Shown here: piece by piece, positions 1 through 64,000 of the stretch
Position numbering within the stretch: position 1 is the stretch's first letter
Layout of the letters: every line of letters starts with the position of its first letter
Origin: Terriglobales bacterium
GTDB taxonomy: Bacteria > Acidobacteriota > Terriglobia > Terriglobales > Acidobacteriaceae
Direction of reading: 5' to 3'
Length of the DNA stretch: 64,000 nucleotides
Assembly (NCBI GenBank): GCA_025934735.1
Contig: JAICWP010000003.1
Span: 186,001-250,000, forward strand
The notes under the pieces: generated by a model
The model's database searches: none
Told to the model about the DNA's origin: nothing
The model's input: the letters and a program-made list of their open reading frames with translations, nothing else
Position numbers and translations under genes: made by a program

Positions 1-1
1 C

Positions 2-1132
2 TTGATTTTCCAGCACTCTCCTGGCTTTACCCATGCCCAGACCAGCGGCAGCTATTCCTGGGTGATTCTCTCAACCGATTACGGCATGTCTTACCTTTCG
101 GGTTTTTACAATACTGGTTTGGCGCACAGTTCCGAAAACGCATACGGCGCAGCCTACAAGGGATTCAACGACAGCCTGGCATCCTGGGGCACGCACCGGG
201 TGATGGGCCAGCAGTGCGGGCAGACCTGGCTGCAGACCTTCAACAAGATCAACTCGATGTACAACTCCTCGCGCCAGCTGGATGCGCTACAGCTGGTCAC
301 CTGGAACGATTATGAAGAGGGCACCGAACTCGAAACTGGCATTGATAACTGCTTGACCATTTCGGCGTCGCTTTCCGACGGAAAGTTGCAGTGGTCGGTG
401 CAGGGGAACGAGAACACAGTGGATCACTACACTGTGTTCGTGTCCACCGACGGACAAAACCTGATGGAACTAGCCCAGGCAGGCGCGGGCAACCACTCCA
501 TCAATCTGGGCTCCTATTCGTTGCCGGCGGGAAACTACACCGTTTACGTGCAGGCGGTGGGCAAGCCGGTGTTCCGTAACCGTATGTCCGGTGAAGTTCA
601 CTATAGGAGCAGCGGCACCAGCAAGGGCAGCGGTATCAGGGTTGGGACCTCGCCCTCCACGCTGACCCTAACGGCCGGTCAAAGCGCCAACCTACAGATA
701 TCGGTGACCGCGGTGGGAACCAACGTGAGCGCGCCTGTTGCTCTGGCCTGCTCCAACCTGCCAGCCGGAGCCAGTTGCGTATTTTCGCCGAGTTCGGTTA
801 CACCCGGGCACGGCACGGCTACTGCGACCCTCACCATTACCGCCGGTAAGACAAGCGCATCCAAGCTACCTCGGGCGCCTGTTTATGTGCTATGGCTGCC
901 AATGTTTGGTTTTGCGGGCATGTTTCTGCTGGAAAGCCGCAAACTGCGCAAGCTCGCACTCGCAACTCTGCTCGGGGCACTGCTGCTGCTGCTATGCGCC
1001 TGTGGAGGAGGAGCTTCGCCAGGTGCTTCCATCGCCAGTCAATCGGTGGCGCAGGGCACCTATGCCATCACTGTCAGCGGGAGTTCCAATTCTCTGCAGA
1101 ACTCGACCACGCTGACATTGAACATCCGATAA
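2..1132 (+). CDS. Secreted GH99/GH71-like glycoside hydrolase with Ig-like domain and C-terminal membrane anchor (5' partial)
   Basis: The coding frame is already open at the window edge, so about 235 N-terminal residues are missing, judged against the neighbouring paralogue. The remaining catalytic part (visible residues 1-117) ends in the segment VTWNDYEEGTELETGIDNC, which resembles the acid/base strand of GH99 and GH71 alpha-glycan hydrolases. A fibronectin-like beta region follows (about 118-200), then an Ig-like domain (about 215-285), two hydrophobic helices (about 290-308 and 318-335) and a CACGGG sequence that looks like a lipobox, then a short beta tail. A polysaccharide-cleaving enzyme acting outside the inner membrane is inferred; the substrate is unknown. 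It faces its paralogue tail to tail and shares a terminator with it. Confidence 0.7.
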   Translation: MIFQHSPGFTHAQTSGSYSWVILSTDYGMSYLSGFYNTGLAHSSENAYGAAYKGFNDSLASWGTHRVMGQQCGQTWLQTFNKINSMYNSSRQLDALQLVTWNDYEEGTELETGIDNCLTISASLSDGKLQWSVQGNENTVDHYTVFVSTDGQNLMELAQAGAGNHSINLGSYSLPAGNYTVYVQAVGKPVFRNRMSGEVHYRSSGTSKGSGIRVGTSPSTLTLTAGQSANLQISVTAVGTNVSAPVALACSNLPAGASCVFSPSSVTPGHGTATATLTITAGKTSASKLPRAPVYVLWLPMFGFAGMFLLESRKLRKLALATLLGALLLLLCACGGGASPGASIASQSVAQGTYAITVSGSSNSLQNSTTLTLNIR

Positions 1133-1153
1133 AGAAGTCTTTACCTCGCGAGG

Positions 1154-1180
1154 AGCGGCTGGAGTCTTCGTCCAGCCGCT
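1154..1180. terminator. Bidirectional intrinsic-type terminator between convergent hydrolase genes
   Basis: A perfect 10-bp inverted repeat (AGCGGCTGGA and TCCAGCCGCT) with a 7-nt loop lies between the two stop codons. There is no long T tract on either side, so termination strength is uncertain, but position and symmetry fit a terminator serving both converging genes. Confidence 0.6.
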
Positions 1181-1193
1181 TTCCCGGTCTCAC

Positions 1194-2534
1194 TCAGAAC
1201 GTGACCGGCGCAGACATGTGATTGCTGATGCTGGGCTTGCCCACAGCCTGCACATATACCTTCGTGCCGCTCCCGGGATGAATATGGGCGGAGGAAACAT
1301 TGGCGGAGTGCCTGCCTGCCTCCACATCCACAATGTGATCGAAATTCTGGCCATCGCTGCTACTCCACACGGAGTAGTGGTCAATGGTCTTTTCGTCGCC
1401 CTGGATTTGCCAAGCCACTGAATTCCCGGCCACGTTGGCGGAAACGCTGACGCAGTTGTCAATGCCGCTTTCGATCTCAGTGCCTTCCTCGTAGTCGTTC
1501 CAGGTAACCAGTTGCACGCCCGTCAGTTTGGGATTCTTGCCGTAGTACTTGCCAATTTCGTCGAGGGTTGCCAGCCAGGTTTGACCGCAATTCTGGTTGA
1601 GGACCCGATGCGCGCTCCACCCCGACATAGTGTCGTTGAAACCCTTGTAGCCGCTACCGACCACTGCGTCTTTGCCATGCTCCATGCCGGTGGCATAGAA
1701 CGAATCCAAGTAGGACTGGCCCCAGTCGTTGGCGTCAGCGGTGTTGATTTCTACCCAGCTGAACCCGCCGTCGGTCTGAGAGTACTGAAAGCCCACTGCA
1801 TTGCGGAAAATGAAAACGGGCTTGCCCTTGACCTTGGCGCGAACTTTGTTCCAATCCACCGAATATTGTTCCAGGCCGAAGAAGAAGAGTGCGGGATGGC
1901 CCTTTATCTGAATGTAGGCAGGTGATTGGGCGTAATGGTCCATCACGTAATTCAGGTCGGCAATCACCTGGTCCGTTACATTGCAACCCGGAGTTTGCAC
2001 ACACAGGTGTGGTCCGCCTCCGGCATCTTCCATGACCGCGAACTGGAAGCCTTTGCGGCTCTGCGCATCCTGCATGATCGTGCTGGCGGCGGCGTTTACA
2101 TGGGACTGGCTCGAGTCTGTACCGTACCAGTCAATGATGGCGCCCTGAATGCCACGGCTCTGCATATCGTCAAGCTGCTTGTGCACCTGGTTCGGGTCGG
2201 CGGAGTCGTAGCCGACATTCATGTGATTGGACTGACCGAACCACACCATCAGGTGAGCCCAGATGGGGGTCGCGGCCGGAATGCTGAGAGCGCTGCGAAT
2301 GGAGACCTTGCTCACGTTGCCCGCGCCCGTGTTGCCGTTCCCTTGGGCTTGAAAAGAATCGGCGGCGCTGGTGTTGTTGGCCACGCTGGATTGCTGACTA
2401 TCGGCGGCCGGCGGGTTGGAATTCGGCTGTATCACTGCTGCTGTCCTTGGCGCCATGGACCCACCGCCACAAGCTGCCAATGCCAATGTCAGTGCCGCTA
2501 CCAGCAGCACGCTGCCCTTGTCGAAATTCGACAC
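1194..2534 (-). CDS. GH99/GH71-like glycoside hydrolase lipoprotein
   Basis: This 446-residue protein starts with GTG, with GGGGGAG five bases upstream. A signal peptide ends in the lipobox LALAAC (Cys22), so it should be an outer- or inner-membrane lipoprotein; a low-complexity Ser/Asn/Gln linker follows. The catalytic domain (about 85-350) has IIDWYG near its start and VTWNDYEEGTEIESGIDNC near its end, as in GH99/GH71-like alpha-mannan or alpha-glucan hydrolases. A beta-rich C-terminal domain ends in YVQAVGKP, also present in the convergent paralogue. Unlike that paralogue it lacks the Ig domain and terminal membrane hairpin. It may trim the polysaccharide made by the adjacent locus; this role is inferred from context. 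Confidence 0.75.
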   Translation of the reverse strand: MSNFDKGSVLLVAALTLALAACGGGSMAPRTAAVIQPNSNPPAADSQQSSVANNTSAADSFQAQGNGNTGAGNVSKVSIRSALSIPAATPIWAHLMVWFGQSNHMNVGYDSADPNQVHKQLDDMQSRGIQGAIIDWYGTDSSQSHVNAAASTIMQDAQSRKGFQFAVMEDAGGGPHLCVQTPGCNVTDQVIADLNYVMDHYAQSPAYIQIKGHPALFFFGLEQYSVDWNKVRAKVKGKPVFIFRNAVGFQYSQTDGGFSWVEINTADANDWGQSYLDSFYATGMEHGKDAVVGSGYKGFNDTMSGWSAHRVLNQNCGQTWLATLDEIGKYYGKNPKLTGVQLVTWNDYEEGTEIESGIDNCVSVSANVAGNSVAWQIQGDEKTIDHYSVWSSSDGQNFDHIVDVEAGRHSANVSSAHIHPGSGTKVYVQAVGKPSISNHMSAPVTF

Positions 2535-2820
2535 GTCTCCCCCTTCGGGCTTTTTGGTTTTTGGGGGAAACGAAAGGCCCTGCGGAACTTATTGAATTGC
2601 CCGGCTTTGCCTGACTGGGCGTCTGCTTACCTTGAATTAACTCAATAGTAAACATCAGCTCTGGTTCTGGCATTCCGCCAAAGACTGCATTTATCAGCGG
2701 TTTTTGCCCTAGGGGAACTCAGGAGAGGGCCCTAACCGAGGCGAGGATAAGCGGGCATTGACAAGAGAGTGCGAGAGCAAAGGGGGCAAGGTAAAAACCG
2801 CCCTAATGCCTTTTAGTGGC

Positions 2821-4071
2821 TTATACCCACGGAGCGGTGCGCGCGGAGACGGCGCGCGCCAAAGCTGAGCGGGCCGAAACCCAGGCGGGAATGCGGCGGA
2901 AGCGGCGCAGCGGTTCCAGGGCGCGGGTGCGCTGGTGGACGTCGAAGGCACGCAAATACTGGCGCACGATCTGAGGCATGGTCATGCGCATGGCGGCGGA
3001 GAAATTCTGCTCCGCCATCTGCCGCTGGCGTTCGGGGGATTGCAGCAATTCAACCAGTTGCTCCGCCATGCTGGCGCTGTTGCCGGTTTCGTAAAACGCA
3101 ATTGCCAGGTTTTCGTTATCGGCCATTTCTCGGAAATCACTTATATCGGCGCAGATGATGGGCAAACCATACGCGGCGGCGAGATGGGCGACGCCGCTGG
3201 AGCCCGCGGCCGAAGAGTAGGGCATGACTGCTACGGTGGCAGTTTGAAAAATCTCACCAATGTTATCTTCGGAGACGTAGCCGGTAAAAACGATTCGGGG
3301 ATCGTTCGCATACTTCGCGGCTACGGAGGCCACATAGCCCGGCGTCTTGGGGTGGTCGCCGCCGGCAATCACCAACTGGGCATCGGGTACTTGTTCGGCC
3401 ACCCTGGCAAACACCTCGAGGATTTGTTCCAGGCGCTTATAGGTTCCCCATTTTCCAAAGGCGAGAATGCGCTGCATGGGATTGCCGCGGCGGCTGAAGT
3501 CGGGGTATTCGGGACGGCTGGAAAGAATCCCATGCATGCGCACGTGCACGTTGGCGCCCCGATATTTCTCGCGCAAAGTGCGGCGATAGCCAGGTAGCAG
3601 GACGGAGATGGAGTTCGACATGAGCACCAGGCGTGTGGCCACATACCCGGCGGCGCGGTATACCCTGGGATAACGCACCCCCGCATCCTTCATCGAAATG
3701 TAATCGATCACCTGGTGCAGGGTGACGTGAGTATAGTAACCGGCGAGGCGGGTGAGGGCAGGGGCGCAGATGCCGGCAAAAGCCGGCGCCGGGCGGTCGC
3801 CGTAGCTGGAAAATCCCAGGTTGAACCACACCACGTCAGGCTTGAGGTCGCGAATGCGTGACAGCACCCGCTGGGTGCTGGAGAGCGAGTTGAAACGCCA
3901 GCACCGAAGAACGCTGAAATCCTCCAACTCTGGCTCCGGCGTCTCCAGTTCGTCGGCCAAAATGGTAAGGCTAAGCAATGGATTCTGCTGCAGCTCGCAA
4001 GCGATGTGGAACCCGTATTCCGCCAGCCCCCGGCGGCTGGGCGGGAAGGTTGTGACCAGACAAATTTTCAT
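2821..4071 (-). CDS. Glycosyltransferase family 4 (GT-B)
   Basis: The 416-residue protein begins MKICLVTTFPPSRRG, the usual start of a GT4 N-terminal Rossmann domain, so this ATG is chosen although the frame stays open further upstream inside the preceding gene. The C-terminal half has ILAFGKWGTYKRLEQ, the VIAGG strand and PYSSAAGSSG, the nucleotide-sugar-binding loop region of GT4 enzymes. The start codon overlaps the stop of the upstream GT2 gene (TGATG), indicating translational coupling. It should transfer a sugar from a nucleotide donor to a lipid-linked or growing polysaccharide at the cytoplasmic face; donor and acceptor cannot be read from the sequence. Confidence 0.85.
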   Translation of the reverse strand: MKICLVTTFPPSRRGLAEYGFHIACELQQNPLLSLTILADELETPEPELEDFSVLRCWRFNSLSSTQRVLSRIRDLKPDVVWFNLGFSSYGDRPAPAFAGICAPALTRLAGYYTHVTLHQVIDYISMKDAGVRYPRVYRAAGYVATRLVLMSNSISVLLPGYRRTLREKYRGANVHVRMHGILSSRPEYPDFSRRGNPMQRILAFGKWGTYKRLEQILEVFARVAEQVPDAQLVIAGGDHPKTPGYVASVAAKYANDPRIVFTGYVSEDNIGEIFQTATVAVMPYSSAAGSSGVAHLAAAYGLPIICADISDFREMADNENLAIAFYETGNSASMAEQLVELLQSPERQRQMAEQNFSAAMRMTMPQIVRQYLRAFDVHQRTRALEPLRRFRRIPAWVSARSALARAVSARTAPWV

Positions 4072-4796
4072 CAGGAGCCCAATTTGAAAAGGGAATCGAG
4101 AGACAACCGCCCCAGCAAAGAGAAATAGTCGAGCGCCACTTTCAGGCTGGCCTTGCTTTTGCCCGCGTGCCGCAGGCCAAAGTGAAACGGCACTTCCGCC
4201 GCCGCGCGGATGCGCCCGCGCACCAGAATCTCCAGCAGGATCTTGAAGCCCTGGGAGTGCAGGGGAATGCCGGCAATGCAGTTGCGCCGGACCACAAAAA
4301 ATCCGGAGAGCGGGTCTTTGACGCGGATGTTCTGTTTTTGGAGCGGCATGGTGACCCATGTGCCCAGAAGCGAAACCACGCGCCGGGCGGGATTCCAGCC
4401 TTTGACCGCATCTTCTGCCACATACCGGCTGGCGACGGCAATGTCGTAACCCTGCCGCATGGCTCTAAGCAGGTCCGGCAACAGTTCGGGCGGGTGCTGC
4501 AGGTCGGCATCCATAACCCCCAGCAGCTCCGCATCGGAGTGCTGCCAGCCATAAAGAACGGCGCCGGCCAAACCGCGCTCGCCCCGGCGCACCAGCAGCT
4601 TTACCCGTGGATCCTGAGCAGCGATCTCCTGTACCACTTGCGCGGTGCCATCGCGACTGTCATCGTCCACGACGGTCACGTTAAAGTTTACCCCCAGAGG
4701 GTCGAGGCTGGAGCGAACCCGCTGCAGCACGGCAGCGATGTTGCCGGCTTCGTTTAAGGTGGGGATAACCAGGTCTAATTTGTCCGACTTCTCCAT
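4071..4796 (-). CDS. Glycosyltransferase family 2, polyprenol-phosphate mannose/glucose synthase-like
   Basis: This 241-residue GT-A enzyme shows the family-2 elements in order: LVIPTLNEAGNI, VVDDDSRDGT, the DXD-type MDADLQHPPE and the SGFFVVRR strand. Overall it resembles DPM1-type polyprenyl-phosphate hexosyl synthases. It lacks the C-terminal membrane segments of GtrB/DpmA-like enzymes, so it is soluble or peripheral. It likely makes a polyprenyl-phosphate-linked sugar used by a GT-C-type transferase; the GT-C-like membrane protein at 14.5 kb is a candidate partner (inference). It is translationally coupled to the GT4 gene downstream. Confidence 0.82.
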   Translation of the reverse strand: MEKSDKLDLVIPTLNEAGNIAAVLQRVRSSLDPLGVNFNVTVVDDDSRDGTAQVVQEIAAQDPRVKLLVRRGERGLAGAVLYGWQHSDAELLGVMDADLQHPPELLPDLLRAMRQGYDIAVASRYVAEDAVKGWNPARRVVSLLGTWVTMPLQKQNIRVKDPLSGFFVVRRNCIAGIPLHSQGFKILLEILVRGRIRAAAEVPFHFGLRHAGKSKASLKVALDYFSLLGRLSLDSLFKLGS

Positions 4797-4887
4797 GAGA
4801 CAGCACCCGTAAGACGTACACTCTTCTTGATACTTAGGATGGGGCGGGGGGAAAGGATGTTGGCTGGAGTTGCTGCTGAATTTTTCC

Positions 4888-5622
4888 CTATTTCGGATTC
4901 AGGTTTTCGGGAACCAACGTTCCTGAATCCCGATTGGCATAGAGTCCCCCGCCGAGGCTGGCTTTCCCGGCCACCCGCTGGAAACGCTTCACCACCTCCT
5001 CTTTGGCTTGCTCGAGCGGAAGCGGAGGAACCACCTCCATGCCCATCACGCGGGCCAATTGCAGATAGGTCTGGCGGCAACGGCGTGAGAACTCAAGGGG
5101 GTATTCGGGCTTGCGGGCGCATGCTTCTTCGGGGTTGGCATCGATTACATATGACAAATCGGGGCGTGGCGCCAGCAGGCGGACGAAACGTAAAAAGGCC
5201 CTAGTCAGCAGGTTGTCCAGCGGAAGATTAGCCAGTTCATCATAGATGTAGCGGTCGAAGATGATGACCGCAGCACCCGAGCGCCGGGCGCGCGCCACCA
5301 CCCTGCGCAAATGGATTGCATCGAGCAGGTAAAGCCCGCTGCGGAACAGGCTGAGATACCAGGCGCGGACGTTCTTGTCGCGCCGCTGCACCGGCTTGCC
5401 GGGAGCGCCGATTCCCTTCTCGCTGCGGAAAACCTTGTGCGTGACGCCTTCCCGAAAGCGCGACAACACTACAACGTCGTCCCAGAAGGCCCGCTGGATT
5501 ACGCTCCAGCCAGCCGCGCGCAGAGTATCGCGCAGGTGTTCAATCTGGGTGCTCTTGCCGGCACCGTCAATGCCGGAGAAGCTGATCAGGAGCGGCGCGG
5601 GATGTGAGGCGGCGGTTTCCAT
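4888..5622 (-). CDS. Thymidylate-kinase-like P-loop nucleotide kinase
   Basis: The 244-residue protein has a P-loop FSGIDGAGKSTQ near residues 15-26 and FDRYIYDE, corresponding to the DRY region of thymidylate kinases, followed by the VIDANPEEACARK strand/helix. Housekeeping TMPKs are about 205-215 residues; the extra length is mainly a basic insertion between the P-loop and the DRY motif and a C-terminal tail. The position inside a polysaccharide locus suggests a specialised paralogue rather than the essential Tmk, perhaps phosphorylating another substrate; this is inference. The gene lies 12 bases after a small exported-protein gene and 91 bases before the GT2 gene. Confidence 0.72.
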   Translation of the reverse strand: METAASHPAPLLISFSGIDGAGKSTQIEHLRDTLRAAGWSVIQRAFWDDVVVLSRFREGVTHKVFRSEKGIGAPGKPVQRRDKNVRAWYLSLFRSGLYLLDAIHLRRVVARARRSGAAVIIFDRYIYDELANLPLDNLLTRAFLRFVRLLAPRPDLSYVIDANPEEACARKPEYPLEFSRRCRQTYLQLARVMGMEVVPPLPLEQAKEEVVKRFQRVAGKASLGGGLYANRDSGTLVPENLNPK

Positions 5623-5634
5623 GCGGCTGCGTGA

Positions 5635-6072
5635 TTATTTCGCTCCCGGCGGACGGCTCGGGCTGCTGCGCGACAAGGCATACACCGTGCCGATAGCTAA
5701 GGCGCCGCCGGCGATAGCGCCGAGTTTGATCAGGAACGAGCGCACCTGGTGCTGCTTCGCGGGAGCAATGGCCATGCCCGCAGGTCTGGACCCAGCCCCA
5801 CCGGCGGTCGGCCCGGCCTGGGCGGCCCCGGTTCCGGCGGGAGCCTGTGCCGGCTGCGCCGGAGGTTTCTGCTGCTGATCCTGGGGCGTGTTGTTGTTCG
5901 GCGCGGCTTGGCTTGGGGCGTCGGGCAGGGGTTGCGACGTCTGGTCGGCAGAAGATGCCGGAGGCGGGGCTGGAGCCTGGGTCTGGGCTGCCACCAACTC
6001 CGGTGCTCCGCACAGGCATACTGCCAATGCGAGACTCAGGATGCGCGCACTGCATTTCTTTTCGCGTTTCAT
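5635..6072 (-). CDS. Small exported Pro/Ala/Gln-rich protein with C-terminal membrane helix
   Basis: No family is recognised. The 145-residue protein has an N-terminal signal-like segment (residues about 10-29, ending VAAQ), a long disordered Pro/Ala/Gln/Ser stretch (about 30-105), and a C-terminal helix FLIKLGAIAGGALAIGTVYA that looks like a glycine-zipper membrane segment. The topology suggests a periplasmic linker tethered by its C-terminus. It sits between the STAS and kinase genes in the leftward polysaccharide cluster with short spacers, so it is probably co-transcribed. Function unknown. Confidence 0.6.
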   Translation of the reverse strand: MKREKKCSARILSLALAVCLCGAPELVAAQTQAPAPPPASSADQTSQPLPDAPSQAAPNNNTPQDQQQKPPAQPAQAPAGTGAAQAGPTAGGAGSRPAGMAIAPAKQHQVRSFLIKLGAIAGGALAIGTVYALSRSSPSRPPGAK

Positions 6073-6087
6073 GATCGTTCTCCGGTT

Positions 6088-6501
6088 TCAGGCGGCCAGT
6101 TTGGAGGAAGAGTCGCCGGCGGAGGCAGCGGCCGGCACGCCCCATTCGGCGTAGTGCCGCATGGCATTAGGAAGAAAGCCGCTGAAACTGCGCACCGCGT
6201 CTGAGACGGTGTCGTAGACTTCAAACAGGCGGTCGGCGCGGGTCAATTCGAGCACCACTCCCGCCTGGGGAGATAGGGCGGCCAGCTTGAGGTCGCCGTC
6301 GTGCTTCATTACGTCCGACATGCACTCCAGCAGCATGTCCACTCCCGCGGCGTCCATGCGGTGGACCGCGGAAAAATCAAAAACCACCTGGGGACGGTCG
6401 GAGCGCAGCAAAGGCTGCACTTCACGCAGGAATTCACGGGACTGTTGCAGGTTGATGCGATCTGGCATGCGCTTCACGATAACTGGTCTACTCGTTCCCA
6501 T
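6088..6501 (-). CDS. STAS-domain protein (anti-sigma-factor-antagonist fold) lacking the phosphorylatable serine
   Basis: The first 100 of 137 residues match the STAS fold: VVFDFSAVHRMDAAGVDMLLE aligns with the SpoIIAA core strand and helix. In SpoIIAA-type antagonists the loop reads D-S-S-G and the serine is phosphorylated by an anti-sigma kinase; here it reads D-A-A-G, so that control is absent by sequence. The gene overlaps the upstream nucleotidyltransferase-like gene by 14 bases, suggesting coupled expression and a complex with that protein or with a membrane partner. The C-terminal 35 residues are low complexity. A protein-interaction or scaffold role is inferred. Confidence 0.75.
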   Translation of the reverse strand: MGTSRPVIVKRMPDRINLQQSREFLREVQPLLRSDRPQVVFDFSAVHRMDAAGVDMLLECMSDVMKHDGDLKLAALSPQAGVVLELTRADRLFEVYDTVSDAVRSFSGFLPNAMRHYAEWGVPAAASAGDSSSKLAA

Positions 6502-7702
6502 ATCTCCTCACGACGGCAAAATCACCTGCGAATTGTGCTGCTTCGTTGGATGCGGAAAGTGGCTCAGGTGAGGGCTCCAGCTCAGCGGGATGCTGCCGCG
6601 AGGAACCGAGCACGTCACCCTGTGGAGGCGGAGGCGCGGGCTGGGTGCGTCGGCCTGCGGACGCCAATCCGCGCACAGCTTGCACGGGCAGATAGGCGGC
6701 CAGGGAGGCGGCATTCTTCATCATTCGCCAAGTGGCGGAAACGGCGACGGTGCCCAGCAGGCGGGGATCGGCGATTTCCACTTCCGCGCGCCGGCGCAGA
6801 TGACAAATTTTTCCAAAGCCGGCCACGGCGTGAGCGGCATCCAAGCCGGTTCCCACGTAGGTATAAGGCAAGATGGTGGTGTCCTCGAGCACGGTTCCGC
6901 AATCCACTTCCGCATGGTGCTCCACCACGCTGCAGCGCGTGACCACGGAAGCAGCGCGCAACTTGGCATGCGCTCCGACAAAAGCGGGGGCCAGAACGCG
7001 CGCGCTGCGATGAATGCGGGCGCGTTCGCCCACCCACACGCCAGGTTTGAGCTCGCGCCCCTGAGGGCGAATTTCGCAGCGCATCAGCAGGGCATCCTGC
7101 GCCAGGCGCCGCAGATCATGAGCATTTTCCAAGGGGTTGACGTAGGCGCGAGTCAGGTAAGGCTCCGAGGGCAAGCGGGTGGCCCGCAACCCGTTCCGTA
7201 AAAGGAAAGCGGCATCGTTGCGCCGCGCCGCCTGTACCACGGCTGCATCAAGCGGGCCTCTTTCGTCGCAAAGAAGCGTGGCAGTCTGCCGATGCTCCTG
7301 ATGGAAACGCAAAAAGTCCTCAAGTTCAAACTCAGCGTAAGGGCCCAGCCGAAGCAGCAAAACCTGCTCTACGCCTTCGTCGGCGTAAGACGAGAACGCA
7401 TCCTCGGCGGCCCGCCACACGTCGGCAGTCCGGCGGCAAGCGGCCTGGCCATCTCCATCACGCAGGGCCGTGTCCTGATACAAAGCGTCATCCGTGAGCG
7501 CCGTCACCGCCTCTACGCCTACCCGGCGCAGACGGTCGGCCACATGGTGCGCCACTGATTTACCCACGACGTCCAAAAGTGGAAGAGGAATTCCTGCAAA
7601 GGTCTCAAAGCCGGCACTACCAGGGTGGTGCTTTGCGGCAGCTTCAGGCTCCTCCTGGCGGGCGCCCACAACGATGATTGCTGCTAACTCCATTGCGCCC
7701 AC
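6488..7702 (-). CDS. Degenerate sugar-nucleotidyltransferase-like protein with left-handed beta-helix
   Basis: The layout over 404 residues follows sugar-phosphate nucleotidyltransferases: an alpha/beta N-terminal domain beginning ELAAIIVVGA and including PLPLLDVVGKSVAHHVAD, then a hexapeptide-repeat left-handed helix (about 215-330; GVWVGERARIH, VLEDTTILPYTYVG), then a Pro/Ser-rich tail. The catalytic GGxGTRLxPLT loop is missing; the first strand is followed by a Glu/Ala-rich stretch. It is therefore probably not an active pyrophosphorylase but a binding or regulatory relative. It is encoded with the overlapping STAS gene and downstream of the flippase. Activity assignment is uncertain. Confidence 0.6.
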   Translation of the reverse strand: MGAMELAAIIVVGARQEEPEAAAKHHPGSAGFETFAGIPLPLLDVVGKSVAHHVADRLRRVGVEAVTALTDDALYQDTALRDGDGQAACRRTADVWRAAEDAFSSYADEGVEQVLLLRLGPYAEFELEDFLRFHQEHRQTATLLCDERGPLDAAVVQAARRNDAAFLLRNGLRATRLPSEPYLTRAYVNPLENAHDLRRLAQDALLMRCEIRPQGRELKPGVWVGERARIHRSARVLAPAFVGAHAKLRAASVVTRCSVVEHHAEVDCGTVLEDTTILPYTYVGTGLDAAHAVAGFGKICHLRRRAEVEIADPRLLGTVAVSATWRMMKNAASLAAYLPVQAVRGLASAGRRTQPAPPPPQGDVLGSSRQHPAELEPSPEPLSASNEAAQFAGDFAVVRRYGNE

Positions 7703-7996
7703 TTCACCTCCGCTCCCTGGGCTCTCTTCCGATGACTAAATACATCAATCCGCCTGCTGATCTGCTGTTCACACTTGCTTAGGATTTCGCGGAGTCGCTC
7801 GATGGCTCCGACGACCAGGAAATTTCTCCCAACTGCCAGTAAGCCGAGGTCGAGCAGCTAAGTCTAAAGATGCGCTGCTGCATTTACCTGTTGTCCTCCG
7901 CGGCTGCTCGCCTGCCAGCAAAATTTTCCCGCTTCTGGCCCCGGTTCTCTCAAACTGCGGCCGTAACACATACTCCTCTTGCAATTCCTGGGCCCA
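7703..7996. other. Gene-free spacer between flippase and nucleotidyltransferase-like genes
   Basis: No convincing coding frame or strong hairpin is visible in these 294 bases. The spacer breaks the leftward cluster into two parts and may hold a promoter for the downstream nucleotidyltransferase-like, STAS, small-protein and glycosyltransferase genes. No clear -35/-10 pair could be assigned by eye. Confidence 0.4.
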
Positions 7997-10021
7997 TCAG
8001 GACGAAACTGCCGGTGTTCGGGTTTGCAGCTTGAGGACCCGATCTACCTCGGCATTGCGATCCCGGGGCAAGTCCCTCAGCTTGTTCTTGGCATAGCGCA
8101 GCAGATTCGCCACGCTCGTGTGGTACCAGCAGCATTCGGCCATGTGGTGCGAAAACCCGCAAATGACACGAAAATGGTCCGGCAAAGCGCCGGGCGAAGC
8201 CAGCAGGGCCGCGGCCATACGATGATTGCCCTCAATAATGGTGAGCGGGCTGCTTTCATCCTCCCCGATCAGCAGGATAGAACTGAAAGCGGCACTGTCC
8301 TGCCGCAGTTCGCTGCTGACCGCGTTCAGCTTGCGGCGGAAGCCCTCATCCAAATTTCCATTCCGCTCGCGGATGCTTTCCACAATTTCATTCACGTAAA
8401 AACGGCCGCGGGAAAGCTTGCGCCACTGGGCACGGGGAAAAAAGCGGATGCGCTCAATATCAGCGGGTTGCAATTCCGTTTCCCACCATTGTGTATCCTG
8501 CGGCAATTCACGCCACAGCGGACCGCGGCGGCGAAACAGTAGGGCACGCCGGAGCGCATTCTCCTCCGGGCTGCTTAGATCGGGATGCTCCACAAGGTGC
8601 TGGAATGCAACCCGGTCCTCATCAAACTCGGCGTGATGAAATTCGTTGCTTAAGAATTCGGCGATAACCTCGTCTTCGGGCAGCAGCCGCACTTTGCGCA
8701 TGGTGGCCAGCGCAGGCACTACCACAACCTCGCTGCCCAGACTCAGCCGGCTGCGCAGAAAAGCCAGGCACACGGTTAACAGCAGCAGCCCCAGCGCCAC
8801 CAACTGCACCACGACCACCTGCTGCAGGGTGGAGTGGAAGATTAAGATTCCTAGTACCACCACGCCGGCAAAGCCCAGCTGCACCCAGGCGCTGCTTGCC
8901 ATCTTGCGCGACATCTCGTAGGTGATAAACACCACGCTCAGCGAATACACGCCGGTGGCGGCGGCATAGAGCACCAGCAGCGAGGAATAGAAGGAAAGGT
9001 TCTGGTGGATGAAGCCGGCGCCGAATACGGCACGCCATACCAGGTTGGGGAACAGCCACAGGCCCAAGGTGAACCCGCCGGTAATCAGGATGACGATAAG
9101 CAGCGGCGTGAGCAGCACATCCCGGTCCCTCTCTTTTCCGGTACGAATGCCGGCGGAGATGGGAAACATGGCGCTCACCACCGACCAGGAGGACATGTAA
9201 ACCACGCGCCCGACCAGGGCCGCGGCTGCGTACAAGCCAGCGGCTTCCGCAGCAAAGAAGTGTTTGACCAGGATGATGTCTACATTGTTGATGACCACCT
9301 GGCCGACGAAGAAGATGATGGCCTGAATGCCCTCACCGAAGGAGGCGGGCAGCCCCGGTTGCGGAGGAGCCTCCAGTTCCCGGCCGGGGTGGCCGACCAG
9401 GTAAGCCGCCACTTCTGAGACTGTCACCGCGGCAATGGCGCCCTCCACACCGAAACCGAAATGGATGAGCAGAAACGCTCCGCCCAGCTTAACGATGCCC
9501 TCGATCAGGAAATTGCCTGCCAAGCGGCGGAAAGCGTAGATGCCCTGCATGCCCCCGCGGCGCACCCCTAAGGGAATGTAGAAGGCAATACCGATGGCCA
9601 GCAGGATAACCAGCGTTGGCGATCTAAGGTTGAGGTAAGCGGCTACCGGTTCGCTGGCCAGAATCAGCAAGGAAGCGATTACCATGCCGAATATCCAGGC
9701 ACGCCGGCGCAGGCCCATGTATACCGCTGCTTTGCCTCCGGCGGTCTCGTTCTTGGCCACGAACTTGGCGCAAACCAGCTGGAAGGAAAGGGTGATGCAG
9801 GAGATCAGCATCAGCAGCGTATAAACCGCTGCCGTCTCGCCGAAGGCTACGGGCCCCAACAGGCGGGCCACGCCCACGTTGTAAACCAGGTTGAGCAGAC
9901 TCACCAGGCCGGAGCCGATGAGCAGGGTTAGGCTGCCGCTCACGATGCGGCCCTGCGTGCCTTGCGAGCGCTGCTGAATGGCGTTGCGCACTCGTTCGGC
10001 TATAGAGGTAAGTCGGGGCAT
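7997..10021 (-). CDS. Wzx/MATE-like polysaccharide flippase fused to a ParB/sulfiredoxin-like C-terminal domain
   Basis: Residues about 20-440 form 12 or more hydrophobic helices with the polysaccharide-exporter pattern (LLNLVYNVGVARLLGPVAFG, an LGPxxFG motif). They are followed by a soluble domain of about 230 residues not found in ordinary flippases. Near residue 597 this domain carries IIEGNHRMAAALL, resembling the E-G-N-H-R motif of the ParB/sulfiredoxin fold, a nucleotide-binding fold. The ATG chosen begins MPRLTSIAERV; a TTG at 10048 would add nine residues. The gene lies just downstream of the giant TPR outer-membrane gene. Lipid-linked polysaccharide flipping is the likely role; the soluble domain is a possible regulatory or enzymatic add-on (inference). 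Confidence 0.75.
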   Translation of the reverse strand: MPRLTSIAERVRNAIQQRSQGTQGRIVSGSLTLLIGSGLVSLLNLVYNVGVARLLGPVAFGETAAVYTLLMLISCITLSFQLVCAKFVAKNETAGGKAAVYMGLRRRAWIFGMVIASLLILASEPVAAYLNLRSPTLVILLAIGIAFYIPLGVRRGGMQGIYAFRRLAGNFLIEGIVKLGGAFLLIHFGFGVEGAIAAVTVSEVAAYLVGHPGRELEAPPQPGLPASFGEGIQAIIFFVGQVVINNVDIILVKHFFAAEAAGLYAAAALVGRVVYMSSWSVVSAMFPISAGIRTGKERDRDVLLTPLLIVILITGGFTLGLWLFPNLVWRAVFGAGFIHQNLSFYSSLLVLYAAATGVYSLSVVFITYEMSRKMASSAWVQLGFAGVVVLGILIFHSTLQQVVVVQLVALGLLLLTVCLAFLRSRLSLGSEVVVVPALATMRKVRLLPEDEVIAEFLSNEFHHAEFDEDRVAFQHLVEHPDLSSPEENALRRALLFRRRGPLWRELPQDTQWWETELQPADIERIRFFPRAQWRKLSRGRFYVNEIVESIRERNGNLDEGFRRKLNAVSSELRQDSAAFSSILLIGEDESSPLTIIEGNHRMAAALLASPGALPDHFRVICGFSHHMAECCWYHTSVANLLRYAKNKLRDLPRDRNAEVDRVLKLQTRTPAVSS

Positions 10022-10048
10022 GATTACTGGCAGCTCTCTTTGTCGCAA

Positions 10049-13000
10049 CTAGAACAACGATATCTGCACCACCGGAACGATGGTGCCTCCGTGCGAAAAG
10101 TTGTAGAACTCCTGCTGCTGTACCCCGAACGAAATGCGGAAGGGATACGAGACCGGCACATCGCCGGACCCGGAGTTAAGCATTTGCCGCACGGGCTTGA
10201 CGTATGAGACGAGGAATCGGCTCTCTACGTTGTCATAGAAATGCATGCCCTGGCCGCGTGAGTAGGCGAACTCGCCTTCCGCCGACCAGTGAGTGGTCGG
10301 CCGGTAATCGAAACGGAACCCCGGACGCATCGCCTGGGCCAGAGCATACTGGCCGCCCTGGACGCGCCAGGCACGCAAGTAGTCGCCCAGAACTCCGAAA
10401 GTCAGCTTTTCTCCGAATTTATGCTGCACTCCAAAGCGGGTACCGGTTTCATAAAATTCGACCAGGCGGGGGTGAAACAGCAGATCATCGCCTGAGTACT
10501 CGGTAAACAGCGAGGTGCGGCCCCAGGGCCGGCCGACGGTGAACCCCACGGTGCCTCTTACTTCGCGCGAGTGCAGGGGAACTTCGGTGAATGGGCCCGC
10601 CTCACGGGTGAAGCTGGCGCGCACGGAGATCCAGTTAAAGAACGACGAAGTGGACATGTACACGAACTGACGGAATAGGTTCTGATTCATCGTCAGGGGC
10701 GCTTCAGTGTCGCGGCGCACCGTGAACTGCAGGCCCGGGTTGAACGCAATGGTGTTCGAGCCCAAGCGCAGCACCGGGTTGATACCCGTATTGAATGTGG
10801 TATCGAAGGTGTTGCGGTGCTGGATTACCAGCTCGCTGGGAAACGAGAGGGTGCCGTAGTCGTTGCGCTCTTCGGTGAAGCCAGTAATCGTCGGCAATCC
10901 GCCGATGTGCAGCTTGTAACCGGCGTCAACCTTGCTTTCAATCGAGTGGCGCGGGGCAGGCAGCAGTGCCGGATTGCGAACACCCAGCAACTTGGCATCA
11001 AGCTGGTAGATGTTGATGTCCTCAAAAATGGGCTGCAGCGACGCGTGGGGCAGCACGTTCACGTATTCAGTAATGGGACGCCCCACCTGGCCAGCAACAT
11101 CGAGTTCGGAACGCTCGGCATTGTCGTCATCCAGGGCCAGGCTGTTGGCCGTCGCGAAAGCCGTCAGGGCATTCGGCAGGTTCTGCTGCTGGCGGTACAC
11201 GTTGGCCTGCGCCATCATGTAATCGAAGTTGTGGTCGTAATCGGAGGAATTGCCCAAGCTGGCCAGTTCCGCCTGGGCGCTCTGGCTGTGCCCTTCGGCC
11301 AAGTCTGCATTGGCCATGCCGATGGCGATAACGGTGGCGTCGGCGCCGGCCAGCTTGGCGCGCTGTAGATATTGCCGGGCCAGGTCATAGTCGTGGGATT
11401 GCAGGAAGATGTTGGCCGCCTGCACCAGGTCATCGGAAGTAATGGGTTCCGCTTCGCCGATGCGAGCTTCGGCGAAGCCCAGGCTGACCTGCTGGCGGGC
11501 GTCGTCGTAATGGCCATCTGTGGCGAATACGCGTGCGATAGCCAGGCGGGCTTCCACTCTTTGCGCGTCCGGAGCGGTCAGGGCCCGCGAGAAGCGCTCC
11601 ATGGCGGCATTGCGATCGCCCAAAGTCAAGAGCGCGTCGCCGGTGGCCAGCAGCACGCCGGTTTGGTCGGAGCCGGCGCGCTCAGCTGCTTCAATGTAGC
11701 GGAAGGTTTGCTGCCGTTGATGCAGGCGGGCATAATTGTGGGCCAGTTCCGCGTAAATGAACGGATCTTGCGGCGAAAGCGTCAGCGCCTGGTTCAGCGC
11801 ATCAATCGCCTGGCTGTAGCGACGCATGTGGTAAAGCGTGTCCGCCAGGGACAAGTGGAGTTGCAGGTCATCGGGCGCATACTTCAGCGCAGCCTGGTAC
11901 TCCTTAGCCGCATCCGGCAAGAGTAGTTGTTCGCGGTAGACGCCGGCCATGGCCAGATGCGTAGCCTTGGATTCGCCGATGTAGCGCTGCGCCAGCTGCG
12001 TTTCTTTCAGCGCCACCTTGGGATGGTGCAGCTGCAGATTGGCGAAAGCCAGACCAAGGTGGGCCTCGCCGTAATCCGGCTTGAGCCGAATAGCTCTCTG
12101 GAAGTCGGCGGCGGCCTGGCGAGCATTCTGCGAATCGTTGAGCACGTAGCCGCGATTCACCAGGCCGGTGGCCATGTTCGGGTCCAACTCCAGGGCGTGG
12201 GTGAAGTCGTTTACCGCTTCGGTGAGCATCTGCGAATGCGTATGCACGTAGCCGGCAATCAGCCACAGGTCTTTTTCTTTGGGTAGGATGGGCTGGTAAC
12301 TCTCAACCAGGCGCAGGGCATTGTCATACTGCCCCATGTAAAGCAGGTCGTAGGCCAGGTATATGGGAGCTTCGCGGTCGCGCGGTAGTTTCTGGATTAC
12401 CTGCCAGCCCAGCTTGGCGGATTCGGCGTAATTGCCCGTCCAGGTCAAGTAACGCTCGTGTTCGCGCATGACCTCGGGGTTCTGGTTCATGTTGCCCTTG
12501 GCGCGGTCCAGCCACGTCTTGGCCAGCGGCAGCTTGTGCGATTCCAGCGAGGCATTTGCCCCGCCCGCCACGATTAGGGGGCTGGTCGCGTTGAGCGTGT
12601 ACGCCTTCTCGTACTCTTCCAGCGCCCGCGGATACTGGTTCAGCGCTGTGAACAGATCGCCCAGCCCGAGATAGGGCTCGTACGATTTGGGGTAGTACTT
12701 GGCGGCGCGAAGCAGGTAACCTTCGGCTCCTTTGGGATCGCCCAAATCCCGCAGCAGGTAGCCCAGGGAAATCAGCGCATAGCGGTTGCTCGGGTCGTTT
12801 TGCAGGGTACGCAGGTACATTTGCCGCGAATCCTGTTTGCGGTCCATCTTCCAGAGCAAACTGGCGTATTGCAGGCTGATATTGCTGTTCTTGGGGTCGA
12901 GCGAGAGCGCCTCGCTCATGTCTTTATCGGCAGCCTGCAGCTTTCCGGTGTCGGTTTCAATGGCGGCGCGCAAGCGAAGAAATTCCGGCCGTTGCGGGCC

Positions 13001-14230
13001 CTGCATGTTGATCTGGCTGATCTGACCGGCGGCGAGTTGCGCCTGCTGTTCGGCGGCGGCTTCATTGTTGTCGTCGCGGTAAAGCTGCGCCAGGGTCATA
13101 CGCAGCTCGATGGGATATAGAATCCCTTCCTGAGGCGATTGCGGAACGTTGCGGATTGCCTGGTCATACTGCCGGATGGCCTCTTCGGTCTGCCCCTGCA
13201 GCCGGGCAATCTCGCCGCGCAGCCCAAAAATGCGGTAGTGATTAGGATCAATGCCGGCGGCCCGGTTTAGAAACTGCTGCGCCTGCGAGAGCTGGTTGTC
13301 GTTGACCAGCGCCTGCGCCGCGCTGATCTGCAGGTTCAGCTGCTGCGGCTGAGCATTGGCCGCTTCCGCGTAGGTGCGCGCCGCGTTATCGATCTGCCCC
13401 GCCAGTTGGTAGGTATAGCCAAGTTCGGCCAGAAACCCGGGAGTGCGCTGGCGCACCTGCAACAGCGCGGCAATCGCATTCTTATAGTCACGGCTGTCCC
13501 GGTAGAACCCGGCAACCGAGCGCAGCACATCAGGGTCATGGGGGGCACGGTCCTTGGCCCGCTGCAGCATCTGCTGGGCTTTGGCCGGCTGCTTCAAGCG
13601 CATGTAAGCCTTGGCCAGAAGCAGGTCGCCGCGGGCGCTGGGTTGCAGGGCATCGCCGCGCTGCAGCATGGGCAGGGCCTTCTGGGCATCGCCGGAATCC
13701 AGAAATAGCTCGCCGGCCAACAGCAAGTCATTAGCGCTTCGGGGGTTGGCGGCAATCACCCGCTGCAGAAGTTGCTGCGCTTCCGCCGTCTTGCCCATGC
13801 GCACATAAGTTTGGGCCAGGCCCGACAGCCCTTCAATGGACGAAGGCCGCAGTTGCAGCCCGTGATTGTAGGCGTCCACGGAGGCGGCATTGCGGCCGGC
13901 CATGCGCGCGGTATAGCCGTAAGCGAACCACAAATCGGCATTCTGCGGGGCGGCATTGGCGGCCCGCTGGGCGAAATCGACGGCCTGCGCGTAGTTGCCG
14001 CGGCGCATCGCATCCTGTGCCGCGCGGGCGACCCGCGCCACTTGGATGCTCGCTCCCCAGCCAATTCCCTGTGAGGACGAATGTGCCCCGGGCGCCGCTC
14101 GCTTCTGCCCCTTCTTATGGGGAGCGGCGGGCGAGGGCTGCGACTGCCCATTGATGTCAAACGTCTGCGCCGCGAGGTGGGTGCCCGAAAAAAACAGGGC
14201 CCACCCCAGGATGGCAATCTGAACTTTCAC
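10049..14230 (-). CDS. Giant TPR-repeat outer-membrane beta-barrel protein, polysaccharide export (BcsC/PgaA-like architecture)
   Basis: The 1393-residue protein has a GTG start and a signal peptide ending near residue 21 (THLAAQ). A very long superhelix of TPR units runs from about residue 60 to 1050; recurring patterns such as A..LGY...G....A...Y..A are visible throughout. The last 300 residues are beta-strand rich with alternating aromatic residues and end in VVQISLF, an outer-membrane barrel signature with terminal Phe. This is the layout of BcsC, PgaA and AlgK/AlgE-type exporters, where periplasmic TPRs guide polysaccharide to a porin. It is probably the first gene of the leftward cluster. 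Substrate unknown. Confidence 0.8.
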   Translation of the reverse strand: MKVQIAILGWALFFSGTHLAAQTFDINGQSQPSPAAPHKKGQKRAAPGAHSSSQGIGWGASIQVARVARAAQDAMRRGNYAQAVDFAQRAANAAPQNADLWFAYGYTARMAGRNAASVDAYNHGLQLRPSSIEGLSGLAQTYVRMGKTAEAQQLLQRVIAANPRSANDLLLAGELFLDSGDAQKALPMLQRGDALQPSARGDLLLAKAYMRLKQPAKAQQMLQRAKDRAPHDPDVLRSVAGFYRDSRDYKNAIAALLQVRQRTPGFLAELGYTYQLAGQIDNAARTYAEAANAQPQQLNLQISAAQALVNDNQLSQAQQFLNRAAGIDPNHYRIFGLRGEIARLQGQTEEAIRQYDQAIRNVPQSPQEGILYPIELRMTLAQLYRDDNNEAAAEQQAQLAAGQISQINMQGPQRPEFLRLRAAIETDTGKLQAADKDMSEALSLDPKNSNISLQYASLLWKMDRKQDSRQMYLRTLQNDPSNRYALISLGYLLRDLGDPKGAEGYLLRAAKYYPKSYEPYLGLGDLFTALNQYPRALEEYEKAYTLNATSPLIVAGGANASLESHKLPLAKTWLDRAKGNMNQNPEVMREHERYLTWTGNYAESAKLGWQVIQKLPRDREAPIYLAYDLLYMGQYDNALRLVESYQPILPKEKDLWLIAGYVHTHSQMLTEAVNDFTHALELDPNMATGLVNRGYVLNDSQNARQAAADFQRAIRLKPDYGEAHLGLAFANLQLHHPKVALKETQLAQRYIGESKATHLAMAGVYREQLLLPDAAKEYQAALKYAPDDLQLHLSLADTLYHMRRYSQAIDALNQALTLSPQDPFIYAELAHNYARLHQRQQTFRYIEAAERAGSDQTGVLLATGDALLTLGDRNAAMERFSRALTAPDAQRVEARLAIARVFATDGHYDDARQQVSLGFAEARIGEAEPITSDDLVQAANIFLQSHDYDLARQYLQRAKLAGADATVIAIGMANADLAEGHSQSAQAELASLGNSSDYDHNFDYMMAQANVYRQQQNLPNALTAFATANSLALDDDNAERSELDVAGQVGRPITEYVNVLPHASLQPIFEDINIYQLDAKLLGVRNPALLPAPRHSIESKVDAGYKLHIGGLPTITGFTEERNDYGTLSFPSELVIQHRNTFDTTFNTGINPVLRLGSNTIAFNPGLQFTVRRDTEAPLTMNQNLFRQFVYMSTSSFFNWISVRASFTREAGPFTEVPLHSREVRGTVGFTVGRPWGRTSLFTEYSGDDLLFHPRLVEFYETGTRFGVQHKFGEKLTFGVLGDYLRAWRVQGGQYALAQAMRPGFRFDYRPTTHWSAEGEFAYSRGQGMHFYDNVESRFLVSYVKPVRQMLNSGSGDVPVSYPFRISFGVQQQEFYNFSHGGTIVPVVQISLF

Positions 14231-14530
14231 ACCGTCACCAGGACCGAAAGAGATTCCTACACCAAAGTGGCAGGCAAGCAGGTTTCCAACTGCTCTGATG
14301 CGATTCGTGGCAAAAAAGACGGTTCTGACACTCTGCAGCAGCAGGAATTCTCAATTGCGGCACAGCAGTTCACAGGGTTGGAATGCAGGTCCTCTGCCGG
14401 AGTTGCCGGCCCGAGACTCGCCACCCGGAATTGGTCGCGAAAGATTTATCTCTAAAGCAGGTGCAACTCCGGTCAACCAAATGCCCCCTTTTCGGAATCC
14501 TACCTGCTGCTCAGGTTTCGGAGGCACGTC
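14231..14530. other. Divergent regulatory region of the polysaccharide locus
   Basis: These 300 bases separate the divergently transcribed TPR/barrel gene and the GT-C-like gene, so promoters for both arms should lie here. I could not identify a confident -35/-10 pair. The only clear signal is GGAGG at about 14520-14524 ahead of the TTG start of the rightward gene. Confidence 0.5.
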
Positions 14531-16306
14531 TTGGCTACAACACTCGGACTTACCACGGAAGCTCCGCGCTTCTACAAGGAGCCCCAACGCCGGGGCGCTC
14601 CCCTATATGCCATCGTTTTGCTGGCCCTGGCGATCCATGGTCCGCTGCTGTTCATGCAAGTGCAGGTCAATTCTTTCGATACCAATTTCCACATCTTTTT
14701 TGCCTCGCACTACGCCCAGCACTGGTGGAACCCTTGGAATTTAAAGTGGTTTGCTGGTTTTTCCCAGACCACGTATCCACCCCTGGAGCACCAGTGGATG
14801 GCGCTGATTTCGCACCTCATCGGCCTCAATATGGCCTATGCCGTGGTGCAGTTGCTGGGCGTGGTTCTGCTGGTAGTGGGCATTTACCGCTTTGCGCGGC
14901 TGTTTGTGGATGACCGCTCCGCCAGCTTCGCCGCCATTGGCTGCATTTTCCTGGGAGCGCTGGCCTTCCTGCTCTACGAAGCCGGACAGCTCTCCACTAC
15001 AGTTTCGGCGGCGCTGATGTTCAACGCCTTGCCCTATTTTTACGAATGGTGCCGCCATGCCCGAGGAAAGGCCCTGTTCAAAGGCTGGATGATCGCCCTG
15101 GCGGGCGCCGCAGTGCACCACGTTACCCTTATTTTCGGTGCTGTGCTGTTCGCCATTCCCGTCGTATGGCTGGCGGTTCTGGACCGCAACGATGAGCCGG
15201 AAACATCGTTGGGCGCGGTGATTGGAAGGGCTCTATTTTTTACCGGCCTGACGGCGGCCGGTACCGGGGTGGTGCTGTTGCCCTACTGGCTGGCCATTCT
15301 GCAGCATCCTATCAAGCAGATTCCCATTCCCCACGCCAGCCGCTCCAACCTGCTGCTGAACGGGATCAACGGTTTCAACTACTTCATTGTGCCCTACGGC
15401 ACCATGCTGCTGGCTTTTCCCTACATCTTCATTCGCGGCTCACAACGGCGGCGGTTGCGCCCGCTCCTGGTCGGATTCTGGGTTACTTTCATTTTTGGCT
15501 TGGGCGGGACCACGCCCATCCCGCAGTGGGCTCTTGGCCGCGCTTTCGACATTCTGACTTTCGAACGCTTTACCTTCTGGGCCACGCTGCTGGCCTGCCC
15601 CTTCCTCGGCCTGCTGGCTGCTGAGATGATTGATCGCTTCCGCAGAACGGGAGCGATTATCATGGGCGCCGCCGCTGTAGCCAGCATCGGCCTGGCCCTC
15701 GGCTGGCTAACCGCCAATCCCTACAAACCCGCGACCGGCTTTGATGTGAACCCCGTGGTTGAGTTCCTTAACCGCGACGGTCACTTTAACTATCGCTACC
15801 TGACCTTGGGATTCGGCAACGAGCTCTCCAAGGTGGGCACCTACACGGTAGCCTCGAGCGTGGACGGCGAATACAACTCTGCCCGCCTGCTCCCCGAGTT
15901 CACCCATTACGGCGTGGGCCAGTTGACCAGCGCCAAATATTACGGAACAGCGGGCATGGCCTCGTTGCGTGCCATGCTCGCGCACGCCAACCGCTACGGG
16001 CTGAAATATATTTTCGTGCACGATCCCTACTACGATCCGCTGCTGGAATTTGCCGGCTGGCGCAAGATCGAGACCTTTGATGGCGGCTTGATTACCGCCT
16101 GGTCGAAGGAGAGCGTGCCGCCGGCGCACGAAATTCCTTCCGACGCCGTCCCCCCGCCTTGGCAGGGACTGATGTGGGGCACCTTGCCCATGGCCACCAG
16201 CATTCTGGCCATCTTCTTCGTACTGGTTCTGCCGGAGCGTCGCCGGGCGGCCGGTACGGTGGAATTTCCGGCCACAGTTCAGCCGGCTTATCGGGAGGCC
16301 AAGTAA
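14531..16306 (+). CDS. GT-C-like polytopic membrane protein
   Basis: The 591-residue protein starts with TTG, supported by GGAGG six bases upstream. It has about 12 membrane helices and a conserved-looking first extracytoplasmic loop (VNSFDTNFHIFFASHYAQHW followed by a Trp/Pro-rich stretch) of the kind that carries the catalytic Asp in GT-C transferases using polyprenyl-phosphate sugars. The C-terminal region includes a soluble part and a final helix. It opens the rightward arm and is followed without a gap by an exported protein. A role in transferring sugar from a lipid carrier outside the inner membrane is inferred; family membership is not certain. Confidence 0.65.
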   Translation: MATTLGLTTEAPRFYKEPQRRGAPLYAIVLLALAIHGPLLFMQVQVNSFDTNFHIFFASHYAQHWWNPWNLKWFAGFSQTTYPPLEHQWMALISHLIGLNMAYAVVQLLGVVLLVVGIYRFARLFVDDRSASFAAIGCIFLGALAFLLYEAGQLSTTVSAALMFNALPYFYEWCRHARGKALFKGWMIALAGAAVHHVTLIFGAVLFAIPVVWLAVLDRNDEPETSLGAVIGRALFFTGLTAAGTGVVLLPYWLAILQHPIKQIPIPHASRSNLLLNGINGFNYFIVPYGTMLLAFPYIFIRGSQRRRLRPLLVGFWVTFIFGLGGTTPIPQWALGRAFDILTFERFTFWATLLACPFLGLLAAEMIDRFRRTGAIIMGAAAVASIGLALGWLTANPYKPATGFDVNPVVEFLNRDGHFNYRYLTLGFGNELSKVGTYTVASSVDGEYNSARLLPEFTHYGVGQLTSAKYYGTAGMASLRAMLAHANRYGLKYIFVHDPYYDPLLEFAGWRKIETFDGGLITAWSKESVPPAHEIPSDAVPPPWQGLMWGTLPMATSILAIFFVLVLPERRRAAGTVEFPATVQPAYREAK

Positions 16307-17440
16307 ATGAAGCTGGCGGTCCTGCTCGTACTTGCAACCATTGCCTTCCTAATCCTGGGCTTCGTTTTTCCCGTCCACCAGGCGAGCACGCCGGGCATCG
16401 TTTCCGGTGAAGCCTTGCCGGGGGTGGGAGGCACGGGCAACACTCCGGAGGCTGCTGTCCGCTCTCTGTTGGGTGATGTGCAGGCCCATGATTGGAGCCA
16501 GGCCTATTCCCTGCTGGCCAACGCCAACGACGTGGATAAAGAAGCGTTCATCCATGATATCAACGGCAATTACGGCAGCCTGCGCACCTTCTCCAGCTTG
16601 GAAGGTTCGGGCACCCGCGTGCTGAACCAGAGCGGCGACCAGGCTCTGGTGCGCGCCGACATGCATTGGTCCACGGCGGTGGGGCCAATTTATGAGGTGC
16701 GCGAACTTAGGGTGGTGCAGCAAGGCGGCAACTGGAAGGTCGTATGGCCGCTGGAAAAACAGGCCACCGTGCCTCCCCAGGTTGTGCCCGTCAATTACCT
16801 GCGCTGGGACGTCATCTACCGTGGCGCGCGAGACGATTGGGGAACCCAGAACGTTGATTCACCCCAGGTGCGCATCGTATCCATGAACGCGGTGCAGCAC
16901 GGGAACACGCTGGTGGTTGTCGGCGAGGTGGTGAACGAGGATACCGTGCCTGCCTTTGTTGACATGAACGCCATCCTGGTGGGCAAGAACGGGCAGGATC
17001 TGGACCAGGAAAACAGTTTCGACAAGATTCAGCACACCTTGCTGCCCAAGCAGGTTTCACCCTACCGAATTGATTTTCCTGGCTTCAATTTGAGCCAGGT
17101 GAAGAGTGTGCGCATGGACGCCAAGGCCATGCTGGTGCCGGCTTCGGCCGATCCCGTCATCGCCGTGCTTGACCAGCACGAACAGGAAAACGTGCTGGGG
17201 AACAAAGTGCTGAGCGGGAACCTGCTGAACGAAAGCGGACGGACCGTAAACATTGCCCAGGTGCTAGCCACTTATTACGACAGCAACGGAAAGGTGATCT
17301 GGGTGTCTGACGGTTACGTGGATCGGGCCCTGTTGCCGCAGACGCCCGAACCCTTCGCCGTGGAAATGCCCGATAACACGGTCGGCAAGGTGCAGAGCTA
17401 CCGCGTCACGGTCAATCACTACATTCGTCAGCAATCATAG
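16307..17440 (+). CDS. Membrane-anchored exported protein with two FxLYD-like beta domains
   Basis: The 377-residue protein begins directly after the stop of the GT-C-like gene; GGAGG lies at the end of that gene. One N-terminal membrane helix (about 3-22) is followed by an NTF2/SnoaL-like region (about 45-145: TPEAAVRSLLGDVQAHDW, WKVVWPLE). Two related beta units follow (VVGEVVNEDTVPAFVDM near 205 and LSGNLLNESGRTVNIAQVL near 305), each ending in an NG turn, as in FxLYD domains. It is probably a periplasmic component of the polysaccharide system through co-expression; no catalytic motif is visible. Confidence 0.6.
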   Translation: MKLAVLLVLATIAFLILGFVFPVHQASTPGIVSGEALPGVGGTGNTPEAAVRSLLGDVQAHDWSQAYSLLANANDVDKEAFIHDINGNYGSLRTFSSLEGSGTRVLNQSGDQALVRADMHWSTAVGPIYEVRELRVVQQGGNWKVVWPLEKQATVPPQVVPVNYLRWDVIYRGARDDWGTQNVDSPQVRIVSMNAVQHGNTLVVVGEVVNEDTVPAFVDMNAILVGKNGQDLDQENSFDKIQHTLLPKQVSPYRIDFPGFNLSQVKSVRMDAKAMLVPASADPVIAVLDQHEQENVLGNKVLSGNLLNESGRTVNIAQVLATYYDSNGKVIWVSDGYVDRALLPQTPEPFAVEMPDNTVGKVQSYRVTVNHYIRQQS

Positions 17441-17458
17441 GTACGGGGAAATAATCCT

Positions 17459-18325
17459 ATGCAAAGACTTTTGCCGGCGGCTTGCCTTGCGTTTTGCTGG
17501 ATGGCTGCCTTGTCGCTGGCTGCCCAAGATCTGCAAGTGCCTGCCACGGTCCGCGCGGGCTCGGCATTCACTATTCCGACCTCGGGCAGCGGCAGCGCAA
17601 CGTTCTATCTCATAGGACCGGCTTCGCGGACCAAGCGGCAGGTTCAAATGGGCCAGGAAATTCAGGTTAAGCCGCAAGAAGTGCGCAGCGCCGGGCGCTA
17701 TTTGGCGATCGTGCGCAGCGGCGGGACCAACCGGAGCGTAAGCTTTTACGTGCTGGCGGCCGCTCCGGCCAGCCTGAGCTTTCTTGCCCACCCTTCGCGG
17801 ATTCCCGTGGCTCAGCGCGGGGGCATTATCGGCGTGACCTTCGTTTTCGACAAATGGCACAACCTGGTGCGCCAGCCGGAGAACGTGGACTTCCGCCTGG
17901 CGGTCAATGGTGGCCCTCCGGCCTCGCAGACGGTGCGCAGCCGCGATGGCGTGGCCTGGCTTCGCATGAACTCTGGAAGCAAGGCGGGGAACGCCAAGTT
18001 CGTGGCCACGCTGCGTGGAATTGAGGAGACACGCGTGATTCAACAGGTGGCGGCCGATCCGTGCCACCTGCAGATCAAGGCGGAACGGAATGCCAAAGGC
18101 GTGCTGGTTGAAACCGCGCCGGTGCGGGACTGCAGCGGCAACCCGGTTTCCGACGGCACAGTTGTGACCTTTACTGCTAATGGCGCTGGCGGTCTTAGCA
18201 CGGTAGATGTGCCCATCAAGAAGGATATTGCGCAAGCCGAGCTGAAGATTCCCGGTCCGGCCACGATTTCCGTCGCTTCCGGCGTGGTCATGGGCAACGA
18301 AGTAAAGGTCGGAGGTCAGCAATGA
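17459..18325 (+). CDS. Exported protein with bacterial Ig-like (invasin-type) domain
   Basis: The 288-residue protein has a signal peptide ending AALSLAAQ near residue 22 and is beta-rich throughout. The segment VRDCSGNPVSDGTVVTFTA matches the Big_1/invasin Ig-like pattern (D.xGNPVxDGTxVTFT). It lies 18 bases after the preceding gene, and its stop overlaps the next start by four bases (ATGA), so the set is translationally coupled. It may be a periplasmic or surface adhesion/scaffold protein; no enzymatic motif is seen. Confidence 0.65.
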   Translation: MQRLLPAACLAFCWMAALSLAAQDLQVPATVRAGSAFTIPTSGSGSATFYLIGPASRTKRQVQMGQEIQVKPQEVRSAGRYLAIVRSGGTNRSVSFYVLAAAPASLSFLAHPSRIPVAQRGGIIGVTFVFDKWHNLVRQPENVDFRLAVNGGPPASQTVRSRDGVAWLRMNSGSKAGNAKFVATLRGIEETRVIQQVAADPCHLQIKAERNAKGVLVETAPVRDCSGNPVSDGTVVTFTANGAGGLSTVDVPIKKDIAQAELKIPGPATISVASGVVMGNEVKVGGQQ

Positions 18326-18870
18326 AGCAGAGCACGGGGCCATGCGTAGTGCAGGGCGGGTCGGATACTCGCCTGCGTGTGATCTGTGCCTTGGCCGCTG
18401 TCCTCGCCTTTTCCCTCGGCTCCTTTGCGGCTTCTGCACCAAGTGTGCAGTTCGACACCTCGCATATTGGCCCGCGGCAGATGGAGGAAATCACCGGGCG
18501 CAATATTCCCCGGGATTGGGGCCGCGCCTGGCAGACCATGGCCGTTGCCTTAGACCATAACCGCCCCGACCTGCTGGGCCGCTACTTCACCGGATTCGCG
18601 CAGCAGAAGCTGAAGGCTGCTATTGCCGCCCAGCAAAGGTCGGGCTTGCGAACCCGCTATATTGACCACGGGCACAAGCTGGCTGCCTACTTCTACTCTC
18701 CTGACGGGAGCGCTATCGAGCTGCATGACAACGCCGATCTGGAAATCCAGGTGCTCGACGGCAATGATCTGGTGCACAGCGAGCGCGTTACCCTGCACTA
18801 CATCGGGCTGATGACCCCCGCTGCCGACCACTGGGAAGTGCGCCTGCTGCAATCCGTGCCCAGCTTCTAA
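18322..18870 (+). CDS. Small exported protein, last gene of the rightward polysaccharide arm
   Basis: The 182-residue protein overlaps the preceding gene by ATGA. A hydrophobic segment at about residues 20-38 (VICALAAVLAFSLGSFAASA) is a signal peptide or anchor. The remainder has an NTF2/Tim44-like alpha-plus-beta pattern (WGRAWQTMAVALDHNRPDLL at the start, HWEVRLLQSVPSF at the end), consistent with a cone-shaped binding domain without visible catalytic residues. It is probably co-expressed with the three upstream genes. Function unknown. Confidence 0.55.
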   Translation: MKQSTGPCVVQGGSDTRLRVICALAAVLAFSLGSFAASAPSVQFDTSHIGPRQMEEITGRNIPRDWGRAWQTMAVALDHNRPDLLGRYFTGFAQQKLKAAIAAQQRSGLRTRYIDHGHKLAAYFYSPDGSAIELHDNADLEIQVLDGNDLVHSERVTLHYIGLMTPAADHWEVRLLQSVPSF

Positions 18871-19082
18871 ATTCAGAACCGCCGAGGGAGTGTGAGGAAA
18901 CCTTGGTGCAATTGCGCCCGATGCGAAGTGGCCGGGGCAGCGCGGCTGGAACTAGCCGTTAAGCGTAACCCGGTAATCGCCTACACCAATGTTGCCATCC
19001 CGCCGCCGCTCTCCTCAAAGCCAGCTACTCACTACTAACTAGGTCTTTTGCTGCGTTATGATGCAAGTTGCAGGAGGCAAAC

Positions 19083-19553
19083 GTGCAACGTCGGCAGAAT
19101 CCCCTGGTTGTGCTGATGGCAGTGATCGTGTTTGGCTGCGCGTGCGCGGCTCAGAACAGCGCTTCGCAGAAACAGAACGGTCCGGAAGGTAGTCAGAAAA
19201 GCGCCGAACCCGGTTCAAGTGAAAAGGTTCCTGAAATCAATGGCAATTTAGGCGCGTGCTCGGTGGAAATTCGTGTGATTGATTCCGCGGGCAAGCCAGT
19301 CTATGGAGCGCAGGTTTCCGTGCACATCCGTTACGGCTTTGGCGGCTTTCACCGGCTGGACCTGCAGATCGGCACCAATTCCGACGGCCTTGCCCGTTTT
19401 GTTGGCTTGAGCAATCGCGCTCGCATGCCGCTTTCCTTCTACGCCGATTACCATGAGCGCGAAACGGTGGTTCCCGTGGATCTCGGGCAGAACTGTCATC
19501 AGAAGCAGGACGCCGCCATCCCCGATAAACCGGCGCCGCCTCCGCAGGAGTGA
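19083..19553 (+). CDS. Exported protein with carboxypeptidase-regulatory-like beta-sandwich
   Basis: A GTG start is chosen because AGGAGG ends five bases upstream; a TTG 15 bases earlier would place this sequence inside the gene. The 156-residue product has a signal peptide (LVVLMAVIVFGCACAAQ) with no clean lipobox. It then shows a single beta-sandwich, VEIRVIDSAGKPVYGAQVSV followed by TNSDGLARF, as in CarboxypepD_reg/SpaA-like domains. It stands alone, 210 bases after the polysaccharide arm. No specific role can be given. Confidence 0.6.
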   Translation: MQRRQNPLVVLMAVIVFGCACAAQNSASQKQNGPEGSQKSAEPGSSEKVPEINGNLGACSVEIRVIDSAGKPVYGAQVSVHIRYGFGGFHRLDLQIGTNSDGLARFVGLSNRARMPLSFYADYHERETVVPVDLGQNCHQKQDAAIPDKPAPPPQE

Positions 19554-19654
19554 GCAGCCAGCACTCCGTCTGCGAAATTGGGTCCCAGACGAAGATTGTT
19601 CGTGGATTTCGGAAACGAAGATTGTAAGTTTTCCGCGACCCCAACCCCCGACCT

Positions 19655-20395
19655 CTACCTTCCCGCCATGTAAGCTCCGGTGACGAAACCGATAGTGCTA
19701 CCCACCAAAATGTCGGAAGGGTAGTGCTTCTTGGCCGGTAAGCGCGACAGGCTCACGGCAGTGGCAAAAGCGTAGGCGCCCCATTTCACCCATCGTTTGT
19801 TCGGATACCGGTGGGCGATGACACTGGCAAAAGCCCAGCTGGCGGCTGCGTGTCCCGAAGGAAATGATTTTCCATTTTCCCAGAACTCGCCGGTGCTTTT
19901 AACCGCGTAGGGATACTGCCGGTTGGCGGCAATCTTGAAGATTTCGTTGATTCCGGCGGCGGCTCCCGCCGCTTCCAATGCGGTAAAGCCGTTTTCGCGG
20001 AGGGTTGTGTGGTGATGAACGCAACCGTCCGCCCACATGAGTCCCGCGGCGCCCAGTTCCACGCCCAGGCCAAGATTCGACCACGTGCTGAGAGTGGTCT
20101 GCCGGCTGAGCGATTGATTATGTGTGGCTACCGGCTGGTCCAACTCGGCGACAAAAATCCCCGTAGTGGCTGCGATTGGGAGCTCCCACTTCAGATTGCG
20201 CGGGCGGATGGCGTTGCGCGGCGCCGCTGCCAGCCCGTGGCCAAGCGCCTCCGCGTCGTTGTGAAGCTGGGTTTTCGTTGCATATAAGCAACGTTGTTGC
20301 TCGGCGTCGCTCTGCGTTTGGGCGGTGCATGGCACGGTCCAGCCCAGCAGTAAGAGCGCAAGCATCTGCAAAGCCGCGGATAACTGGCGGTTCAC
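19655..20395 (-). CDS. PAP2-family phosphatase
   Basis: Three PAP2 motifs are visible: KIAANRQYP (motif 1, K...RP-like), KSFPSGHAAASWAF (motif 2, PSGH) and SRLPAKKHYPSDILVG (motif 3, SR...H..SD), with the two catalytic histidines present. The GTG start gives a 246-residue protein with signal peptide MNRQLSAALQMLALLLL; the frame remains open 27 codons upstream but the extension would mask the signal. The protein is short of membrane helices and may be periplasmic. Likely substrates are undecaprenyl or phosphatidyl pyrophosphates or phosphates; the exact one is not determinable. Confidence 0.82.
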   Translation of the reverse strand: MNRQLSAALQMLALLLLGWTVPCTAQTQSDAEQQRCLYATKTQLHNDAEALGHGLAAAPRNAIRPRNLKWELPIAATTGIFVAELDQPVATHNQSLSRQTTLSTWSNLGLGVELGAAGLMWADGCVHHHTTLRENGFTALEAAGAAAGINEIFKIAANRQYPYAVKSTGEFWENGKSFPSGHAAASWAFASVIAHRYPNKRWVKWGAYAFATAVSLSRLPAKKHYPSDILVGSTIGFVTGAYMAGR

Positions 20396-20489
20396 ACAGC
20401 CCCCAATGTAGACAGATGACCGGAACTCTGGCCGGCTGAGTTTTGGATGCAGTTGTCCAGCTTTGTGGAACGGCACGTGTGCTGAATTT

Positions 20490-21023
20490 TCAGGCTGCTA
20501 GCCGGGTGGGTGCCGGCTGCGCTTCCATGGGGCCAAACCGCCGGCCGTGACGCCACCAGGTGTAGCTTCTGATGGCCACATATCCTGTCCACAACAGTAC
20601 GGGAACCAGCAGGGCGCCGGGAAGAATCCAGATGTTCGAAAACACGATCAGAGCAGCCAGCGTGACCAGCCATTGCACGGCCACAGTAGCAGCCGCGGCG
20701 CGAGGACGTGCCAGACCGAAGAACAGGCCTGACCACAAGGCATTCAGGCCCAACATCACGAAGTAAAGGATAAGGGCCAGGCGCACCATGGCGACACTCC
20801 ACTGCGGCCCGGCTAGCCAAACCAGCCAGGCCGAGGCTCCCATGAGCACGTACATGGCGCTCCACCCCCAACCATAGGCCGGCGGCGGGGGCACTTTCTC
20901 CGGGCGGGTGAGAGTTCGATACCAGCCCTCGACCCGTTGCCGAGCCAGCGCGGTGGCGATCCCGCCCGCCAGAAAGGAGAGCCCCATCAGAGCGGCGAGT
21001 GCGGCAAAATGGTAAGCCTTCAT
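20490..21023 (-). CDS. tspO: TspO/MBR family protein (tryptophan-rich sensory protein)
   Basis: The 177-residue protein has five hydrophobic helices and TspO hallmarks: WYRTLTRPEKVPPPPAYGWG in loop 1 followed by a Trp-rich helix, and LNALWSGLFFGL in helix 3. TspO proteins bind porphyrins and cholesterol-like ligands and affect tetrapyrrole handling. Standard length is about 155-160, so only the N- and C-terminal tails are longer. It is monocistronic or followed by the PAP2 gene after 94 bases. Confidence 0.85.
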   Translation of the reverse strand: MKAYHFAALAALMGLSFLAGGIATALARQRVEGWYRTLTRPEKVPPPPAYGWGWSAMYVLMGASAWLVWLAGPQWSVAMVRLALILYFVMLGLNALWSGLFFGLARPRAAAATVAVQWLVTLAALIVFSNIWILPGALLVPVLLWTGYVAIRSYTWWRHGRRFGPMEAQPAPTRLAA

Positions 21024-21077
21024 CCTGCTAAATTCGATTCCGCCGGCGCCGTTTTCGATGGCTGCTCTTGCTCCCGC

Positions 21078-21584
21078 TTACTGGCCGTGGCCCTCACCCA
21101 GAGGCGCGGAGACGTGCTCATGCACAATCAGCCACTCCCGCCCGGTTTTCTCCCAGATCACGGTCCAGCGGAAATCGCCGTTTCCCTTGCTGCCATCTTT
21201 CATTACATCCGCGTGATGGATGGTTGCGGTCCCCCAGACCAGATTCCCGTGCCGGTGGATCTGGGCGTCGCTGTTGACTGTTGCCGTTAAGGACTGGAAG
21301 CCCGAGATCACCTGGGTAACGCCCTTCTCGTACTCCGCCCAACTGTCGTACTTCAGGGGAGCGATATCGAAAAAGACGTGCGGCCCTTTGGCGTAGTACT
21401 TGGCCACATTGGCGGGATTGCCTGTACTCCAACCCGCCCAGATGGCATCCATCAGAGCTTTGCTGGGCGCCTGGGTGTTAGCTGTTTCCGATTTTGCGGC
21501 TTGGACCTTGCTGGAGGTCTGTGGTTGGGGAAATGCCGGGAGCGCCAGAACAAAAAGCAGAAGAATCAGGGCCGACGCACGCAT
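21078..21584 (-). CDS. Exported SnoaL/DUF4440-like NTF2-fold protein
   Basis: The 168-residue protein has a signal peptide (ALILLLFVLALPAFPQ) and a single NTF2-like domain: LMDAIWAGWSTGNPANVAKYY at the start, a central helix and strands, then FRWTVIWEKTGREWLIVHEH at the end. This pattern is typical of SnoaL-like ketosteroid-isomerase-fold proteins annotated as DUF4440/SnoaL_3. The catalytic residue set is not clear, so an enzymatic role should not be assumed. It ends 54 bases upstream of tspO on the same strand. Confidence 0.7.
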   Translation of the reverse strand: MRASALILLLFVLALPAFPQPQTSSKVQAAKSETANTQAPSKALMDAIWAGWSTGNPANVAKYYAKGPHVFFDIAPLKYDSWAEYEKGVTQVISGFQSLTATVNSDAQIHRHGNLVWGTATIHHADVMKDGSKGNGDFRWTVIWEKTGREWLIVHEHVSAPLGEGHGQ

Positions 21585-21744
21585 GGTGTATCTCCTAAGC
21601 AGAAATATTCGGGGGGCCTATTTCGGCGGGATTGTCGCACGTTGCCGCTCTCCCGTGCCAGAAAAAACCGGGCGTCAATCTGTTCTGAAGCGGAAATTTA
21701 GAGGGGCACAAAGCTCAGGTGTGCGCTTGAGTAAAATCGTTCTT

Positions 21745-22581
21745 ATGAATGCCGAATCCAGCCCCGCCCCCTGGGGCTCGGCTTTTCGTGTGGCCGCATC
21801 GCAAAAGTGGCGGCGCCAGTCGGCTGCCATGGGTGGCGACGTCACCCGGGCGATTGTGCAGTTCGCGGCTGCCCAGCCGGGCATGGAGGTGCTCGACCTG
21901 GCTTGTGGGACGGGCGAGCCCGCCATCAGCCTGGCCTCGGAGACCGGCCCGCGGGGCCGGGTGGCCGGCATTGACATCAACACCGAATTGCTGGAAGTGG
22001 CGCGCGGGCGCGCTCAGCAGCGGGCGCTGGACAACATCGTGTTTCAGCAGGCAGACGCGCATGACTTGCCATTCCCGGACCACAGTTTCGACCTGGTCAC
22101 CAGCCGCTTCGGGGTCATGTTCTTCGATGACATCGCGCGCGCATTCAGGGAAGCCTACCGTGTCCTGCGCCCCGGCGGCCGCATAGCTCTGCTGGCCTGG
22201 GGACCGTTCGAGCAGCCTTATTTTGTTAGCACCATCGCGGTAGTCCTGCGGCATGTGCCCGGGCCCATGCTTCAGCCGGGCGCTCCCAATATGTTCCGCT
22301 TTGCGCAGCCGGGATCGCTGACTGCCGCCCTGCAGAGCGCGGGCTTTGCTCGAGTGGAGGAACGCACTGTTACCGTGCCCTGGACGTGGCCTGGCACGCC
22401 GGAAGAAGCATGGGAGTACTTTCGCGAGATCACGGCACCGTTTCGCCGGCTCCTGGCTGGCATTCCAGAGGATAAGTCTGAGCAGGTGAACCGGGAAGTG
22501 GTAGACGCGATCAGGCGCTACTACGATGGAAAGAAGGTCAATTTCACCGCCGAGGTGGTCCTCGCCTCGGCGCACAAATAA
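21745..22581 (+). CDS. Class I SAM-dependent methyltransferase (UbiE/Methyltransf_11 type)
   Basis: This ATG gives 278 residues; the frame stays open further upstream but that part overlaps the divergent neighbour's promoter. SAM-binding motif I is VLDLACGTGEPAISLA (about residue 48); motif II is the acidic end GIDINTELLEVAR. The post-motif QADAHDLPFPDHSFDLVTSRF and VLRPGGRIALLAWGP match UbiE-like small-molecule methyltransferases. The substrate cannot be inferred; the neighbours are unrelated. Confidence 0.82.
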   Translation: MNAESSPAPWGSAFRVAASQKWRRQSAAMGGDVTRAIVQFAAAQPGMEVLDLACGTGEPAISLASETGPRGRVAGIDINTELLEVARGRAQQRALDNIVFQQADAHDLPFPDHSFDLVTSRFGVMFFDDIARAFREAYRVLRPGGRIALLAWGPFEQPYFVSTIAVVLRHVPGPMLQPGAPNMFRFAQPGSLTAALQSAGFARVEERTVTVPWTWPGTPEEAWEYFREITAPFRRLLAGIPEDKSEQVNREVVDAIRRYYDGKKVNFTAEVVLASAHK

Positions 22582-22744
22582 TCCTGTCGCCGCAGAGGCC
22601 CAGAGGCACGGAAGGAAAAAGCAGGAAGAATTTTGGGGGAAATTTCAGGATGAGCTTGCTTCAACGTGCGCCCGCGAATCGTCACTCAGCAACCGCCGAC
22701 GTTACTCTGTCTCTCTGCAGTGAAACCGGCGCTGGTTTTGAATT
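22582..22744. repeat. Dispersed intergenic repeat, family A (inverted pair)
   Basis: The head (22589-22614) reads cgccgcagaggcccagaggc followed by acggaa; the tail (22703-22726) reads actctgtctctctgcag on the other strand sense. Together they form an inverted pair around a non-coding core. The same AGAGACACAGAGGCACGG-like word recurs at 27558-27585, 49430-49459 and 62558-62583. Confidence 0.6.
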
Positions 22745-23188
22745 ATGAAAATCAGGGTGGCATGGATCGGCAAAACCAAGGACCCGGCCATCCAGGCGCT
22801 GACTGCCGAATACCTGAAGCGCCTTTGCGCCTACAGCCAGCTCGAACCTCTTGCGTTGGGCAGTGAGCCGGCCCTGCGGAAGCTGGCCGCGCGCACCTCC
22901 AACCGGCCACCCTGCACGCTGGTGCTGCTCGACAGCCGCGGCAAGCAGTTCAGCTCCGAGGAATTTGCCCGCTTTCTGGATGAGCAGCAGAACCACGCCT
23001 CCCAGCCTTTAATATTCGCCGTCGGTCCGGCCAACGGCTTCAGCGACCAGGCGCGCAAAGCGGCTTCGCTGCTGCTTTCCTTGGGGAAAATGACTTTGCC
23101 GCACGAACTCGCCAGGGTAGTGCTTCTGGAGCAGCTTTATCGTGCTTTCACTATTCTGAAGGGACACCCCTACCATCTGGGGCACTAG
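22745..23188 (+). CDS. rlmH: 23S rRNA (pseudouridine1915-N3)-methyltransferase RlmH
   Basis: The 147-residue SPOUT enzyme begins MKIRVAWIGKTKD and contains FAVGPANGFS (SAM-binding trefoil loop, FxxGGxxGF in relatives) and ends LKGHPYHLGH, the C-terminal GxPYHxxH signature of RlmH. It methylates N3 of pseudouridine 1915 in helix 69 of 23S rRNA on assembled 70S ribosomes. Length is a little under the usual 155-160. Catalytic C-terminal Tyr and His are present. Confidence 0.93.
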   Translation: MKIRVAWIGKTKDPAIQALTAEYLKRLCAYSQLEPLALGSEPALRKLAARTSNRPPCTLVLLDSRGKQFSSEEFARFLDEQQNHASQPLIFAVGPANGFSDQARKAASLLLSLGKMTLPHELARVVLLEQLYRAFTILKGHPYHLGH

Positions 23189-23206
23189 ATAGACGGGTAA
23201 CGCAGG

Positions 23207-23860
23207 CTAGGGGGCCGCCCCAAAATACCGGTCCAGCGGAATTTCGAAGAACATCAGATCGCCTCCCTGGCCATTGTGCAGGTTGGTGAAGAGCACATGT
23301 GCCCCGGCCAGGCTGCGGATGCCCTCCACGTCAAAGAACAGGAATCCGGAGCGCGTGGTGTGCGGCTCCACTGCCTTGGCCGCGAATTGCGCGCTCTGGA
23401 TCTGGTCCATGGTTTTTGGGCTGACCGCGCCTTTCACTTTGCGGCGCCGGGGAATCGGCAAGGGTACGGTCTGCCGGTCGTTGGCCTGGGGATGCGCCAG
23501 CCGGCGATAGATGTCATCGGAACTGGCCGGCATCAGCTTGTCGCGATGCGGGGTGATCAGCTGAATCTGCATGTCGGTGAGCGCAATGGGCTGGTCGCCG
23601 TTATTGGTCACGATCAGGAGCACCGGCAAAAGATCGTGCTGGCGGAATTCCACGGGGAAAATACTCTGCTTCTCCGCAGTGTCATAGGGTTCCACCGCGA
23701 TCGCCGCATGCTCATTGGCGTGCTCTTCGTGGGCCGGATAGGTCTGGGCAGCCTTCACTTCTGGGGCTTTGTAATCTTTTCCCAAGGCCAATGCCGACCC
23801 ACAGAGAAAAGCGATTGGCAGGGCTGCTGCCACCAAACGGCCCAAAAACCGAGCTCTCAT
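23207..23860 (-). CDS. Exported protein of unknown function
   Basis: The ATG chosen (217 residues) opens MRARFLGRLVAAALPIAF, a signal peptide ending near ALALG; an upstream in-frame start would add 12 polar residues. The body is beta-rich, with PVLLIVTNNGDQPIALTDMQ and SGFLFFDVEG resembling Ig-like or DUF4352-type sandwiches, and an internal basic stretch (IPRRRKVKG). No family is recognised. It converges with rlmH with only 18 bases between the stops. Confidence 0.6.
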   Translation of the reverse strand: MRARFLGRLVAAALPIAFLCGSALALGKDYKAPEVKAAQTYPAHEEHANEHAAIAVEPYDTAEKQSIFPVEFRQHDLLPVLLIVTNNGDQPIALTDMQIQLITPHRDKLMPASSDDIYRRLAHPQANDRQTVPLPIPRRRKVKGAVSPKTMDQIQSAQFAAKAVEPHTTRSGFLFFDVEGIRSLAGAHVLFTNLHNGQGGDLMFFEIPLDRYFGAAP

Positions 23861-23989
23861 TCCCTGATTATCCGTCTCCGAGGCGGCGCGAAACAAGGAT
23901 TCCTCGGTGGATTCGCGTTTGACTCGGTAATGGCCACGCTATTCGCTGCTGCAAGCGCGTGGTCTAATTGGAAGCTCCCGGAGAAAAAC

Positions 23990-25180
23990 ATGAACCGCGA
24001 CGTAAGCAAGGCAGGAATCGCCACCCAAGCCGTCTGGGCCGGAGAAGAAGGATCTCTGCTGCAACACGCCACCCAGGTGCCCATCGTGCAAAGCGTGTCC
24101 TTCAGCTATGACGATCTGGACGATTGGCAAGCAGTCGCGCTCGGCCAAAAGCCTGGCCACATCTACAGCCGCAACACCAATCCCACGGTCGCCGCCTTGG
24201 AAGAAAAGGTGCGCGTTCTGGAAGGCGCCGAGGCTGCCACCAGCATGGCCAGCGGCATGGCCGCGATCTCCAACACCATCCTCAGCCTGGTTCGCCCCGG
24301 TGACCGAATTGTCAGTGTGAAGGACAGCTACGGAGGCACCAACCAGCTCTTCCGCGAATTCCTTGCCCAGATCAACGTCGCCAGCTGCCTGTGCGACACC
24401 ACCGATTTCGCCGCCATTGAAGCGGAAATCGCCAAAGGCTGCAAGCTGCTCTACCTCGAAACTCCGACCAATCCCACTCTTAAGGTGATTGACATTGAGC
24501 GGCTGGCGCACAAGGCCCGCCAGGTTGGCGCCACCGTGGTGACCGATAATACCTTCGCCACTCCCATCAACCAGCACCCTCTACAGCTCGGGTCCGACCT
24601 GGTGATCCACAGTGCCACCAAATACCTGGGCGGACACGCCGATGCCCTGGGCGGCATCGTTTGCGGCCGCAAGGACTTGGTCCATGCCATTTTTCATTAC
24701 CGCGAAATCACCGGCGCCGCCCTCGACCCGTTTGCCGCGTATCTCCTGCTTCGCGGCCTGAAGACCCTGGCCCTGCGCATCGAACGCCAGAATGCCAGCG
24801 CCCTCGAGATCGCGCAGTTTCTGGAAGGTCATGCTGCCGTGGCTCACGTCTTCTACCCCGGGCTGGCGTCCCATCCCCAACACGAGATTGCCAGGAAGCA
24901 AATGCCCGGCGGCTTTGGCGGAATGCTCAGCTTCGTCCTGCACGGCGGCTACGACCAGGTGAAGCGATTTCTCCCCAAACTGAAGTATGCCCATCGCGCC
25001 GCGAACCTGGGCGCCGTCGAAACCATCGTCGGGCCGCCCGCTACGACCAGCCACGTGGAGGTCAGTGCCGCCCATCGCGCCGCCATGGGAATCCCGGAAG
25101 CCCTGGTTCGATACTCCGCCGGTATCGAAGATGTTGGCGATCTCCTCGCCGACCTTGCCCAAGCCCTGGGCTCGGCTTGA
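23990..25180 (+). CDS. PLP-dependent trans-sulfuration enzyme (cystathionine gamma-synthase/lyase family)
   Basis: The 396-residue enzyme shows the Cys/Met-metabolism PLP family markers: YSRNTNPTVAALEEKV (cofactor phosphate contact R), MASGMAAI, TPTNPTLKVIDI, DNTFATPINQHP, and the PLP lysine in HSATKYLGGHADALGG. The ending SAGIEDVGDLLADLAQAL is the usual C-terminal motif. Cystathionine gamma-synthase, gamma-lyase, methionine gamma-lyase and O-acetylhomoserine sulfhydrylase cannot be separated by eye. GAGAAA lies just upstream of the start. I found no SAM riboswitch in the leader. Confidence 0.87.
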   Translation: MNRDVSKAGIATQAVWAGEEGSLLQHATQVPIVQSVSFSYDDLDDWQAVALGQKPGHIYSRNTNPTVAALEEKVRVLEGAEAATSMASGMAAISNTILSLVRPGDRIVSVKDSYGGTNQLFREFLAQINVASCLCDTTDFAAIEAEIAKGCKLLYLETPTNPTLKVIDIERLAHKARQVGATVVTDNTFATPINQHPLQLGSDLVIHSATKYLGGHADALGGIVCGRKDLVHAIFHYREITGAALDPFAAYLLLRGLKTLALRIERQNASALEIAQFLEGHAAVAHVFYPGLASHPQHEIARKQMPGGFGGMLSFVLHGGYDQVKRFLPKLKYAHRAANLGAVETIVGPPATTSHVEVSAAHRAAMGIPEALVRYSAGIEDVGDLLADLAQALGSA

Positions 25181-25237
25181 GCCGGGCGGGTCGCTCAGTG
25201 CTCCCACTCACCGCCTAAACTACAATGGCCCAGACTC

Positions 25238-26596
25238 ATGTACTTTCTCTACACTCTGGGGCTGGCCCTCTGGCTCCTGCTGGGGACGCCCGTGTGGCTG
25301 CTGCAAATGCGCCGGGGCAAGCACCTCGCCGGCCTGCGTGCCCGCTTGGGAAGCGTCCCAGAGGCTCTTCGCCACTATCGCAAGCCGCCTATATTCTGGG
25401 TGCACGCCGTCTCGGTTGGCGAGGTGCTGGCGGTCAACGAACTCGTCATTCAGTTGCGGCTTCGTCATCCCCGCACCCGGATTGTGGTTTCCACTGTCAC
25501 CGACACCGGCCAGATGCTGGCCCGCCAGCGTTTCGGCCCGGAGAACGTCTTTTATTTTCCTCTCGATTTCAGCTTTGCTATTCGGCCTTATCTCGAAGCC
25601 CTGCGCCCTGTGCTGGTGGTCGTTGCGGAAACTGAGTTCTGGCCGAACTTCCTGCGCCTGGCCCGCCACAGCGGGGCCCGAATTGCGGTGGTCAACGCGC
25701 GCATTTCCGACCGCTCTTTCCCCGGCTACCAGCGCGTTCGCCGCTGGTTGACCCGCGTGCTGCAGAATGTTGACCTGCTGCTGGCGCAAACCGGGCAGGA
25801 CCGCGAGCGCCTTCTCGCCATTGGTGCGCCCGGGGACCGCGTGCACGTGGCCGGCAACCTGAAATTCGATGTTCCCCCGCCTTCTCCGCCTCCCATTGTT
25901 CAGCAGCTGCGCTCTGCTCTTGAACTGGCGGAAGCCGCGCCCGTCATTGTCGCCGGCAGCACCGTGGAAGGCGAAGAACCGCTGCTCCTGCGCGCCTTCG
26001 AAACGGTGCTTACCCGGCATCCACGAGCCGTAATGATCCTCGCCCCGCGGCACCCGGAGCGCTTCCAGCACGTAGCTGCCATGATTACCGACCTCGGTAT
26101 CCGTTTCTGGCGGCGCTCCGAGTGGCAGCCCTCGCGCTCCATCGCCGGGCGCGTCTTCCTGCTGGACACCATTGGCGAGTTGGCCGCGCTCTACGCCCTG
26201 GCCACCGTGGCTTTTGTCGGCGGCAGCCTGGTGGAGCGTGGCGGACACAACATCCTGGAAGCGGCGCAGTTCGGTGTTCCCGTGCTGGTCGGCCCGCACA
26301 CCGAAAATTTCCGCGACATGGTCAACCTATTTCGCGATGCCGGAGCCCTGCGCGTGGTGGGTCCCGCCGAACTTCCGCTAACCCTTACGGAACTGTCGGA
26401 GAATGCAGCTGAACGCGCGGCCATGGGCGAGCGGGCGCTGGACACGTTGCGCGCGCATCGCGGCGCCACCCAGCGCACACTGGAGGCGCTGGAAACGCTG
26501 CTCGCGGCCACGCCCGGGCAGGAACAAGCCGGCGCACCAAGTTGCGTTTCCGCAAGCGACCGCGAGCGTAACCCTTCTGCGGAGCCGCGGACGTGA
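25238..26596 (+). CDS. waaA: 3-deoxy-D-manno-octulosonic acid (Kdo) transferase
   Basis: The 452-residue GT-B enzyme has an N-terminal membrane-associated helix (YTLGLALWLLLGTPVWLL), then FWVHAVSVGEVLAVNEL, STVTDTG, VVAETEFWPN, VNARISDRSF, and in the C-terminal domain IVAGSTVEGEE, APRHPERF, FVGGSLVERGGHNILEAA and GPHTENF, all standard WaaA motifs with the catalytic Glu in the SVGE loop. It attaches Kdo to lipid IVA at the inner membrane. The last four bases overlap lpxK (GTGA), so both lipid A steps are co-translated. Confidence 0.95.
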   Translation: MYFLYTLGLALWLLLGTPVWLLQMRRGKHLAGLRARLGSVPEALRHYRKPPIFWVHAVSVGEVLAVNELVIQLRLRHPRTRIVVSTVTDTGQMLARQRFGPENVFYFPLDFSFAIRPYLEALRPVLVVVAETEFWPNFLRLARHSGARIAVVNARISDRSFPGYQRVRRWLTRVLQNVDLLLAQTGQDRERLLAIGAPGDRVHVAGNLKFDVPPPSPPPIVQQLRSALELAEAAPVIVAGSTVEGEEPLLLRAFETVLTRHPRAVMILAPRHPERFQHVAAMITDLGIRFWRRSEWQPSRSIAGRVFLLDTIGELAALYALATVAFVGGSLVERGGHNILEAAQFGVPVLVGPHTENFRDMVNLFRDAGALRVVGPAELPLTLTELSENAAERAAMGERALDTLRAHRGATQRTLEALETLLAATPGQEQAGAPSCVSASDRERNPSAEPRT

Positions 26597-27546
26597 GCTT
26601 GCTCTCAGCGCTGTTTGGAGCCGGCGTAAACGCTCGCAACGCCTTCTACGATCGAGGCACTTTGCGAGCCCGGCGCCTGCAGGGTCCGACCATCAGCGTC
26701 GGCAACCTCTCAGTCGGGGGCGCGGGAAAAACTCCCTTTGTGATTGTTATCGGCGAGTTGCTGCAGGCTCGCGGCATCGCTTTCGACGTCCTCTCCCGGG
26801 GCTACGGTCGTTCCTCGCGCGGCGTTGCCTTTGTCGATACGCAGGGCTCCCCCCGCGATTTCGGCGATGAACCTCTACTCATTGGCCGCCGGCTCGGCGT
26901 GCCCGTGATCATAGGCGAAGACCGCCATGCCGCGGGTCTGGCGGCCGAACAAAAGCTGGGCCCGCGCATGCACCTGCTTGACGATGGCTTCCAGCACCGC
27001 TCGCTGGCCCGCGATTTCGACATTGTTCTGGTCACTGGCGATGATTTGCATGACCGGCTTTTACCTGCCGGCCGCCTGCGCGAGCCGCTCGCCTCCCTGC
27101 GCCGCGCCGATGCCGTGGTGCTCTCCTCGGCCGTGAAGCCGGAGGACTTGCCGCTGGAAAAACAGCTAGTCTGGCGGACCAAGCGCGACATCGTGCTGCG
27201 CGAGCCGCCGCCCACCCCCGTTGCCTTCAGCGCCATCGCCCGCCCCAAGCAGTTTTTCCTCCAGCTGCGCTTTGCCGGCTGCGAACCCGCCGCCGAAGCC
27301 GCTTTCCGCGACCATCACGCCTACACGCAGTCTGACGTCCACGACCTGCTGCAATTGCGCGAGCGCTGCCAGGGCGGCGGATTCGTTACCACGGAGAAAG
27401 ACGCCATCAATCTGGGCGAATTGAAGTCGCAGCTGCAGCCTTTGGCTGTGGTCCCGGTGAAAATGGAACTGGTGGACGCCACCGCCGCGCTCGACCGCAT
27501 GCTTGCCGTCATCGCCGAGCGGCGCTCGAGGGTCCAGATCGACTGA
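26593..27546 (+). CDS. lpxK: Tetraacyldisaccharide 4'-kinase LpxK
   Basis: GTG start overlapping the stop of waaA. The 317-residue protein has the LpxK P-loop SVGNLSVGGAGKTPFV (Walker A), VLSRGYGR, GDEPLLIGRR, ILL-type LLDDGFQHRSLARD (DDGFQH), PAGRLREPL and TTEKDAINL. It phosphorylates the 4' position of the tetraacyl disaccharide to give lipid IVA. Together with waaA it shows that the host makes Kdo-lipid A. Confidence 0.95.
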   Translation: MSLLSALFGAGVNARNAFYDRGTLRARRLQGPTISVGNLSVGGAGKTPFVIVIGELLQARGIAFDVLSRGYGRSSRGVAFVDTQGSPRDFGDEPLLIGRRLGVPVIIGEDRHAAGLAAEQKLGPRMHLLDDGFQHRSLARDFDIVLVTGDDLHDRLLPAGRLREPLASLRRADAVVLSSAVKPEDLPLEKQLVWRTKRDIVLREPPPTPVAFSAIARPKQFFLQLRFAGCEPAAEAAFRDHHAYTQSDVHDLLQLRERCQGGGFVTTEKDAINLGELKSQLQPLAVVPVKMELVDATAALDRMLAVIAERRSRVQID

Positions 27547-27647
27547 AACAGCTTTCAGCACAGAGACACAGAGGCACGGAGAAGGTCAAAGATCTTGCGG
27601 CAGATTTTCTCCGCATCTCGGTGCCTCGACAGCGAAAAGGGTCTTCG
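27547..27647. repeat. Dispersed intergenic repeat, family A, between convergent genes
   Basis: The sequence agcacagagacacagaggca plus cggaga (27558-27585) is followed by a partly complementary arm ttctccgcatctcggtgcct (27608-27627). The pair can form an imperfect hairpin between lpxK and the convergent hydrolase gene and could act as a terminator. It is the best copy of repeat family A in the window. Confidence 0.6.
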
Positions 27648-28706
27648 TTAGAACGCATTCCTCACAAATTTGGCGAGGTAATACGCGTCCAGATATTTGA
27701 AGGGAAACTCACCACAGCTGTAATGGCCGCAGGGCAAAACGGAAACTTCGTGCGCCAGCCCGCGCCGTTGGCACTCGGCGATGAACTGCCGCGAAAACTC
27801 CGGCAGGAAAGTCAGATCATATTTGGCGTACACCACCAGCGAACGTTTGGGATAGCGCTCAAACTGATCGAAGTAGGACATGGGGCTGATCGCCAGCCAA
27901 GCCTGCCGCAGCCGCTCCAGGTCAATCTGCCCGCCAATGCCGGTGCGGACGTGGCGCGTGGACTGGCCCGTCCACACCACGTCGGCGAAATACGTGGAGG
28001 CATGGTTAAAGGCGCAGACGCTCAGGCGCCGCTCGTGGGCAGCGGTAATAAAGGCATAGCAGGAGCCCAGGCTGGTCCCCACGATTCCGAATCGACGGTA
28101 CCCCTGGATTTGCAGCCAATCCAGGCAGCAGCGCGCGTCAATCACCGCCTGGCGCGCGGCATCAATGGTGCGCCCGATATTGGCGGAAACAGCGTAGTCA
28201 GCCCGCTCGATTTCCGGCGGCTTACGCAAATCGTGGTAGGGCAAGCTGAGCCGCAGCGTCGCCACTCCCAGGAAACTAAAAATGCGGCAAAGGGCATTGT
28301 GGCTCTCCGCGTCCGCATTCCACTGCGGCAACACAACCACCGCGCGGTCGCTTTGGGCCGGGAACCAGCGCGCGTGCGCGACATTATTCTCGAGGTAGGG
28401 AGTGACGACTGGTGAAGTGAACCGGAGAAACGTTGCCGCCTGACGGTCTGCGGCTGATCGCGGCTCGCACTCCAATCGGAAATCGTTGGGCGTGCGATAG
28501 GAGAAAAAATCATCGCTGTTGGCCAGGATGTGGCGATTGAGATCACCCAGAAGCTGTTCCGGATTGCCATCCGTGCAGCCGTTTCGGCAGGGCCAGCCCC
28601 GGGTCCACTCCACTCCCCAATCCAGCGGCCGCACCACCCGGTTGTTGTCGCGGGCATTGAGCCGGGTCTCCCAGCCGTACATCCATTGAGCGTAGGGGTG
28701 GGGCAC
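27648..28706 (-). CDS. Alpha/beta-hydrolase-fold protein
   Basis: The 352-residue protein shows an alpha/beta hydrolase pattern: VVVLPQWNADAESHNALCR near the oxyanion strand, the nucleophile elbow GIVGTSLGSCYA (G-T-S-L-G), and a late SVLPCGHYSCGEFPF with the candidate catalytic His. The acid may be the Asp in VVYAKYDLTF. There is no signal peptide, so it is probably cytoplasmic. The N-terminal 110 residues (Trp/Arg-rich) are not typical of small esterases. Substrate unknown. Confidence 0.7.
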   Translation of the reverse strand: MPHPYAQWMYGWETRLNARDNNRVVRPLDWGVEWTRGWPCRNGCTDGNPEQLLGDLNRHILANSDDFFSYRTPNDFRLECEPRSAADRQAATFLRFTSPVVTPYLENNVAHARWFPAQSDRAVVVLPQWNADAESHNALCRIFSFLGVATLRLSLPYHDLRKPPEIERADYAVSANIGRTIDAARQAVIDARCCLDWLQIQGYRRFGIVGTSLGSCYAFITAAHERRLSVCAFNHASTYFADVVWTGQSTRHVRTGIGGQIDLERLRQAWLAISPMSYFDQFERYPKRSLVVYAKYDLTFLPEFSRQFIAECQRRGLAHEVSVLPCGHYSCGEFPFKYLDAYYLAKFVRNAF

Positions 28707-28769
28707 GAAGTCTAAGGTACAGCAATCAGCACTCAGGGGTCAGCACCCAGCCGGAAGCGATGCTGAGTC

Positions 28770-29900
28770 TTATTCCACGTACTTCCTGGGCACGCGCTTG
28801 GAAATGCTGCACAGCACCTCGTAAGGGGTTGCTTCCGCTAAGTTCGCGTGGTCCCAGGCAGTAATGCGCAGGCCGCCGTTCGCCCCGATCAGGATGACCT
28901 CATCGCCCACCTGCACGCCGGGAACGTCGGTCATATCCACCAGCGTGAGGTCCATTGAAATGCGGCCCACCATGGGCGCGCAGGCGCCGCGCACAATCAC
29001 CTGCCCGCGCGAGGAAAGCCGCCGACTCAAACCGTCGGCGTACCCTACGGGCAGCACCGCGATGCGCGAACGCCGGCGGGTGACGAAGGCCCCGTTGTAG
29101 CCCAGCGCGCTTCCCGCCGCGAGTTCACGCAAGGAGATCACCCGCGCCTTCCAGGAAAGCACCGGCTCCACCCCCGGCGGTTCTATCGCTGCCTTTCCGG
29201 CAAAGGGCAGATAGTATCCGTAAAGCGAAATGCCGGGCCGCACTAGGTTTTTCCGTGCCTGGGGGAGCATGACCAGGGCGGCGCTGTTGGCGGCGTGAAA
29301 ATACTTCGGCGAGAAGCCCTCGCGCTTCACTAGGGCAACCGCTTTGTCAAAGCCGGCTAGCTGTTGCTGAACGTCAGCCGCGCCCACCACCTCCGCCGAA
29401 GCCAAGTGCGTAAAGACGCCTTCCAGGCAAAGATGATCGGCGGCGCGCAGCTGCGCCAGCAACGCCGGAAGCTCATCCACCCCCGCCCCCAAGCGCCCCA
29501 TGCCCGTATCCACTTTCAAGTGAACGGAAAATGTACCCGGCAGCTTCGCCGCAGCCTGCTGCAGGCATTCGATGTGCCACGGCTGCCAGATTGCAGGCGT
29601 GAGCTGGCCGCGAACCACGTCCTCCTCATCGCCCTGCCAGAAGCCGGTCATGAGCAAGATGCGGCCCTGGATGCCCGCTTTCCGCAAATCCAGTCCCTCG
29701 CTGGTGGAAGTCACCCCAAGCCAGCGCGCGCCTTCAGCTTCCAATGCGCGGGCGCACTCCCTCGCCCCGTGGCCATAGGCGTCAGCCTTCACCACCGCGC
29801 AGATCTCGACTTCCTTGCCCACAAGCTGCCGCAGGACACGATAATTGCGCCGCAATGCCCCAAGCGACACCTCTGCCCAGTTGGGCCGCGCGTTCTGCAT
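28770..29900 (-). CDS. alr: Alanine racemase
   Basis: The 376-residue fold-III PLP enzyme starts with NWAEVSLGALRRNYRVLRQ and has AVVKADAYGHGA with the PLP lysine (about residue 38), FTHLASAEVVG, HAANSAALV, RPGISLYGYY, GYNGAFVTRR with the usual catalytic-Tyr region, and VGRISMDLTLVDMTD near the C-terminus. It interconverts L- and D-alanine to supply peptidoglycan precursors in the cytoplasm. Length is standard. Confidence 0.95.
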   Translation of the reverse strand: MQNARPNWAEVSLGALRRNYRVLRQLVGKEVEICAVVKADAYGHGARECARALEAEGARWLGVTSTSEGLDLRKAGIQGRILLMTGFWQGDEEDVVRGQLTPAIWQPWHIECLQQAAAKLPGTFSVHLKVDTGMGRLGAGVDELPALLAQLRAADHLCLEGVFTHLASAEVVGAADVQQQLAGFDKAVALVKREGFSPKYFHAANSAALVMLPQARKNLVRPGISLYGYYLPFAGKAAIEPPGVEPVLSWKARVISLRELAAGSALGYNGAFVTRRRSRIAVLPVGYADGLSRRLSSRGQVIVRGACAPMVGRISMDLTLVDMTDVPGVQVGDEVILIGANGGLRITAWDHANLAEATPYEVLCSISKRVPRKYVE

Positions 29901-30054
29901 GGTAATTCTTCGGGTGATTTCCGCCCGCGATTATACGGCAGGCAGAATCACACCGCCTCGTGACCCGAGTCATGGCGAACCGCCGCAGCTTGCGCCATGC
30001 TGAGGCTGCAAAACAAGCTTCAGCCGCAATGGCCTCTTGCCGGGAGAGAGCTCT

Positions 30055-30449
30055 ATGACCAGAGCGCATGCACACAGCAGACCTGCGGTGCTGGTGGTTG
30101 ATGATGACACGGCTGTTAGCACGACCTTGATGTGGGTGCTTCGCCAGAACGGCTATCGCAGCACCGTGGCCTGCACCCACGCCGAGGCCCTCCGGAGTTG
30201 CGCTAAACAGGTCCCCGATTTGGCCCTGATTGAAATGAACCTGCCCGACGCTCTGGGCATCCAAGCCGCCCGCGAGTTGCACCGCCTTCTTCCCGCGTGC
30301 AAATTGCTTTGATGTCCAGCGATCCGGAAGCCGGCGAAAGCTTTCGTCAGGCGCAGGCAGCCGGGCTCGAGGGGGCGCTTATTCCCAAGCCCATCCCGGT
30401 CGAAGAATTGTTGCAGCGGGTCAAAGAAGCACTGGCGCAGCCGGCATGA
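30055..30449 (+). pseudogene. Response-regulator receiver domain split by a one-base frameshift
   Basis: The ATG is preceded by GGGAGAGAG. The first frame encodes VLVVDDDTAV (acidic pocket) through the helices to HRLLPACKLL, then stops at TGA (30310-30312). The frame then continues at an overlapping ATG (30312) with MSSDPEAGESFRQAQAAG and IPKPIPVEELL, that is beta4-S through the conserved K-P of a receiver, to a stop at 30449. One extra T in the TTT run at 30308-30310 would restore KLLLMSSD. At the phospho-acceptor position the sequence reads DLALIEMNLPD, so Glu replaces Asp. A real mutation, a sequencing error and recoding are all possible. No output domain follows. Confidence 0.75.
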
Positions 30450-30480
30450 ACGCTTGTCGGCCGGTTGTGGTGGAGGCTGC

Positions 30481-30825
30481 ATGCCCTGGTTCTCGCGCAC
30501 GCCTGATCGCCGGATTTCCCCCAGATTTCGCGCCGAAATTCCCGTGATTGTCAGCCTGGTGGGGGATAAACAGATCGCGTCCATGCGCACTTTGGCCGGC
30601 GGTATTTCCGAAGGCGGCCTCAGCCTCTTCCCTCTCCCAAACGTGGTCGTGGGGGATACGGTTTCGCTGGAAATTCACCTTCCCACGGGGCGCGAGGCTC
30701 TCTGGCTGAACGCTATCGTGCGGCACAATGCCGCACATTGTGGATTGGAGTTCAGTTACGTCAGCCCGGAGCAGCGGAAGCTTATTGACCATTACTGCAG
30801 GTTGCAGCCTTACGAAAAAAATTAG
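30481..30825 (+). CDS. PilZ-domain protein (c-di-GMP-binding type)
   Basis: An ATG with GGAGG upstream (30470s) gives 114 residues. The domain begins with the basic motif RTPDRRISPRFRAEIPVIVS, matching the PilZ R-R-x-x-x-R region, and continues with LAGGISEGGLSLFPLP, aligning with the D/N-x-S-x-x-G motif, but the acidic first residue is Gly here. It lies 31 bases after the split receiver gene. It probably binds c-di-GMP or is a degenerate PilZ; the missing D/N weakens the former. Confidence 0.75.
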   Translation: MPWFSRTPDRRISPRFRAEIPVIVSLVGDKQIASMRTLAGGISEGGLSLFPLPNVVVGDTVSLEIHLPTGREALWLNAIVRHNAAHCGLEFSYVSPEQRKLIDHYCRLQPYEKN

Positions 30826-30860
30826 CGGTAGGTCCGCACGCTTGGCGAACTTCCAATTCA

Positions 30861-30893
30861 GTCTTCCTGAGCGGAGTCGAAGAACCCCCAGAG
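30861..30893 (+). repeat. Dispersed intergenic repeat, family B
   Basis: The word cttcctgagcggagtcgaag with trailing aacccc, upstream of the transhydrogenase genes, recurs in part at 38299-38362 (cattctgagcggag and gcggagtcgaagaacccct). Similar words are common between genes in several bacterial genomes (general recollection, not checked here). Confidence 0.5.
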
Positions 30894-30961
30894 CACTAAT
30901 TCTTCTTTTTCGTTAAACTGAATAGCTGTCCTCATTCATTCTTCGGAGGAAACAGGCCCTC

Positions 30962-32140
30962 GTGATTATTGGAGTGCCGAAGGAAAGCTATCCCGGGGAA
31001 CGACGGGTTGGGCTGGTGCCGCTGGTCGTCCCCATACTCACCAAAGCTGGATTCGAGGTACTGGTGGAACACGGCGCCGGCGAACAGGCCGGCTACCCCG
31101 ATGCGCACTATGCGGAGAAGGGCGCGCGCATTGTTCCCGAACGCGCTGACGTGTTCCGCGAAGCCGACATCGTAGTTCAGATCCTCTGCTATGGGTCCAA
31201 TGACGTTACCGGCCATGCCGACCTGCCGCTTATGCGCCGTGGCCAGGTGCTCATTGGGTTTCTGCGGCCCTTTGGCTCCGCCGAAGTGCTGCAGGAGATC
31301 GCCGGCCGCGGCGTCACCTCCTTCAGCGTGGAACTGATTCCGCGCACCACCCGCGCGCAGAGCATGGATGCGCTTTCCTCCATGGCCACGATTTGCGGCT
31401 ACAAGGCGGTGCTGGTGGCCGCTGACCGGCTGCCGCGGCTGTTCCCCATGCTGACCACGGCGGCGGGCACGATCACTCCGGCGCGTGTTCTGGTGATTGG
31501 CGCCGGCGTTGCGGGACTGCAGGCCATCGCCACCGCCCGCCGTTTGGGTGCTGTCACCTCGGCATACGACCTTCGCCCCGCCGCCAAGGAGCAGGTACAG
31601 AGCCTGGGCGGCCGCTTCGTGGAATTGCCGGTGGAAGCCAAGGACGCCCAGGACGAGCGCGGCTATGCCCGCGCCCAGGACGAAACCTTTTACCAGCGCC
31701 AGCGCGAGCTGCTGGGCCGGGTGGTACGGGAAAGCGACATTGTGATCACCGCTGCCGTCATACCGGGCAAGAAATCGCCCGTGCTGGTTACCCGCGAGAT
31801 GGTGGATGGCATGGCGCCCGGCTCGGTCATCCTCGATTTGGCCGCCGAGCGCGGCGGCAACTGCGAGCTGACCCGCACCGGCGAGACCGTTATCGAGCAC
31901 GGCGTGACCATCATTGGCGCTATCAACTTCGCCAGCGGCGTTCCCTACCACGCCAGCCAGATGTATGCCCGCAACCTCACCGCATTCGTGCAATACCTGG
32001 TGAAAGATGGCAAGCTGCAGCTCAACCAGGAAGACGAAATCATTCGCGATACGCTCGTCACTCACGCCGGCGAAATCGCCAACCAACGGGTGCGCGACTT
32101 CTTTTCCCTGCCGCAAATGGCGACCCGCAGCGCCTCATGA
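30962..32140 (+). CDS. pntAa: NAD(P) transhydrogenase, subunit alpha part 1 (soluble domain I)
   Basis: GTG start with a GGAGGA about 13 bases upstream. The 392-residue protein opens MIIGVPKESYPGERRVGLVP, the alanine-dehydrogenase/transhydrogenase N-terminal motif, and has the Rossmann loop VLVIGAGVAGLQAIATARRLGA, the ITAAVIPGKKSP stretch and the C-terminal INFASGVPYHASQMY. It is domain I (NAD(H) binding) of proton-translocating transhydrogenase. It lacks the domain II membrane helices, which are encoded by the next two genes, giving the three-subunit form. Confidence 0.93.
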   Translation: MIIGVPKESYPGERRVGLVPLVVPILTKAGFEVLVEHGAGEQAGYPDAHYAEKGARIVPERADVFREADIVVQILCYGSNDVTGHADLPLMRRGQVLIGFLRPFGSAEVLQEIAGRGVTSFSVELIPRTTRAQSMDALSSMATICGYKAVLVAADRLPRLFPMLTTAAGTITPARVLVIGAGVAGLQAIATARRLGAVTSAYDLRPAAKEQVQSLGGRFVELPVEAKDAQDERGYARAQDETFYQRQRELLGRVVRESDIVITAAVIPGKKSPVLVTREMVDGMAPGSVILDLAAERGGNCELTRTGETVIEHGVTIIGAINFASGVPYHASQMYARNLTAFVQYLVKDGKLQLNQEDEIIRDTLVTHAGEIANQRVRDFFSLPQMATRSAS

Positions 32141-32191
32141 GCGCTCAGCTGGCCCACTCCGCGGCGCAAGCATTCCGATTCGGGAGGCACC

Positions 32192-32487
32192 ATGTCCTCA
32201 GTTCTGATTAATTCGTTATTTATCTTCATGCTGGCGGGCTTCATCGGATTCGAAGTGATCCGGCGCATCTCGCCCCTGCTGCACACTCCGCTCATGTCGC
32301 TCACCAACGCTTTGGACGCTATAGCCGTGGTCGGCGCCATCATCTTGGTGGGCGAGCACAAGAGCAACTTCTCCGCCCTGCTGGGCACGCTGGCCGTGAT
32401 CGCCGCCATGAGCAACGTGGTGGGCGGATTCCTGATCACCGACCGCATGCTCAGAATGTTCAAGAGCAGCCAGCCTACGAAGAAACC

Positions 32488-32491
<4 letters not shown>
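32192..32491 (+). CDS. pntAb: NAD(P) transhydrogenase, subunit alpha part 2 (membrane helices)
   Basis: The 99-residue membrane protein has three to four hydrophobic helices (LFIFMLAGFIGFEVI, ALDAIAVVGAIILVG, LLGTLAVIAAMSNVVGGF), the pattern of PntAb with the TPLMSLTNALDAI loop. It is the membrane part of the alpha subunit that E. coli fuses to domain I. Its stop overlaps the pntB start (ATGA). GGGAGG lies upstream of the start. Confidence 0.93.
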
Positions 32492-33891
<1,400 letters not shown>

Positions 33892-33956
33892 ACCAAATTT
33901 AAGGAATGCCCTCGCTCAAGTGACGGTTGAGAAAATTTGAATGCGACAGGAAGTAT

Positions 33957-34835
33957 TTAGCCCTTCATCTCCGGCCCCTGCGCCTGCCCACTGCCGGTGA
34001 GCAGAACATTATCAATGAGCCGCGTGGTGCCGAACTGGGCCGCCACCGCCACCAGCGCGCCGCTGGTTATGTCGGCCACGGGTTCAAGCGTCTCCGAATT
34101 CACCACTTCGAAATACTCCAGCTTCGCCGACGGCTGCTCGCGGATTACTTCTTCGCCGGCGCGAATCAACTCGGCCGCCCGGCGCTCTCCGCGGTCGGCC
34201 AGTGTCTGCACCCGCATCAGCGCCCGATACAGGACCACTGCCTGCTTGCGCTGTTCCGGCGTGAGATAGACGTTCCGCGAGCTCATGGCGAGGCCATCCT
34301 GCTCGCGCACAATGGGTGCTACCACAATCTGAATATCGAAATTCAGATCGCGGACCATCTTGCGGATGATAGCGGCCTGCGCGGCGTCCTTCTGCCCAAA
34401 AAATGCCACATCAGGCTCGACGATGTGGAACAGCTTGGCCACCACCGTGGTTACGCCGCGAAAGTGGCCGGGGCGAGATCGCCCGCATAGCCGCTCGCTC
34501 AACCCTTCTACTGTTACATAACTGCTGCGGCCGGAATCGTACATTTCCTCCTCACTGGGCGCAAAGCCCAGGTCCACACGCTCCTGGTTGAGCAGCGCGA
34601 GGTCCTTCTCCAAATCGCGGGGATAGCGGCTGAAGTCCTCTTTGGGACCGAACTGCAGCGGGTTAACGAAAATGGAAACGGCCGCCACGTCGCAAGTGGC
34701 GCGCGCTGCCCGCACCAGGGAGAGGTGTCCGGCGTGCAGCGCGCCCATGGTTGGTACCAGCCCCAGGCGCCGCCCGGCCCGCCTTACTTCGCGGCAGGCG
34801 GCCTGCATCTCGTCAATCGTGGTGAGAACGCGCAT
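33957..34835 (-). CDS. panC: Pantothenate synthetase
   Basis: The 292-residue enzyme has LVPTMGALHAGHLSLVRAA (HIGH-type motif), VSIFVNPLQFGPKEDFSRYPR, GLSERLCGRSRPGHFRGVTTVV, PDVAFFGQKDAAQAAIIRKMV, and VREQDGLAMSSRN (KMSKS-like). It condenses pantoate with beta-alanine using ATP. It follows panB after 80 bases, giving the classic pantothenate pair. All family landmarks are intact. Confidence 0.96.
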   Translation of the reverse strand: MRVLTTIDEMQAACREVRRAGRRLGLVPTMGALHAGHLSLVRAARATCDVAAVSIFVNPLQFGPKEDFSRYPRDLEKDLALLNQERVDLGFAPSEEEMYDSGRSSYVTVEGLSERLCGRSRPGHFRGVTTVVAKLFHIVEPDVAFFGQKDAAQAAIIRKMVRDLNFDIQIVVAPIVREQDGLAMSSRNVYLTPEQRKQAVVLYRALMRVQTLADRGERRAAELIRAGEEVIREQPSAKLEYFEVVNSETLEPVADITSGALVAVAAQFGTTRLIDNVLLTGSGQAQGPEMKG

Positions 34836-34915
34836 TGATAAGCTGACTGGCTGCCTGGCTTAGAGCCAAAGACGTAGCAGCTACTTAGCCAGTCAGCCGG
34901 AAAGCAGCCAGCTTC
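34836..34915. repeat. Inverted repeat in panB-panC spacer, repeat family C
   Basis: GCTGACTGGCT (34842-34852) is the exact reverse complement of AGCCAGTCAGC (34887-34897), with further agcagctacttagcc/aaagcagccagctt similarity. A related AGCTAGCCAG-rich sequence fills 37437-37503. The hairpin could adjust the relative expression of panC. Confidence 0.55.
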
Positions 34916-35806
34916 TCATCTCCTCATCGCACGTTTGCGATCGACGATGGTTTCCAGCGCAGCCTGCGTCTCGCGGGGCAGATGGTAGGACTCGCCATCC
35001 GACGGATAGCGGCCCGCGACCACGTCCTCGCGATACGCCTGCACCGCGCCCGTGATGACCGCCGCCACATCGGCGTAGCGGCGCACGAATTTGGCGGGCG
35101 GACCGAAGGTCAGCCCCAGCAGGTCGTGGAACACCAGCACCTGACCATCGCACTCTGGCCCGGCGCCGATTCCGATGGTCGGTGTCTCCACCTCCGCCGT
35201 GATCATGGCCGCGACCTCGCGTGGAATGCCTTCCAGATATAGGCAGGCCACGCCCGCTTTATCCAGCGCAACTGCGTCGCGCATGAGTTGCTCGATGGCA
35301 GACAGGCTCTTGCCCTGTACTTTGTAGCCGCCCATCACGTTCACCGATTGCGGGGTCAGCCCAATGTGCCCGGCCACGGGAATTTCGGCCTCAATCACTC
35401 GCCGGATGAGTTCGGCGCGCTTCTCGCCGCCTTCGATCTTCACCGCCTCCGCGCCGCCCTCTTTCACCATGCGGGCCGCGTTGCGCAGCGCCTCTTTTTC
35501 GTCAACATGGTAGGAGCCGTAAGGCATGTCGGCCACCAGCAGCGCGCGTTTCACCGCCCGCCGCACCGCGCGCGTGTGGTGCAGCATCTCGTCCACCGTG
35601 ACCGGCAGTGTGCTCTCATAGCCCAGCATGACTTGCGCCAGCGAGTCGCCTACCAGGATCACGTCAATGCCGGCTTCATCCACCAGCCGCGCGCTGGGAT
35701 AGTCGTAGGCCGTAAGGCAGGTTATGGGTTCGTGCCGAAGCTTTTTCTCGTGCAGGGAAGCCGTGGTAATTTTCGGGCAGGGCTGTCCGATGGGGGTGAT
35801 GCTCAT
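34916..35806 (-). CDS. panB: Ketopantoate hydroxymethyltransferase
   Basis: The 296-residue enzyme has CLTAYDYPSARLVDEAGID, VILVGDSLAQVMLG (Mg-binding Asp), VVADMPYGSYH-type LLVADMPYGSY, AVKIEGG, AHIGLTPQSVNVMGGYKVQG and IGIGAGPECDGQVLVFHDLLG, all canonical for PanB. It transfers a hydroxymethyl group from methylene-THF to 2-oxoisovalerate. First gene of the panB-panC pair. Confidence 0.96.
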   Translation of the reverse strand: MSITPIGQPCPKITTASLHEKKLRHEPITCLTAYDYPSARLVDEAGIDVILVGDSLAQVMLGYESTLPVTVDEMLHHTRAVRRAVKRALLVADMPYGSYHVDEKEALRNAARMVKEGGAEAVKIEGGEKRAELIRRVIEAEIPVAGHIGLTPQSVNVMGGYKVQGKSLSAIEQLMRDAVALDKAGVACLYLEGIPREVAAMITAEVETPTIGIGAGPECDGQVLVFHDLLGLTFGPPAKFVRRYADVAAVITGAVQAYREDVVAGRYPSDGESYHLPRETQAALETIVDRKRAMRR

Positions 35807-36004
35807 GTCGTCCTCCAGTGCACCCCCACCTCGGTGGGTGGCGCCTGTACTAACTACGATGCGGTTTCTATTCTAGCCGCAAATGGAGCCCGGAGACAGG
35901 CAATTCTAAGTCCCTGATTTTGAAGGGCAAAGGTGCCAGAAAAACTAGCCCCAAGCCCGGTGTTGGCTTGAGTGGGAATGTCACCCCAGACACGCCACCC
36001 GCCG

Positions 36005-37378
36005 CTAGCGTCCGAGCTCCTGCACCGCCTCCCGGAACGCCGCCGTGTGCTGGTCCACATCTTCGGGACTGGTGGCAGGTGACATCAGCGCCATATTGTG
36101 AAACGGCGTTAGCAGAATCCCGCGGTTCAGCGCGTACAAGTGCATGAACCGCTCCAGCTCGAAGTCCATGGCGGCGGCCGCCTCCGCTCCATTGCGAGGG
36201 CGTTTGTTGGTGAACAAATACTCCGCTCGGCAGCCCAGCCGCGTTACATGCCAAGGCAGTTCGGCGGCATCAATGGTCTGCTCCACTCCCTTGGTGAAGC
36301 GCTCCGCCAGCGGAATCATGTGCTCAAACGCTTCCGGCGTGAGCACCCGCTCCAGAGTGGCTCGCATGGCGGCGATCGAAAGCGCGTTGCCCGCGAGCGT
36401 GCCGCCAATTCCCCCTGTATCGCAATCTTCCAGGCGGATACGCTCCAGGATGCGCTCGCCAACTTCCTCGGTGAAGCCATAAGTGGCCGAGGGGAGCCCG
36501 CTAGCGATGGGCTTGCCCAGAACAAAGAAATCGGGCTCCAGGCCGTAAGCCCGCGTATAGCCGCCCGGCCCTGTGCAAATGGTATGGGTCTCATCAATGA
36601 TGAGCAGCGTGCCGTGCTTGCGGGTCAACTCGCGCAGAGCCTCGTGGAATCCAGGCTCGGGATGCACGATGCCCACGTTGGTCAGCGCCGGCTCAGCCAG
36701 CACGCAGGCGATCTCCCGGCTAGCCAGTGTCTTCTCCAGTCCTTCAATGTCGTTGAACTCGACCACGCGCGTGGTCTCGGTTGGATTCACCGGCGGCCCG
36801 ATGTTGCCCCGCCGCGGCCCGGCCACGCCATCCTTCAGCGTGATGAAGGACTCGTCCACCGTGCCGTGGTAGCAGTAGTTGAACACCAGCACCAGCCTGC
36901 GCTGGGTAACCTCGCGCGCCACGCGGATCGAAAAACGGTTGGCGTCCGTGGCGGTCAGGCAGAACTGCCAGTAGGGCAGCCCGAAACGGCGCTTCAGCTC
37001 CTCGCCGACCCAGATGGCATCTTCGGTAGGCAGCATGAAGGTGATGCCGCGCCGAGCCTGTTCCACGATGGCGTGTACTGCTGCTTCCGGCGAGTGCCCG
37101 GTCATGGCGCCGGTGTCGCCCAGGCACAGGTCCACGTACTTATGCCCATCCACGTCGGTGAAATGAGCTCCGTGTGCCTGCTTCACAAAAACGGGGAAGG
37201 CGCCTGCCCATTTCACCATCCAGTTCATCGGCACGCCGCTGAGCAGGGAATGCGTGGCCCTCTGGTGCAGTTCCTGAGACCGCGGATGCTCGGCGGCGAA
37301 CCGCTCTTGTTCCCGCTGCATGAGCGCCTTCAGCCGCGCCCGGTCAATGCTGCGCACTTGCTTTGTGCTGGTTTGCAT
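36005..37378 (-). CDS. Class III (HemL-like) PLP aminotransferase
   Basis: The 457-residue fold-I enzyme has DVDGHKYVDLCLGDTGAMTGH (N-terminal), NYCYHGTVDESF (cofactor stacking region), LLIIDETHTICTGPGG with the PLP-contacting Asp, and FVLGKPIASGLPSATYGF with the PLP lysine. It resembles glutamate-1-semialdehyde aminomutase and aspartate aminotransferase-family class III proteins but is distinct from the true HemL gene at 40 kb. The expected amino-acceptor is not clear. It is followed by a leftward spacer and lies downstream of an SDR gene, so a linked pathway is possible. Confidence 0.8.
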   Translation of the reverse strand: MQTSTKQVRSIDRARLKALMQREQERFAAEHPRSQELHQRATHSLLSGVPMNWMVKWAGAFPVFVKQAHGAHFTDVDGHKYVDLCLGDTGAMTGHSPEAAVHAIVEQARRGITFMLPTEDAIWVGEELKRRFGLPYWQFCLTATDANRFSIRVAREVTQRRLVLVFNYCYHGTVDESFITLKDGVAGPRRGNIGPPVNPTETTRVVEFNDIEGLEKTLASREIACVLAEPALTNVGIVHPEPGFHEALRELTRKHGTLLIIDETHTICTGPGGYTRAYGLEPDFFVLGKPIASGLPSATYGFTEEVGERILERIRLEDCDTGGIGGTLAGNALSIAAMRATLERVLTPEAFEHMIPLAERFTKGVEQTIDAAELPWHVTRLGCRAEYLFTNKRPRNGAEAAAAMDFELERFMHLYALNRGILLTPFHNMALMSPATSPEDVDQHTAAFREAVQELGR

Positions 37379-37500
37379 GGGTCACCGTTAGGGCCAGCGT
37401 CTCTCCGGCTGTTGCGAGGACGTCCTCGCGCGTTGTTAACTATCTGGCTGACTAGCTTACTAGCTTAGGGCTCAATCTAACTAGCTAGCCAGCTATTCAG
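37379..37500. repeat. Spacer with repeat family C copy
   Basis: The stretch 37437-37503 holds CTGGCTGACTAGCTTA and, further on, TAACTAGCTAGCCAG, an imperfect inverted pair related to the panB-panC spacer repeat. No gene is visible in the spacer. Confidence 0.5.
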
Positions 37501-38280
37501 CTACCCCACCAGCGCCTCCCCACCGTTGATGTTCAGCACTTCACCGGTTACGAATCCCGCATGTTCTGTGCAAAGGAAGAGGATGCCGGCGGCAATTTCT
37601 GCCGGCCTGCCCAGCCGCCCCACAGGAATCTCCCGTTGCACCCGCTGCCGCTTGTCCGCGTTTTCCAGCGCCGGCGCTACCATTTCTGTTTCCACCCAGC
37701 CCGGTGCCACGCAATTGACGTAAATGCCATCCGGCGCAAGCTCAGTTGAAAGTCCCTTGGCCATGCTGATAAGCGCGCCTTTGGTAGCGGCGTAGTCAAC
37801 GTGCAAAGCCTCGCCCATCTGCCCGGAGCTGGAACTGACCAGCACGATGTGCCCCGCCGCCGGCCCCCTGCGCGGCTGGTGTTTCATCTGCTCCACGGCG
37901 TGCTTCACCAGCCCGAACACGCTCTCGAGGTTGACGGCCATCGTCCGGAGCCACTGCTCCGCGGTCATCTTTTCGATGGGAACATCCTCCGCCGTCCAGA
38001 TCCCATGGTTGGCTACCAGGATGTCCAGCCGCCCGAATCGCTGCGCCGCTGCTTCAACCACACCGCTCGCCGAGTCGGCTGAATTCAATTCGCACTGTAC
38101 TGCCGAGCAGCCCGGACCGCACTCCCGCGCCAGCTTTTCTGCGGTGTCCTTAGCCCGCTGGTAGCTGAAGACAACCTGCGCTCCCGCGGCCGCAAACATC
38201 CGTACCGTTGCTGCCCCAATGCCTCGTGAGCCGCCAGTGATGAGCGCGGTCTTGCCGGTCAAATCCAGGTGCACACTCAT
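37501..38280 (-). CDS. SDR-family oxidoreductase (FabG-like)
   Basis: The 259-residue classical short-chain dehydrogenase has the nucleotide motif GGSRGIGAATV (TGxxxGIG), ILVANHGIW in place of NNAG, VSSSSGQMGE (catalytic Ser), YAATKGALISMAKGL (YxxxK) and CVAPGWVETEMV. It is likely NADP(H)-dependent. Substrate unknown; FabG, glucose dehydrogenase and many others share this pattern. It is 122 bases upstream of the class III aminotransferase on the same strand. Confidence 0.88.
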   Translation of the reverse strand: MSVHLDLTGKTALITGGSRGIGAATVRMFAAAGAQVVFSYQRAKDTAEKLARECGPGCSAVQCELNSADSASGVVEAAAQRFGRLDILVANHGIWTAEDVPIEKMTAEQWLRTMAVNLESVFGLVKHAVEQMKHQPRRGPAAGHIVLVSSSSGQMGEALHVDYAATKGALISMAKGLSTELAPDGIYVNCVAPGWVETEMVAPALENADKRQRVQREIPVGRLGRPAEIAAGILFLCTEHAGFVTGEVLNINGGEALVG

Positions 38281-38387
38281 GGGAGAACGAAATGAATTGT
38301 CATTCTGAGCGGAGCGGGCTGCTTGGCTTGCGAATCAGCCTGCGGAGTCGAAGAACCCCTAGGCCGTCCAGCGCCCGCTCGCCACAC
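38281..38387. repeat. Dispersed intergenic repeat, family B copy
   Basis: cattctgagcggagcgggct (38301-38320) and gcggagtcgaagaacccct (38342-38360) match the copy at 30861-30893, separated by about 20 bases. The spacer holds no gene. Confidence 0.5.
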
Positions 38388-39050
38388 CTAGGCGCTGGCT
38401 GCCTCCGAGCCCAGCGGCAGGAAATATTGCGTGCCTTTGATCGGCTCCGAAACCTTGCGCAGCAATTCCTGCAGGTCCTCGTTGCGGTCCACGAAATCAA
38501 TGTCGGAGGTGTTCACAATCAGCAGGTCCGACGCGGTGTAGTGAAAGAAGAAGTGCTCGTAGGCCTTGACCACTGCCTCCAGATAATCCTGGCTAATGCC
38601 CTTTTCCGCCGCCACGCTCTTCTTCTTCAGCCGCTTCCGCAGCACCTCAGGCGAGGCCTGCAGGTAGACCACTAGGTCTGGGGTAGGCAGTTGCTCGCGG
38701 AAGTAGTTGTAGTAGCGGTTGTAGGTTTCCAGTTCCACATCACTCAGATTGAGGTAGGCGAACAGCTTGTCTTTTTCGAAAATGTAGTCGGCCACCACGG
38801 TCTTGTTCGAGCGGGCGCCTACATCCAGCGTCTTCAGTTGCTCAAAGCGCCGCGCCAGGAAGGCAAACTGCGCCTGGAATGCAGCCCCGGGCTCGCCTTC
38901 GTAAAACGTTTTGAGGAAGGGATTGTCATCGGGCTCAGCCACCCGTTGCGCGTTCAGCCGCTCGGCCAGGATGCGCGCCAGCGTGCTCTTGCCCACCCGA
39001 ATCGGACCTTCAACGGCGATGTAGCGGGGAAGCTCGAAAAGATTGGCCAT
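38388..39050 (-). CDS. Deoxynucleoside kinase (dAK/dGK/dCK type)
   Basis: The 220-residue protein has the P-loop VEGPIRVGKSTLARILAER, the ADYIFEKDKLFA motif in place of the ERS-type loop (DRSIYEDK-like), a LVVYLQASPEVLRKRLKKK helix (LID Arg region), and a C-terminal TSDIDF. This layout is that of the dCK/dGK kinase family. Salvage of a deoxynucleoside is the role; the base specificity is not readable. Confidence 0.85.
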   Translation of the reverse strand: MANLFELPRYIAVEGPIRVGKSTLARILAERLNAQRVAEPDDNPFLKTFYEGEPGAAFQAQFAFLARRFEQLKTLDVGARSNKTVVADYIFEKDKLFAYLNLSDVELETYNRYYNYFREQLPTPDLVVYLQASPEVLRKRLKKKSVAAEKGISQDYLEAVVKAYEHFFFHYTASDLLIVNTSDIDFVDRNEDLQELLRKVSEPIKGTQYFLPLGSEAASA

Positions 39051-39146
39051 GGTTCAGCAGATTTTCCGGGTCGCTTGGCAGCATATCTCGCCTTTGCGCC
39101 GGAGGCAATTGGAAGAAAAGCACCCCGGTTTGCGACAGCTTGTGGG

Positions 39147-39183
39147 GACGGGTTTGCCCCGTCTACGGCGAGCGAAGCTCGCC
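39147..39183. repeat. Tandem double-hairpin element
   Basis: Two adjacent perfect inverted repeats: GACGGG...CCCGTC (39147-39163) and GGCGAGC-gaa-GCTCGCC (39167-39183), just upstream of the deacetylase gene. The combined structure looks like a small mobile or regulatory intergenic element; no second copy was found in this window. Confidence 0.5.
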
Positions 39184-39217
39184 CTCAGTAATCCCTGCCA
39201 CCATTTACAATCCCTGC

Positions 39218-39928
39218 ATGCTTGGACTGCTCGCCACGGCTGGCCTGGCCACTCTGGCAGCCGCCGGTTATAACACCATGGCGCCGCGCTCCCAGCTTTT
39301 TGGCCGTACCTTCATCGGTGCCGGCCGTGGTTCGCGCCTGCTCGCTCTTACCTTCGATGACGGTCCCAACGATCCCTGGACTCCGCGCCTGCTGGAGGTC
39401 TTGGCCCGCCATCAGGTCCACGCTACCTTCTTCCTCGTCGGTCGTTATGTGGCCAAACGCCCCGAAATCGCCCAGCAGGTGGCCGCAGCCGGCCACGTGA
39501 TCGGCAATCACACCTGGGACCATCCCAACCTGATTTTTTCGCGGCCCCGGGAAGTTGAAACCCAAATCAAACGTTGCGCCCAGGTTCTGGAGCAGACGGT
39601 CGGCTCCCATTCCAACCTCTTCCGCCCGCCATTCGGAGGCCGCACTCCCCAAGCCCTGCGCGAAGTGCGCCGCTGTGGCCTAGTGCCGGTGCTATGGAGT
39701 GTCAGTGGCTGGGATTGGGAAGCCAAATCCGCCGCCGAAGTAGAAAAAAAGGTCATGGGCAGCGTGGAAGGCGGCGAAGTCATCCTCCTGCACGACGGCG
39801 GGCATCGCCAGTTGGGTGCGGACCGTTCCTATACTGTGACCGCCGTGGATCACCTCATCGCCCGCTGCCGCGACCAGGGCTTCCAGTTCGTGACCGTGCC
39901 GAAAATGATGAAGGCAATTGATGATTGA
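39218..39928 (+). CDS. Polysaccharide deacetylase (NodB-like, CE4)
   Basis: This ATG gives 236 residues, with an N-terminal hydrophobic segment (LGLLATAGLATLAAAGY) acting as signal or anchor. NodB motifs are LALTFDDGPND (TFDDG, metal Asp), GNHTWDHPNL (H-x3-H metal site), FRPPFGGRTPQAL (catalytic Arg) and VILLHDGGHR (late His). It should deacetylate N-acetylated glycans in the envelope: peptidoglycan, exopolysaccharide or chitin-like. Confidence 0.9.
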   Translation: MLGLLATAGLATLAAAGYNTMAPRSQLFGRTFIGAGRGSRLLALTFDDGPNDPWTPRLLEVLARHQVHATFFLVGRYVAKRPEIAQQVAAAGHVIGNHTWDHPNLIFSRPREVETQIKRCAQVLEQTVGSHSNLFRPPFGGRTPQALREVRRCGLVPVLWSVSGWDWEAKSAAEVEKKVMGSVEGGEVILLHDGGHRQLGADRSYTVTAVDHLIARCRDQGFQFVTVPKMMKAIDD

Positions 39929-39954
39929 AAATTACGAGCGATAAGGAATAAGAG

Positions 39955-41256
39955 TCACTTCGCTTCCACCACCGCGAACGCCTCCCTTGCCGCCGCCACC
40001 GTTTGCCGTACGTCCTCGTCAGTGTGCGCCGCGCTGAGGAAAGCAGCTTCATATTGGGAGGGCGGCAGATATACCCCTGCTTCCAGCATGGCGCGGTGGA
40101 AGCGTCCAAACGCCTCGGTGTCGCTCTTCGAGGCCGTCGCCCAGTTGGTTACCGGCCCTTCCGCGAAGAACCATGTAAACATTGAGCCCACCCGGTTGTA
40201 GGTGATGGACACTCCAGCCTCTTTCGCTGCCTCTGCCACCATGGTGACCAGCGTTCCCGCAGCTCGCTCCATTCGTCCGTACAGTTCGCGGTTTTCGCGC
40301 AGGTAGCACACCGTAGCCAATCCCGCCGACATGGCCAGTGGGTTCCCGGAGAGCGTGCCCGCCTGGTACACCGGCCCCAGCGGCGCCACCATATCCATGA
40401 GCTCGGCTGGGCCCGCATACGCGCCCACCGGCAGGCCGCCCCCAATAATTTTGCCCAAGGTGGTCATGTCGGGTGCCGTGCCATACACTTCCTGAGCGCC
40501 GCCGAAAGCAAGCCGGAAGCCGGTCATCACCTCGTCGAAGATCAGCAGTGCGTTGTCCCGCGATGTGATGTAGCGCAAGGCATCCAGATAGCCTTTCGCC
40601 GGCGGCACGCACCCCATGTTGCCCACCACCGGCTCGACAATAACGCACGCGATCTGTCCTTTGAATTTCTTGAAGGCCTGGTCCACCGCTTCGGCATCGT
40701 TGTAGGGAAGCGCCAGCGTGAACTGCGTGAACTCCTGGGGCACCCCGGCGGAGCCTGGAATTCCCAGCGTGGCTACGCCGGAGCCGGCTTTGACCAGTAG
40801 CGCGTCAGCATGACCGTGGTAGCAACCCTCAAACTTCACCACGTACTTGCGGCGGGTGTAGGCCCGCGCCAGCCGAATCGCCGACATGGTGGCCTCCGTC
40901 CCTGAATTGACGAAGCGAATCTTCTCCATTTTTGGAAATGCCGATAGCACCACCTCCGCCAGTTCCGGCTCCAGCGGGTTGGAAGCGCCAAAACTGGTGC
41001 CCTTGCGCGCCGCTGCGATCACCGCCTCAACGACTTCCGGCGCAGCATGCCCCAGGATCAGCGGGCCCCAGGAGCCCAGGTACTCGATGTACTCGTTGCC
41101 ATCCGCATCCCAGATGCGCGAACCTTCGCCGCGCACAATGAACGGCGGCTCCCCGCCCACTGCCCGGAAGGCCCGCACCGGCGAGTTCACTCCGCCTGGA
41201 ATTACCGCCTCCGCCCGCTTCTGGAGCTTGCGCGACTGCTCCGTCTTCCGTCCCAT
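39955..41256 (-). CDS. hemL: Glutamate-1-semialdehyde 2,1-aminomutase
   Basis: ATG at 41256 is chosen because GGAGG lies five bases upstream; a TTG 12 bases further out is weaker. The 433-residue enzyme has [63 protein letters not shown], the PLP lysine in [16 protein letters not shown] and [11 protein letters not shown]. It makes 5-aminolevulinate in the C5 tetrapyrrole pathway; HemB at 48 kb acts next. Confidence 0.96.
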
Positions 41257-41689
41257 TCTGCCCTCCAAAGCCAGTTACTATACCAACCCAAGCCGTCGCC
41301 AAATGTGAGCCGCATCACGCTAGCATCCCCTGGTGAGACGGAACTGGCTCGCCGAGCATCGTTCGAAGCCTCGTATGTCCCCAATAGGCAGGAACGGCGG
41401 GCGCATTCCATTTGTGAGTACCTGGATTCCTACCCTGAACCCCGCAATCCCTCACGTTGCCCGCCTGCCGGCGCGCCTCCTCAAGACCATAACTTGCTGA
41501 CCCGTCATAGTGTTAAGTGTCAACCCCTAATTCCAGCCGGCTTTTGGATTCAGAGTTGCTGGCCAGAGTAGCTGTCTCCGGGACGACCGCTCAAGCTCCA
41601 GCTGCAACTGAGCCCAACGATCCCCGCTCATCGCTCCGAAGACTCGGGCGTCAGATCTGGACAATCATAAGGCTAGAGGAGCGTTCGCA
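41257..41689. other. Gene-free region upstream of hemL and the pseudo-receiver gene
   Basis: About 430 bases without a convincing coding frame, RNA gene or hairpin. It should contain the promoters of both divergent neighbours; none could be assigned by eye. Confidence 0.4.
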
Positions 41690-42181
41690 ATGGCGCAGGT
41701 CCTGTGCTTTGCCAGGAGTAAGAAGCGGCTCGTCGCGCTTAACCGGGCGGTCTGCAGTGCCGGACATGTTCCCATTGGCTGCCGGTCACTGGAAGCGGCG
41801 TTGCGGCGCGCCAGAACCCAACCCCTTGCCGCCGTCGTTGTTGAGTATTGCCGGGGAAATCAGAAGTTCCGCAATTTTCTACGGGACGCCAAATGCCGTA
41901 AGAACATTCCCGTGGTGGTGATTTCCCGCCATGTAATCAATGCTTTCCAGGTAGGTGGCAGGCTGGCGGATCTGTATCTGGAGGAGCCGGTCAGCCCAGC
42001 GGAACTAGCCGGTTTTGTTGAAATCCTGACGGCAGCGGTGGACGTGCCAGAGGCGTCAGCTGAGCCACCCGCCGCAAATGTTGCTGCCGCTGACCCACCT
42101 GCGGTCATCCCTTCGGTTCCAGAAGAAGAATCCCATTTACCCGTGCTGCCGGTTGAATCTGCGGCTGCTGCTGCTCGTTAG
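41690..42181 (+). CDS. Pseudo-receiver-like protein with Ala/Pro-rich tail
   Basis: The first 115 of 163 residues look like a receiver fold: MAQVLCFARSKKRLVALNRA (beta1/alpha1), LAAVVVEYCRGNQKFRNFLR (beta3/alpha3), IPVVVISRH (beta4) and LYLEEPVSPAELAGFVEIL (beta5/alpha5). The acidic pocket and phospho-Asp are absent and the conserved K-P reads E-P. The rest is Ala/Pro/Glu rich. A non-phosphorylated receiver relative is the best reading; similar pseudo-receivers act as protein-interaction modules. AGGAG and other weak purine signals lie upstream. Confidence 0.55.
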   Translation: MAQVLCFARSKKRLVALNRAVCSAGHVPIGCRSLEAALRRARTQPLAAVVVEYCRGNQKFRNFLRDAKCRKNIPVVVISRHVINAFQVGGRLADLYLEEPVSPAELAGFVEILTAAVDVPEASAEPPAANVAAADPPAVIPSVPEEESHLPVLPVESAAAAAR

Positions 42182-42239
42182 GTCCTGCCTTACCGACCTG
42201 CTGGTTCCCTCGACCGCATCAGTAGTCAATGACCACGCA

Positions 42240-42270
42240 AAATAAAAGCCCCTTGCCGAAGCAAGGGGCT
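42240..42270 (-). terminator. Rho-independent terminator of the OmpA-family gene
   Basis: On the minus strand AGCCCCTTGC-TTCG-GCAAGGGGCT (perfect 10-bp stem, TTCG loop) is followed directly by TTTATTTTG. Stem, stable tetraloop and U-rich tail make this the clearest terminator in the window; it ends the leftward gene. Confidence 0.9.
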
Positions 42271-42293
42271 CGAGGGGACGTGCTGGATAAAGC

Positions 42294-43277
42294 TTATTGC
42301 TGCTGGGGCTGCTGGGGTGTCGCCGGTGCCGCCGGAGCGGTCTGATTGTTTTGCGTGCCGGTAACCGAGCTCAGCTGTTCTAGGTCGTTCTTCATCAGGC
42401 TGACTTCCACCCGCCCGCCACTGATGCGCTTCGCCTTGCCGCCTTCGGCGGCGACAGGAGCGTTGCCCATGCCCAGCAGGTAGATGCGGTACACCGGAAT
42501 GTCATGGTTCAGCACTAGGTAACGAACCACCGACTCCGCCATCTTCTGCGAGCTTTGGATCGCGCCCTGGCCACGGCCGGAAGAAAAGCCCTGCACTTCG
42601 ATGATGTAGCCGCGCTGGTTCGCCAGCGGGGTCGCCATCTCGTCCAGCGCTTCCTTGGCCCGCTTGCTCAGCACGCTCTGGCCGGGACGGAAACGGATCT
42701 CGGTCTGGGTGCTGGGCTTGTACTGGTCAATGTTGCTGACTACCTGCTCCACAGTGTTCAGGTGGGTGGTAGCGGTGTTGGCCGTCTGTTGCGCCGCCTG
42801 GGCGCGGTTGCCGGCGTCAATGGCGTGCTGATCGGCTTCGTTGGCCTTGTTGGTCGCCAACTGGATGCCCTGCTGGGCGCGGGAATCAACATCCTTGATT
42901 TCCTTGGCATTCTGCGCCGTTAGGTCGTCGAGTTCGTTCACCCGGTCGCGGACCGGCGAGAGCTGCCGTTGCACATACTTTTTGCGCGCGAAGGGATTCA
43001 GTTTGCCCCAGAAGCCCTGCTTCTTGTCCACCACCAGCGGCTGGTGTGAGCCGCTTGCGGTGCTCTGAGTCGCATTTGGGGGGTTGGTGCCCGTTTGGGC
43101 GTTCTGGTCCGACTGCATGGCCGGCTGTGTCGTCTGATTAGCCGGCGCCTGCTGGGTTGTCGCCGGCTGTTGCGCTGCCGGCTGAGACTGATCCGAAGTG
43201 GTCGAGCTTTGCTGCGCCAGCACAGGCACTGACAGAGCCGCGGCTAGCAACAGCGCCATCCATACACGATTCTTCAT
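42294..43277 (-). CDS. OmpA-family exported protein with coiled-coil and degenerate peptidoglycan-binding domain
   Basis: The ATG with GGAGG eight bases upstream gives 327 residues, starting MKNRVWMALLLAAALSVPVLAQ (signal peptide). It has a disordered Gln/Thr/Ala region (about 25-85), a basic patch (NPFARKKYV), an Ala-rich heptad/coiled-coil segment (about 105-190), then an OmpA_C-type domain (EIRFRPGQSVLSKRAKEAL, IEVQGFSSGRG, YLLGMGNAPVA). The Asp and Arg that hold meso-diaminopimelate in OmpA are not evident (FSSGRG; GGRVEVSL). It is probably periplasmic, linking envelope layers. It ends at a strong terminator. Confidence 0.78.
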   Translation of the reverse strand: MKNRVWMALLLAAALSVPVLAQQSSTTSDQSQPAAQQPATTQQAPANQTTQPAMQSDQNAQTGTNPPNATQSTASGSHQPLVVDKKQGFWGKLNPFARKKYVQRQLSPVRDRVNELDDLTAQNAKEIKDVDSRAQQGIQLATNKANEADQHAIDAGNRAQAAQQTANTATTHLNTVEQVVSNIDQYKPSTQTEIRFRPGQSVLSKRAKEALDEMATPLANQRGYIIEVQGFSSGRGQGAIQSSQKMAESVVRYLVLNHDIPVYRIYLLGMGNAPVAAEGGKAKRISGGRVEVSLMKNDLEQLSSVTGTQNNQTAPAAPATPQQPQQQ

Positions 43278-43812
43278 GGGAAATCCTCCGAGTTGGGGAG
43301 CTTCGGGGCTCCGCTCCATTGCGCCTTGCAGCGCTTTTAAATTAATCCCGTCCCGAACCTGAGCTCTGCTCAACGCCATATGCGCCGCGCAAAACCTGGG
43401 ATGATGTGTCGTCCTTGCGGACGCGCTCGTCCTTTGTGTAATCAACTTAGATGCCAAACTGCTGTTTTGCCGGCACCTGTAAGTTGCTCAACCTCAACAA
43501 ATTGTAGTCCCTTTCGCGGCGGAATGGCGAGCCTGGGGTCAAAGGCTGAGTAATTTTGATAGGCGTGGTATAAAAACTGCCGCTATACGCCCCGGCAACA
43601 GTTCCTCTCATTTTGGCGAAAAAACCATGGCTCGCGCTTGGCGTTGGGTGCGATTCGCGGCGTTGCGGGGGAAAGCGGCGGCAAAAACAACCCCAAAACA
43701 CCCGTTCGTCCCCCCAAATTGCGGGTAATGTCCTCGCAGGACTTCGTTCGGCTGGCCCGCTGCCGAGACGGCGTTTCTCAGGGTTCTTGCGTCCTAAAAG
43801 GGGCACCGTGCC
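43278..43812. other. Long non-coding stretch upstream of the FRG-domain gene
   Basis: About 535 bases separate divergent genes. A 33-codon basic frame (43627-43728, MARAWRWVRFAALRGK...) is visible but lacks a ribosome-binding site and is not annotated as a gene. A/T-rich patches (gtaattttgatagg; tggtataaaaac at 43550-43575) are the most promoter-like sequence. Confidence 0.4.
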
Positions 43813-44601
43813 ATGCAGGAAATCCGCATCTCCGGCTGGGAGGAGCTGAACCGGGAGCTCTACGAGGGCTCCTGGAACCGCGACTTACACCGGTTTCGCG
43901 CCAATTTTGCCTACCGCGGCATGGCTGATGCCGGCGAAGACCTCACCACCACGCTCATGCGCCTGGGTGGCAACTACCGTGAGCTGGAGCTTCACCTGCT
44001 GCGCAATTTTAAGAAGTACGCTGCCCAAGGCGCAGCTTTTGGCGATTCCGAGTGGAACTGGCTGGCCCTGGCCCAGCATCACGGCCTGCCCACACGACTG
44101 CTGGACTGGACCTACTCGCCGCTGGTGGCGGCCCACTTCGCAACCGCGGCGTTGGATTGCTTCGATCGCGATGGCGTCATCTGGATGGTGGATTACGTGG
44201 CCGTGCACGCGCTGCTGCCGCCCAAGCTGAAGCGCATCCTCAGCCGCGAGCGCTCCAATGCCCTGACCGTGGAGATGCTGGCGGAGGCGGCTCCCAGCCT
44301 GCGCGGCATGGAAAAGCTGTCAAAAAAGGACTTCGTGCTTTTCCTGGAACCGCCGTCGCTGGACGCGCGCATCGTCAATCAGTTCGCGATGTTCTCCATG
44401 ATATCGAGCCCGGAGGCGCGCCTGGACAAGTGGCTGCTTCACCACAAGTCGAAGCTGGCGCGGCGCATCATTATTCCCGCCGAACGTAAGTGGGAAATTC
44501 GCGACAAGCTCGACCAGGCCAACATTACCGAGCGCGTGCTCTTGCCCGGCCTGGATGGCCTGGCCCGCTGGCTTAAACGCCACTACACGCCGCGCGGGTG
44601 A
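43813..44601 (+). CDS. FRG-domain protein
   Basis: The 262-residue protein contains ANFAYRGMADAG (FRG-like start, where F/Y-R-G is conserved) and LAQHHGLPTRLLDWTYSPLVAAHFA, the strongly conserved FRG core. The family occurs in phage-defence, toxin and nucleotide-related contexts, but its biochemical role is not firmly established. It stands alone after a long spacer; no partner gene (nuclease, ADP-ribosyltransferase, antitoxin) is visible next to it. Confidence 0.85.
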   Translation: MQEIRISGWEELNRELYEGSWNRDLHRFRANFAYRGMADAGEDLTTTLMRLGGNYRELELHLLRNFKKYAAQGAAFGDSEWNWLALAQHHGLPTRLLDWTYSPLVAAHFATAALDCFDRDGVIWMVDYVAVHALLPPKLKRILSRERSNALTVEMLAEAAPSLRGMEKLSKKDFVLFLEPPSLDARIVNQFAMFSMISSPEARLDKWLLHHKSKLARRIIIPAERKWEIRDKLDQANITERVLLPGLDGLARWLKRHYTPRG

Positions 44602-44732
44602 TGAGAGGTTTGCCGACGTCGGTGGCCCGCTCAAGCCCGGGTTTGGCGGGTGGCTCACTCCAGGCCGCTTTTGCCTTGAGTGGAGCAGTTCCACTGAGGG
44701 CGGCTCGTTGGCACTTGTGATACAAAGCAGCT

Positions 44733-45611
44733 ATGTCGGGGCGACTAGACTTTGGTGGGCAGACCATGGTGGGGCCGCTGCGGCGGGTCATGCTTGGCGC
44801 ACCCGAAGCCGCAGGCTGGCAGCATGACTGCGAGAGCTGGCGGGAGTTGGGCTACCTGCACCGCCCGAACTTTGCTGCGGCTCAGGCGCAGCACGGGGAA
44901 CTCCGGCGGGCGCTCGAGGGCGCGGGCGCGGAGGTGATCGCTTTCGATAGCAGCGGGCTCTCTCTGGACGCGGTTTACGCCCACGACGCGTCATTTATCA
45001 CCGACTATGGCGCTATCTGCCTGAACATGGGCAAGGCCGCACGCCGCGAAGAGCCGGCGCGCCACCGCCAGTTCTACCAGCAGCGGGGGATTCCGATCTT
45101 AGGAGACATTCGTTCGCCCGGGACCGCCGAAGCCGGCGACATGGTTTGGCTGGACGACAAAACCGTGTTGGTCGGGCGCGGCTATCGCACGAACGCCGCC
45201 GGCATTGAGCAATTGCGGGCGCTATTGGGTCCCAGAGGGGTGGAGGTAGTGGCCGCGCCCCTGCCGCACGGCGCAGGTCCCGGGTGCTGCCTGCATTTAA
45301 TGTCGCTGATGAGCCTTCTGGATGAGCGCACCGTTCTGGTTGACCTGCCCTGGCTGGCCGTGGAAACGGTGCAGTTGCTGTGCGCGCGGGGGTTCCGTTT
45401 CGTCGAAATAGACGCGGCCGAGCGTGACACCCTGGCGTGCAATGTGCTGGCGCTCGGAGAAAGACGGCTGCTGGCCATCCAAGAGAATCCTCGCACCAAT
45501 CAACGGCTGCGGGACGCGGGATTTGAGGTGCTGACGTTCACGGCGGGCGAGATTGGTATCAACGGTGGCGGCGGGCCCACCTGCCTCACCCGGCCGCTGC
45601 TGCGGGGCTGA
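44733..45611 (+). CDS. Amidinotransferase/DDAH-like guanidine-modifying enzyme
   Basis: The 292-residue protein fits the guanidino-group-modifying superfamily (dimethylargininase/arginine deiminase). Visible elements are VYAHDASFITDYGAICLNMGKAAR (the DASF strand), TAEAGDMVWL (acid), CCLHLMSLM (catalytic His) and GGGGPTCLTRPL with the catalytic Cys near the C-terminus. It likely hydrolyses a methylated arginine or related guanidine; the exact substrate is not readable. It converges with the CDF transporter gene. Confidence 0.82.
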   Translation: MSGRLDFGGQTMVGPLRRVMLGAPEAAGWQHDCESWRELGYLHRPNFAAAQAQHGELRRALEGAGAEVIAFDSSGLSLDAVYAHDASFITDYGAICLNMGKAARREEPARHRQFYQQRGIPILGDIRSPGTAEAGDMVWLDDKTVLVGRGYRTNAAGIEQLRALLGPRGVEVVAAPLPHGAGPGCCLHLMSLMSLLDERTVLVDLPWLAVETVQLLCARGFRFVEIDAAERDTLACNVLALGERRLLAIQENPRTNQRLRDAGFEVLTFTAGEIGINGGGGPTCLTRPLLRG

Positions 45612-45691
45612 ATTTCTCTTAATTTGATTTGGCCAAGGCAAGCACCCGATTACACAATACTCAAAAGTGTGTGTTTGGAGTGAATAAACAC

Positions 45692-46627
45692 TTATTGCGC
45701 GTGCTCGCCTGGGTGCTCATGCCCAGGCGTAGGCACGACGCAGCCGTGGGCGACGTCGCAGACCACATGTTCGAACTGAATGGTGGTGTGATAAATACGA
45801 AAGCTGTCGCGCAGCTTGTCCCTAACGTCCAGCAGGATGCGCTCGCTGGCGGAAGGCGGAATGTCGGCGATGCTGATGTGGCAGGAGAGCGCGTGCGTAT
45901 CGGAGCCGATGCTCCACACATGCAGGTCGTGGACGTCGTTTACCCCGGGGATGGCGGCGAGGGCGGTGGCAATGTGTTCCAGTTCCATGCCGCGAGGCGT
46001 GCCCTCCAGCAGGATGTTAAGGCTCTCGCGCACGATGCCGAAGGCCGACCACAGGATCAGGGCGCCGATGCCAAAAGAAAGCGCGGAGTCAATCCAGACG
46101 TAGCCGGTGGCCAGGATAGCGGCGCCGCCCCCAATCACCGCCGCCGTGGATAGCGTGTCGCCAAACATGTGCAGGAAAGCGCTACGGATGTTCAAGTCCT
46201 GGCGGCTACGGTAGAGCAGCCAGGAGATGATCCCGTTCATCAGCACGCCCACGGCAGCCACCCAGATCATGGCAGTCGCGTGAATGGCCGCAGGCTGGAG
46301 CAGGCGATGGAACGCTTCGTAAAAAATCACGAAAGAGATCAGAACCAGGCCAATCGCATTCAGGAAAGCCGCCAGCACCCCAGCCCGGGAGTAGCCGTAG
46401 GTCTTGGTGGGGCTGGGTGGGCGCTGTTGCAGGTACACGGCGCCTAGCGAGAGCAATAGGGCCAGGAAGTCGGAAGCGTTGTGCCCGGCCTCGGAGAGCA
46501 GGGCAAGGCTGTGTGCCTTAATCCCCGCTACCACCAGCAGGACAACATAGGCCAGAGTCAGACCCAGGGAGATGCGCAGCACGCGGCTGGGTTCATGGCC
46601 ATGAACGTGACCGGCGTGGGCTTGCAT
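45692..46627 (-). CDS. Cation diffusion facilitator (CDF, CzcD-like) metal exporter
   Basis: The 311-residue protein has a His-rich N-terminus (HAGHVHGHE), six membrane helices with the metal-site motifs EAGHNASD (TM2, HxxxD) and HMFGDTLS (TM5, HxxxD), and a C-terminal ferredoxin-like cytoplasmic domain (LHVWSIGSDTHALSCHISI). It exports Zn2+, Co2+, Cd2+ or similar by proton antiport. Zn is the usual specificity for the HD-HD pattern. No metal regulator is visible beside it. Confidence 0.9.
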   Translation of the reverse strand: MQAHAGHVHGHEPSRVLRISLGLTLAYVVLLVVAGIKAHSLALLSEAGHNASDFLALLLSLGAVYLQQRPPSPTKTYGYSRAGVLAAFLNAIGLVLISFVIFYEAFHRLLQPAAIHATAMIWVAAVGVLMNGIISWLLYRSRQDLNIRSAFLHMFGDTLSTAAVIGGGAAILATGYVWIDSALSFGIGALILWSAFGIVRESLNILLEGTPRGMELEHIATALAAIPGVNDVHDLHVWSIGSDTHALSCHISIADIPPSASERILLDVRDKLRDSFRIYHTTIQFEHVVCDVAHGCVVPTPGHEHPGEHAQ

Positions 46628-46916
46628 AAAACCAGTTTAATTTTGCCAATACAGCGGTTCAATAGCACCTTTGGGAATTGCAGAGGTGGGGCGATTGGAA
46701 GACTGATAATTCACGATTTAAGCCGCAGAAAACCACCCTGCGGCATAGACGGGCAGGAACTCAGGCCGTCATGGCACGCGGGGTTCTGGCAAACCCGGGG
46801 CGCAATTGAGCACCTAACTCTAGAGCTACTTAAACGTCGGCCGAAGCTACCCTGGCGCCCCCTTCGTCGCGAGCGGAGACTCGCAATCGCCAAAAACTTT
46901 CTAGGAGAAACGGTGT
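46628..46916. other. Divergent promoter region between CDF and BON-protein genes
   Basis: Almost 290 bases with no gene. AGGAGA (about 46902-46907) precedes the BON-protein start. No confident promoter motifs or hairpins were found. Confidence 0.4.
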
Positions 46917-48137
46917 ATGAAATCACATTCGTTGTTGTTAACCCTGGGTCTGGCATTAGCCACAACCTACGGCTTGGCGCAGACCGGGCAAACCGGCTCG
47001 CAGGCAGGGCAATATCCCTCGAGCCAGTCGCCCACCACCCAACAGCAGCCGAGCACGCAGCAGGTGCCGCCTTCCAACAGCCCTGACCAGGGCCAGGCTA
47101 CCGCTCCTGACCAGAACCAGACCTCCAATACGTCAGCGGCCACTGCCCCTGATAATGACGCCTTGGCACAGCAAGTACAGCAGAAGCTTTCTACCGAACC
47201 TGCGCTGAAAAACGTGCAGGTGGAAGCTAAGAAGGGCGTGGTCACGCTGAGCGGAAGCGTGGCTTCCAAAGCCGACCGCAAGCAAGCGGAAGAGCTGGCC
47301 AAGTCAGTCCCGGGCGTGAAAAAGGTCCACGCCAAGCTGAAAGTGAACCCCAACGCGGCGGCCACCACCTCGGGAGCGGCCGAGACTCCGGCGCCAAGCG
47401 CGGCCGGCAGTGAAGCCGGCAACACGGAAGCACAAGCCGGCGTCCAGCAGGGAAACCAGGAGCCGGGCAGCATGACCAGTTCCACCCAGGCCCAGAATCA
47501 GCAAGGCACCGAGAACCGCAGCGCCGAGCAAGGGCAAATGAACTCGCAAGCGCAGCAGAGCCCCAGCGCCGCACAGACCGAACCCGGGCAGCAGAGCCCC
47601 AGCACCGCGCAGCAGCAGAGCCCGAGCACCGCACAGACTGAACCCGGACAACAGAGCCCCAGCACCGCGCAGACGGAACCCGGGCAGGCTCAGCCGGGCA
47701 TGACCCAGCAGGGTGTGCAAAATCCCAATGTTGGTGGCAACAACCAGATGGGCACGAACGCAAATGCAACCCAGATCCAGTCTGAGATTCAGAACGCTCT
47801 ATCTCAGCAGGGCACGCTTTCCGGAAGCAACATCCAGGTGAACGTGACCGACACTGATGTGGAACTGACGGGCAACGTGGCGACGCCGGACCAGAAGCAG
47901 ACGGCCGAGCGGATTGCCGGTTCCTATGCGGCCAACCGCCGGGTGGTGAACCACATCACGGTTAGCTCACTGAGCGGGCAGACGGGCGCGGAGAATCCCA
48001 ACACGCCGTCCGCCAGCCAGCCTCAGACCACGCCGGGACAGGGCAGCGTAAATCCGCAGACCCCGCCGCGGCAGACGCCTCCTTCGCAGCAGCAACAGCC
48101 GCCGATGTCGGAGACTCCTCCCCAGCCCCAGCTGTAA
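46917..48137 (+). CDS. Exported two-BON-domain protein with Gln/Ser/Pro repeat linker
   Basis: The 406-residue protein has a signal peptide (LLLTLGLALATTYGLAQ), a first BON domain (about 80-143: VQVEAKKGVVTLSGSVASKA), a disordered linker and a second BON domain (about 285-345: IQVNVTDTDVELTGNVATPD). Between them residues about 213-257 hold tandem copies of QQSPSTAQTEPG-type repeats. BON domains bind phospholipid and act in the envelope (OsmY-like). A strong terminator follows the stop. The C-terminus is Pro/Gln rich. Confidence 0.85.
   Translation: MKSHSLLLTLGLALATTYGLAQTGQTGSQAGQYPSSQSPTTQQQPSTQQVPPSNSPDQGQATAPDQNQTSNTSAATAPDNDALAQQVQQKLSTEPALKNVQVEAKKGVVTLSGSVASKADRKQAEELAKSVPGVKKVHAKLKVNPNAAATTSGAAETPAPSAAGSEAGNTEAQAGVQQGNQEPGSMTSSTQAQNQQGTENRSAEQGQMNSQAQQSPSAAQTEPGQQSPSTAQQQSPSTAQTEPGQQSPSTAQTEPGQAQPGMTQQGVQNPNVGGNNQMGTNANATQIQSEIQNALSQQGTLSGSNIQVNVTDTDVELTGNVATPDQKQTAERIAGSYAANRRVVNHITVSSLSGQTGAENPNTPSASQPQTTPGQGSVNPQTPPRQTPPSQQQQPPMSETPPQPQL
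47553..47687 (+). repeat. Intragenic tandem repeat (QQSPSTAQTEPG units)
   Basis: Imperfect 12-13 codon units with wording cagcagagccccagcaccgc recur about four times, encoding a Gln/Ser/Thr/Pro-rich linker in the BON protein. Length variation between strains would be expected. Confidence 0.75.
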
Positions 48138-48157
48138 GTTAGCGTAAAGAAAACGTT

Positions 48158-48187
48158 GGCGGCCCTGAGGGGCCGCCTTTATTTTTT
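48158..48187 (+). terminator. Rho-independent terminator of the BON-protein gene
   Basis: GGCGGCCC-TGAG-GGGCCGCC forms a perfect 8-bp G/C stem followed by TTTATTTTTT, 20 bases after the stop codon. It points rightward and also separates the gene from the converging hemB. Confidence 0.9.
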
Positions 48188-48203
48188 GATCAGCCGCCAA
48201 ATT

Positions 48204-49289
48204 TCACGCAAGCAGGCGGGCGGCGTCCTTGGCGTAGTAAGTCAGGATGATGTCAGCGCCGGCGCGGCGGATGGAGATAAGCGATTCCATCATCACGCGC
48301 TCGCGGTCAATCCAGTTGTTGCGGGCGGCGGCCTCGATCATGGCGTACTCGCCGGAAACCTGATAGGCGGCCAGAGGCACGTCGAAGCGGGCACGAGCGG
48401 CGGCGATCACGTCCAGGTAAGGCATGGCGGGCTTGACCATGACCATGTCCGCGCCTTCTTCCAAGTCCAACGCAATTTCGCGAATGGCCTCGCGCCCGTT
48501 GGCGGGGTCCATCTGGTAGCTGCGGCGGTCGCCGAACTGGGGCGTTGAGTCGGCGGCCTCGCGAAACGGGCCGTAAAAGCCTGAGGCAAACTTGGCCGCA
48601 TAGGAAAGGATGGGCGCGTTGCTGAAGCCGGCTTCGTCCAGCGCCTTGCGAATAGCGCCCACCCGTCCATCCATCATGTCAGAGGGAGCAATAATGTCTA
48701 CGCCCGACCGCACCAGCGAGATCGAAGTGCGGGCCAGGAGTTCGAGGGTGGCGTCGTTCACGATCTCGTAGTCATTTGCGGGCTGGAGTGACGCTGCGGC
48801 ACGGTTGATGGCCCGGGACTTGTCCTTAGCTTTGACGGCTACGACCTTGCCGGCGGCGGCACCCAGCGACCGCGGCCCGCCCACGCGCTTCACGATGCCG
48901 CAGTGGCCGTGCGACATGTACTCGCACAGGCAAACGTCGCCCAAAATGAGCAGGTCGGGCAGTTCGCTCTTAATCGCCCGCGCGGCCTGCTGCACGATGC
49001 CATCGTCGGCCCAGGCGCCGGTGGCCACCTCATCCTTCTTTTCCGGCAAGCCAAAAAGGATAATCGCCGGAACTCCCAGAGATTTGGCTTCACGCGCCTC
49101 TTTCACCGCCTCGTCCACCGAAAGATTGCACACCCCGGGCATGGAGCGCACTTCCTTGCACACACCCTCACCGGGGCAGACGAACATCGGGTAAACGAAG
49201 CTCTCGGGGGTGAGCCGGGTTTCGCGCACCAGGGAGCGCAGGGGCTCGCTGCCGCGCAGGCGGCGCATGCGGGTAATGGGGAATGCCAT
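48204..49289 (-). CDS. hemB: Porphobilinogen synthase (5-aminolevulinate dehydratase) with internal insertion
   Basis: HemB landmarks are present: [10 protein letters not shown], zinc-type cysteines in [14 protein letters not shown] (Cys120, 122, 130), [22 protein letters not shown], Schiff-base lysines in [18 protein letters not shown] and [11 protein letters not shown], and [10 protein letters not shown]. At 361 residues it is about 38 longer than E. coli HemB (about 323), owing to an insertion between GHCG and NDAT (residues about 132-177, Ala/Lys-rich). It condenses two 5-aminolevulinates; with HemL it gives two steps of the tetrapyrrole pathway. Confidence 0.93.
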
Positions 49290-49429
49290 GGAGAAATATT
49301 AGCACCCCAGTAAACATGCGGGTGTGACGGGGGTCACAGGATAATAGATGATCGAAGATTGTTGATTAACGAGTGTGCCTTCGGGCAACTACGCAGGCCT
49401 TGGGTGTGAATTCGATATCAATTTTTAGC

Positions 49430-49459
49430 TCACTGTGTCTCTGTGTCTCCGTGGTGAAA
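49430..49459 (-). repeat. Dispersed intergenic repeat, family A copy
   Basis: On the minus strand the sequence reads accacggagacacagagaca plus cagtgag, matching the copies at 22589 and 27558. It lies directly upstream of mutS2. Confidence 0.5.
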
Positions 49460-49475
49460 TCAGGGTTGATTTACC

Positions 49476-51980
49476 ATGATGGGCATGCCAGAGCCGCTGA
49501 AACACAGCAGCGCGCGGGTGCTGGAATTTGAGGGCGTGCGGGAGATGCTGCGCGGGTACGCCTCCTCGCCACTGGGGCAGGGGCGGATTGCCGGGCTGGC
49601 GCCTTCGAATGAGCGCGCCTGGATCGAGCGCCAGCAGCAGATGACGGGAGAGGTGCGCGAATTCCGCCGGGTGGGAGGCCGCTTTGATTTTTCCGGGCTG
49701 AGCGAGCCCATCCTGCTGGTACAAAAGGCGCGCATCGAAGGCGCGGCGCTGGATGCCGGCGAGTTGCGCGACATTATTGGGACGGTGGACCGGGCGGCGG
49801 AGTGGCGGGAAATCGCCCAGCAGCCGCCGGCCACCATGAAGACCCCCTGGGCGGCGGTGGCCGAACTTTCCGCCGGGATTGCCAACTTTACCGAGCTGCT
49901 ACGCTTTTTCCGCAACAAGATCCTGCCGGACGGCACGCTGGATGACAAGGCTTCGCCGCAGCTGGCGGCGATTCGTCGCGAAATCGAAAAGCAGAAGCGG
50001 CTGATCCACGAGTCGCTCCACGGATATTTGCGGCGGCTCTCCGAAGGCGGGGTGGTGCAGGAAGAGCTGGTCACTATTCGCGGCGAGCGCTTCGTCATCC
50101 CTGTGAAGAGCGAGCAGAAGCGGCGGGTAAATGGCGTGGTGCACGGCGTAAGTTCGAGCGGCCAAACCGTATTCGTGGAGCCGCTGGAGACCATCGAGCA
50201 GAACAACGAACTGGTGCGGCTGCTGGAGGAAGAGCAGGCGGAGATTCACCGCATCCTGCTGGAGATGACGCGCCGGGTGGGTGGGATGGCGGGGGCCATC
50301 CTGCTGGCCTGCGACATTCTGGGCGAGCTCGAATTACAGTTCGCCAAGGCGCGCTTCGCGGATGACTACGATTGTGTGGCGGCGAAGTTTGCCGGCAGCC
50401 GAGCCCTGGTGCTCATCAGCGCGCGGCATCCGCTGCTGGAACGCAATCTCAAACCCAAAGGCGGGCGGGTGGTGCCGACCACCCTGGAATTGGGCGGTGA
50501 GCTGCGCTCGCCCGGACAGGTGGGAGCGCCTTTCCCCACGGAAGCATTGCCTACACAGGCGAATGCGGCCACGCAGCTCATCATCACCGGTCCCAATACC
50601 GGCGGCAAGACGGTGGGCATAAAAACCATCGGCCTGCTGGTGTTGATGGCACAGGCCGGCATGCCGGTGCCGGCGGAGCGGGCGGAACTGCCGGTATTTG
50701 ACGCGGTGCTGGCCGATATTGGCGACTACCAGTCTATTGAGCAGAATCTTTCCACCTTTTCGGCGCACGTCACCAACATTGATTTTATTTCGCGCACGGC
50801 CACGGCCGAGTCGCTGGTGCTGCTGGACGAACTGGGGTCGGCTACTGATCCCGAGGAAGGCGCGGCCCTGGCCGTAGCCATAGCAGAACACTTTCGCAGG
50901 CTGGGCGCGCTGACTGTCATCTCCACCCATCACACCTCGCTCAAGGTGTATGCCGCCAATGCTCCGGGCGTGCTCAACGCGGCCGTGGGGTTCGACGAGC
51001 GCACGCTGCAGCCGACTTTTGAGCTGAAGGTCGGCATACCGGGTGCGTCGGCGGGAATCAACATCGCGCAGCGGCTGGGCCTGAATCCCACCATCATTGA
51101 GGCGGCTCGGGCACGATTGGGCACGCAGGCTCAGGACGTGGGGCGCTTTCTGGACCGGCTGCATTCCGAGCTGCGGCAGGCGGAAGACGAGCGCGTGAAG
51201 CTGCAGTCGCGGGAGCAGGAACTGGCGCGGGAGAAGGCGCGGCTGGAAGCGGAGGGCATGCGGGAGCAGCGCGCCAAGGTGCGGGAGATGGAGAAGAAGC
51301 TGGAAAGCGTGCTGCGCGATTTCGAGTACCAGGCGCGGGAGATGGTGGCGGCGGTGCAGGAGCGGGCGGCGGCGCAGAAGCTCTCCAAGGATGCGGAGCG
51401 GCGGATCGCGCGGCTGCGTCGCGAGTTCAAGGAGCAGTTCGACGCGGCGGTGGTGGCCCACCACACCGGCGCCGATGTGGGCGATCCGCACGCCCGCCCG
51501 CAGGAAGTGCAGCACGTGGCCGAGGGCGACACGGTGAAGCTGAAATCGCTGGGACGCACGGCGGTGGTCAAACGCAAGCTGGAGGGCGGCGCCTACGAGG
51601 TGGAAATCGGCACCATGAAGATGCGGGTGCCGCACGATGACGTCGCGCAGGTACTGGCGCGGGCAGCGGACAACCCGGTGGCGGCGGCACGGGCCCGGGG
51701 CATCTCGGTGAAGCTGGAGAAAGAAGACCTGAGCGCGCCTTCGGAGATCAACGTGATCGGGCAGACGGTGGACCAGGCCACCAGCGCGGTGGAGAAGTTC
51801 ATTGATCGCGCGTTTCTGGCGGGCCTGCAGCGGGTGCGTGTGGTACACGGCAGCGGGATGGGAATTCTAAGGAAGTCGCTGCGGCAAATGCTGCAGAAGC
51901 ATCCACAGGTGTCATCCGTGAGCGAGCCCCCGCAGAACGAAGGGGGAGGGGGCGCCACGGTGGTGGAGCTGAAAGTGTGA
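49476..51980 (+). CDS. mutS2: MutS2 (endonuclease/ribosome-rescue type)
   Basis: The 834-residue protein has the MutS core/clamp and ATPase: Walker A LIITGPNTGGKTVGIKTIG, YQSIEQNLSTFSAHV, LVLLDELGSATDPEEGAAL (Walker B) and TVISTHHTSLKVYA. A long charged coiled coil follows, then a KOW-like region and a C-terminal Smr domain (VVHGSGMGILRKSLRQML). It lacks the MutS mismatch-binding N-terminal domains, as expected. In the Smr domain the usual LDxRG is INVIG. Known roles of the family are recombination suppression and splitting of collided ribosomes. Confidence 0.93.
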   Translation: MMGMPEPLKHSSARVLEFEGVREMLRGYASSPLGQGRIAGLAPSNERAWIERQQQMTGEVREFRRVGGRFDFSGLSEPILLVQKARIEGAALDAGELRDIIGTVDRAAEWREIAQQPPATMKTPWAAVAELSAGIANFTELLRFFRNKILPDGTLDDKASPQLAAIRREIEKQKRLIHESLHGYLRRLSEGGVVQEELVTIRGERFVIPVKSEQKRRVNGVVHGVSSSGQTVFVEPLETIEQNNELVRLLEEEQAEIHRILLEMTRRVGGMAGAILLACDILGELELQFAKARFADDYDCVAAKFAGSRALVLISARHPLLERNLKPKGGRVVPTTLELGGELRSPGQVGAPFPTEALPTQANAATQLIITGPNTGGKTVGIKTIGLLVLMAQAGMPVPAERAELPVFDAVLADIGDYQSIEQNLSTFSAHVTNIDFISRTATAESLVLLDELGSATDPEEGAALAVAIAEHFRRLGALTVISTHHTSLKVYAANAPGVLNAAVGFDERTLQPTFELKVGIPGASAGINIAQRLGLNPTIIEAARARLGTQAQDVGRFLDRLHSELRQAEDERVKLQSREQELAREKARLEAEGMREQRAKVREMEKKLESVLRDFEYQAREMVAAVQERAAAQKLSKDAERRIARLRREFKEQFDAAVVAHHTGADVGDPHARPQEVQHVAEGDTVKLKSLGRTAVVKRKLEGGAYEVEIGTMKMRVPHDDVAQVLARAADNPVAAARARGISVKLEKEDLSAPSEINVIGQTVDQATSAVEKFIDRAFLAGLQRVRVVHGSGMGILRKSLRQMLQKHPQVSSVSEPPQNEGGGGATVVELKV

Positions 51981-52051
51981 TTTGAGGTCATTGGTGTGAT
52001 TGACAACAGTATCGGCAGACGTCAGGATTACGCGAAGCTGGAAACGCAATC

Positions 52052-54685
52052 ATGCAGGTCGGCGATGTTGTCTCGCACTATCGCATCCTCACCAAGCTGG
52101 GACAGGGCGGCATGGGAGTGGTCTATGCCGCCGAGGACACGCGCCTGGGCCGGGAGGTGGCACTCAAGTTCCTGCCGGAAAACGCGCGCGACCAGCAAGG
52201 TCGTGAACGGTTGCAGCGCGAGGCGCGCGCCGCCTCCGCGCTGAACCATCCGAACATCTGCACCATCCACGACGTCGGCGAGCATGAGGGCGAATATTTC
52301 TTCGCCATGGAGCTGCTGCGCGGCGAAACCCTGCAGCAGCGGCTGTGGCGCGGGCCCCTGCCCCTGGAAATGGCCCTTGAACTAGGCACGCAGTTGAGCG
52401 AGGCACTGCAGGCAGCGCACAGCAAAGGGATTCTGCACCGCGACCTGAAGCCCTCGAACATCTTCCTTACCGAGCACGGCCAGGCCAAGCTGCTGGATTT
52501 CGGTTTGGCGCGCAGCTTGCGGCCGGTGCCTGTCATGGGAGCCTCGGACCGTACCGCCAGCATGGGTGACGCGAATCTGACTAGTCCGGGCACGGCGCTG
52601 GGCACGGTAGCCTACATGTCGCCGGAGCAGGCGCGAGGAGAGGAACTGGACGCACGCTCGGACCTGTTTTCTCTGGGTGCAGTGCTCTACGAAACCGTGA
52701 CGGGGCAGGGACCATTCGCCGGGACCAGCACGGCACTGATATTCGACGCCATCCTGAACCGCGACCCATCCCCAGTCTCACGAGTAAACCCGAAGGTGCC
52801 GCCGGAACTGGACCGCATTTTGGACAAACTCCTGGAAAAAGATCGGGAGCTGCGCTATCAGTCAGCCGCCGAGCTGCGTTCAGACCTGAAGCGGCTGAAG
52901 CGGGACAGTGAATCGGGCAAAGCGCCCATGACCGTCCCGCCCCTCAAAGCTCATCGGCACCTATCATGGCTGGCGGCGGGTGCCGGCCTGGTGCTGCTCG
53001 TGGCGGCGTTGGCGGCTCTGGTGCTTTACAGAAATACCCGGCGAGCCGCCGCTCCCGGCAGCGGCGAGTGGCAGCAGCTTACGTTCTTCACCGACTCAGC
53101 CGTGTACCCCGCGCTTTCCCCGGACGGGCGCATGCTGGCGTTCATCCGCGGCGATGATCCTTTTCTCTCCCCCGGCGACATATATGTAAAGCTGTTGCCC
53201 GACGGAGAGCCTGCGCAGCTTACGCATGACGGGCGCATGAAGCTGAGCCCGGTGTTTTCTCCGGACGGCAGCCGCATCGCGTACGGCACGGTGGATCCCT
53301 GGGATACCTGGGTGGTGCCCGTACTCGGCGGCGAGCCTCACCTCATGCTGCCCAACTCTTCCTCGCTGACCTGGATTGAGAAGGGTAACCGGCTACTCTT
53401 TTCAGAGATTAAGGAAGGTTTGCACATGGCGGTGGTCACCAGCGACCAGGCACGCGGGAACAGCCGCGACGTGTATATTCCGCCGGGTGACCGCAGCATG
53501 GCGCACCACTCCTATCTGTCGCCGGATGGTCGCTGGGTACTGGTAGTGGAAATGAACCGCCTCGGCGAGCTCCTGCCTTGCCGCGTGGTGCCCTTCGAAG
53601 GCGGTCCAGCCAGAGAAGTGGGCCCACCGGGTGCTGCCTGCCTGGCCGGTGCCTGGTCCGGCGATGGGAAATGGATTTACGTCAATGCTCATGAGGGCGG
53701 CAGGTACCACATCTGGCGGCAGCACTTCCCCGGCGGCCAGCCGGAGCAGTTCACCTCGGGTCCGACCGAGGAAGAAGGAATCGAAATGGCTGCCGACGGC
53801 AAATCGCTGCTGACCTCGGCCGGTACCGACGATTCCACCGTGTGGGTACACGATGCGCGCGGCGACCGGCAGATTTCTTCCGAGGGCAGCGCCGGCGCCC
53901 CACAATTCTCTGCCGACGGCAGGCTGCTTTACTTCCTCATGGCGGTCGGCCAAGGTCCCGCGGAATTGTGGAAGACGGACTTGGCCAGCGGCCAAAGCGA
54001 GCGTGTGCTGCCCGGTTACTCCATGGACCAATATTCCGTTTCCCGTGACGGCAAATGGATCGCATTTGTCCAGCCGGACCCAACGCGCCACTCGCACATT
54101 TGGTTGGCTGCGGCAAGCCGTCGTTCCTCGCCCCGGCAGCTCACGCATGGCAGCGAGGAAGACTCGGTGCATTTCTTGCCGGATAATGACCTGATTTTCC
54201 GTGGCCAGGAGGGTCCGTCGAACTTTCTCTACCGCATGAAGCTCGATGGCACGGAGCAGCGGAAGATCACTCAGACGAAGGTGCTTGACCTGGTGGAGAT
54301 GTCGCCCTCGGGGCGCTGGGTAGTGGCCGCGTCGCGCGTCTCTGGCGAGGAACATCCTTACGCCGTTATGGCGTTTCCCGTCGCATCCGGCACCCCGGTT
54401 ACGATCTGCAGGGCGCTGTGCCGGCCGCGCTGGGATGCCGAAGACAAGCTTCTCTACGTAGGATTCATCCAACAGGGGGAGCAGGTCAATTACGGCTTGC
54501 CCATTCAACCCGGCACCGAGCTCCCAGCATTGCCGCCCGGTGGGTTGACGAGCAACGCCGACGCTTTAAAAGTAAAAGGAGCAGTGACGGTGCGCCAGAA
54601 CCTGTCATCGGCGCTGAATGTCTCGGTGTACGCCTTTGTCCGCAGCACCACCCGGCGCAACATCTACCGCATTCCGCTGCAGTAG
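52052..54685 (+). CDS. Transmembrane serine/threonine protein kinase with C-terminal beta-propeller
   Basis: The 877-residue PknB-type kinase has the Gly loop KLGQGGMGVVYAAED, Lys in VALKFLPEN, HRDLKPSNIFL, DFGLARSL and a VAYMSPEQARGEELDARSDLFSLG activation region. A single membrane helix is at about residues 310-328. The extracytoplasmic part has repeated TolB/PD40 propeller strands (DGRMLAFIRGDDPF, SPDGSRIAYG, SPDGRWVLVVE). This architecture is common in acidobacteria. Signal and target are unknown. Confidence 0.9.
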   Translation: MQVGDVVSHYRILTKLGQGGMGVVYAAEDTRLGREVALKFLPENARDQQGRERLQREARAASALNHPNICTIHDVGEHEGEYFFAMELLRGETLQQRLWRGPLPLEMALELGTQLSEALQAAHSKGILHRDLKPSNIFLTEHGQAKLLDFGLARSLRPVPVMGASDRTASMGDANLTSPGTALGTVAYMSPEQARGEELDARSDLFSLGAVLYETVTGQGPFAGTSTALIFDAILNRDPSPVSRVNPKVPPELDRILDKLLEKDRELRYQSAAELRSDLKRLKRDSESGKAPMTVPPLKAHRHLSWLAAGAGLVLLVAALAALVLYRNTRRAAAPGSGEWQQLTFFTDSAVYPALSPDGRMLAFIRGDDPFLSPGDIYVKLLPDGEPAQLTHDGRMKLSPVFSPDGSRIAYGTVDPWDTWVVPVLGGEPHLMLPNSSSLTWIEKGNRLLFSEIKEGLHMAVVTSDQARGNSRDVYIPPGDRSMAHHSYLSPDGRWVLVVEMNRLGELLPCRVVPFEGGPAREVGPPGAACLAGAWSGDGKWIYVNAHEGGRYHIWRQHFPGGQPEQFTSGPTEEEGIEMAADGKSLLTSAGTDDSTVWVHDARGDRQISSEGSAGAPQFSADGRLLYFLMAVGQGPAELWKTDLASGQSERVLPGYSMDQYSVSRDGKWIAFVQPDPTRHSHIWLAAASRRSSPRQLTHGSEEDSVHFLPDNDLIFRGQEGPSNFLYRMKLDGTEQRKITQTKVLDLVEMSPSGRWVVAASRVSGEEHPYAVMAFPVASGTPVTICRALCRPRWDAEDKLLYVGFIQQGEQVNYGLPIQPGTELPALPPGGLTSNADALKVKGAVTVRQNLSSALNVSVYAFVRSTTRRNIYRIPLQ

Positions 54686-54713
54686 GACCGCCCCAGAGCG
54701 CCCGCTCACGCAA

Positions 54714-54917
54714 TCAGCGTTGGATGTTGACGGTAGAGACCTCGGGGTCGTAGCCCTCATCGCGGAGGGTTTGCGTTGCCGCCGAGCGCAGCGCCTGCTG
54801 GTCGGCATCTTTAGGCAGGGAGCAGTGGCGGCGGATGACCTCTTCGCCGCTGACAATACGCACCAGCCAATTGGATTTGCTGGCGTCCCAGGAAAGTTCA
54901 ACGCGGTCCGCGCGCAT
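54714..54917 (-). CDS. Small protein of unknown function
   Basis: The 67-residue product starts MRADRVELSWDASKSNWLVR and is short, charged and beta-alpha in pattern, with no family recognised. AGGAAA-type purines lie upstream of the start. It lies downstream of the ThyX-like gene on the same strand and converges with the kinase gene. Coding status is supported mainly by its clean frame and position. Confidence 0.5.
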   Translation of the reverse strand: MRADRVELSWDASKSNWLVRIVSGEEVIRRHCSLPKDADQQALRSAATQTLRDEGYDPEVSTVNIQR

Positions 54918-55010
54918 GGGTTTCCTCCGAAACAGTGTGCTTGAGAAGATGATATCTGAAGGCCGCGCTTTCAGCTGCCACCCTGATCCGGTGAACCGCC
55001 CGACAGCTGT

Positions 55011-56570
55011 TCACCTCTTCAGCAGGTCAACCGGCTCTGTCACATCCTGCACGCGAAAATACTTCGCCAGTGCGGGGTACTTCCGGGCCACCTCCACGTA
55101 CATGGCCCAGGCAATTTTCCGATACGAGATATGGCCCGCCGGGCCGGTGCGCAGCTCGGAAATGTACAGCGCCTCGGCAAAGTCCATCTTGAACAGGGTG
55201 CGCTTGCGGAAGCCCAGCGCAATAGCATATTGCGAGTTTTCTACCGCCTCCGGCCCGGCCGACTTGGCCAGTTGCTCCACCGCCTCGGCGCTCCGCCGCA
55301 TGGCCTGCTCATAGGCGCCGGTTTCTCCTGCCGCCTGTAACTCTTCCGGCAACTCGTATCCGTGCGCGGTTGTGAACTCCTGCCCAATCTGCACGCAACG
55401 CCGGTGGCGGTGCATATCGCGGAAACCGCCAATATCCATCAGGATGTCGAAGCGCAGCCTTTGGCCGGCACAGAAGGCGTGCAGCAGCTCGTCGTACTTG
55501 CCGCGGTGCCGCATGCCCAGGTCAATCACCTCCAGGCGCCGCTTTTCCCCCGCGCTCTCCACCGCTTCTCGCACCTGCCGGTAAGGATAATGGGAGTGCT
55601 CGTAGAGCAGTGTGGCCGCCAGCTCCACCTCCAGCGGTTCGTCGTCCAGCAGTTCCACCGGGCGCGCCGGCGCGATCTCCGCTCCTTCCATCAGTTCCGC
55701 CGCGGCCTGGCGCAACTCCTGTCGCGTCTCCATTTCGTAATGATTGGGATCGGCATACTTCACCAGCGTGGGCGCCACCCGCACCGGCTTGAGCAGTTCG
55801 GCTTCAGCCCGCCCGCCCAGCGATCCATTCAGCAGCCGTATATCCTCCACGAGCGCCCGCCACTGCTCGTGGTTGACGTTGTAGGCCGGCTCCGTGGCTG
55901 CCCGCTTCAGCAGTTCGCCCAGATGCCGCACCTCGGCGTGGGTGTGCGAGAGCAGGTGCGAAACCTGGTTCTCAAGTGTGCGCGCGTTCACAATTTCGCC
56001 CAGCGAAGTGATGGTAGCCAGCGGCAGCAGATAGCGTGCCACATCGAAGGCCCGCGCCCGGAGGGTACGCTCGTAGGCTTCCTGCTTCATCTCCGCCGGT
56101 TTTGGAGTTTGCGCCACTAGGTAGCGCCACATGCGCTCGGAAAGCCCCTCATAATCCCCAAACAGGCGGTCCACAGTATCGCTGTAGAGCCGCTGCGCCC
56201 GCTCATCGCCAAAGTCCGGCTGGTAATAGCCGCTTTTCCTGAAATCCTGGTAGCGCGTGGAGCGTTCTTGGCCATCCCAGCGCTGCTCATCCACCAGCGC
56301 AATCGCCGCCAGAATCGAAAGCCGCTCCACCGCCAGCGCAATGTGCGCCAAGTCGGCAATGGAACGGTGCCCATACTGGAAATAAAAGGTGTTGAGGAAT
56401 TTCTCCGCTTTCTGGCTGCTGATTTCCCGCAGCGACTCCTTCATGGACAGCGCCGAGCGCGAGTATTTCGCCATCGCATAAGCCTGAACTTCCGGCTCGG
56501 CGCCATGCACCGCAAATACTTCCGTCGCGTTGGCCTGCCCTGCCGCGCTTCCGTTTTTCGTCTCACCCAT
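55011..56570 (-). CDS. Double-length ThyX-like (FAD-dependent thymidylate synthase family) protein
   Basis: The 519-residue protein appears to hold two ThyX-type halves. Half one (about 1-250) has FYFQYGHRSIADLAH and QERSTRYQDF, the E-x-S-x-R-Y end of the ThyX signature, but not the RHR start. Half two (about 290-519) has FRDMHRHRRCVQIGQEFTT with RHR (388-390) but not the S-x-R-Y end, and the closing ISELRTGPAGHISYRKIAWAM helix. Ordinary ThyX is 210-260 residues. It may be a thymidylate synthase with a composite active site or a functionally diverged relative (inference). Confidence 0.75.
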   Translation of the reverse strand: MGETKNGSAAGQANATEVFAVHGAEPEVQAYAMAKYSRSALSMKESLREISSQKAEKFLNTFYFQYGHRSIADLAHIALAVERLSILAAIALVDEQRWDGQERSTRYQDFRKSGYYQPDFGDERAQRLYSDTVDRLFGDYEGLSERMWRYLVAQTPKPAEMKQEAYERTLRARAFDVARYLLPLATITSLGEIVNARTLENQVSHLLSHTHAEVRHLGELLKRAATEPAYNVNHEQWRALVEDIRLLNGSLGGRAEAELLKPVRVAPTLVKYADPNHYEMETRQELRQAAAELMEGAEIAPARPVELLDDEPLEVELAATLLYEHSHYPYRQVREAVESAGEKRRLEVIDLGMRHRGKYDELLHAFCAGQRLRFDILMDIGGFRDMHRHRRCVQIGQEFTTAHGYELPEELQAAGETGAYEQAMRRSAEAVEQLAKSAGPEAVENSQYAIALGFRKRTLFKMDFAEALYISELRTGPAGHISYRKIAWAMYVEVARKYPALAKYFRVQDVTEPVDLLKR

Positions 56571-56829
56571 GGGAATCCGATACTACTTCGCGTTTCTGCC
56601 CTCGGGCAAATTTTCTGTCCGTTCCTATGTCACCTAGGGCCTTTCTCTTAGGAGCGTAACATCGCACTCCCGTTCTGCATCTGTTCTGAGCAAATAGTGA
56701 ACGTTTTTTGACGTTGTCGCTTGGAACATGAATCGTGGCCGGTGCGTACACAACTAGGGGATTGCCCCGGGTGAAATTACTTTGGTACTTTTGATGATCT
56801 GCAACATCGCATATAAAAGTAAGACATTC

Positions 56830-57687
56830 ATGCGACGTACAGTACCAGCCTTCATATTTGCTTTTGTGCTTGTCGCCGGTATTCCCACGATTGCCGCGGC
56901 GCAGCAGTTTGTCCCGCTGCATGCGGCGATGGGCGTGAGCGATGATGCGCCGTCGCTCAACCTGGTTGTCGGCAGCCACTCTGACCCCAGTCCCTTGCTG
57001 CCGCCGGTAACTCTGCCGCGCATGGCCCCGGAACTGGCGCTGCAGGTGATGGCCAATCACGCCATCATTCAGGACGCTCACCTGGGCTTTTATTCCGCGG
57101 TGAGCACGGTAACCGCCAAACTGCCCGACCTGAAGGAGAGCGGCCAGTTCGAACTGGACCGCAGCTATACCGCGCCCAGGACGCTGCAGTTCAAACCCGT
57201 CCGCTTCACCGGTGATGGCTTCGTCAAAACCAACGTCATCGTTCGCCTGCTGCAGTCCGAAGTGGACCATGTGCAGAAGGATGAGCCTGGCCAGACCGCC
57301 GTCAACAATCACAATTACAAGTTCGCATACAAGGGGCGGGAAGTCCTCGAAGGCCGCTTGGTGCACGTATTTCACGTGAAGCCGCGCAAGAAGCGTCCCG
57401 GCTTGTTCAAAGGGAAAATTTATGTGGATGCCTACACAGGCACCTTGGTCCGCGCGGAGGGTCGGATGGTAAAGTCGCCCTCTATCTTCATCAAGGACAT
57501 TGATTTTCGGTTGGACTATGCCGATGTCAACGGCTTCACTTTCCCCGTGCACATGCACTCGCAGGCCAAAGCGCGCATCCTGGGCCGAGTCATCGTGGAC
57601 GTGGTCCACCGCGATTACCGTCCGGTAGCAGATAACGAGCAGGTAGCTGCCTCGCACACCACCGGCAGCGTTCCCCCCAGCAACTAA
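56830..57687 (+). CDS. Exported LolA-like outer-membrane-lipoprotein-sorting-type protein
   Basis: The ATG chosen gives 285 residues, MRRTVPAFIFAFVLVAGIP being a signal peptide; 16 further codons are open upstream. The C-terminal half has FKGKIYVDAYTGTLVRAEGR, FIKDIDFRLDYADVNGFTFP and HRDYRPV, the strand pattern of LolA/LolB-like fold proteins used for lipid or lipoprotein transit. No lipobox. Probably periplasmic; cargo unknown. Confidence 0.65.
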   Translation: MRRTVPAFIFAFVLVAGIPTIAAAQQFVPLHAAMGVSDDAPSLNLVVGSHSDPSPLLPPVTLPRMAPELALQVMANHAIIQDAHLGFYSAVSTVTAKLPDLKESGQFELDRSYTAPRTLQFKPVRFTGDGFVKTNVIVRLLQSEVDHVQKDEPGQTAVNNHNYKFAYKGREVLEGRLVHVFHVKPRKKRPGLFKGKIYVDAYTGTLVRAEGRMVKSPSIFIKDIDFRLDYADVNGFTFPVHMHSQAKARILGRVIVDVVHRDYRPVADNEQVAASHTTGSVPPSN

Positions 57688-57773
57688 ACGCGGCGGCCAG
57701 CCATCCAGAACTCTGGCGCCCATCTACTCTGGGCGGCGATGACCCGCTGCGACTCGCTTTCCCCGGGAAGGCG

Positions 57774-58307
57774 TCAATTGTGTATGTGTGGGCTTTGCCG
57801 GCTGTGGCGCGTGTGGGCACGCGCGGCCGCCTTCTTGACCTGAACTTCGAAGTGCAGCGGTAAGTTCCGCGGCGGGTAGCACGCCCGGTCATCACACGCC
57901 TGGTAGCGCAACTGGCCCCGGACGTTGTACTTCCCCGGAATCACCGTGTGCAGCGGGTGCACTGTTACCCGCACCGCGAAGTCGCCGCTGTAGACATTCA
58001 GCTTTTCATCTGGGGCAAAGGCAAACGACAAATTCCGTCCTGCAGGGTAGTCCACCGCGCCAACCGCGATGTCGGTGGGCGGGTCCAGTTTGAGGATGGT
58101 GGGGATGAGGTAGGGTGAATTGGGATGGTTGGAGTTGATGTGGAAGCCCTGCTTCACGCGGAAATCAAGTTCCACGCTGCCCGGCTTGCCTCGCATCACT
58201 GGCGTGATGCCCGCTGGTGCCATCTCCACCGACGGCCCGGCGCCCTGGGCTAGTGCCAGGGGGCTGAACAGCAATGCCAGCAATATCGTTTGGGCAAGAC
58301 GTCTCAA
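57774..58307 (-). CDS. DsbD N-terminal-domain-like periplasmic protein
   Basis: The 177-residue protein has a signal peptide (QTILLALLFSPLALAQ) and an Ig-like DsbD-alpha domain with LRYQACDDRACYPPRNLPL, the redox Cys pair of DsbD-N (Y-Q-x-C-x5-C-Y-P-P). The C-terminal tail is His/Arg rich. It lies downstream of tlpA- and ccdA-like genes on the same strand; together they mimic a DsbD that has been split into three proteins. It probably accepts electrons from CcdA. Confidence 0.8.
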   Translation of the reverse strand: MRRLAQTILLALLFSPLALAQGAGPSVEMAPAGITPVMRGKPGSVELDFRVKQGFHINSNHPNSPYLIPTILKLDPPTDIAVGAVDYPAGRNLSFAFAPDEKLNVYSGDFAVRVTVHPLHTVIPGKYNVRGQLRYQACDDRACYPPRNLPLHFEVQVKKAAARAHTRHSRQSPHIHN

Positions 58308-58374
58308 AGCGTCTCTCTAACAGCAGTCAGCACCGTGAAATTACGCGCGTGGCTAAATGCTTGTTCTCTCCTCG

Positions 58375-59040
58375 CTAATTTCCGGCCGCGTTGCTCCCGT
58401 GGCTCAAGGCTTCTTTCACCCAGTCCTCAATGTCGCTGCGGCTGCGCAAGCCGAACACCCGTGCCACCACTTTTCCGTCGCGGTCAATGTAAAAGCTGGT
58501 AGGCAGGTACTCCAACCCGCCGTACTCGTCCCCTACCGACTCCTTGCCCAGCAGCACCGGGTAATTCACTCCCATGTCCTTGGCGAATTTGGCGACGGTG
58601 TCCTTGCCGGAATCATCCATGGCCACGCCCACCACTTGCAGGCCCTGCGGCCCGTACTGCTTTTCCAGTTCCACGAACCAGGGCATTTCCAGCTTGCAGG
58701 GCTCGCACCACGTCGCCCAGAAATTTAACAGCACCGCTTTTCCCCGAAAATCGGCTAGGTGCACCGTATTTCCGTTCAACGACTGCAACGCGAAATCGGG
58801 CGCCGTGGCGCCTGGCTTGGGTCCTCCGGCCGTAACTGCTCCAGACCGCTCTCCCCGGTGCACCAGGTACTGGCCCCCGATCAGCATGGCCGCCACTGCT
58901 ACCACCACGATGATAATGACGGCTGCGTTTCGCCGGGCATGCGGGCCGTAGGCTGGCGGCGCTGTTTCAGCCGACTGGGTATCTTCGGGCGGGACTTGAC
59001 CTTCAGACTGCTTGAGTTGCTCGTGCATCGAATCCGACAT
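58375..59040 (-). CDS. TlpA/ResA-like membrane-anchored thioredoxin-fold protein
   Basis: The 221-residue protein has an N-terminal cytoplasmic stretch, one membrane helix (AVIIIVVVAVAAMLIGGQYL) and a periplasmic AhpC/TSA-Redoxin domain: APDFALQSLNGNTVHLADFRGK, LNFWATWCEPCKLEM with the CEPC redox motif, and PTSFYIDRDGKVVAR. It likely reduces disulfides in the periplasm, for example in cytochrome c maturation. It is 18 bases downstream of the ccdA-like gene. Confidence 0.9.
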   Translation of the reverse strand: MSDSMHEQLKQSEGQVPPEDTQSAETAPPAYGPHARRNAAVIIIVVVAVAAMLIGGQYLVHRGERSGAVTAGGPKPGATAPDFALQSLNGNTVHLADFRGKAVLLNFWATWCEPCKLEMPWFVELEKQYGPQGLQVVGVAMDDSGKDTVAKFAKDMGVNYPVLLGKESVGDEYGGLEYLPTSFYIDRDGKVVARVFGLRSRSDIEDWVKEALSHGSNAAGN

Positions 59041-59058
59041 AGCTTATATATCCCTTTT

Positions 59059-59778
59059 TCATAACGAGAACCGGTTGAGGAACGAAAGGTAACCGGAAAG
59101 AATAGTGAAGCGGTTCATCACCAGCAGCACACCCAGCGCGATCAGCAGCACCCCGCTGGCCACCTCCACCGTGTGCAGGTGCCGCCGGAAGCGCGCATAA
59201 AACTTGAGAAAACGCTCCAGGAGCAGCGAAGTTAGCAGGAACGGCACTGCTAAGCCCATGGAATAGATGGCCAGCAGCGCAATACCCTTCACCACCGAAT
59301 TCTGCGCCGCCGCCAAGCCCAGGATCACTGCCAGGATAGGTCCAACGCACGGCGTCCAGCCAAAAGCAAAGGCGAAGCCGATGGCGAATGCGCCCCAGGG
59401 ACTGCTTCCGCCCTGTACCTGGTGCAGGCGCTTGTCGGCCAGCAGCGCCCTTATCTTCAGAATGCCGGTCAGGTGCAGCCCGAACAGTATGATGACCACG
59501 CCGGCTATCTCCGCCAGCAGCGACTTGTAGCGCATCATCAACTGGCCCACTTCCGTGGCCACCGCGCCCAACGCGATGAATACGATGCTGAAGCCCAGGA
59601 TGAACATCAGCGAGCTGCGCATCACCTTGGGCATCAAGCCCTTGCCGCCGGTGCGCAGTTCTTCGACTCCCACCCCGGAAATCAGCGACACGTACCCGGG
59701 AACCAGGGGCAACACGCAGGGTGAAAGAAACGAGACCAGCCCCGCCACAAACGCCGCAATGGGCGATACGGAAGACAT
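59059..59778 (-). CDS. ccdA: CcdA-like cytochrome c biogenesis thiol-transfer membrane protein
   Basis: The 239-residue protein has six membrane helices with the redox cysteines in FLSPCVLPLVPGY (helix 1) and GWTPCVGPILAVI (helix 4), the CcdA/DsbD-beta pattern. It carries electrons from cytoplasmic thioredoxin to periplasmic partners. It is the first gene of a likely three-gene unit with the TlpA-like and DsbD-N-like proteins. Confidence 0.93.
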   Translation of the reverse strand: MSSVSPIAAFVAGLVSFLSPCVLPLVPGYVSLISGVGVEELRTGGKGLMPKVMRSSLMFILGFSIVFIALGAVATEVGQLMMRYKSLLAEIAGVVIILFGLHLTGILKIRALLADKRLHQVQGGSSPWGAFAIGFAFAFGWTPCVGPILAVILGLAAAQNSVVKGIALLAIYSMGLAVPFLLTSLLLERFLKFYARFRRHLHTVEVASGVLLIALGVLLVMNRFTILSGYLSFLNRFSL

Positions 59779-59940
59779 TGTAATTATTCTATTTACCCCG
59801 AACGCTCTTGGCTATACGGTGAGCGCGGGAACCGTATGGGCCAGGGCTCTACCCCTTCCGAACTGAGCAGGCTTTGCTCTTCCCTAAAGATGCAAATCGG
59901 CCCGCCCTTGTTACAGTTTTAAGTGGTTACCGAGGACGGC

Positions 59941-62142
59941 TCACTCGCCTCCCAGCCGGAATTTCATGCCGGCGCGGAAGTTAAAGCCCAGCGCTGGAAA
60001 GCCGGCTGCCTCTTCGTAGCGCCGGTCAAACAAATTGCCGATATTGACATAGGCAGTCATGTGCCTGGTTAGCGCGTACCAGCCGCCCAGGTCAACGCGT
60101 CCATAACCCGCCGTGTGGGTCACCGGAGGCAACAATCCTAGGAAATCGGAATCCACCCGCGGCCCGAGGAAGGTGCCTCCAATCTGCCCGCCCCAGCGCC
60201 GGACAGCGTAACTGAGCAGCACATTCCCGGAATGCCTCGGACGGCGTAGCAGAGGGCGCCCCGTGGCCAGCAGCGGGTCGCAGAAGTTCGCGGCCGAGCA
60301 CAGTGGCGCTGCCAGGATCTCGGTGGAAGTGTAGGTGTAAGAAGAATCCAGCGACAGGCGCGACCACAGCCGCGCGTGAAACTCGGTTTCCGCGCCCTGC
60401 GCCAGGGATTTGTTCACGTTCACATACTGGCCGACAAAGCTGACAGGGTTAGTGGCAAACTCAATTTGGCGCCGGAAGATGTTGTGGAAGTAGGTGGCAG
60501 CGAGCACGAATCTGCTGCCCACCAGGCGCTGCTCGATTCCGGCATCGAAGGCGCGGTTTTCTTCTGCACGCAGGCTGGGATTGGGGATGACAAAAGCGTC
60601 GGCGGCGAACGTCTCCTCCAGCCGCGGCTCCTTGATGCCGGTCGCGAACGAGCCCCGCAGCCGCGTTCCGGAGAAAAAGCTTCCTCCGCGCAGCAGCAGC
60701 AGGGTGGGAGCAATCCGGGGGGCCACGGCATTGCCGAAGCTGCCGTTATGAGTGAAGCGCAACCCTGCTACCAGCGAAGCACGGCCCCTGGTCAGCAGTT
60801 GCTGGGCATATAAGTCGTGGTTGAGCCTCAGCCCATGGCTCAGAGGTGGTGACGTTAGATCGCCAACAAACCCGTTTTCATCTTCGAAGCGGTAGCCGAC
60901 GATCAGCCGCGCCCAGCTGCGCTCCCAGTATTGGCCCTGGTATTCGAAGCCGGCGCGGTTGATATCGGAAATGCTGTTGAAGGGGAAATCAATGTTGCCG
61001 AATAACGGCGAGACCCGCCCCGGTTCCATGATCTGGTCCCGGTTCGAGAGCCGGTGGTGGTATTCGAAGCCGGTGAAGGTGTGCTGCCAGCGCGTGCCGC
61101 TGACCGTGATTTCGGCGCTGGAGAGAAAATCGTTTTGCCGCGCCCGTTGGTCCAGGTCGGGCGGCAGCAGCGCCTGGCCGTTGAAATCCCAAAAGGACTG
61201 CACTCCCGTGCGGCTATTGAGGTGGCGTGTGCGCAGGCGGAAGCGCACCTTGGGCGCCAGCACCAGGCCCAGGTTCGCGCCCTGAGAGGAATTGGAGTAC
61301 TGGTCATTGAGGCCTTGGCCGTTAGTGTTGAACTGGTCACCATAAAGGTTGTAATCAAAGCGGCCGCGCGCCCCGGAAACTGACGCATAGCCGTGTGCGG
61401 TTTGGAACGTGCCCCCATCGGCGCCAAAGGCCAGCTCCGGAGTCACCGTAGTTCCCTCCCGGCTCCAGGTCTGTACTACGCTGGTCATGGCGTCAGAGCC
61501 GTAAAGATCGCTTTGCGCGCCGCGCACGAACTCAAGCCGGTCCACTTGGTCCATGGGCACAACCCCGAAGTTGAATGTCCCGCCGGGATCGTTCACCGTC
61601 ACCCCGTCCACGATCACTTTGTTGTAGCGGGAATCGCCGCCGCGCACGAACAGCGACGCCAGCCCGCCCCACTGGCCGGCATTGCCCACCACCGCTCCGG
61701 GCAGAAAGCGCAGCGCCTCCGCCTCATTCACCGGTCTCATGGTGGTTAATTCGCGAGCCTCCAGGCTGGAAACTTCTGCGCCCGTCTCTTCGCTGGGCAC
61801 AGGCGTGCGCGTGGCGCTGACCACGACGTTTTGCGTGGCCACGGCGATATGGAGCTGCAGGGCTAGTTCTCCCGGCGCGCTCACATTGGCGCTCAGCGGC
61901 GCGAAACCGGGCGCCAGGACACGGACCAGATAGGCCCCCGGCGCAACCCCGGAAAAGCGTGTGATTCCCGTCGGGGACGTAGTCTGTACCGCGACCGGCG
62001 CCGAAGCACCGGAGCGCAACAGAAGCACACTTGCACCAGGGACCACAGCCGACTGTTGATCAACTACCTTGATGGTTAAATCGGCCGCCCAAGCGGCCGG
62101 CAGCAACACCAGGATGGCAACGAAGCAATAGAGAGATCGCAC
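59941..62142 (-). CDS. TonB-dependent outer-membrane receptor (BtuB-like), cobalamin-regulated
   Basis: GTG start with AAAGGAGGAG close upstream. The 733-residue protein has a signal peptide (FVAILVLLPAAWA), a small carboxypeptidase-regulatory-like N-terminal sandwich (IKVVDQQSAVVPGASVLLL), a plug domain (LRFLPGAVVGNAGQWGG, FVRGGDSRYNKVIVDGV) and a 22-strand-type barrel ending FNFRAGMKFRLGGE. The cobalamin riboswitch in its leader points to vitamin B12 or corrinoid uptake. Confidence 0.9.
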   Translation of the reverse strand: MRSLYCFVAILVLLPAAWAADLTIKVVDQQSAVVPGASVLLLRSGASAPVAVQTTSPTGITRFSGVAPGAYLVRVLAPGFAPLSANVSAPGELALQLHIAVATQNVVVSATRTPVPSEETGAEVSSLEARELTTMRPVNEAEALRFLPGAVVGNAGQWGGLASLFVRGGDSRYNKVIVDGVTVNDPGGTFNFGVVPMDQVDRLEFVRGAQSDLYGSDAMTSVVQTWSREGTTVTPELAFGADGGTFQTAHGYASVSGARGRFDYNLYGDQFNTNGQGLNDQYSNSSQGANLGLVLAPKVRFRLRTRHLNSRTGVQSFWDFNGQALLPPDLDQRARQNDFLSSAEITVSGTRWQHTFTGFEYHHRLSNRDQIMEPGRVSPLFGNIDFPFNSISDINRAGFEYQGQYWERSWARLIVGYRFEDENGFVGDLTSPPLSHGLRLNHDLYAQQLLTRGRASLVAGLRFTHNGSFGNAVAPRIAPTLLLLRGGSFFSGTRLRGSFATGIKEPRLEETFAADAFVIPNPSLRAEENRAFDAGIEQRLVGSRFVLAATYFHNIFRRQIEFATNPVSFVGQYVNVNKSLAQGAETEFHARLWSRLSLDSSYTYTSTEILAAPLCSAANFCDPLLATGRPLLRRPRHSGNVLLSYAVRRWGGQIGGTFLGPRVDSDFLGLLPPVTHTAGYGRVDLGGWYALTRHMTAYVNIGNLFDRRYEEAAGFPALGFNFRAGMKFRLGGE

Positions 62143-62178
62143 AACTCCTCCTTTACACGCGAAAGGGTGGGTAGTGGC

Positions 62179-62374
62179 GATTCGCGCCGGTCTCCTGGCT
62201 TGCGAGTCAGGACTGGACCGGTAAGGCTTGCTCCGGTACAGTCCGCAATCGAACCGCCGGCCTTCCCGGGCGACGCCCAGTGACCGGCGGCAGGTTCCTC
62301 GCTTACAGTTGCGCGGCAGCGCGGGATTCTCACCCGCTTCCCAGTCCCGAACCAGCGTTCAGGACGCGCGAACC
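62179..62374 (-). promoter_or_regulatory. Cobalamin riboswitch
   Basis: Read on the minus strand, the leader shows the conserved parts in order: P1 arm GGTTCGCG (62367-62374), GGGAAGCGGGTGAGAATCCC, GCGCGGCAACTG-type CGCGCAACTGTAAGCGAGG, a variable P-stem region, and the B12 box AAGCCAGGAGACCGGC (about 62186-62202), then the closing P1 arm CGCGAATC. It lies directly upstream of the TonB-receptor start and should repress it when cobalamin is bound. Boundaries are by eye. Confidence 0.93.
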
Positions 62375-62557
62375 GAAGTACGGCAACCAGAGTATGCGTC
62401 GCGGACAAACCTGTCAACGAATGGAACTGCCGCTGCCAAGAAATTGAAGATTGGCGATTGAAGATGGAGATCTTTGACGGGATGAGGGGCGATTGACAGA
62501 AGTTCGTGGTGAAGCCTGTGGTATGACCAGCAGTACCCGCTGGCTTCAATCATCCTT

Positions 62558-62583
62558 CAATTCCTCTGCGTTCTCTGCGTTCA
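62558..62583 (-). repeat. Dispersed intergenic repeat, family A copy at gene end
   Basis: The sequence aattcctctgcgttctctgc plus gttca matches family A (gaacgcagagaacgcagagg on the minus strand) and reaches the stop codon of the DUF374 gene. It is the most diverged copy. Confidence 0.4.
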
Positions 62584-63318
62584 GATTTTGATCTTGGCTT
62601 CCGCGGCATCGCGTACCCGCTCCAAAGCTCGCTGCAACTCCTCGCGCCAGCGCTCCATCTCGGCTTCATCGGCGCCGGCCGGCACCAGCATGGGCGCGCT
62701 GAAGTGCACTACCGCGCGCGAGAAGGGCTGGGGCAGAATCATGCGGTCCCAGGTGCCGAGGGTCCAGGCACGCTGCACCGCGATGTGAAAAGCGATGATG
62801 CGTACGCCCGTCAGCCGCGAAAGCACCACCGGCCCGGGCTTGGCCTCGTAAGCTGGGCCCAGGGGGCCATCCACGGTGAAAGCCACGGCGCGGCCGCTTT
62901 CCAGTTCGCGGCGTGCCCCCAGCACCGCTCCCAGAGCGCCGCGGCGGCTGGAACCGCGTACTGCTCGGTAGCCGAACTTCTCGATAATGCGGGAGATAAC
63001 TTCGCCGTCGAAGCTGTGGCTGGTCAATACCGCGATGTCTCGCTTCTTGAAGCGGTACGTGGCCACGATCAGGCAGCGGTGCCAGAAGGCCCACACCATG
63101 GGACGCTCGTTAGCGTCCACCGGTCCTCCGGGTTCGGCGGAATTCTCATAGCGCAGCGTGGCGCAGAGCAGGCGCACTACGAGCGCTCCCGCGGCCGCAA
63201 TCAGCCGCAGCTGCAAGCGCTGCCGCCAGCGAAAGCCAGCCGGGGCTGCCGAATCTTCTCTCGAAAGGCTGGGCGCTGGTGCGGTCACCTGGGTATTGTA
63301 ACGGGTGCTCGCGTACAT
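62581..63318 (-). CDS. DUF374-family lysophospholipid acyltransferase-like protein
   Basis: The ATG chosen gives 245 residues, with a hydrophobic segment LIAAAGALVVRLLCATLRYE. Key parts are VWAFWHRCLIVATY (HX4D-like acyltransferase start with WHR), AVLTSHSFDGEVISRIIEKFGY, VRGSSRRGALGAVLGARREL, VAFTVDGPLGPAYEAKPG (DGPxGP) and IAFHIAVQRAWTL. DUF374 proteins are found with lipid A/Kdo genes in several phyla; a role in acylating lipid A or another envelope lipid is inferred. The frame remains open 52 codons upstream. Confidence 0.8.
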   Translation of the reverse strand: MYASTRYNTQVTAPAPSLSREDSAAPAGFRWRQRLQLRLIAAAGALVVRLLCATLRYENSAEPGGPVDANERPMVWAFWHRCLIVATYRFKKRDIAVLTSHSFDGEVISRIIEKFGYRAVRGSSRRGALGAVLGARRELESGRAVAFTVDGPLGPAYEAKPGPVVLSRLTGVRIIAFHIAVQRAWTLGTWDRMILPQPFSRAVVHFSAPMLVPAGADEAEMERWREELQRALERVRDAAEAKIKI

Positions 63319-63546
63319 TGATTCCGCTTGCACTACAATACATAAGTTGCTTTGGCAGCCCCGTTTAGGCGCTGTCCTCCCAGGCCCTGGGGAAGTCGTT
63401 CTATCGGCCCACGACTTTGTTTCGCCGCTGGAACCACGTCGTGACAACTGCAATCCCCTTTCGCGACCTGCCAACCCGCTACTCGGGCACCGGCATCTCA
63501 GACCACGAATCCTTCACAGGATCAGAGACTGCAAGGAGAGGACGCA

Positions 63547-64000
63547 ATGAAAAAACTCGGAATGTTGTTGGCGCTGTGCTTCGCCTTTTCCCTGGCGATG
63601 ATGGCCCAGGATAACGCGGGCAGCATGGGCCAGAGTACAGATCAGACCACTACCACCACCAAGACCACGAAACACAAGGCCATGAAAGGCGCCAAGGAGC
63701 ACAGCATGACCGGTTGCCTGAGCGAGGGCACGAGCCCGGGCACTTACGTGCTCACTCATGGAAAGCACAAGACCATGGTCACCGGCTCCGATGAACTGAA
63801 GAACCACGTCGGCCATGAAGTGAAGCTGACCGGCATGTGGGAAGCGGGCGCCATGTCCGAAGGCAGTGAAAGCGCCGCCACCGAGAAGGCGGAAAAGAAG
63901 TCAGGCAAGGAAGAAAAAGAATTCAAGGCCACCGACATCAAGCACATTGCCGACACCTGCACCGCGGGCGCGGCCAAGAAGGGCAAAAAGAGCATGGGCG
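63547..64000 (+). CDS. Exported DUF5818-like small protein (3' partial)
   Basis: AAGGAGAG precedes the ATG. The visible 151 residues have a signal peptide (LGMLLALCFAFSLAMMAQ), a Thr/Lys-rich linker, then SMTGCLSEGTSPGTYVLTHG and LKNHVGHEVKLTG, which together look like the OB-fold DUF5818 family of acidobacterial exported proteins. A Lys/Glu-rich tail follows. The reading frame is still open at the window edge. Confidence 0.7.
   Translation, partial: MKKLGMLLALCFAFSLAMMAQDNAGSMGQSTDQTTTTTKTTKHKAMKGAKEHSMTGCLSEGTSPGTYVLTHGKHKTMVTGSDELKNHVGHEVKLTGMWEAGAMSEGSESAATEKAEKKSGKEEKEFKATDIKHIADTCTAGAAKKGKKSMG

Follow-up and report, generated by a model that had tools for sequence, protein, structure and literature searches.

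The window, the whole stretch of 64,000 nucleotides that was analysed, carries on its minus strand an open reading frame (ORF) of 674 codons with an ATG at 10021 and a stop at 7997-7999. An in-frame TTG at 10048, an alternative start, is likewise open. The encoded protein joins a Wzx-type flippase to a C-terminal module with a predicted ParB/sulfiredoxin (Srx) fold (Table 1). A sequence-only reading of the same DNA had placed an ORF at 7997-10021 and had pointed to IIEGNHRMAAALL in its product; the ORF exists, on the minus strand, and the segment is present, with EGNHR at residues 597-601.

The ORF of the upstream TPR protein ends at 10049, and the alternative TTG start of the fused gene begins at 10048. 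The TPR protein is probably encoded in the same operon as the fused gene, and it has a putative C-terminal outer-membrane barrel. Neighbour order varies among the 63 loci compared. In some of them (e.g. L097) the STAS gene directly follows the module, and in others (e.g. L036) it precedes the flippase; partner-switching control of the locus by the STAS protein is possible. The TMK-like protein might modify a sugar or lipid carrier. The small conserved protein has, by eye, a signal-like N-terminus and a hydrophobic IKLGAIAG...GTVYALS stretch. At the far end, two convergent genes (2-1132, plus strand, and 1194-2534, minus strand) share sequence by eye, CGQTWL...LVTWNDYEEGTE; the former matches neither GH71 nor GH99, unlike the latter, which matches both below the cut-offs. 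We infer that this is a cell-surface polysaccharide locus, and the locus context suggests a lipid-linked saccharide as the putative substrate of the flippase.

Table 1. The fused gene, its domains, its neighbours and module relatives outside the window. Positions are those of the window unless a locus number precedes them. Counts are of homologues at E ≤ 1e-4 in 63 loci of at least 9 kb and are lower bounds, owing to contig ends and the 6-kb flank.
Feature	Position	Strand	Remarks
Fused gene: Wzx-type flippase with C-terminal module of predicted ParB/Srx fold	7997..10021	-	674 aa, stop included in coordinates; AlphaFold full-length pLDDT 84.6
MOP/Wzx flippase domain, residues 28-428	8738..9940	-	PF01943; WzxE 9g9n by VIA-align; 12 long helices in model
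Variable linker, residues 429-441	8699..8737	-	Identity 0.122; pLDDT about 57-67
Module of predicted ParB/Srx fold, residues 442-674	8000..8698	-	Model pLDDT 89.1; fold matches; alignments A1, A3
EGNHR, residues 597-601, putative equivalent of GxxR (P motif, Box II)	8219..8233	-	Conservation; weak hhalign register
TPR protein, 1393 aa, upstream of fused gene	10049..14230	-	Homologue in 38/63 loci, 38 on flippase strand
Nucleotidyltransferase / left-handed beta-helix-like protein	6488..7702	-	Pfam matches only below cut-off; 10/63 loci
STAS-domain protein	6088..6501	-	32/63 loci, 31 on flippase strand
Small conserved protein	5635..6072	-	No Pfam match; 17/63 loci
Thymidylate-kinase-like (TMK-like) protein	4888..5622	-	PF02223 6e-9; 37/63 loci, 32 on flippase strand
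Family 2 glycosyltransferase (GT2)	4071..4796	-	24/63 loci, 18 on flippase strand
Group 1 glycosyltransferase (GT1)	2821..4110	-	Start chosen inside longer ORF 2821-4359; 19/63 loci, 6 on flippase strand
GH71/GH99-like protein	1194..2534	-	Below both Pfam cut-offs; 33/63 loci, 12 on flippase strand
Anchored modules of predicted ParB/Srx fold, no flippase	L136 9561-10583 (= L002 gene); L137 9587-10564		Short hydrophobic N-terminus; two genera
Short EGHLR relatives	L114 3977-4585; L115 about 3989-4597		Large Streptomycetaceae plasmids; 'hypothetical protein' or unannotated

Domain organisation of the fused protein

Residues 28-290 score above the cut-off of Pfam Polysacc_synt (PF01943; 31.3 bits vs 28.2), and the fused protein reaches 33.5 bits in a PF01943 search of its own genome. 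The full-length AlphaFold model, calculated from an alignment of 60 full-length fusion sequences (A2), contains 12 long helices up to residue 428, a linker of low confidence (429-441) and the module from residue 442 onwards. In a VIA-align comparison of this model, the top match is WzxE (9g9n), an inward-facing lipid III flippase, with Z 34.7 and rmsd 3.2 over 393 residues; MATE transporters and MurJ occupy the rows beneath. These results support the flippase identity given in the sequence-only reading: the N-terminal part is a Wzx-type MOP flippase, with sequence placing it in the family and the model indicating the MOP fold.

A simple hydropathy scan finds 11 segments, as against the 12 helices of the model. 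Lys and Arg residues fall in three loops (five in 1-32, six in 85-109 and five in 154-182). The model was followed because these basic loops, too, suggest that the helices are even in number and that both termini are inside. Twelve long helices, with the basic loops on the expected side, put the C-terminus inside, so the module is predicted to lie on the cytoplasmic side.

The domain boundary falls at about residue 441/442 (window position ~8699), in agreement with the sequence-only estimate. Among the 60 fusions, mean pairwise identity is 0.546 for the flippase (28-428), 0.519 for the module (442-650) and 0.122 for the linker, a pattern that fits two constrained domains joined by a free linker. 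An in-frame ATG at the linker end (window 8701-8699) marks the place where other genomes start a separate module gene; Met occupies this position in only 6/60 fusions.

The module is predicted to consist of a helical N-terminal cap, the ParB/Srx core and a C-terminal CCWYxT...RYxxN extension. Its own AlphaFold model, calculated from 19 module sequences (A1), has a pTM of 0.85. When Foldseek candidates were compared with this model by VIA-align, rows 1-31 of the 33 listed were of the ParB/Srx fold (Z 5.1 to 2.7), 27 of them assigned by title and four (1vk1, Atu1540 and two Osa entries) being ones that we take to have this fold. Specifically, Srx scores 5.1, ParB/Noc 4.8-4.1, SerK (5x0b) 3.9 and SbnI (5uje) 3.5, all in the range under 8 in which, VIA-align warns, Z may reflect a common arrangement. 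The first unrelated row is hepatitis B core at Z 2.3. In Foldseek itself, run on the PDB, Srx, Noc, Spo0J, SerK and Osa chains are interleaved with unrelated ones and the best E value (0.65) is not significant. In a viral structure library the top match is a ParB/Spo0J protein at E 0.038, with none at E ≤ 0.001; 17 of the 50 matches listed are named ParB, Spo0J, sulfiredoxin or chromosome-partitioning, and many others are nameless. Many fold matches start at residue 71-76 of the module, and the helical N-terminal ~70 residues fall outside them. Because the Z values are modest, the fold call rests on the consistency of the matches and on no single score. Taken together, the model and the structure matches indicate a divergent ParB/Srx fold, as the sequence-only reading had suspected, and no different fold is predicted.

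The C-terminal 234 residues alone match no family at E ≤ 1 in Pfam or NCBIfam. None of the 19 module sequences matches PF02195 at E ≤ 1, and no HTH or dimerisation family was found in the fused protein or the module in Pfam at the same threshold. Single A1 members give five weak Pfam matches, one of them DndB at 0.033 (1/19), and six of the 19 weakly match the PHROG 'ParB-like partition protein' (best E 0.0032). Sequence searches of the PDB (phmmer and profile) return chance-level matches only, and PADLOC returns nothing. An hhalign comparison with 17 ParB domains (those usable from 24 loci) is weak (P 0.016, probability 2.8%), yet it sets GNHR on GERR. The genome itself holds a single PF02195 match at E ≤ 0.001 (C5:87084-87368), presumably a true ParB separate from the modules, neither of the genome's two modules being among the matches.

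[ED]GNHR occurs in 100/103 loci, 56 with Asp and 44 with Glu; the other three are one DGNRR, a contig with a sequence gap (L020) and one locus unmatched by the search pattern (L077). In the 60 aligned full-length fusions G598-N599-H600-R601 is invariant. The motif is thus more than chance. A1 has 29 invariant columns, of which 18 are polar, charged or aromatic. In sulfiredoxin the catalytic Cys lies in GCHR; the module, unlike Srx, has Asn at this position in all 60 fusions. In the 2025 survey of ParB-CTPase folds, GxxR is the phosphate (P) motif, and its R-to-A substitution abolished nucleotide binding in the binders tested (PMC12704722). According to the same source, 17 of the 28 ParB-fold proteins that were purified did not bind NTP in its assay, and the nucleotide type is not reliably predictable from sequence (PMC12704722). 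Most likely, the module binds nucleotide through its GNHR phosphate motif.

Fused genes, split pairs and stand-alone relatives

The 103 loci, drawn from two overlapping genome sets, comprise 79 with a fused gene, 19 in which a separate module gene immediately follows the flippase gene, two anchored paralogues and three that are incomplete or unclear. The fused count includes at least four loci that are cut by a contig start and are in frame with the flippase (L056, L069, L086 and L095), as well as L073 and L093, with open frames of 664 and 655 aa; L020 (sequence gap), L023 (a fragment) and L078 (whose module sits at a contig start) were counted in neither class. Such recurrence rules out an assembly error or chimera at ~8700, against which the sequence-only reading had advised a check along with a search for the same fusion. 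The fusion is real.

In the split pairs, the start codon of the module overlaps the flippase stop as NTGA in 18/19 cases (17 ATGA and one GTGA), and GGAGG lies within 16 nt before the module start in 16/19. Judged by these features, the arrangement has the layout of translational coupling. Among 61 genomes, flippase (E ≤ 1e-10) and module (E ≤ 0.01) are found in the same 19, and none has the flippase without the module; these are 19/37 genomes of the window's own family and 0/24 others. Co-occurrence is trivial wherever the genes are fused; six of these genomes have split pairs (G001, G014, G017, G022, G029 and G031). The fused and separate forms, the NTGA overlaps, the GGAGG sequences and the shared genomes together argue for a functional link between flippase and module.

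In a tree of the 95 different rows among 102, all split pairs lie on one side of a branch, with one change in 200/200 bootstrap trees and in 0/500 shuffles; the branch that sets them off has a support of 14/98, the sole outgroup has a very long branch, and the position of the root is uncertain. The fusion is also present in strain-titled (not MAG) records, namely Acidobacteriaceae bacterium KBS 83, Acidobacteria bacterium AB60 and Occallatibacter savannae AB23 (loci L054, L097 and L101), and experiments therefore look feasible.

A scan of genome contigs confirmed 143 relatives, and the 80 of them that were listed are all Acidobacteriota by title. In a sample of the phylum, 9/396 genomes match A1; for two of these the match is distant (E 8.4e-14 and, for L112, 0.007). 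The family is patchy, since many genomes of the window's own family have no A1 match. Viral contigs gave no relative (0/59 candidate stretches) and plasmids gave no match to the window's module, so these searches lend no support to a phage or plasmid origin. For the Kitasatospora relative described below, there was no phage record and no viral contig (0/23 stretches).

Some modules have no flippase beside them. The window's own genome has a second module, 47% identical, on contig 34, behind what by eye is a short hydrophobic N-terminus; the genome's sole flippase of this type lies on contig 5, and contig 34 holds none of its three PF01943 proteins. Genome G010 likewise has an anchored module without an adjoining flippase, and its only such flippase is elsewhere. 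Both anchored modules (L136 and L137) are convergent with a neighbour gene that is read as aroA. The idea that a relic of flippase TM12 serves as anchor in the standalone paralogues L002 and L021 was rejected, because the profile scored their N-termini no higher than shuffled ones. In G010 a gene upstream of the anchored module (L137 6416-8251, minus strand) encodes what by eye is a subtilisin-like protease whose tail is a long run of SAVWGT repeats.

There are also shorter relatives. One of ~200 residues, with DGHIR, comes from another acidobacterial family, and relatives with EGHLR come from Actinomycetota, on Streptantibioticus and Kitasatospora plasmids. They share E15, F20, L21, R62, P83, W88, W109, G171, R174, A177 and G192 (L114 numbering), are soluble as judged by eye and are without the CCWY extension, which sets the membrane-linked branch apart. 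The two plasmid relatives L114 and L115 have no Pfam or PADLOC family. In one annotated actinomycetotal record the module relative is flanked directly by genes for a sigma factor and a GNAT protein, an ABC ATPase is ~2 kb away, and no flippase is among the annotated neighbours. The paralogues and relatives without a flippase show that the module also exists by itself and does not depend on a flippase as its target, a point in favour of an enzyme.

Possible role of the module and related systems

In the open-access literature searched, no description of a flippase with a ParB/Srx domain was found. In the main text of the 2025 survey, to which this count is confined, the terms flippase, transmembrane, polysaccharide and acidobacter do not occur (PMC12704722). 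Both agree with the sequence-only reading, whose author knew of no described example. The survey collected its proteins by PF02195 (PMC12704722), which none of the 19 modules matches, and so it probably missed this family.

Sequence comparison establishes the gene, the family of its flippase part, the conservation of the motif and the recurrence of the two parts as a fusion or a coupled gene pair. What we propose on top of these is nucleotide-dependent control of flipping by the ParB/Srx module, a reading favoured over a kinase or a scaffold and given a probability of roughly 0.4, nucleotide binding and gating both being inferred. Specifically, the Wzx-type flippase, encoded in what is probably a locus for cell-surface polysaccharide in Acidobacteria, would carry a cytoplasmic C-terminal nucleotide module. 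Nucleotide bound or turned over by the module would alter the way in which the module touches the inner gate or the lipid-linked sugar. Flipping would thereby be allowed or stopped according to the supply of nucleotide or sugar-nucleotide. A more tentative suggestion is that flipping is under the direct control of a nucleotide switch of ParB type (CTP, ATP or sugar-nucleotide) within the same polypeptide. If true, such a switch would be a new kind of transporter control and, to our knowledge, the first of ParB fold to act on a membrane transporter instead of DNA. A flippase of soil Acidobacteria with a ParB-like domain thus hints at sugar export that may be controlled by, or coupled to, a nucleotide.

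It is rather unlikely, though closer to the favoured reading than the remaining alternatives, that the module is a SerK/SbnI-like small-molecule kinase, phosphorylating the lipid-linked sugar or a cytosolic precursor at the membrane and channelling its product to the flippase through the fusion. The fold matches include chains of SerK and SbnI, with Z values (3.9 and 3.5) that are not above those of Srx (5.1) or ParB/Noc (4.8-4.1). The acidic residue and the histidine of [ED]GNHR, kept in 100/103 loci, would suit a kinase, and so would the anchored paralogues and the short relatives without a flippase. Glu30 of SerK is named in mutant titles among the structure matches. SerK itself had been annotated as ParB and turned out to be a kinase of free serine (PMC5120207).

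A nucleotide-free scaffold, that is, a pseudo-domain docking the flippase to glycosyltransferases or other export parts, is less probable still. Mycobacterial MurJ/MviN has the same layout, its cytoplasmic C-terminal domain of nucleotide fold recruiting a partner (PMC6180346). A scaffold of ParB fold has been named in PadC (PMC12704722), and the 17/28 ParB-fold proteins that bound no NTP in the survey fit this role as well (PMC12704722). The recurring neighbours of the fused gene, which include glycosyltransferases, the STAS protein and the TMK-like kinase, are the sort of partners that a scaffold could dock. However, a GNHR that is almost invariant is difficult to account for if there is no ligand; the 18/29 invariant A1 columns that are polar, charged or aromatic may line a pocket. 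Finally, a fold that only resembles ParB/Srx, or an ordinary gene fusion without functional coupling, would account for the modest fold scores and for the helical ~70-residue part outside many matches, but it is very improbable given that 18/19 split pairs retain the NTGA overlap, that module and flippase share the same 19/61 genomes and that the module is conserved nearly as well as the flippase.

A flippase family with a fused, strictly conserved nucleotide-fold domain makes nucleotide gating versus phosphorylation coupling of sugar-lipid export directly testable. MOP flippases are usually thought to be driven by ion or substrate gradients, and a cytoplasmic control domain is rare among them. 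The fused protein resembles WzxE and other MOP (Wzx/PST) flippases in the 12-helix fold of its model, in passing PF01943 and in its polysaccharide-type locus. Unlike WzxE, it continues beyond residue 428, where the match stops, into a module without a WzxE counterpart.

With ParB, Noc, KorB, Srx, SerK and SbnI, the module shares the predicted fold and the GxxR P motif. It differs from ParB/Srx proteins in having no match to PF02195 or to an HTH or dimerisation family of Pfam, and in its extra helical cap, its CCWY extension and the membrane transporter joined to it. Canonical ParB has an HTH and a C-terminal dimerisation domain, neither of which was found in the module (Pfam, E ≤ 1). The fusions in the 2025 survey (HTH, HNH, UPF0020, CBS, DUF3850 and methyltransferases) likewise re-use the fold through new partners; unlike the present family, they were gathered by PF02195, and no flippase is among them in the main text (PMC12704722). 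With this family, the ParB/Srx fold would gain a membrane-transport branch and a subfamily whose members here escape PF02195.

The pneumococcal capsule kinase CpsD has ParB itself as a binding partner (PMC4574921), an independent and purely suggestive link between capsule export and the ParB fold. Further related papers concern the TacF 'gatekeeper' (PMC13385700) and VirB (PMC10770331). The closest working analogy is mycobacterial MurJ, from another phylum. Its pseudokinase has a protein-kinase fold, its substrate is peptidoglycan lipid II, and it has 14 TM helices (PMC6180346). The cytoplasmic pseudokinase tail, which is non-essential, binds FhaA and is proposed to lower flipping (PMC6180346). 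Like the fused protein described here, MurJ/MviN thus combines a MOP flippase with a cytoplasmic C-terminal nucleotide-fold domain that is proposed to regulate flipping (PMC6180346).
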